Origin: a virus
Virus record (IMG/VR): IMGVR_UViG_3300026257_000018
Location: 1 to 28,823 of that record
Strand: one strand, 5' to 3'
Length of the DNA: 28,823 nucleotides
Shown: piece by piece, positions 1 to 28,823 of the stretch
How the letters are laid out: each line of letters opens with the position of its first letter
How positions within the stretch are numbered: the stretch's first letter is position 1
Position numbers and translations under genes: made by a program
The notes under the pieces: model-generated
The model's database searches: none
Told to the model about the DNA's origin: nothing
Seen by the model: only the letters and a program-made list of their open reading frames with translations

Positions 1-169
1 AAATGTTTATAAAGATAAAGCAGCTAGGGATGCAAATCCAAATAACCAAATCTGTTCAGTCAGTGGGTCATTTGATATGGATCTTAAAGATAGCGCAAAA
101 AATCCTGTAAAACAGGCTTATGTTGCAGCTAAAACTGTTGCTACTTATAAAGATATGGCAGACGCTTAG
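1..169 (+). CDS. 3' end of an unidentified small phage protein (partial)
   Basis: The frame starting at base 2 is open to tandem TAG TAG stops at 167-172, giving a 55-residue C-terminal fragment; the start lies left of the window. The visible tail contains SGSFDMDL, then a stretch with NPVKQAY, and ends in YKDMADA. I have an impression that an 'NPVKQAY' type tail occurs in small conserved proteins of marine phages, but I know no function for it. It is followed by an 83-nt non-coding gap, so it may belong to a separate transcription unit from the genes that follow. The coding call rests on the open frame plus the sensible composition. Function unknown. Confidence 0.65.
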   Translation, partial: NVYKDKAARDANPNNQICSVSGSFDMDLKDSAKNPVKQAYVAAKTVATYKDMADA

Positions 170-196
170 TAGACTATGACAATAGGTTATTAAGAA

Positions 197-218
197 TACT
201 ATTATATGTGTAATAGTA
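197..218 (+). other. AT-rich hairpin in the intergenic gap
   Basis: An 8-bp inverted repeat (TACTATTA at 197-204, TAATAGTA at 211-218) with a 6-nt loop lies in the 170-252 gap. There is no U-run directly after it and the stem has a single G-C pair, so it is at best a weak terminator for the upstream gene. The rest of the gap is AT-rich, and I see no Bacteroidota-type TAnnTTTG promoter element in it. Confidence 0.3.
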
Positions 219-252
219 ATAAAGAACAATTTTAACTAAAATTTAATTAATT

Positions 253-528
253 ATGAATAAAAAAGTAGAAGACATAAAAGTCGAAAAAATTACTGACGAG
301 CAATTAAAAGAATTGCAAGGACATGTAAGTACGATCAACAATGCGCAATTGCAATTGGGTCAACTTGAATCTCAGAAACACGGTATTGTAAACGCTATAC
401 CACAACTTCAAGTAAAATTGAAGGAATTCCAAGATAAAATGGAAGAAGAGTATGGTAAAGTAAGTATTAATATACAAGACGGTACAATACAGGAAATACC
501 TGAAGAAGATGGGCAAGCTAATACGTAA
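253..528 (+). CDS. Small coiled-coil protein, unknown function
   Basis: A 91-residue protein. Residues about 12-70 are rich in Q, L, E and K with heptad-like spacing (LKELQ, AQLQLGQLESQ, LQVKLKEFQDKMEEEYG), predicting one long coiled coil. A short acidic tail follows (QDGTIQEIPEEDG). There is no signal peptide or membrane segment. The start is preceded by an A/T-only leader containing TTTAACTAA (231-239) and TTAATTAATT. The 3' end overlaps the next gene by 20 nt, so the two are probably translated together. I recall similar small coiled-coil proteins near terminase genes in marine phages, but cannot name a function. Confidence 0.75.
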   Translation: MNKKVEDIKVEKITDEQLKELQGHVSTINNAQLQLGQLESQKHGIVNAIPQLQVKLKEFQDKMEEEYGKVSINIQDGTIQEIPEEDGQANT

Positions 529-730
529 GATAAGTATTGGTAAAGATTATAAAAATGAAGCTATGCATTACGCCGTTGGCCAAGAGGTCTACGGCGGGCA
601 TACAATTTGCGATATATTAGAGGAGGATACAAAATACAGCATTTATATTAAAAAAGATAAAGATGTGTTACCATGGAAAGATTTTAATAAAAACATGGCA
701 GTATCTGTGGAGTATAACCTAGAATATTAA
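509..730 (+). CDS. Small conserved phage protein, unknown function
   Basis: A 73-residue protein starting inside the end of the coiled-coil gene, in a different frame. Its stop shares one base with the next start (TAATG at 728-732). The sequence is a mix of short beta-like strands with aromatic and glycine residues (VGQEVYGGHTI, YSIYIKK) and ends in MAVSVEYNLEY. The regular packing and the clean stop-start junction support it as a real gene. I recognise no catalytic motif. The neighbours (chaperonin-like and terminase genes) suggest a role in late gene expression or assembly, but that is position only. Confidence 0.7.
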   Translation: MGKLIRKISIGKDYKNEAMHYAVGQEVYGGHTICDILEEDTKYSIYIKKDKDVLPWKDFNKNMAVSVEYNLEY

Positions 731-1380
731 TGCGTGGTTTATATGATTTTATTATCAAACCAATAGGTGAGAGATATAACAATAAAAAACAAATTGGTGA
801 TAAAGAATTAATAGTTAACACTGAAATTTTCCATCACCAGTATGTTAATAGAGAAGCTGAGGTTTTATCTGTGCCTAAATTAGTTAAAACTAAAATACAG
901 CCCGGTGATACTATAATAGTACATCATAATGTATTTAGAAGATGGCATAATGCGCACGGCATCGAAAAAAATAGCAGAAGTTATATTAATAAAAATATAT
1001 ATGCAGTTAAAGAAGATCAGATTTTTGCATTTAAAAAAAATACTCTAAAAAAAGCAAAAACTTGTGGTGGTGAAGTATTGGTAGAAAAACACAACCAATG
1101 GGAAGCCACTGATGGTTTTTGTTTTGTGAAGCCAATTAAATCATATGATAAATTTGAAACTGATAAAGAACAGCCTCTTATTGGTATAATGAAATATTGT
1201 GATAATAACTTTAAAGACATTAAACTAGGGGATCTTGTTGGTTTTACACCATATAGTAAATATGAATTTATTATTAATAATGAGAGGTTATATAGGGTAT
1301 TAACAAATTCAATTTCAATTAAATATGAATATCAAGGACAAGAAGAAGAATATAATCCAAGCTGGTTACAAAGCTGTTGA
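730..1380 (+). CDS. GroES-like co-chaperonin candidate with two tandem units
   Basis: A 216-residue protein. GroES family members end each beta-barrel with a 'GD.V.F....' strand, then a short loop and a strand ending near 'I'. That pattern is visible twice here: PGDTIIVHHNVF (residues 58-69) followed by INKNIYAVKEDQI (86-98), and LGDLVGFTPYSKY (166-178) followed by INNERLYRVLTNSI (182-195). The GD pairs are 108 residues apart, so the protein reads as a duplicated barrel, about twice the length of a bacterial GroES (about 95 residues). Phage GroES equivalents such as T4 gp31 team with host GroEL to fold capsid protein, and terminase and capsid genes follow here. The assignment is from motifs only. 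It starts by a one-base overlap with the upstream stop and ends in TGA, with its last 56 nt shared with the next gene. Confidence 0.55.
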   Translation: MRGLYDFIIKPIGERYNNKKQIGDKELIVNTEIFHHQYVNREAEVLSVPKLVKTKIQPGDTIIVHHNVFRRWHNAHGIEKNSRSYINKNIYAVKEDQIFAFKKNTLKKAKTCGGEVLVEKHNQWEATDGFCFVKPIKSYDKFETDKEQPLIGIMKYCDNNFKDIKLGDLVGFTPYSKYEFIINNERLYRVLTNSISIKYEYQGQEEEYNPSWLQSC

Positions 1381-1597
1381 TGAATTAATAAAAGTAGCTA
1401 AAGAAGAAATAGTTGATAGTGATGAGGATATTTCTGCAGATAGATTAAAAAACGCAGCAGCCACTAAAAAGTTAGCTATATTTGATGCTTTTGAAATATT
1501 AAATAGAATTGAAGAAGAAAAGAATATACTAGAAGATAAAACAAACACGCAAAAAGAAAATACTTTTTCAGGTTTTGCCGAAAGAAGATCTAAATAA
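1325..1597 (+). CDS. Small helical protein upstream of terminase; small-terminase candidate
   Basis: A 90-residue, highly charged, probably all-helical protein (runs such as ADRLKNAAATKKLAIFDAFEIL). The only methionine is the first residue, so the 56-nt overlap with the upstream gene is required if this gene is real. Its stop shares one base with the terminase start (TAATG at 1595-1599), a layout that implies coupled translation with the packaging ATPase. Small terminase subunits are short, helical, DNA-binding and usually sit directly upstream of the large subunit, so TerS is the natural guess. No helix-turn-helix is clear to me, so the name is inferred from position. Confidence 0.65.
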   Translation: MNIKDKKKNIIQAGYKAVDELIKVAKEEIVDSDEDISADRLKNAAATKKLAIFDAFEILNRIEEEKNILEDKTNTQKENTFSGFAERRSK

Positions 1598-3813
1598 TGT
1601 ATAAACAAACTTTGTATAAAGTTATTGAGCCAATAAGGATTAACACGTTAAAAAGGCTTAATAAAAGTAAAAAATGGAAATATGGTTACAATAAAGAACA
1701 TGATATTGTAGTCATAAGTAAAACAGGACAAATAGGTGAAATATATGAAATTCAGAATTTTAAAATAGCTTTACCACCTGCTACTAAAGTTTATAGTAGA
1801 TCAAAAAAGAAAAAAGAACAGTATTGGGAAAAATTTGAATATCCAAAAGCATTAAAAAACGTAAAAACCATTTTTGACTGGAGAGATTACCCAAATGAAC
1901 ATAAAGACAAATGGTTTGATTACATCAATGAAGAGTTTAATCGTAGAGAGAGTGGTTTTTGGTTTAATAATAATGGTAAGTCTACTTACATTACCGGTAC
2001 TCACTATATGTATCTTCAGTGGTCAAAAATTGATGTGGGTGATCCTGAATTTAGAGAATCCAATAGATTATTCTATTTATTTTGGGAAGCTTGTAAAGCA
2101 GATAAACGTGCTTATGGAATATGTTATCTTAAAAATAGACGATCTGGTTTCTCGTTTATGGCAAGTGCGGAAACAGTTAATGCTGCTACTATCTCGAGTG
2201 ATGCAAGATTTGGTATCTTATCAAAGTCTGGTTGGGACGCTAAGAAGATGTTTACAGATAAGGTTGTACCAATATCTGTTAATTATCCGTTTTTCTTTAA
2301 ACCGATTCAAGACGGTATGGATAGACCAAAAAGTGAACTCGCATATAGGGTTCCGGCTCAAAAGTTTACTAGAAAGAAGCTTCAAACGAATGAGCAAATT
2401 GAAGAAATTATAGGTTTAGACACTACTATTGATTGGAAAAACACTGGTGATAACAGTTATGACGGGGAAAAACTAAATTTACTAGTACACGATGAAAGTG
2501 GTAAGTGGGAAAGACCTGATAACATATTGAACAACTGGAGAGTAACAAAAACATGTTTACGATTAGGTAGTAGGGTTATTGGAAAATGTATGATGGGAAG
2601 TACATCAAACGCATTAGATAAAGGTGGTAATAATTTTAAGAAATTATTTAGAGATTCTGATGTAACAAAAAGAAATAAAAATGGACAAACTAAATCTGGA
2701 TTGTATAGTTTGTTTATACCAATGGAATGGAACTATGAGGGGTTTATGGATAAATATGGTATACCTGTTTTTGATACTCCATCCGACCCAACATATGATT
2801 TTTACGGAGAGTTGATAGACACTGGTGTTGTGGATCACTGGAATAACGAAGTTGAGGGTCTAAAAAACGATCAAGATGCTTTAAATGAATTTTACAGGCA
2901 ATTTCCTAGAACGGAAGAACATGCGTTCAGAGACGAAACTAAAAATAGTATATTTAATTTAGCTAAAATATATGAACAAATAGATTATAATGAGGAAGTT
3001 GACAACGGTGTATCAGTTGGTAATTTTCAATGGGCAAGTGGGTTAAAAGATAGTAAAGTAATATTTTATCCAGATCCAAAAGGAAGATTTAAAGTTAGTT
3101 GGGTTCCACCTGTTAACTTACAAAATAGAGTTATTATAAAAAATGGTAAAAAATATCCAGGTAATGACCACATGGGAGCATTTGGATGTGATAGCTACGA
3201 TATATCTGGAACTGTTGATGGGAAAGGATCAAATGGAGCCTTACATGGATTAACAAAATTTAGCATGGAGGATTGTCCTCTAAGCCAATTTTTCTTAGAA
3301 TATGTAGCTAGACCAAAAACAGCAGAAATATTTTTTGAAGATGTTTTAATGGCGCTGGTATTTTATGGAATGCCAATGCTCGCAGAAAACAATAAACCAC
3401 GTTTATTATATTATTTAAGAAGACGTGGATATAGAGGATATTCAATGAATAGACCTGATAAAGTTTGGAATAAATTATCTGTTACTGAAAAAGAAATAGG
3501 TGGAATACCAAATACTAGTGAAGATATTAAACAAGCACACGCAGCTGCTATTGAAACATACATACAAGAGTATGTTGGATTAAAATCAGATGGCGAGTAT
3601 GGTAATATATATTTTAACAATACATTAGGTGATTGGGCGAGATTTGATATTAATAAGCGTACTAAATTTGATGCTACTATCAGCTCTGGTCTCGCTATAA
3701 TGGCATGTAATAGGCATTTATATACACCTAATGCAGAAAAACAAAAAGCAAAAGTAAATTTAAACTTTTCAAGATATAACAATGATGGATTTACATCACA
3801 AATAATAAAATAA
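1597..3813 (+). CDS. terL: Terminase large subunit (packaging ATPase-nuclease)
   Basis: A 738-residue DNA-packaging motor that pumps DNA through the portal into the procapsid and cuts the concatemer. The ATPase domain has a variant Walker A at K179-N-R-R-S-G-F-S186, with lysine at the start of the loop as in lambda gpA, and a Walker B ending in the acidic pair D299-E300 (LNLLVHDESG, 293-302). A likely coupling motif GSTSN spans 334-338. The RNase H-like nuclease domain has candidate metal ligands D532 (FGCDSYD), E581/D582 (FFED) and D692 (KFDATISSG). Length and motif layout fit the crAss-like terminases. The portal gene follows 2 nt downstream, as usual. Subunit identity is firm; lineage is from memory. 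Confidence 0.92.
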   Translation: MYKQTLYKVIEPIRINTLKRLNKSKKWKYGYNKEHDIVVISKTGQIGEIYEIQNFKIALPPATKVYSRSKKKKEQYWEKFEYPKALKNVKTIFDWRDYPNEHKDKWFDYINEEFNRRESGFWFNNNGKSTYITGTHYMYLQWSKIDVGDPEFRESNRLFYLFWEACKADKRAYGICYLKNRRSGFSFMASAETVNAATISSDARFGILSKSGWDAKKMFTDKVVPISVNYPFFFKPIQDGMDRPKSELAYRVPAQKFTRKKLQTNEQIEEIIGLDTTIDWKNTGDNSYDGEKLNLLVHDESGKWERPDNILNNWRVTKTCLRLGSRVIGKCMMGSTSNALDKGGNNFKKLFRDSDVTKRNKNGQTKSGLYSLFIPMEWNYEGFMDKYGIPVFDTPSDPTYDFYGELIDTGVVDHWNNEVEGLKNDQDALNEFYRQFPRTEEHAFRDETKNSIFNLAKIYEQIDYNEEVDNGVSVGNFQWASGLKDSKVIFYPDPKGRFKVSWVPPVNLQNRVIIKNGKKYPGNDHMGAFGCDSYDISGTVDGKGSNGALHGLTKFSMEDCPLSQFFLEYVARPKTAEIFFEDVLMALVFYGMPMLAENNKPRLLYYLRRRGYRGYSMNRPDKVWNKLSVTEKEIGGIPNTSEDIKQAHAAAIETYIQEYVGLKSDGEYGNIYFNNTLGDWARFDINKRTKFDATISSGLAIMACNRHLYTPNAEKQKAKVNLNFSRYNNDGFTSQIIK

Positions 3814-3815
3814 GT

Positions 3816-6230
3816 ATGAGTAACAAAGGTTATTTTCCTAGTCAAGTAGTTAGTGATGCTGAAAAGGCTAGCTATGAGTATGGCTTAAGTGTAGCGAAAG
3901 CTATTGAAGGTGAGTGGTTTGGAAAAGAAACAAACAACGACAGGTATAAAGCCAATCAAGCTGAATTTCATAAACTTCGTTTATATGCTAGAGGGGAACA
4001 AAGTATACAAAAATATAAAGATGAATTATCTATTAATGGTGATTTATCTTATCTTAATTTAGACTGGAAACCAGTACCTATTATACCTAAATTTGTTGAT
4101 ATAGTAGTTAACGGTATTGCGGAAAGAACGTATGATATAAAAGCATATTCTCAAGACCCTGCTGGTATTAATCAAAGAACAGCATATACTCAATCTATAA
4201 TGAGAGATATGAATACAGCTCAATATAGTAATGCTGTTATGGAGAAATTTGGTATAAATTTATATGAAAATGATCCTGAAAATATACCTGAAACGACAGA
4301 GGAGCTTGAAATTCATATGCAATTAGATTACAAGCAAGCGATTGAAATTGCAGAAGAACAAGCACTTAAAGTCTTAATGGATGGTAATCAGTATGATAAT
4401 ATATTAAAAAGAGTTTATCACGATTTAACTGTTATTGGCATTGGTGCTGTTAAAAATGATTTTAATACATCTGAAGGTGCTACAGTAAAATATGTAGATC
4501 CTGCTAATTTAGTATATTCATATACTGAATCACCTTTCTTTGATGATATATATTATTGCGGTGAAGTAAAAAATATCCCTATAAATGAACTTAAAAAACA
4601 GTTTCCACATTTAACAGATGAAGATTTAAGTGAAATACAAGAACAACCAGAGCAATCGTCATACCAAGCCACAAAACATGGAACAAATTCTACAGATAAT
4701 TTAGATAGTAATATTGTTACTGTATTATATTTTAATTACAAGACGTATGCTAATGAAGTATTTAAAGTTAAAACATTAGGGTCTGGTGGTGAAAAAGCAA
4801 TACAAAAAGATGATTCATTTAATCCACCAGAAGATGGTAATTTTGTGAGAGTATCAAAAGCTATTGAGGTATTATATGAAGGCGCTTTACTTGTTGGTAC
4901 TAAAAAATTATTAAAATGGGAGTTAGCACAAAATATGCTAAGATCAAAAAGTGATTATACTAAAGTAAAATTAAACTATAATATTGTAGCACCTAGAATG
5001 TATAAAGGCAAGATTGAATCGTTGGTAAGACGTATAACAGGTTTCGCTGATATGATTCAATTAACGCATTTAAAGCTACAACAAGTTTTAGCAAGAATGG
5101 TACCGGATGGTGTTTATTTAGATATTGATGGTTTAGCAGAAGTTGATCTTGGTAATGGAACGAATTATAACCCACAAGAAGCATTAAACATGTTCTTCCA
5201 AACTGGTAGTGTTGTTGGTAGATCACTCACACAAGAGGGTGATATGAATCCTGGCAAAGTACCTATACAAGAAATAGCAAGTGGCAGCGGTGGTGCTAAA
5301 CTACAAAGTTTAATTCAAACATATAATTATTATCTTCAAATGATAAGAGATGTGACTGGATTAAACGAAGCAAGGGATGGTAGCACGCCAGATAAAAACG
5401 CTTTAGTTGGAATACAGAAAATGGCAGCAGCGAATAGCAATACAGCCACAAGACACATACTACAAAGTGGTTTATTTTTAACAACAGAATTAGCACATGC
5501 GTTATCATTAAGAATATCTGATTTATTAGAATATTCACCAACAAGAGACGCATTTATACAAGCTGTCGGCGCACATAATGTTGCGACATTAAGCGAACTA
5601 TCAGAATTATATTTATATGATTTTGGTATATTTATTGAATTGTCTCCAGATGAAGAAGAAAAACAATTACTGGAAAACAATATACAAATGGCATTACAAT
5701 CTAATAGTGTTGAACTAGAGGACGCTATTGATGTTAGAAATATTAAAAATTTAAAACTAGCAAATCAAGTTTTAAAAATAAGAAGACAAAAGAAAACAGC
5801 CAGAGATCAACAAGTTGCAGAAAGAAATATGCAAGTACAAGCTCAAGCAAACGCACAAGCTGCCCAGCAAGCGGCGGCAGCGGAAGCACAAAAAGAACAG
5901 TTAGCAGTGCAGGGCAAAGCACAACTTGTGCAGGTTGAATCACAAGCTGAAATGCAAAAATTACAAATGGAAGCCCAACTTAAGTTTCAATTAATGCAAG
6001 CTGAAGCCCAAATACAAGCACGATTAAGACAAATGGAGATTGAAGCTGTACAGGGAAGAGAAGAATATAAGGAAGATCGTAAAGATGAAAGAACTAGAAT
6101 TCAAGCATCACAACAATCTGAACTTATATCGCAAAGAAAAGAAGGTTCAGGACCTAAAACGTTTGAATCTATAGGTAATGATATACTAGGTGAAGGCATA
6201 AGCTTAGATATGTTTGGGCCTAATGTTTAA
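3816..6230 (+). CDS. Portal protein
   Basis: An 804-residue protein directly after the terminase. The central region contains RRITGFADMIQ, a DGVYLDIDGL strand region and GLNEARDGSTPDKNALVG, which I recognise as typical of crAss-like portals. The portal forms the dodecameric ring at one capsid vertex, docks the terminase and later the collar. From about residue 655 to 770 the protein becomes an exceptionally Gln/Ala-rich helical tract (for example QAQANAQAAQQAAAAEAQ) consistent with the crown/barrel helices of long podoviral portals. It ends in a short Gly-rich tail. It starts 2 nt after the terminase stop without a Shine-Dalgarno box. Function is well supported by order and motifs. Confidence 0.88.
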   Translation: MSNKGYFPSQVVSDAEKASYEYGLSVAKAIEGEWFGKETNNDRYKANQAEFHKLRLYARGEQSIQKYKDELSINGDLSYLNLDWKPVPIIPKFVDIVVNGIAERTYDIKAYSQDPAGINQRTAYTQSIMRDMNTAQYSNAVMEKFGINLYENDPENIPETTEELEIHMQLDYKQAIEIAEEQALKVLMDGNQYDNILKRVYHDLTVIGIGAVKNDFNTSEGATVKYVDPANLVYSYTESPFFDDIYYCGEVKNIPINELKKQFPHLTDEDLSEIQEQPEQSSYQATKHGTNSTDNLDSNIVTVLYFNYKTYANEVFKVKTLGSGGEKAIQKDDSFNPPEDGNFVRVSKAIEVLYEGALLVGTKKLLKWELAQNMLRSKSDYTKVKLNYNIVAPRMYKGKIESLVRRITGFADMIQLTHLKLQQVLARMVPDGVYLDIDGLAEVDLGNGTNYNPQEALNMFFQTGSVVGRSLTQEGDMNPGKVPIQEIASGSGGAKLQSLIQTYNYYLQMIRDVTGLNEARDGSTPDKNALVGIQKMAAANSNTATRHILQSGLFLTTELAHALSLRISDLLEYSPTRDAFIQAVGAHNVATLSELSELYLYDFGIFIELSPDEEEKQLLENNIQMALQSNSVELEDAIDVRNIKNLKLANQVLKIRRQKKTARDQQVAERNMQVQAQANAQAAQQAAAAEAQKEQLAVQGKAQLVQVESQAEMQKLQMEAQLKFQLMQAEAQIQARLRQMEIEAVQGREEYKEDRKDERTRIQASQQSELISQRKEGSGPKTFESIGNDILGEGISLDMFGPNV

Positions 6231-6249
6231 CAAATAAATAAATAATAAA

Positions 6250-6606
6250 ATGGCAATAGTAACAAACGATTGGACTGCTAAAATAATGGGGTCAGTATGT
6301 ACTGACGGTGGAGATAGTGGACACGCTATCAAACCTCCTACAGATCATGTGTTTATTGGATTTACTGTGTTAGCCGCGGCAACATTTGATGCTAGTGGTG
6401 GTTTAGTCGCAGAAGATGCAACTGTATACGCAAACACAGAAGATGCTGCTGGTGATTTAGCTGCTGGTTCAGAAACAACAATTGAAGGATCTGGTGGTGT
6501 TGAATTGGATGCTAGTAATAGTTTTCCAGCTGGAGTAACTATTTATGGTAGATATACCGAAATAGATGTAGCTGGTGGAACAATTATAGCATACTGGGGA
6601 AAATAA
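6250..6606 (+). CDS. Small beta-rich protein; capsid decoration or head-fibre candidate
   Basis: A 118-residue protein rich in Gly, Ala, Val and Thr with a regular alternation suggesting an all-beta fold (FIGFTVLAAATFDASGG, AGVTIYGRYTEIDVAGG), ending IIAYWGK. It has few charges apart from Asp and Glu, no coiled coil and no signal peptide. It lies between the portal and scaffold-like genes. In crAss001 the head-fibre gene is adjacent to the portal gene, and small trimeric decoration proteins of this size are common in this position, so a capsid surface role is plausible. The similar ending (fpaGvtIyGry.eidv..G.iIAY) is familiar to me from marine phage proteins of unknown function. Not firmly assignable. 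Confidence 0.72.
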   Translation: MAIVTNDWTAKIMGSVCTDGGDSGHAIKPPTDHVFIGFTVLAAATFDASGGLVAEDATVYANTEDAAGDLAAGSETTIEGSGGVELDASNSFPAGVTIYGRYTEIDVAGGTIIAYWGK

Positions 6607-6612
6607 AAAAAT

Positions 6613-6626
6613 TGTACGAGAGTACA
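6613..6626 (+). other. Short hairpin with GAGA tetraloop
   Basis: TGTAC (6613-6617) pairs with GTACA (6622-6626) around a GNRA-type GAGA loop. It lies just after the decoration-candidate gene and is followed by TTATGTTTAA rather than a U-run. At 5 bp it is too short to call a terminator; it could be an mRNA processing or stability element, or chance. Confidence 0.25.
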
Positions 6627-6657
6627 TTATGTTTAATTAATTATATAATATTATATT

Positions 6658-7860
6658 ATGGCAAAAAATGACAACGTCAAAATTGACGAAAAAAATGCTG
6701 AATCCCCTATGGGTGATGGCAAGTTAAAAATGTCTCATCTTAAAAAGTTTCAACAAGATGATAAACCTATTAAGGTAGACCTTGATGAAACAAAAGAAGA
6801 GAAAACTACAGATAAGATTGTAGAAGAGAAACCTAAAGAAACAACTGATGATAAAGTTATTGAAGAGGTTCAAGAGAAAGTGGAAGAGAAAAAGATTGAA
6901 GAGAAAAAAGAAACTGAACAACCGGTTTTGGAAGAAATTACAGACGAAAAAACTGATGAAACTGTTGAACAAAAAATTGAAACAGTTGAAGAAACAGTTA
7001 AAGATGCTGTAGAAGAAGCGGAAAAAACTGGGGAAGAATTACCAGAAAATATTCAAAAAGTTATAGACTTTATGAGTGAAACTGGTGGAGATCTTGAGGA
7101 TTATGTAAAATTAAATCAAGATTATGGTAAACTTGATGACACTATGTTATTAAGAGAATACTATAAACAAACTAAACCGCATCTTAATAGCGGGGAGATT
7201 GATTTTTTAATTGAAGATAATCTCACGTATGATGAGGATGTAGATGATCCGAAAGACATACAGCGAAAGAAATTAGCGTTTAAAGAGCAGGTTGCCGACG
7301 CTAAAACCCACTTAGACGGGTTAAAGTCTAAATACTATGAGGAAATCAAAAGTGGTGTTAAGTTAACATCCGACCAACAGAAAGCTATTGATTTTTTTAA
7401 TAGATATAACGAAAAGCAAGTAGAAACAGAAAAAGTTGCTAAAGAACAAAGAGACGTGTTTCAATCAAAAACGAATCAGGTATTCAATGATAAATTTAAA
7501 GGTTTTGAATATAATATCGGAGAAAAGCGTTTTAGATTTAACGTTAAAGATTCATCACAAGTGAAAGAAAGCCAAAGTGATCTTAGTAATTTTGTTGGTA
7601 AATTCTTAGATAAGAAACAACAATTAGCAGATCCGCAAGGTTATCATAAAAGTTTGTTTACAGCAATGAACGCTGATGCTGTAGCTAATCATTTTTACGA
7701 ACAAGGCAAAGCAGATGCTATCAAGTATAGTGTGGCTAACGCTAAAAATGTAACAACTGAACCTCGACAAGGTCTTGGTGAAGTTGAAGCTGGTGGAATG
7801 AAAGTTAAAGTGTTAAGCGGCGATGATTCTAATGCTTTTAAGTTTAGAATTAAAAAGTAA
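6658..7860 (+). CDS. Probable capsid scaffolding protein
   Basis: A 400-residue protein directly upstream of the major capsid gene, the usual position of scaffold. Residues about 40-130 are an almost purely Glu/Lys/Thr/Asp tract with repeated 'VEEK' and 'EEKK' type units, probably disordered or a charged helix. The middle (about 130-330) is helical and charged (NIQKVIDFMSETGGDLEDY, YEEIKSG). The C-terminus ends GGMKVKVLSGDDSNAFKFRIKK-like, basic and beta-prone, as expected for the part that touches capsid protein. Scaffolds are abundant in the procapsid and lost on maturation. No protease motif is visible here. Its translation leader shares a 21-nt identical stretch with that of the 9451 gene. 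Confidence 0.72.
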   Translation: MAKNDNVKIDEKNAESPMGDGKLKMSHLKKFQQDDKPIKVDLDETKEEKTTDKIVEEKPKETTDDKVIEEVQEKVEEKKIEEKKETEQPVLEEITDEKTDETVEQKIETVEETVKDAVEEAEKTGEELPENIQKVIDFMSETGGDLEDYVKLNQDYGKLDDTMLLREYYKQTKPHLNSGEIDFLIEDNLTYDEDVDDPKDIQRKKLAFKEQVADAKTHLDGLKSKYYEEIKSGVKLTSDQQKAIDFFNRYNEKQVETEKVAKEQRDVFQSKTNQVFNDKFKGFEYNIGEKRFRFNVKDSSQVKESQSDLSNFVGKFLDKKQQLADPQGYHKSLFTAMNADAVANHFYEQGKADAIKYSVANAKNVTTEPRQGLGEVEAGGMKVKVLSGDDSNAFKFRIKK

Positions 7861-7886
7861 GTTTAACTAATTAAAATTTAAAAATT

Positions 7887-9377
7887 ATGGCAGCAATTAC
7901 TCCAACGGGTGGAACGTCACTAAATAGTGTCCCTTCACCGAAAAGAGTCTCGCTTAGTACTAATTACTTAGATTTTACTGGAGGTGACAATGATTGGTCA
8001 CAACAGTATTTACCTGACTTGATTGAACAAGAAGCTGAAGTATATGGTAAGAGAACCATCGCTGGTCTCTTAGCAGCTATCGGAGCTGAAGAATCAATGG
8101 CGTCAGATCAAGTAATTTGGACGGAGCAAGGAAGATTACACGCGTCTTATGATGTAGAAAGTTACTCAAGTGAAGTTCTTACATTAGATGCAGCAATCGG
8201 AACAAGCAGCACTGATCAAAATAGTGCAGCAATTAAACCGGGGAACACGGTACTCATCTCTGATGGTGCAGCTAACCCTTTTGTATTTAGAGCATATGTA
8301 AGTGCAGTATCTGCAGTATCTAGTACTGTTGGTACCAACGCAACTATTACAATTAGACCTTACAAATATGCTAATGTCCAAGGAGCTGTAGATGCTGGTG
8401 CATCCACTACATACGGAAACTGGAAAGTTTTTGTATATGGTTCTGAATTTAACAAAGGAACTAGTGGTATGGGAGAAGGAACTAACGCTGATGCGGTAGA
8501 ACCTTCATTCGCTTCATTTAGCAACAAACCAATTATTCTAAAAGATCATTACCAGATATCTGGATCTGATACTTCAAGAATCGGTTGGGTTGAAGTTAGT
8601 GCAGAAGATGGAACTTCAGGATACTTATGGTATCTAAAAGCTGAAGCTGAAACTAGACTAAGATTCAATGATCAATTGGAAATGGCATTAGTTGAAGCAG
8701 AAAAAGGAGCGGATAGCTCTGCAGCTGAAGGTTCTAGTGGTCTTAATAAAGGCAACATTGGTACTGAAGGTTTATTCTCAGCAATTACAGCAAGAGGTCA
8801 TGTTACTTCTGGTATAGCTGGTACTAGTGCTTCTGATGACTTAGGATCTTTTGATCAAATACTTAAAAAGTTTGATGAACAAGGTGCTATTGAAGAGTAC
8901 ATGCTTTATTGTAACAGAGACGTATCATTAGCAATTGATGATATGTTAGCATCTCAGAATTCTTATGGAGCTGGTGGTACTTCTTACGGGGTATTCAGTA
9001 ACTCTGAAGAAATGGCATTAAATTTAGGTTTTGCAGGATTTAGAAGAGCGTCTTACGACTTCTACAAATCAGATTGGAAATACTTAAATGATGCTACTTT
9101 AAGAGGTCAAGCAGCGTTTAGAAACGACGTAAGAGGTGTTTTAATTCCAGCTGGTACATCAACAGTTTATGATGATGTAGTTGGAAGAAGCATGAGGAGA
9201 CCGTTCCTACATGTGAGATATAGAGCGTCTCAAATGGATGATAGAAGAATGAAAACATGGATCACAGGTTCAGTTGGTGGAAACATCACTTCTCACCTTG
9301 ATGCTATGGAAATCAACTTCCTATCAGAAAGATGTTTAGTTGTACAAGGAGCTAATAACTTTATGTTACTTAACTAA
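7887..9377 (+). CDS. Major capsid protein (HK97-like fold expected)
   Basis: A 496-residue protein between the scaffold-like gene and a strong terminator, the expected place and size for the shell protein of a crAss-like phage. The N-terminus is Pro/Gly/Thr-rich (ITPTGGTSLNSVPSPKR), then a helix with LIEQEAEVYGKRTIAGLLAAIG. Mid-protein segments with GSEFNKGTSG and FASFSNKPIILKDHYQISGS match what I remember of these capsid proteins, as do the C-terminal beta strands. Codon choice is slightly less AT-biased than in the neighbours, typical of a highly expressed gene. The leader is A/T-only with TTTAACTAA at 7862-7870. The transcript is likely limited by the terminator just after it. Confidence 0.85.
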   Translation: MAAITPTGGTSLNSVPSPKRVSLSTNYLDFTGGDNDWSQQYLPDLIEQEAEVYGKRTIAGLLAAIGAEESMASDQVIWTEQGRLHASYDVESYSSEVLTLDAAIGTSSTDQNSAAIKPGNTVLISDGAANPFVFRAYVSAVSAVSSTVGTNATITIRPYKYANVQGAVDAGASTTYGNWKVFVYGSEFNKGTSGMGEGTNADAVEPSFASFSNKPIILKDHYQISGSDTSRIGWVEVSAEDGTSGYLWYLKAEAETRLRFNDQLEMALVEAEKGADSSAAEGSSGLNKGNIGTEGLFSAITARGHVTSGIAGTSASDDLGSFDQILKKFDEQGAIEEYMLYCNRDVSLAIDDMLASQNSYGAGGTSYGVFSNSEEMALNLGFAGFRRASYDFYKSDWKYLNDATLRGQAAFRNDVRGVLIPAGTSTVYDDVVGRSMRRPFLHVRYRASQMDDRRMKTWITGSVGGNITSHLDAMEINFLSERCLVVQGANNFMLLN

Positions 9378-9393
9378 TACATTATTTTAAAGA

Positions 9394-9428
9394 GTTAGGT
9401 GCTTCGGCACCTAGCCCTTTATTTTTTT
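9394..9428 (+). terminator. Intrinsic terminator after the major capsid gene
   Basis: A 9-bp stem (9394-9402 with 9407-9415, one T-G wobble) closes an extra-stable C(TTCG)G tetraloop at 9403-9406. A T-rich tract follows at 9418-9428 (TTTATTTTTTT). It lies 17 nt past the capsid stop. This is a textbook rho-independent terminator on the + strand. Since tail and collar genes continue on the same strand, it probably acts as a partial terminator that keeps capsid mRNA in excess over downstream genes. Confidence 0.88.
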
Positions 9429-9450
9429 AACTATTTAATTATATTATATT

Positions 9451-10266
9451 ATGGCAAAAAAGAAGAAAGAGGTAGTTTCTTTAGAAGAAACTCCTATAGC
9501 AGTTGAAGAAAAACCAATTGCTAAAAAACAAGAGTTGAAAAAAGATTCTTGGGAAATGAAAGATAGAGTTTACTTTTTAAAAAGAGACCTATCTCCTTTA
9601 ACGTATACAATAAAATCAAGAGGTATATATTACTTTGATGAAGAGAAAGGATATGAAAGAGAACTAAAGTATACGATTAATCAAAGAACTCCATTTGTAG
9701 ATGAGTTCAAAGGTGATTCAAGATTGGGTCACATTGTTTTTGAAAATGGAACATTACGTGTGCCAAAGGAAAAACAAACATTACAAAAGTTATTATCATT
9801 ATATCATCCAGATAGAGGAGGTTTATTTGACGAGTTAGATCTCATTCAAAACGCAAAAGATGATATGGTTGATATAGAAATGGAAATTGATGCTTTAAAT
9901 ATAGCGAGAGATATGGAGATTGATCAAGTGGAGGCTATATTAAGAGTAGAACAAGGAACTTCTGTTTCAAAAATGACATCCAAAGAATTAAAAAGAGATG
10001 TTTTAGTATTTGCTAAAAGAAATCCTAAATTGTTTATGGAATTAGCAAATGATGAAAACGTACAACTTAGAAACTTTGGAATTAAATGTGTTGAACTAGG
10101 TTTATTAAAGTTATCAGGTGATAACAGAAGTTTTACATGGGCTAACACAGGTAGAAAAGTTTTAAATGTTCCTTTTGATGAACATCCATATTCTGCCTTA
10201 GCAGCTTGGTTTAAAACTGATGAAGGTTTAGAAGCCTACAACAATTTAGAAAAAAGATTAAAATAA
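9451..10266 (+). CDS. Conserved head-associated protein, unknown function
   Basis: A 271-residue soluble protein right after the capsid gene and terminator. The first 30 residues are Lys/Glu-rich and probably disordered. A beta-prone segment follows (DRVYFLKRD, YTIKSRGIYYFDEEKGY) and then a long helical region with ALNIARDMEIDQVEAILRVEQG and ELKRDVLVFAKRNPKLFMELANDE. The C-terminus contains FDEHPYSALAAWFKTDEGLEAY. I recall this overall pattern as a conserved protein next to the capsid gene in marine phages and as comparable in position to crAss-like 'gp75', with no known activity. An HPDRGG motif at residues 119-124 resembles a J-domain signature but lacks the rest of that domain. A role in head completion is inferred from position. 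Confidence 0.72.
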   Translation: MAKKKKEVVSLEETPIAVEEKPIAKKQELKKDSWEMKDRVYFLKRDLSPLTYTIKSRGIYYFDEEKGYERELKYTINQRTPFVDEFKGDSRLGHIVFENGTLRVPKEKQTLQKLLSLYHPDRGGLFDELDLIQNAKDDMVDIEMEIDALNIARDMEIDQVEAILRVEQGTSVSKMTSKELKRDVLVFAKRNPKLFMELANDENVQLRNFGIKCVELGLLKLSGDNRSFTWANTGRKVLNVPFDEHPYSALAAWFKTDEGLEAYNNLEKRLK

Positions 10267-10276
10267 TTAATCATTT

Positions 10277-10313
10277 TATAGAGTAGTCATCTCTATGAGA
10301 TGACTACACTATA
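10277..10313 (+). promoter_or_regulatory. Long perfect hairpin without U-tract, upstream of ring-protein gene
   Basis: An 11-bp perfect stem (10283-10293 with 10297-10307, 3-nt TAT loop) is extended by five more pairs (TATAG at 10277-10281 with CTATA at 10309-10313) across one A-A mismatch. An A-rich stretch follows, not a U-run, so it is not a standard terminator. It ends 13 nt before the preferred start at 10327. It may be an RNA processing site, a 3'-end stabiliser for the preceding gene, or a translational control element for the next gene. Confidence 0.6.
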
Positions 10314-10326
10314 TAAAAAGAAATTT

Positions 10327-11043
10327 ATGGCAATAAATATAAATACAATTTACCAAAGAGTTTTAACAATTGCAAATAAAGAACAAAGAGGTTATATTAC
10401 ACCTCAGGAGTTTAATGTACTTGCAAACGCCGTTCAAGTAGATATATTTGAACAGTATTTTTACGACTTAAGTCAATTTATGAGAAGACAAGGTAATGAC
10501 ACTAGGCATGCTGATGTTATTGATAGTATTGAAGAAAAAATAAGTTTATTTGAAAAAAACAATACTAGCTCAACATATAATCCAGTTAATGGCTCTCATG
10601 ATTTACCAAGTGATTTGTATAAAATGTCATCTGTAACATTCAATTCTGTTGAGGTAGAAAATAGCTCTTTAAAAAATCTTAAATACATATTAGCAAGTAA
10701 CCTAACACTACCTACAAATACCCAACCAATATATATAAAAAATTCCGATGGTATAATTGTATATGGCGCTAAATCCACGTCTCCATATTATGAAAAGAAA
10801 ACAACTGGTGTTACTATGGATTATATAGCTAAACCAGCTACTGTAAAATGGGGATTTATAATGGTAAATAACGAACCGTTATACGACGCTAATGCGTCTA
10901 CTAATTTTGAACTACACAATTCAGAACAAAGAAATTTAGTTAATAAGATATTAGAACTAGCTGGTATATCAATGAAAACTGGTGATGTCTATCAAGCAGT
11001 TGATAAAGAAGACATGGAAAATTTACAAAACGAAAAAATATAA
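10327..11043 (+). CDS. Collar/ring (head-tail connector) protein
   Basis: A 238-residue protein. I choose the ATG at 10327 (MAININTIYQRV) over the upstream in-frame ATG at 10300 because the latter lies inside the 3' arm of a strong hairpin and adds only basic residues. The N-terminus has VLTIANKEQRGYITPQEFNVLA and then DIFEQYFYDLSQF, a pattern I recognise from collar-region proteins of crAss-like and other Bacteroidota podophages. The middle is beta-prone and the C-terminus helical. It precedes a second ring-type gene by 4 nt and the muzzle gene further on, consistent with a ring stacked under the portal. Which ring of the stack it forms cannot be told from sequence alone. Confidence 0.7.
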   Translation: MAININTIYQRVLTIANKEQRGYITPQEFNVLANAVQVDIFEQYFYDLSQFMRRQGNDTRHADVIDSIEEKISLFEKNNTSSTYNPVNGSHDLPSDLYKMSSVTFNSVEVENSSLKNLKYILASNLTLPTNTQPIYIKNSDGIIVYGAKSTSPYYEKKTTGVTMDYIAKPATVKWGFIMVNNEPLYDANASTNFELHNSEQRNLVNKILELAGISMKTGDVYQAVDKEDMENLQNEKI

Positions 11044-11047
11044 TTAG

Positions 11048-12199
11048 ATGGCAGGATTATTTAACCAAACACAAGAATCGTATTACAGACAAAGCCAATC
11101 CATATGGAGTACTAATCCTAATGGTGATGTAACTACATTTACATTAACATCAACGTATTTTCCATCATTAAGTAGTTTAACAGAGTCTGATATACAAGTA
11201 TTTGTTAATAACAATGAAATAGATCCCGCGAACTATAGTTATAGCACATCAACCAACGTATTAACATTCAGTGGTAATAATTATAATAAAACTGAATTAT
11301 TAGATGACGGTGCACCTATTAGTGGTTATACTTTATTAGTAAAAGAAAAAGCAGGAAGCGAACGGTTTGGAGAATACCAATACATATCACTAGATGATAT
11401 TGTTAATAATTTTATTATAGCATATGTTGGAGAGGGAAAAATAATATCTAAAGTTAAAAAGACCGATGTAATATTTCATGCTAAGAGAGGTTTAGCTGAG
11501 TTTAGTTATGATACTTTAAGATCAGAAAAAGCACAGGAAATTGACGTCCCAAGTAATCTTGTAGTTAAACTACCACATGATTACGTAAGTTATGTAAGAT
11601 TAAGTTATAGTGATACTGATGGTATTGAGAGAATGTTATATCCAATGAGATATACTTCTAATCCCACGGCGCTTTTACAAGATAGCGATGATAAATACTT
11701 GTTTAACGAAGATGGTGATGCATTAACCGCGCAACCATCTACAACCTGGGATAAATTTAAATCAGGTAATTCATCATCAACTGAAAATACAAATAACGAT
11801 GACAGTGCAGATGTTGAATGGAGATATGATGAAGGTAGAAGATTTGGTATAGAACCAGAGAATGCGCAAGATAATGGAGCATTTTACATTGATCAACTGT
11901 TGGGAAAAATTCATTTTTCTAGCGGATTGAGTGGTAAAACTTTAATAATAAAATACATATCAGATAATTTAGGTTCAGATGCTGAAATGCGAATACATAA
12001 ATTTGCCGAAGAAGCATTATACAAACATATTGCGTATGCGGTAGCAAGCACACGGGTTGGTATACCTGCGGGCCTAATAGATTTAATGAAAAAAGAAAGA
12101 TTTTCTACACTACGAAACGCTAAAATAAGATTATCAAATCTTAAATCAGAAGAGTTAGCTCAAGTAATGAGGAACAAATCTAAGTGGATTAAAAGCTAA
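11048..12199 (+). CDS. Ring/tail-adaptor protein
   Basis: A 383-residue protein between the first ring gene and the muzzle gene. The N-terminal about 110 residues are a beta module (VTTFTLTSTYFPSLS, DIQVFVNNNEI) reminiscent of the T7 fibre attachment segment. The C-terminal half has a recognisable stretch: RRFGIEPENAQDNGAFYID, then GKIHFSSGLSGKTLIIKYISD, then a helical MRIHKFAEEALYKHIAYAV and a final ERFSTLRNAKIRLSNL. Helical C-terminal adaptor folds that contact the portal are typical of podoviral tail-tube A/R1-type rings. It ends 5 nt before the muzzle start. Function is inferred from order plus recalled similarity. Confidence 0.7.
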   Translation: MAGLFNQTQESYYRQSQSIWSTNPNGDVTTFTLTSTYFPSLSSLTESDIQVFVNNNEIDPANYSYSTSTNVLTFSGNNYNKTELLDDGAPISGYTLLVKEKAGSERFGEYQYISLDDIVNNFIIAYVGEGKIISKVKKTDVIFHAKRGLAEFSYDTLRSEKAQEIDVPSNLVVKLPHDYVSYVRLSYSDTDGIERMLYPMRYTSNPTALLQDSDDKYLFNEDGDALTAQPSTTWDKFKSGNSSSTENTNNDDSADVEWRYDEGRRFGIEPENAQDNGAFYIDQLLGKIHFSSGLSGKTLIIKYISDNLGSDAEMRIHKFAEEALYKHIAYAVASTRVGIPAGLIDLMKKERFSTLRNAKIRLSNLKSEELAQVMRNKSKWIKS

Positions 12200-12204
12200 T
12201 TAAT

Positions 12205-15200
12205 ATGCCAGAGTTAAATAAAGTATTTTCCGGAGGTGCTATGAATAAGGATCTTGATGAGAGACTTATACCACAGGGTTTTTATAGAGACGCGCAAAAC
12301 ATAGAGATACTTACATCCGAAGGATCTAACGTGGGTTCTGTACAAAATATTTTAGGCAATCAAGAAAGAAAATTAAAAACATCCCCAACAACAGAATGGT
12401 CTTCAGGTTATATTAGTAATTTAACTAATCCAGAATGTATCGGTAGTATCGCAGATACAGAAAATAATAAAATATATTGGTTTATAGCAACATCTGATAA
12501 AAGTGTTAGTGCTATAGCAGAATACAACGTAACAACTAAAGTTGTTTCTCCGGTTTTAGTAGACAAAAATAATATCCTCAATTTTAGTTCTAATTATCTA
12601 ATAACAGGTGTTAATGTCATTGATGGTTTGTTGTTTTGGACTGATAACCAAACTGAACCAAAGAAGGTTAATATAGCTCAATGTAAAGAATTTCATCAAA
12701 ATCCTGATAATAACGCAGATAATTTTACCACGCACACACAAATAAATGATGTTTTAGATAATGATGAAGATTTTAAAGAAGAGCATATAACAGTTATAAA
12801 GCAATCACCACTTAAAGCCCCAACATTAACACAATCTGCAACAAAATCAGATGGTGGAGTTGGCATAGCAGCTAATCCAGTTGATACATCAAAAGATTTT
12901 TCTGATGGTGGCTCAACAAATGTATTTAAAGCGGGTAGATTAACAACAATAAATGTTGATTTTTATCCAAACGCCTGGTCAAAAGGTGATATTATAAAAA
13001 TTTCTAGATTAGCTGTGATAGATCAAATAAAAATTGAACTTTCTATTAGAGCAACTGTTTTAGGTATAAGAACAGGGACTACATTTAACTATTTTGTGGA
13101 TATAAGAATCATATCTATTGATGATAGAATCGGAACAGGAGCGGAAACATGGGAATGTGTTTTGGAGGAAGATGATCCATTATATAAATTAAAATTTGTT
13201 AGATTTGCTTATAGATATAAATATAATGACAGTGAATATTCTTGTTTTTCTCCTTTCTCTGACACAGCTTTTGTCCCTGGTACTTTTGATTATAGACCTC
13301 ATCTTGGTAGCAATTTAGGTATGGAGAATATTCTTAGAGAATTAACGTTAACATTTCCTGATTTGGTTTTAGATCGATCTCCCAACAATGTAGAATCGGT
13401 GGATATATTATATAAAGAATCCAATAATAATAACGTTAGAATAGTTACTACTTTAAAACCAACTAATAATATAGATGTAGATGACGTTAATTTTGGTAAA
13501 GATGAATTCGATACAACATTTACAATTACAAGAGAAATATTAAAATCACTCGTAGAATCAAACCAACTACTAAGACCATGGGATAATGTGCCTAGAAAAG
13601 CTAAAGCACAAGAGCTTGTTGGTAATAGAGTAATTTATGGTAATTATATAGAAAATTATGATGTTGATAAAGATCCTGAAATTATAGCAGATCAACTATC
13701 AGTAGATGTTATTGAATCCCAAACTTTTATTTCAGATGGTGGTACTCGTAAATTTACATTAAGCCCTGATGTATTTACTGAGTTTCCTATACAAGGCACT
13801 GATATTCTGGTTTATCTAGATGATAGTCTAGAAACTTTTGAGGATTTACCAAGAGGTGTTATATCAAATGATCCCTCGTTAGGTACATATGTGTTTTTCA
13901 CGGGTGATATACCTGGGGCAGGATCTTTACGAATAGAGTATGATAGAAGAAATCGAGGTCATAAATCTGTAAAGTCACAAAGGACATACCAACTAGGTGT
14001 TGTATACCAAGATAAATACGGCAGACAATCTCCTGTGTTCACGAGCCAGCGTGCTTCTGTGTTTATAGAAAAACAAGCAAGTGCAACAATAAATAAGCTT
14101 ATAGGTAATATATCTACAAATGCACCAGGTTGGGCAACACATTATAAGTGGTTTATAAAAGAAGGTACCAATGAGTACTATAATTTAGTTTTAGATACTT
14201 TTTATGCAGCGGAAGATGGTAACGTGTGGCTTACATTTCCATCATCTGAAGTTAATAAAATATTAATTGGAGATTATATTGAATTAAAAAAGCAACATAA
14301 CGCAGAGATAGTTGTGAGTGAATCAGCAAAATTTAAAGTTATCGATATATCACTTGAACCACCTCCGTATGTTGAGTTTGAGCATGACCAATTGCATAAA
14401 GAAACTGTAACAAGATATGCCACTTCTCTAGGGAGTGTTGGTCTACCAACATATCAATTCTCTGGGCCTACGAATTCCGAAGAATTAAGTAAACATATGT
14501 CTCCGGCAATGAAAAGTATTAGATTTACAGCGGGAACTGGTGTAGATGCTAAGGTGTCAGGATGGTATGAAATTATAGATTCGAGTGTCTCAGCCACCAA
14601 CGCTAATAAGAATAGTTGGGAATTTACATTTGATCGTCCTATCTCACCTGATGATGTATTTCTTGAAAACGCAACACAACTCAATATTGAGCTAAGAAAA
14701 AAAGAACCAAGAAGAGGTGCTCATTTATCTGGTAAATTTTGGGTTAAAGTACTTGATGGTTTAGAATTTCAAAGATATATTAGAGAGCCATCACCAACTG
14801 GAGGTGCTGGTTACCAAGCGCATATGTCTTTACCAGAGCGTAACTCTCAAGGTATACAAGAGAGGATAGATAATATAGATCAAAATAAACCCCAATTATC
14901 ATGGAGGTTAAATGCTGGTAATAATCTTGAAACATGGACATCAAATAAACCTAGCAATATACAAAACGATCCTATAAATCTTACTTCCAATAAAAAAAAT
15001 ACACACCCTGAACTAAACAACCAATACTTTGGTTTAACACTAACAGGGTTTCGTTGGAATGAAAGTATCTCAGGAAAACCAACAGGCGGCTGGAGCGACA
15101 GTCAAATAGAGAGTGCAATAGAGGAAGCGCTTAGTCAACTTCAAGGTAAGGATTTCGCGGCAATGTTACATATCCAAGTAGGATCGGTAATACGTTTTTC

Positions 15201-18200
15201 TGATGAAACTGGAAAAAACTATAGTGAATTATATGAAGTTTTACCACATAGTGATTTTTATGAATATAGAAATTATTGGGATAATGCAACAATTTCACAG
15301 GGACCTTATTATTTTACAAGGGTATGGAAAATAGGTTTGTTGCATGAGAACACCGAGGGATATCAAGCAACAGAATTTACACACGTAGATGGTTCTGTTG
15401 GTGATAAACCAGCAACAAGGATTGAAATAATGATGAAAGTTGATGAACCAGATATTACCACTATGCGTGTAAAATCACCTGCTATATTTGAAACTGAACC
15501 ACGTGATATTGCTGATTTAGATTTATACCATGAGATTTCTGATGCAATAGGTATTATTAAAGCATCCCCAACAACAAACTACGCGTTGCGAAGCAAAACA
15601 GGTACCACAAGTTTTACAAAAGATGTACCAAAAGTTATTAATGCGAATAATGAAGAAAACACTATAACACTAGATATTACAGTAAATGATATCGATCAAA
15701 ATGAAACTTTAACGTTTATTGATTTAAATACAGGTTTTACGAGTGATATTATAACATCAACACTTAATGACACTGAGTTTTCTGGGTCAAACACTATTAT
15801 ACACGTTGGAACCGGTGGTCACGTTGGAACAGATATATTATCTTGGTCTAATTGTTTTACATTTGGAAACGGTGTTGAGTCAAATAGAATAAGAGACGAT
15901 TATAATCAAGTATTTCTAGACAAGGGACCTAAAGTTTCTACAATACTTGAACGTTCTTTTAAAGAGGAACATAAAAAAGCAAGTTTAATATACTCAGGTA
16001 TATATATTAACAAAAACGGTATTAATGGTAGCAATCAATTTATACAAGGAGAAAAAATTACAAAAAATTTAAATCCTGAATATGGATCAATACAAAAACT
16101 TAATACGAGAGATAGTGATTTAACCGCGTGTTGTGAAGATAAAATTATAAATATAGTTGCTAATAAAGATGCTTTATTTAATGCTGATGGAAATCCTCAG
16201 TTAATATCTAGTACAAATGTGCTTGGTCAAGCTATACCTTACGTCGGTGAACATGGTATTAGTAAAAATCCAGAATCATTTGTTTCTCATGCTTATAGAT
16301 CATATTTTACTGATAGTGCGCGAGGAACAGTTTTAAGATTGTCTAGAGACGGCTTAACCGATATTGGTAGTAAGGGTATGGGAGATTACTTTGGAGACAA
16401 CTTAAAAACGTCTACATCGTTAATGGGTAGTTATAATGAAGATAAAGATGAGTATATACTTACATTAAAAAAAGCAACCGATGAATCAATAGCTTTTTCA
16501 GAGACTGCAGGTCAAGGTGGTGGATGGACAAGTTTTAGATCATATATTCCAGAAAGTGGTGTTGGTATTGATAGTATATATTATACATTTAAAAATGGTT
16601 TAATATATTCTCATGATAATACCACTAGAAATACGTTTTATGGTGGATCAGCAGTTGAATCGAGTATTAATGTTATGTTTAACGAAGCAAGTGAAACTAT
16701 AAAAAGTTTTAAAACGATAGCGTACGAGGGAACACAACAAAGAAAATACAGATATGAAGGTACTATTAATAGTGTTACATACGGCGATAATGATAATTTA
16801 TCTTTAGCGAGGTTAATAGAATTAACACCAACGTCTACAGAGCTTAACGCATTGACGTCAGAAGAAAGACAAGCAGGTTGGTATTTAGATTCAATTACCA
16901 CAGATCTACAAACTGGTAGTATACAGGAATTTGTTGGTAAAGAAAATAAATACTACAACCATTTAAGGGGTGATTCATTAGATGATACTAATTTAGATTC
17001 ATCTGAAATCTCTGTTCAAGGTATAGGTAAAGCACACGCCGTAGCAGATGCTGGTGGTCAAACAACCGCGGAAGTTAATGTTATAATAAAGGGTTTAAAT
17101 GTTAATGAGTTATCTATAAGTGGTACACCTACAGGTTATTCTACAAATAGTACTAATGATGAATTTACAAAAACTTTCACCACCTCAACTGCATTAAACA
17201 CAATTACAATAGATATTAATTTAGATCCTAATGATGGGTATTCCTTACCAACATCACTTACTATTAGTGGTAACGCAACGGCATCATCATATAATTCAAC
17301 CACTGGTACTGTTACTTTAACGTTGACAACAAGTGGTACTGTAACAACAAGTGGTCATACAGAAACAATTACTATTACATCACCTAGTATTTTAAATAAA
17401 AATAATGTTGCTGGTGAGTATATAGTTCAAGGTAGTAATATAGTACTACCAAAAGACATTGGCACAACGAAATCTTATAGCGCTACGGGTTATGAAGCGA
17501 ATACATCAGTGGTGGTAGATGCGTTTCAATGTTTATCAGCAGTTTCTGCTAATGTATTTGGAAAAGTAGTTAATGGTTCATACGTAGAACCAACAGCAGG
17601 GGATTTATTAACCGTTGATACAAAAAACGATATCAATGGAAGATACAAACTTATTATGTCACAAAAAAATTATAACTCAAATGGTCAATTAGTTGCCTTT
17701 TATGCTGCTGTTGAGTACACATTTGGTAGTGAATCCACTATAACAGATGATGAAATTACTATAAACTTACCAACAGTAAATACGATAGATGAAATTATAA
17801 ACCCAAAAATCACAAGGATAGAATTAGGTAAACTTGTTGGTGGGAAATTTGTTCTTGATAATTCAACTGTAGGTCACAATGGCGCAAATGATATAAGATA
17901 TTTTAAAGTTTCTGGGAATCCTGGTGCTAAATTTGGTATTACAAGAAGATCCCCAGGTCCTGCGCTTGGTTGGAAATTAAATGGTGCTAATAGTGATATT
18001 GCAGCTGATGCTCTTACTATACCAGATGATCAAAACTTTTTACTTGTTAAAGTTGAATGTGGTGATAGAAGTGCGCAAATGGAATTAGCAGACACAGGAT
18101 TTTTTGTTAATAGTACTTATTTAAAAGATGATTTTTATGAAATATCTTCTGTATCACCAACAGAGCATATACAGATAGACCAACATGGTTGGTCGAAATT

Positions 18201-19086
18201 AAAACTTGCTATTACAAGTAGTAATTATGGTGGTAGTGGTAGTGGTATAGGAACAGATTATACTGTGTATGAAGATGTTAGTAGAGAATTTTTAACAAAT
18301 TCCACTGATTCAGCTTTTGATGATGATACTGCTATTACAGCTAAAGTAATTACAGCAGAAGCAGAAACACGTAAAGTAATTACCAATCCTTCAAGCCCAA
18401 CAAAATTTATTCCTTTTAAATATGTATTTGATCATGGCGCTAGTGCAGATGATACATTAAATAGAAGTGCTAGTGAAACAATAGGTAGTGGACTAGATTT
18501 TTCTCACACAGGTAACGGTGGGGCAAATGATGATGATGGTTTTGATATTACAATAAGTAATTTAACAACAACATTAACTGAGGGATCTGGTGGTAATGCT
18601 ACTAAATTAACAGTGATGGGGTTAGCAACCGTCAATCAATATGGTGATGGTTCATCAACTCCTAGTAGTGGTTATAATATTTTAAATTTCAACCCAGACG
18701 CATTAATAACAAAAGGTAGTGGCGTTTCTAGTTTATATGTTAATTTATTTGGCGCAGCTGGTGGTAATATAGCAACAACCACAAGTAGAGGGGATATACC
18801 AGTTACTATAAACATAGGCACGTCAGATGGAACAAATTACACAGGTACAGTTACATTTGTACCTTTAGCTTCTTTCTTTAATGGTAAAACAACTAGTCAA
18901 ATAACAATAAGCTACACGCTTGATGGTTTTACAAATAACGGATCCGCAACAAATCCTAGCGGTTGGACAGGAGCATATACAGGTGGCACAGCAACTATAG
19001 CTATAAACGTAAACCTTGATAATGCGAGTGGTGGTAACTTAATAGCTGGTGATGCGCCGTTAACGATTCAATATAGTGCAAGTTAA
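12205..19086 (+). CDS. Tail muzzle (stabilisation) protein with long C-terminal extension
   Basis: A 2293-residue protein that probably forms the distal part of the short tail. The start MPELNKVFSGGAMNKDLDER fits the muzzle family. The core runs to about residue 1610 and holds the signature region CCEDKIINIVANKDALFNADG (about 1309-1330), then GEHGISKNPESF and YFTDSARGTVLRLSRDGL (about 1367-1384), which I recognise from crAss-like stabilisation/muzzle proteins. A beta module around residues 505-590 resembles that of the upstream ring protein. From about 1615 the protein changes to Ser, Thr, Gly and Asn-rich repeats resembling Ig-like adhesion domains, adding about 680 residues. This tail may contact the host surface. 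There is no frameshift. The core call is solid; the adhesin role of the extension is inference. Confidence 0.82.
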   Translation: MPELNKVFSGGAMNKDLDERLIPQGFYRDAQNIEILTSEGSNVGSVQNILGNQERKLKTSPTTEWSSGYISNLTNPECIGSIADTENNKIYWFIATSDKSVSAIAEYNVTTKVVSPVLVDKNNILNFSSNYLITGVNVIDGLLFWTDNQTEPKKVNIAQCKEFHQNPDNNADNFTTHTQINDVLDNDEDFKEEHITVIKQSPLKAPTLTQSATKSDGGVGIAANPVDTSKDFSDGGSTNVFKAGRLTTINVDFYPNAWSKGDIIKISRLAVIDQIKIELSIRATVLGIRTGTTFNYFVDIRIISIDDRIGTGAETWECVLEEDDPLYKLKFVRFAYRYKYNDSEYSCFSPFSDTAFVPGTFDYRPHLGSNLGMENILRELTLTFPDLVLDRSPNNVESVDILYKESNNNNVRIVTTLKPTNNIDVDDVNFGKDEFDTTFTITREILKSLVESNQLLRPWDNVPRKAKAQELVGNRVIYGNYIENYDVDKDPEIIADQLSVDVIESQTFISDGGTRKFTLSPDVFTEFPIQGTDILVYLDDSLETFEDLPRGVISNDPSLGTYVFFTGDIPGAGSLRIEYDRRNRGHKSVKSQRTYQLGVVYQDKYGRQSPVFTSQRASVFIEKQASATINKLIGNISTNAPGWATHYKWFIKEGTNEYYNLVLDTFYAAEDGNVWLTFPSSEVNKILIGDYIELKKQHNAEIVVSESAKFKVIDISLEPPPYVEFEHDQLHKETVTRYATSLGSVGLPTYQFSGPTNSEELSKHMSPAMKSIRFTAGTGVDAKVSGWYEIIDSSVSATNANKNSWEFTFDRPISPDDVFLENATQLNIELRKKEPRRGAHLSGKFWVKVLDGLEFQRYIREPSPTGGAGYQAHMSLPERNSQGIQERIDNIDQNKPQLSWRLNAGNNLETWTSNKPSNIQNDPINLTSNKKNTHPELNNQYFGLTLTGFRWNESISGKPTGGWSDSQIESAIEEALSQLQGKDFAAMLHIQVGSVIRFSDETGKNYSELYEVLPHSDFYEYRNYWDNATISQGPYYFTRVWKIGLLHENTEGYQATEFTHVDGSVGDKPATRIEIMMKVDEPDITTMRVKSPAIFETEPRDIADLDLYHEISDAIGIIKASPTTNYALRSKTGTTSFTKDVPKVINANNEENTITLDITVNDIDQNETLTFIDLNTGFTSDIITSTLNDTEFSGSNTIIHVGTGGHVGTDILSWSNCFTFGNGVESNRIRDDYNQVFLDKGPKVSTILERSFKEEHKKASLIYSGIYINKNGINGSNQFIQGEKITKNLNPEYGSIQKLNTRDSDLTACCEDKIINIVANKDALFNADGNPQLISSTNVLGQAIPYVGEHGISKNPESFVSHAYRSYFTDSARGTVLRLSRDGLTDIGSKGMGDYFGDNLKTSTSLMGSYNEDKDEYILTLKKATDESIAFSETAGQGGGWTSFRSYIPESGVGIDSIYYTFKNGLIYSHDNTTRNTFYGGSAVESSINVMFNEASETIKSFKTIAYEGTQQRKYRYEGTINSVTYGDNDNLSLARLIELTPTSTELNALTSEERQAGWYLDSITTDLQTGSIQEFVGKENKYYNHLRGDSLDDTNLDSSEISVQGIGKAHAVADAGGQTTAEVNVIIKGLNVNELSISGTPTGYSTNSTNDEFTKTFTTSTALNTITIDINLDPNDGYSLPTSLTISGNATASSYNSTTGTVTLTLTTSGTVTTSGHTETITITSPSILNKNNVAGEYIVQGSNIVLPKDIGTTKSYSATGYEANTSVVVDAFQCLSAVSANVFGKVVNGSYVEPTAGDLLTVDTKNDINGRYKLIMSQKNYNSNGQLVAFYAAVEYTFGSESTITDDEITINLPTVNTIDEIINPKITRIELGKLVGGKFVLDNSTVGHNGANDIRYFKVSGNPGAKFGITRRSPGPALGWKLNGANSDIAADALTIPDDQNFLLVKVECGDRSAQMELADTGFFVNSTYLKDDFYEISSVSPTEHIQIDQHGWSKLKLAITSSNYGGSGSGIGTDYTVYEDVSREFLTNSTDSAFDDDTAITAKVITAEAETRKVITNPSSPTKFIPFKYVFDHGASADDTLNRSASETIGSGLDFSHTGNGGANDDDGFDITISNLTTTLTEGSGGNATKLTVMGLATVNQYGDGSSTPSSGYNILNFNPDALITKGSGVSSLYVNLFGAAGGNIATTTSRGDIPVTINIGTSDGTNYTGTVTFVPLASFFNGKTTSQITISYTLDGFTNNGSATNPSGWTGAYTGGTATIAINVNLDNASGGNLIAGDAPLTIQYSAS

Positions 19087-19095
19087 TAAAAAGAT

Positions 19096-19428
19096 ATGGC
19101 AAGAAATATAACAATAACATTTACGTACGATATAAACGATTTAGTTCAGGTGAACGATATTGTATATTATCAAGCGGCGGGTACTGTTACTATAATTAAA
19201 CTAGGTGCTGTAGTAGAAATAGATTTTACAAACAAAACAATTACTGTAACTATCACTGATACAACAAGACCACCTGGCGACGGTGATTATATCTTTTTTA
19301 GCAAAGACAATAAAGCACATCAGTCAGATATAATAGGTTATTATGCTGAAGCAGTAATGAAAAATAACAGTACAGAAGAAGCGGAGTTATATCAACTATC
19401 AGCTCAAATAACGCCGAGTAGTAAATAA
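19096..19428 (+). CDS. Small beta-rich structural protein, unknown role
   Basis: A 110-residue protein of alternating beta-type strands (NITITFTYDIN, TVTIIKLGAVVEIDFT, KTITVTITDTT) followed by FFSKDNKAHQSDIIGYYAEAVMKNNSTEEAELYQL and a final ITPSSK. The 'GYYAE..MKNNSTEEAEL..' stretch is a pattern I remember from small proteins next to tail genes in marine phages, where it is taken as structural. It lies 9 nt after the muzzle stop and before the cargo genes, so it is probably a small tail or plug component. No catalytic residues are seen. Confidence 0.72.
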   Translation: MARNITITFTYDINDLVQVNDIVYYQAAGTVTIIKLGAVVEIDFTNKTITVTITDTTRPPGDGDYIFFSKDNKAHQSDIIGYYAEAVMKNNSTEEAELYQLSAQITPSSK

Positions 19429-19474
19429 CAAAAAAAAAGTGTAATTATAATATATAAACGATAAAATTAAAAAA

Positions 19475-20305
19475 ATGGAAGAATTATTATTATTAATAAA
19501 TCCTATTATAGATTTTCTAACAAATAATCCAGAAGGAGTAACGTTAGCATATTTTGGCCTTGGAGGAGGGGGTACATCAAGTCAAGGTGGATGGACGTTT
19601 ACAAATCAACCATACCAAGGAACAACAAGCGGAACAAGCGGAACAACCGGTACAAGTTCTCTTGTAGATAGATTTAAAGCTATGGATCCTGCCTTGCAAA
19701 CTCATATGGCATCGAGTGTAGGTAGTGGTGTAGCAGGTTTATTTCAAGGTATTTTTGAAATGGGTGATGCAAGACAGCGTGTAACAGATACCAAAAAAGA
19801 ATACAAAGCACGAAAATTAGCTTTAGGTGGAGTTGATACATCCAATCCATTTGCAAGAATAAGAAATCCATATGCAAATCTTGAAGTAAACAAACAGCAG
19901 GCTGAATTTCAAGTACAACGAGGTCAACAAGCTTTAGTTGATACAATGTCGCAAATGCGTGGAGCGACAGGCGGTAGTGGTGTTGCAGCGTTAGCACAAG
20001 CGATGGCCAATCAACAATTAGGAAATATACAACAAATATCAGCGAATATAGGTCAACAAGAATCTGAAAACACAAGACTGAGAGCAACGGGTGCTATGGA
20101 AGCACAAACATTAAGAGGTCAAGGGAAACTTCAATCTGCTGAATTAACAGGAGCTAAGCAAAGTGTGTTATTGGATTATGCTGTAAAAGAATATCAAGCT
20201 GCAGAAAAATACAAATCAGAATTAACAGGTGCTGTGGCAGGAGGTGTTGGTAGCATGGCAAGCGCAATGTTTACTGGCGGTATGGGTGGACTATTCACGC
20301 CATAA
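19475..20305 (+). CDS. Probable internal virion (cargo/ejection) protein
   Basis: A 276-residue protein. Residues 1-30 are hydrophobic and amphipathic (LLLLINPIIDFL), then a Gly/Thr/Ser linker (about 30-62) built on a 9-nt tandem repeat. Residues about 65-235 are helical and rich in Gln and Ala (KQQAEFQVQRGQQALVDTMSQM, QQLGNIQQISANIGQQ). The C-terminus is a glycine-rich hydrophobic tract (AVAGGVGSMASAMFTGG). This profile (helical, Ala/Gln/Gly-rich, small hydrophobic ends) is that of short podoviral ejection proteins such as T7 gp14, and comparable proteins lie in this position in crAss-like genomes as cargo. The leader is A-rich with no Shine-Dalgarno box. Role inferred. Confidence 0.7.
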   Translation: MEELLLLINPIIDFLTNNPEGVTLAYFGLGGGGTSSQGGWTFTNQPYQGTTSGTSGTTGTSSLVDRFKAMDPALQTHMASSVGSGVAGLFQGIFEMGDARQRVTDTKKEYKARKLALGGVDTSNPFARIRNPYANLEVNKQQAEFQVQRGQQALVDTMSQMRGATGGSGVAALAQAMANQQLGNIQQISANIGQQESENTRLRATGAMEAQTLRGQGKLQSAELTGAKQSVLLDYAVKEYQAAEKYKSELTGAVAGGVGSMASAMFTGGMGGLFTP

Positions 20306-20332
20306 AGAATAATAAACTAATAAATTAATTAT

Positions 20333-22432
20333 ATGGGATTTACAGGAACAAAATTAGAAACAATAGGACCGGTTTTTGTCGATTGGGCAAAATCGTTTGA
20401 GAAGGGATTTGATACAAAAGCAGCTGAGGACTATTTGAAGCTAAAAAATGATCAGTATATTTTAGATCGACAGTCAAAACCTGAGATACCAGAAACACCA
20501 CTAGATGGACTCAACGATAACGGGGCGTTAACAACTAGATTCACAGACATGCGAGCAAGGTATGATGAGTTGGCTGATATACGTAAGAAATATCCAAGCG
20601 CAAGAGATAAACATATTGATGCTACCAAAGAGATGAATAACATTATAAAAGAGATGAATAATGTTGAGGAAGTATTCGGATTAATAGAGACGGCATCTTT
20701 AGAGCATGCTGCGGATCCCACTCAGTTCCCTGGTGATATGATGATGGGACCAAGTGTAGAACATGAAATATATTTAGATATAGTTAATGGAAATTTTGGT
20801 GAGGGTAGTGAAATATCAAAGATTGAATTTGAAGATAATACAATAAAATTTGTTTCAAGGTCTACTGGCGAGAAGTACGCGTGGACAGATTTAAGAAAAC
20901 CCGAGGGAAATCCAAAGTTGATTGATGCATTTGATAATAAATTACTAGATCCAGATAGTGGTCTAGTTGCAAAAGCTATAGCGGGAGACGCAGAAAAAGT
21001 TAACAGCCTGGGAGCTGAAGTTCAACATACAATAAGGGAAATCGGACGTACAAGTTATAATGATTTATTTCCTCTACTTATGGGGCAGCATTTTACCCAT
21101 TTTACTGTAGAAGGAAAAGATGGACGCCAAGGAACCCCTGATGATTTAAAATCATTTCAGGTAAGCGCTACTGATAGTGATTTATATGCACAATATTTCA
21201 AGAACACATTTTCTAATTGGGATGAATTTATTAGTATAGATACCAATGGAGGAGTTACACCACTAAAGAAAGAAGTTGATTGGAAAAAGTGGGCAAATCC
21301 TAAATATGCAGCAAGAATGGGATTAAAATTAGAAGAAGGTAAAAATGCTAGTTTTATAAAAAGTCAGGTTACAGATTTTTTAACAGAGTATTGGGGTAAC
21401 AATGTAACACAAATGGCAAGAGCCGCAGAAGTCATGAAGAACAAAAAGGATCAAGAAGAAAAAAATATCATAAAAGATCCTTTAAATTTGAATAGAACGG
21501 GACTCAACTCTAATGAATACACTAGAAGAAGAAAAATTGTCGCGGGCGAGGGATTCTTACAAAATGTTCAAACAGAAGCAGAGGAAATATTTAGAAATAA
21601 ATATCCAGATCTAACATTCGATGTAGATAGCCCTGAATTTAAAAAAGAATTTGGTGAGGTGTTTGTTAGTAAAATAAATAGTTTTAATGTAGCAAATAGA
21701 AAATATGATCCAAAAAGAATATTCACTTCTGTTAGTGATGCTAGGTTATCAGCGTTTCGTCTTATGGATGCAGAGACAGTAGAAAACATGATTAAGAGAA
21801 ATTATAAAAACTATGAGAGCAATGTAAACTATATAAACTTCAGCGAAATACTAGCAGCTGAAGACGGTATACCTGTTGATAACAAACTTGAAGCAGGAAT
21901 TAACAACTTAGTTGATAGATTTATTGGGATACAGGATTTAGCTAAAAATCAAGAAATAAAAAAAGTGGGACACTATGTAGGCAGTGATAACAGATATAAA
22001 GCCGGAGTTCGAATTGTTATGAATGAAGGTAACGAACTTAAAGAAATTGCAAACTCTCTTAATATAAATCTTGAGGGTTTAAAGTCATGGAAAGCTTTAA
22101 CAGAGACAACATACACGGGAGATGCACTTAAACAAAATCAGGAAAAAATAAAAAACCAATTTAAGGAGGTTGTCAAAGAATTAAGAACGGCTTTCTGGCA
22201 AGAAAGAATGTCAAGGGATGTAGCGTATAAAAACCCTGATATGATATTAACATATGATGATGATGGTGTAACACAATTCCAAGGTATATCTATATTTGGT
22301 GGCAGAGGATTAGAAGTTGATGAAATATCAGGTAAAAATGTATTAAATCTAGGATTTATGGGAGGTATTCAACTCGATGCTTATGGTCAAGATATAATGG
22401 ATGAAAGATATTTTCTTCATTTAACTAATTAA
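20333..22432 (+). CDS. Probable internal virion/cargo protein, 699 aa
   Basis: A 699-residue, mostly helical and highly charged soluble protein. It starts MGFTGTKLETIGPVF, has coiled-coil-prone runs near residues 75-115 (MRARYDELADIRKKY, MNNIIKEMNNVEEVF), and a long helical middle with MARAAEVMKNKKDQEEKN and EEIFRNKYPDLTFDVD. It ends in a beta-prone segment and HLTN. No enzymatic motif is visible. It is sandwiched between the small cargo candidate and the giant multidomain gene, which follows after 7 nt, so it is probably co-packaged or forms part of the ejection apparatus. I cannot name it from the sequence. Confidence 0.7.
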   Translation: MGFTGTKLETIGPVFVDWAKSFEKGFDTKAAEDYLKLKNDQYILDRQSKPEIPETPLDGLNDNGALTTRFTDMRARYDELADIRKKYPSARDKHIDATKEMNNIIKEMNNVEEVFGLIETASLEHAADPTQFPGDMMMGPSVEHEIYLDIVNGNFGEGSEISKIEFEDNTIKFVSRSTGEKYAWTDLRKPEGNPKLIDAFDNKLLDPDSGLVAKAIAGDAEKVNSLGAEVQHTIREIGRTSYNDLFPLLMGQHFTHFTVEGKDGRQGTPDDLKSFQVSATDSDLYAQYFKNTFSNWDEFISIDTNGGVTPLKKEVDWKKWANPKYAARMGLKLEEGKNASFIKSQVTDFLTEYWGNNVTQMARAAEVMKNKKDQEEKNIIKDPLNLNRTGLNSNEYTRRRKIVAGEGFLQNVQTEAEEIFRNKYPDLTFDVDSPEFKKEFGEVFVSKINSFNVANRKYDPKRIFTSVSDARLSAFRLMDAETVENMIKRNYKNYESNVNYINFSEILAAEDGIPVDNKLEAGINNLVDRFIGIQDLAKNQEIKKVGHYVGSDNRYKAGVRIVMNEGNELKEIANSLNINLEGLKSWKALTETTYTGDALKQNQEKIKNQFKEVVKELRTAFWQERMSRDVAYKNPDMILTYDDDGVTQFQGISIFGGRGLEVDEISGKNVLNLGFMGGIQLDAYGQDIMDERYFLHLTN

Positions 22433-22439
22433 AAATCCT

Positions 22440-25400
22440 ATGTTAACACTCGAAAACGTTTATAAGCTTTTAATACAACAAGGTAAAATAAGTGGTAGTT
22501 TTGAAAATTTCCACAAAAGCTATAAGTCTAATGTTAACTTCCAACAAACAATTAACTCTATGATTAAAAATCTAGGTTTACTAGATTCTGACTTACCTAA
22601 AGAGGCTGTTAGTCCACAATCTCAAACTCAAACTCAAACATCTGGTTTTCCTAAGCAAAGAGGCATCTGGGTTGACACTGACCAATCAGTGGAAACAGAA
22701 AACTGGTTAGATAAAATACCTATTATAGGTGATTTTTTATCTGATATGGTAAAGTATACAGTTGGTGGCGCTAAGGCTGGTATGACTGCCGATGAAAGCG
22801 TTGCTCTTATGAAAAGAGTTTTTGGTGATCAGAAAGCAACAGATGAAGAGGTATTGCGATACATTGAAGCATATAATGAAATGGCAGATCCAACGACCGT
22901 GACAGATGAAATGCAAGAATATCAAAGAATATACGAAGAAGAAGGTAAGGGTGTTTGGGGTGTTGTAAAAGGATTAACACATAATCCATCTGTTATGCTT
23001 GGTTTATTTCTCCAGTCAATGTCCACGCAGGTCGCTGCGGCTGGTTCATCAAAAGAAGTCGCAGGAGCAGGAGCAGCTTTTGCTAGTATAGGTGCAGGGG
23101 TTGGTGCTAAGTTTGGTGGTATCGGTGCTATTCCAGGTGCTATAGCGGGGGCTATGGGTGGTATTGCTACAGGTATGGAAGCAGCATTAACATTTGGTGA
23201 ATTATTAAAAGAAGAAGCAGGTGAAGGGAATTTTACACTTGAGGGTGTAAGAGCAGTACTTAACGATCCGGAAAAAGCTGATAGTTTTGTTAATAAGGCT
23301 TTACAAAGAGGTTTGACTATAGGTATGATAGAAACACTTACCGGTGGTATAGCGGGTAAAGCAACGAAAGTAATTAGTAGATCTAGAGGAATGGGATTAG
23401 GAACAGCAGCTGGTTTAACAACTGAAGCAGTTGGTGGTAGTGTTGGTGAAACAGCTGGTATGTTAGCAGCTGGCCAGGAACTTGATACATCAGAAATACT
23501 TCTTGAAGGTATAATAGGTAAAGGAAACAGTATGGTTAATGTTCTTGCTAATTTATCTCAACCTGGAAAGTATACAATCAACGGCGAGGCATATGATAGT
23601 GCAGGTAAATTTGTAGAAAAATTAAACTTAATGAACAACGAGACATTAAGAAAAGCAAAAATTAATGTTGAAAATAATGATGTTGTAGAGAACTTAGTAA
23701 ATAAAAAGAGACAACAAGCTTTATACGACTTAGCGATAGGTAAAGAAGTTACCAATATAAAAGATAGAAAAGAAATTATAAAATTAGAAGAAGAGTACGC
23801 TAAAGTAAAAGACCAAACAAGTGTAGCGGGTAACATAAAAGCAACTGAATTAAGAAACAAAATTAAAGATATTTTAAACAAATACAAAGGCGGTGAAACT
23901 ACCGTTAAATCGGTTATCAAGCAAGGTGCATACATAAGAAAGGTCTCTAATCTTGAAAATAATCTAGCTAAAACAAAAGCGTTTGCAAAAATTCTTGGTG
24001 TTGACTATAAGTCAATGTCAAACGATGAGTACGTAAATTTTATAAGTGAATATAATTCTAAACACAAAACAAATTTTGACATAGAAGGTGAGGGTCAAAT
24101 ACTTCAGGACAATACAACAAACAAACAGGTGATAGTTATAAATAAAGACGTAGCACAACAAAGTGATCAGTTCACCGTTGGTCAACATGAACTACTACAT
24201 GCACTACTTCACTCAACATTAAAAAATAACGACGCAACAGCCATTAAACTAGGACAAGAGCTAGAGAAACATTTAGATAAAATTAACCTAAAAACAGTAA
24301 AAGATAGTAAGTTTAAAGCAAGGTTAGCAGCATACAAACAAGCTGCAAAAGATGGAAGAATAAAAGAAGCTGACAGGTGGGAAGAAGTGTTAACACTAAC
24401 GTCAGAAGCTATGGCTAATAACGAGTTAAAATATGATCAAACCGCTATGGATAAAATAGCAGACGTGTTAAGACAGTTTTTGAGAAAACATTTTAACGTT
24501 AACATAAAACTTAATGAAGCTGAAGATGTTTTTAATTTTATTAAAGACTACAATAAAAGTTTTGATGAAGGTAATTTATATAAATCATTTGGTAGAATGT
24601 CCACTAAAGGATTACAAGGTAAGTTAATACAAGAACCGGTATTACAAATAACTCAAAATATTATTAATAAAAATAAAATTGGTGATTATAATATTGACGA
24701 CACAACTAGAAAAGAAATTGTAAATGGTTTTGAGGAAAGTTTGGGTGTTGAAGAAGCTGTGCGGGAAGCTGTGCCTTATTTTATACCTAAAATAGAGGCG
24801 GTTGTTGCAAGAGACAGAGATTATACCCTGACAGATTTAACAGCAAGAGAGATTCAGGAAGAGAAGAGCGATATAATACAACAAACGTTATATAATTTAA
24901 TATTGCATGGTAATACATTTGATAGAGCTAAATTTCCAAATCAAGATTTTGATGCATACCTAAACTCATATATTACGAAAAAATTTGGATCCGCGGTTAA
25001 AAAAGTACAAAGAAAAGAAACAAAAATAACTCCGGCTCAGCAAAGAAAATCCGAAAGAATAATTAGCGAAAGCACAACTGAAACCGTAGCAGGAGGTATA
25101 ACTGATAAGTATGTACTTGATAAGACCACACAAGCAAAATTAACCGAAGCTGTTAATGAAAATGTACAGCGCGCTTTAAAACAAATAGTGGTAGGTAGAA
25201 AACCCCGTCAAGTAAAACTTGATATACATAATAAATTTAGAAAAGAAGCTATAGCAAAAGATATAAAAAATACTATAAAAGATAGAAAAACCTACAAAAA
25301 GCATTTAGAAAATAATCTTGAAGAATTTTACAACGAAGTTCCAATATCAGTATTAACTAAAAGATTCAGGCCAGATGAAGAAACAGCAAAAAAATACAAT

Positions 25401-28400
25401 GAAGATCCTGATTTATTTGTTAAACCTGCTATCAACCCAGAGACAGGTGTACAATATAGAATAACAAAAACAAACACATCCCAACCTGGTGTATGGGCAA
25501 AAAACGATTGGAATGATATTAAAGAGCGTGCGATAGCATGGCATTTATCGTGGACAGATAAAAATGGAAAAGTTCATGATTTACCAGCTAATTTACTTGG
25601 TACTAGAAAAGACAAACACGTTCAAGAAATATCTAGTTTATTTGGTATGAAGGCGGCAAATATAATCACATCATCACCTGAATTTGTCGATTCAGTAAAT
25701 GATTGGGTTGAATTTTCTGAATTAAAAGCTGATGAAATTATAGAACACACAAATAATGTTACTAATATTAGATCTAAATTAAAATTCAGTCTAAACACGT
25801 TTACTAATCATGGTAAACCCGTGTTAAAAGATTTCTTCTTGCATGGTTGGGCTGACCCAGAAACATATAACAATTTTAAACAAACTATAATTAATAGAGT
25901 TCCAAAAGAAGAGCGTGAGAGTTTTATAGAATGGTTAGATGATCAAGAAGCAACAGTTGTACCTCTTGATGTAGATGGTTGGTCAAGGAAACAAGAGAGT
26001 TGGTTGAAAGAAAATGATATAGACGCACACGACCTTTATAAAAAAGATATTGGAGGTAAAAATCCAAATGGTATAGCTAGAAAACAACTTGAAACAGGTA
26101 TTATAAATCTTGTAAAGAAAATGGATCCAACGATGTTAAATATAATATCGCAACTTGGTGACAGCGCACAACTTAGTTTCTTTGGTTGGGAAGCACATAA
26201 TCTTTCAAAACAAGATGGTAAAGGTATGAAAAAGGGAGATCAAGACTCTATAAATATACTAAATGCTATAAAAGATAGAATCAATGAGAAGGAAGTGGAT
26301 CCAGATTTTCAAGATTTAGGTGTTGAGATTCTTGACGAAGAGGGAAATATAAAACCTAATATATTAAATGAAATTCAAAATGTTCAGGGTGGGAAATTAT
26401 ATGGTGATATCTGGAATGTTTTATTTACCAAAGATACAAACAAAAAAGAAAAACTCACAGAGCTAAAATCAAGAATGATACTTGCTAATAATTTAAATGA
26501 AAAATTATTTAAGTACGTTAATAAAAAATTAGCAGATTTAAATACAAGTAAAAATCCTATAGACAGGGTTGCTGTTCTTAGAATATATAAAGGAACACAA
26601 AACGCAACAAGTGGTTTTCATAGAATGTTTGCCAAGTTTAAACACGTGGAGGTTTATGAAGGCGTATCACAAGCTCCATGGGTCAGTATAAGTAAGACTG
26701 ATAAAAGTAATATAAAGTATATAGCTAGTAAACCTAAAGAACCTTCAAAAACGCGAATTTATAAACCAAATACTAGCCATCCATTATATAAAGAAGCAAA
26801 GGTTTTATCTGATGATTTTAACAAAAAAAATGCTAAAGAAATAGCTAAGGGAAAAATGGAGGCAGCGGTGCCAACCAGTTTCCTAAAAAAATATACAGAA
26901 CATTTAAAAGAGAATGTTTTTATGTTAGATAATACTTATGATTTAGCAAAAGAACAAAGAAAAGAGGAAAAAGACTCAAAAGAATATTACGATAAATTAA
27001 GCGAAGCTTTTTCAGAATACGATTCTAGCTTGAATTCACATGTTACTACTCTTGATATGGATAACGCTGACATTAAGGGGAAAAAGAAACGCGCTAGAAC
27101 AATGGGTATAGGTGATAAAAAATTATATTATATTGAATCTGGAAAAATGAAAAATATATTTGATGTTGTCGAAGGTAAACCATCAGTTGAAAGTATAGTT
27201 GATAAACTGATGCTTCAAACGGAACTTGATAATTTAAAGGTAGTAAAACCAGTTACCGATAAAACTTCAAAACTTAAAATAAATATTAATGAGGAATTAA
27301 AAAAATTTAAAAACTACGATAAAGCTATAGAAATGGCAAATCGTATTAATCCACCTAAAAAGGGTGCTAGCTTTATTGATTTTGATGATACATTAGCAAC
27401 AACAAAAAGTAAAATTAAATATACAATACCTAGAAGATTACCTGATGGAAGATTTAACTGGCATGTAGTCGGGTGGGGAGCAAGACCGGATAAAGGATCT
27501 TTAACACCAGCGGAATTTGCTGAACAACATGATAAGTTAAAAGCAATGGGTGCTAAGTTTGATTACTCAGAATTTAACGAGGTAAAAGGTGGAAAGAAAG
27601 GACCATTCTTTGATAAAGCAAAAGCATTAAAAGATAAGTTTGGCAACAGTGATATCTTTATAGTTACAGCAAGGCCAGCAGCAGCAGCCCCAGCAATAGC
27701 ATCATTCTTAAGGGGTGTTGGGTTAAATATAAAAGAAGAGAATATAATTGGATTAGAAGATGGTAGACCTGAAGCGAAAGCAGAAGTTATCGTTGATAAA
27801 GCAGCTTTAGGTTATAATAATTTCTTATTTGCTGATGATCAAATAAAAAACGTCGAAGCAGTGGATCAAGTGCTTAATTCCTTAGATGTTGAAGGAAAAA
27901 CTTACCAAGTACAGCAAAAATTTAAATTAAATTTAGATAAAGAATTTAATAAGATAATACAAGAAAATACAGGGTTAGATCTTAACGCTAAGTTTTCTGA
28001 AGCCGCAGCTAAACAAAGAGGTGCCATGAAAAATAAGTTCTGGAAAAGATTATTTATCCCACCTAATGCTGAAGATTTTATGGGGCTATTATATCACATG
28101 ATTGGTAAAGGTAAAATAGGTGAACGACAAAAAGCTTTCCTTAAGAAAGCGTTAATTGATCCGTTTGCCAAAGCAACCACAAGGATGAATAATGCAAAGC
28201 AAAGAATTTCTAATGAATACGATAAACTTAGAAAGCAATTTCCTAATGTTAAAAAGAGATTATTAAAAGCAACTGATTATAATAATTTTACGTTCGATCA
28301 AGCTATAAGAGTATATATCATGAATAAAAATGGTATTGAAATACCAGGTTTATCTAAAAGAGACACGTCTGCTTTATTAAAAATTGTTAAATCCGATCCT

Positions 28401-28823
28401 GAATTAATTGCGTATGGGGATAGTGTATCAAAAATTTCGCGTCTCGATGAAGGTTATATAACACCAAAAGATACGTCTTGGTTAGCCGGTACTATAGAAA
28501 GTGACTTAAGAAACGTAAATGTACAAGAGAATAGAGGCAAATATCTTAAAGAGTGGATTGAAAATAAAAATATAATATTTTCAAAGAAGAACTTAAATAA
28601 AATAGAAGCTACATATGGTAGTAATTTCAGAGAAGCTATGGAGGATATACTGGTAAGAATGGAAACTGGTATTAACAGAAAAACTGGTAAAAATAGATTA
28701 GTCAATGAGTTTACTGACTGGATAAATAATTCTGTTGGGGCTGTTATGTTTTTAAATAGAAAATCAGCTATACTACAAACTATATCTTTTGCAAACTTTA
28801 TAAACTGGACGGATAATAACCCT
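22440..28823 (+). CDS. Giant multidomain virion protein (partial, runs off the right edge)
   Basis: An unbroken frame of 2128 codons without a stop before the window ends. In order: a short helical N-terminus with an F.NFHKSYKSN..FQ pattern; a Gln/Thr linker; a glycine-rich hydrophobic tract (about 190-350, e.g. GAGAAFASIGAGVGAKFGG); helical segments; HELLH at 583-587 with possible third ligands E649 or E656, suggesting a zinc metallopeptidase; a long helical middle of unknown role; a HAD phosphohydrolase domain with D1647-F-D1649-D-T1651, T1743-A-R-P, K1787 and F1797-A-D-D1800; and a conserved-looking helical block from about 1850 (AEDFMGLLYHMIGKGKIGE, NNSVGAVMFLNRKSA). Such 'polyvalent' giant proteins are known virion cargo in marine phages. 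Start ATG 22440 is the first after the previous stop, with TTTAACTAA 12 nt upstream. Injected role is inferred. Confidence 0.8.
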   Translation, partial: MLTLENVYKLLIQQGKISGSFENFHKSYKSNVNFQQTINSMIKNLGLLDSDLPKEAVSPQSQTQTQTSGFPKQRGIWVDTDQSVETENWLDKIPIIGDFLSDMVKYTVGGAKAGMTADESVALMKRVFGDQKATDEEVLRYIEAYNEMADPTTVTDEMQEYQRIYEEEGKGVWGVVKGLTHNPSVMLGLFLQSMSTQVAAAGSSKEVAGAGAAFASIGAGVGAKFGGIGAIPGAIAGAMGGIATGMEAALTFGELLKEEAGEGNFTLEGVRAVLNDPEKADSFVNKALQRGLTIGMIETLTGGIAGKATKVISRSRGMGLGTAAGLTTEAVGGSVGETAGMLAAGQELDTSEILLEGIIGKGNSMVNVLANLSQPGKYTINGEAYDSAGKFVEKLNLMNNETLRKAKINVENNDVVENLVNKKRQQALYDLAIGKEVTNIKDRKEIIKLEEEYAKVKDQTSVAGNIKATELRNKIKDILNKYKGGETTVKSVIKQGAYIRKVSNLENNLAKTKAFAKILGVDYKSMSNDEYVNFISEYNSKHKTNFDIEGEGQILQDNTTNKQVIVINKDVAQQSDQFTVGQHELLHALLHSTLKNNDATAIKLGQELEKHLDKINLKTVKDSKFKARLAAYKQAAKDGRIKEADRWEEVLTLTSEAMANNELKYDQTAMDKIADVLRQFLRKHFNVNIKLNEAEDVFNFIKDYNKSFDEGNLYKSFGRMSTKGLQGKLIQEPVLQITQNIINKNKIGDYNIDDTTRKEIVNGFEESLGVEEAVREAVPYFIPKIEAVVARDRDYTLTDLTAREIQEEKSDIIQQTLYNLILHGNTFDRAKFPNQDFDAYLNSYITKKFGSAVKKVQRKETKITPAQQRKSERIISESTTETVAGGITDKYVLDKTTQAKLTEAVNENVQRALKQIVVGRKPRQVKLDIHNKFRKEAIAKDIKNTIKDRKTYKKHLENNLEEFYNEVPISVLTKRFRPDEETAKKYNEDPDLFVKPAINPETGVQYRITKTNTSQPGVWAKNDWNDIKERAIAWHLSWTDKNGKVHDLPANLLGTRKDKHVQEISSLFGMKAANIITSSPEFVDSVNDWVEFSELKADEIIEHTNNVTNIRSKLKFSLNTFTNHGKPVLKDFFLHGWADPETYNNFKQTIINRVPKEERESFIEWLDDQEATVVPLDVDGWSRKQESWLKENDIDAHDLYKKDIGGKNPNGIARKQLETGIINLVKKMDPTMLNIISQLGDSAQLSFFGWEAHNLSKQDGKGMKKGDQDSINILNAIKDRINEKEVDPDFQDLGVEILDEEGNIKPNILNEIQNVQGGKLYGDIWNVLFTKDTNKKEKLTELKSRMILANNLNEKLFKYVNKKLADLNTSKNPIDRVAVLRIYKGTQNATSGFHRMFAKFKHVEVYEGVSQAPWVSISKTDKSNIKYIASKPKEPSKTRIYKPNTSHPLYKEAKVLSDDFNKKNAKEIAKGKMEAAVPTSFLKKYTEHLKENVFMLDNTYDLAKEQRKEEKDSKEYYDKLSEAFSEYDSSLNSHVTTLDMDNADIKGKKKRARTMGIGDKKLYYIESGKMKNIFDVVEGKPSVESIVDKLMLQTELDNLKVVKPVTDKTSKLKININEELKKFKNYDKAIEMANRINPPKKGASFIDFDDTLATTKSKIKYTIPRRLPDGRFNWHVVGWGARPDKGSLTPAEFAEQHDKLKAMGAKFDYSEFNEVKGGKKGPFFDKAKALKDKFGNSDIFIVTARPAAAAPAIASFLRGVGLNIKEENIIGLEDGRPEAKAEVIVDKAALGYNNFLFADDQIKNVEAVDQVLNSLDVEGKTYQVQQKFKLNLDKEFNKIIQENTGLDLNAKFSEAAAKQRGAMKNKFWKRLFIPPNAEDFMGLLYHMIGKGKIGERQKAFLKKALIDPFAKATTRMNNAKQRISNEYDKLRKQFPNVKKRLLKATDYNNFTFDQAIRVYIMNKNGIEIPGLSKRDTSALLKIVKSDPELIAYGDSVSKISRLDEGYITPKDTSWLAGTIESDLRNVNVQENRGKYLKEWIENKNIIFSKKNLNKIEATYGSNFREAMEDILVRMETGINRKTGKNRLVNEFTDWINNSVGAVMFLNRKSAILQTISFANFINWTDNNP

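Follow-up and report, generated by a model that had tools for sequence, protein, structure and literature searches.

The 28,823-bp virus record IMGVR_UViG_3300026257_000018, analysed here in its whole length as the window, ends inside a reading frame that opens at position 22440 and meets no stop up to the final base, which raises the question of whether so large a gene is genuine and, if so, what its product could do for a phage. The frame (22440-28823, + strand) starts with an ATG 8 bp past the preceding stop and encodes 2128 residues. At the base composition of the ORF itself, 8.7% of codons would be stops by chance and the probability of the frame staying open is ~2e-84; its GC content by codon position (45/32/20%) has the strong skew typical of coding DNA, and the five other frames over the gene contain 52-324 stops. 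The related locus L004 is 56-61% identical to the frame throughout and has zero internal stops. As the three closest relatives, L002, L003 and L004, continue in the alignment for 367-371 aa past the window end, the full protein is likely ~2,495 aa long. The termination of the contig within the frame might invite the suspicion of a sequencing or assembly artefact, but the same uninterrupted arrangement is found on more than 100 contigs, and because relatives from many metagenomes share the same single frame, the chance of such an error is negligible. The original prediction had described a stop-free frame reaching from 22440 to the window edge and a gene larger than the window, and in these respects it was correct; the frameshift or assembly error that it had considered is contradicted by the relatives.

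The fragment is derived from a short-tailed phage of marine Bacteroidetes. Its terminase, portal, capsid and neck proteins match those of Cellulophaga, Flavobacterium, Tenacibaculum and Maribacter phages, the gene order parallels gp90-gp101 of Cellulophaga phage phi40:1 and that of Elemovirus, and two relatives in culture, Calle and Gundel, are podoviral in morphology (PMC8776804). A protein search found the giant in 32 IMG/VR loci, and 12 further relatives are present in metagenome-assembled genomes labelled Flavobacteriaceae, Crocinitomicaceae, Cryomorphaceae, Bacteroidetes and others; the Aliivibrio, Maricaulis and Woesearchaeota labels on some relatives are most simply explained by misbinned phage contigs. 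Loci L001, L034 and L035 were excluded as duplicates of other loci. The giant is encoded by the last gene of the structural operon and closes a group of three adjacent genes, the order of which is conserved in relatives:

19475-20305, + strand: gene of a 276-aa virion protein, homologous by iterated profile to the MS/MS-detected gp99 of phi40:1; two genes before the giant
20333-22432, + strand: gene of a 699-aa protein, between the 276-aa gene and the giant, in the slot held by the MS/MS-detected gp100 in phi40:1
22440-28823, + strand: 5′ part of the giant, probable virion-protein gene, 2128 codons with ~370 more expected beyond the contig end, from the frame and the relatives' alignment

The giant itself occupies the slot of gp101 in phi40:1, where experimental MS/MS underlies the annotation of gp99, gp100 and gp101, the final three structural genes. 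The iterated profile of the 276-aa protein reaches gp99 at 6e-20, gp99 having been taken into the profile on the way, for which 1e-4 or better was required; homologues of the 276-aa protein are found in 108 loci and in most cases stand one gene upstream of the giant. A profile search of this family against the PDB gave nothing useful, and no match to a solved T7 internal protein was found. For the 699-aa protein, similar sequence is found only in L004, L043 and L045 and in the duplicates of these loci, and in the relatives the slot is filled too. Three consecutive internal-protein genes with the largest last are also known from T7, as the ejection proteins gp14-gp15-gp16; the likeness is one of position and size only, as sequence similarity and a lytic transglycosylase domain were not found. 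The suggestion that the giant would be present in virions is thus supported by proxy, namely by its place at the end of a structural operon whose phi40:1 counterparts are MS/MS-verified and by the gp99 homologue upstream, and the protein is probably carried in the virion particle.

The relationship to the cultured phages is less direct at the level of the giant itself. Searches of 50,697 phage records by tblastn with the whole giant, its N-terminal part or its middle region found no convincing relative, and the C-terminal module gave only weak matches (best E 0.01, to a human faecal phage); the cultured phages were therefore linked via profiles and synteny. Neither direct homology nor a shared domain was detected between the giant and gp101. 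The gp18 of Flavobacterium phage elemoE (3694 aa), which lies in the slot of the giant, has the HExxH peptidase in common with it (HHalign probability 96%, E ~2e-9) and another segment in common with gp101 (BLAST 1e-9), and the giant of MW202828.1 (3859 aa), likewise in the same slot, shares the N-terminal domain with the window giant (HHalign 99.9%). Since these links use different domains, they point to a common mosaic class and slot and not to one-to-one homology, and the giant would be homologous to gp101 only indirectly, via intermediates that share different domains. Unlike in the window giant, the HAD domain, sigma-like domain and C-terminal module were not detected in elemoE gp18 or the MW202828.1 giant. 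In the MS/MS-detected gp101 of phi40:1 (Pervagoviridae; 1691 aa), which follows homologues of the terminase, portal, capsid, tail and 276-aa proteins, none of these three parts was found, nor was the peptidase.

Profile searches and structure prediction, proposed at the outset as a check, showed the named domains to be real and added a sigma-like one. The following parts, all on the + strand, can be delineated in the giant:

22722-23888, +: N-terminal domain (aa 95-483), shared by 27 of the 114 giant proteins that were compared, that of MW202828.1 among them, and matching phrog_32588
23091-23174, +: GxxxG glycine-zipper run (aa 218-245), from the sequence
24024-24578, +: predicted zincin-like metallopeptidase (aa 529-713), from the conserved HExxH and Glu and from HHalign to elemoE gp18
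24621-25229, +: sigma-70 region-2-like domain (aa 728-930), from profiles, Pfam and AF2/Foldseek
25251-27158, +: middle region with no assigned function (aa 938-1573), its conservation confined to the window and the four closest giants
27288-27878, +: predicted HAD-superfamily phosphatase domain (aa 1617-1813), from motifs DFDDT, TAR, K and DD
27882-28823, +: first half (311 of 671 positions) of the C-terminal module (aa 1815-end), from the relatives' alignment

The glycine-rich hydrophobic region of the original prediction corresponds to the GxxxG run, which lies within the conserved N-terminal domain; no segment of the latter exceeds the classical hydropathy cut-off for a transmembrane helix. 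The HELLH motif, also noted then, is located at aa 583 (nt 24186-24200) and is followed by a conserved third-ligand Glu (about nt 24384-24386). An HExxH...E metallopeptidase is present in 103 of the 108 giants, and the HExxH is kept in all 103, while the window protein matches Pfam M78 below the cut-off and a profile of the peptidase gave nothing useful against the PDB. The complete HAD motif set and the conserved C-terminal block predicted for the same chain are equally real. The idea of an injected multitool protein is partly supported: it stands as to a single, widely conserved chain with membrane-active, peptidase and phosphatase segments, injection itself is probable, and the protein may act on the host. 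What had been overlooked is the sigma-like domain, the fact that the family is a mosaic, and the fusion of a kinase to the HAD domain in relatives. Weak Pfam matches of the window to Cas_APE2256, ERG2 and GvpG were dismissed as chance.

Phage polyvalent proteins are very large and combine several unrelated domains with a zincin-like peptidase as the hub (Iyer et al. 2017, PMC5512222). The giant is like them in its size, in the distinct domains strung in one polypeptide, in a zincin with HExxH and downstream Glu, and in being encoded among portal, terminase and virion genes. The giant family differs by a C-terminal module of ~670 aa outside Pfam; moreover, the main text of the polyvalent-protein survey mentions neither a sigma-70 region-2-like domain ("sigma" has 0 matches) nor a phosphatase or polynucleotide kinase (PMC5512222). 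In outline, the giant would also resemble the virion RNA polymerases of the N4/DEV type (3,398 aa in DEV), giant virion proteins, with a zincin in N4, that are delivered to start early transcription (PMC5512222; PMC10925440). However, no RNA polymerase domain was found in the giant, which instead has a sigma-like domain through which the host enzyme would be recruited.

Alternatively, the main task of the peptidase might be maturation: it would trim the giant, and perhaps also the prohead, ahead of packaging or in its course, and only some fragments would then enter the host. Auto-processing has been proposed for polyvalent zincins, and DdrB of phage P1 is cleaved before packaging, whereas the N4 virion RNA polymerase, which bears a zincin too, is packaged unprocessed (PMC5512222). 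Such a role is possible, if somewhat doubtful, and it overlaps with the explanation preferred below; the entering fragments would possibly be devoid of the sigma-like part.

The sigma-like domain follows directly C-terminal to the peptidase in nearly all relatives that have it. The first clue was a weak Pfam match in L004 (0.01). A profile from only four sequences found nothing, and the signal emerged after divergent relatives were added: the iterated search gathered 15 and then about 58 members. More than half of the relatives have the domain. Reversed and locally shuffled proteins, used as controls, gave no match. Five members individually match Pfam Sigma70_r2, the best at about 6e-6 to 7e-6, and L050, a giant frame of 2406 aa, lies above the curated cut-off of that family (28.8 vs 24 bits). 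The best PDB match of the family profile is the sigma factor 8b3z (6e-5), below which weaker matches to RpoS, FliA and SigA1 are interspersed with unrelated chains. Region 2 is recognised at the family level; the window sequence alone does not reach PF04542 (Sigma70_r2). A five-sequence profile of the window's clade reaches L050 at 2e-8 and L104 at 2e-7; in the opposite direction, a profile without this clade recovers L004, L045 and L003 but fails to find the window or L002 directly, and the window joins the family through L004, to which it is 50% identical over the domain. When the window's own segment is modelled by AF2, the core (~aa 748-852, nt 24681-24995) is confidently predicted (pLDDT 84-96), and the first 20 rows of a Foldseek search with the model are sigma factors, each with an insignificant E value of 0.2-1.1. 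On these profiles and this model, aa 728-930 is homologous to sigma-70 region 2, each match being weak.

No match to Sigma70_r3 or Sigma70_r4 was found in 40 relatives or in the window protein, and for want of region 4 the domain is not classed as a complete sigma factor. In sigma factors, region 4 serves in −35 recognition and flap binding. A separate sigma factor of ~250-260 aa is encoded on 14 of 17 related contigs (10 of these proteins are over the Pfam cut-off), with region-2 and region-4 signatures recognisable by eye, and steering of the host polymerase therefore belongs to the strategy of most relatives. An origin of the sigma-like domain as a copy of the stand-alone sigma factor that the phages themselves encode was rejected, as there is no specific similarity. 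A search of the relatives, made without a positive control, found no T7-type RNA polymerase. Literature searches of partial coverage retrieved no report of a virion-borne sigma domain, and in jumbo phages sigma factors are described as stand-alone phage genes (PMC7824862).

Instead of recognising promoters, the domain could serve as a decoy for RNA polymerase or compete with sigma and so shut off transcription in the host; we hold this variant of the preferred explanation to be a tentative but real possibility. Region 2, which carries the main clamp-binding surface, is the only one recognisable, and in relatives the separate sigma factor would be available for promoter choice; nothing specific argues against a decoy, yet the elements for −10 recognition and melting lie in region 2 of sigma factors as well. 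The more specific scheme in which a virion-carried sigma-like domain, beside a protease that can release it, seizes the host polymerase at DNA entry, with the complete phage sigma taking over later, seems rather unlikely in that full form.

The HAD domain contains all signatures of its superfamily (DxDxT, T/S, K and DD), and motifs I-IV are invariant among 23 aligned relatives. It is present in 94 of the 108 giants, and in five relatives (L006, L029, L094, L123 and L130) a P-loop kinase of the AAA_33/Zeta type is situated inside it, 34-37 residues past the HAD DxD; L086 and L101 have the kinase without HAD, and in L027 it lies elsewhere. These fusions are reminiscent of polynucleotide kinase 3′-phosphatase, but in the latter the kinase lies beside and not inside the HAD domain. 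The top PDB matches of the HAD profile are to PNKP, though weak (E 0.23). In the window protein a kinase insert is absent, and with it the combination of kinase and HAD phosphatase that marks a polynucleotide kinase-phosphatase. A role of the HAD domain in nucleic-acid end healing is plausible.

The C-terminal module of ~670 aa (671 positions) is common to 125 ORFs, and its profile finds at least 569 IMG/VR loci, the best 80 of which were kept. It matched no Pfam family, its profile gave nothing useful against the PDB, and AF2 yielded a low-confidence all-helical model (pLDDT 61) for which no fold match was found. Complete relatives of the giant are single frames of 2190-4058 aa. Other polyvalent-type domains occur in some relatives, namely LPD14 (in 4 of 40 relatives and not in the window protein), a DNA methylase and kinases (Zeta/AAA_33). 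The family is thus a mosaic, with enzyme domains varying around a constant C-terminal module.

It might be argued that the giant has a structural role only, as a protein of the internal core or tail, its peptidase, HAD and sigma folds being decayed assembly scaffolds inactive in the host, as it is encoded within the structural operon, has a slot-mate in phi40:1 annotated as a structural protein and carries a sigma-like domain without region 4. The retention of HExxH in every giant with the peptidase and the invariant HAD catalytic residues in the aligned set are difficult to reconcile with decay, and the turnover of domains among relatives, with HAD lost and kinase or methylase present, fits effectors better than scaffolds, which makes a purely structural role distinctly improbable.

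We consider it fairly likely that the giant is a virion-carried and probably ejected polyvalent protein acting along the following lines. As the protein that completes a triad of internal proteins (276 aa, 699 aa and ~2,500 aa), syntenic with MS-verified virion genes, it would, as the operon strongly suggests, be packaged in the particle and may be ejected along with the DNA at infection. The glycine-zipper N-terminal part may then assist in crossing or lining the host membrane, and the HExxH peptidase, by analogy with polyvalent proteins, could cleave the long chain into parts or act on a host target. The HAD phosphatase, in some relatives fused with a polynucleotide- or zeta-kinase-like domain, would heal or remodel nucleic-acid ends or a nucleotide; like those of the peptidase and the sigma-like domain, its activity is predicted. 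In the most speculative step, the sigma-like domain would bind the clamp of the host RNA polymerase and either aid the start of phage early transcription or displace the host sigma factor. Finally, the constant C-terminal ~670 aa may be a packaging or anchoring module, since it is the sole part that hardly varies.

The giant is a polyvalent-type phage protein, and the sigma-like domain is the surprise that raises it above a routine giant. Phages must start transcription before their own genes are expressed, and the known virion-borne solutions are whole RNA polymerases, as in N4 and jumbo phages, or modifiers, of which T4 Alt is an example. A sigma-like domain carried in the virion, if true, would be a third answer and an alternative to packaging a whole RNA polymerase. 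The phages with such giants form an abundant marine group, with over 500 IMG/VR loci, and the exchange of enzyme domains next to a C-terminal module that stays constant offers a catalogue of phage functions possibly delivered at entry.

The HAD phosphatase domain of five of the giant proteins, the probable virion proteins related to that of the window (L006, L029, L094, L123 and L130), holds an inserted P-loop kinase, in each case at one common site, and the arrangement is a kinase-in-phosphatase fusion. The insert is placed as follows in one of them:

L006 giant, aa 2090-2438: P-loop kinase insert of the AAA_33/Zeta toxin type

The giants also differ at their C-termini. Those of L009, L012, L014, L028 and L029 terminate in a short Cys/His tail (C...GxRC...C-Y-x-H-Q/D) that resembles a small zinc knuckle; in the closest relatives of the window the giant has a lysine-rich tail instead.

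Three other genes of the window are listed below.

730-1380: phage GroES-like co-chaperonin gene, immediately preceding the terminase gene
12205-19086: tail gene
19096-19428: 110-aa gene whose product matches the last ~100 aa of the large tail proteins from the cultured phages phi40:1 (gp97) and elemoE

The latter match suggests that, where the tail gene ends, either the gene has split or a domain has moved.

A separate sigma-70-type factor, uncommon for phages of ~65 kb, is encoded in 14 of 17 related phage contigs (L139-L153, e.g. L140) by ORFs of ~250-260 aa, with region-2 and region-4 signatures as judged by eye.

The Bacteroidetes-phage giant gene is present on contigs L128-L130, L132-L134, L137 and L138 from metagenome-assembled genomes labeled Maricaulis, Aliivibrio and Woesearchaeota, labels which are probably binning errors. 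Finally, a human faecal phage record (MT836673.1, 6741-7406) weakly matches the C-terminal module of the giant (23% identity, E 0.01), which hints that this module may extend to gut phages.
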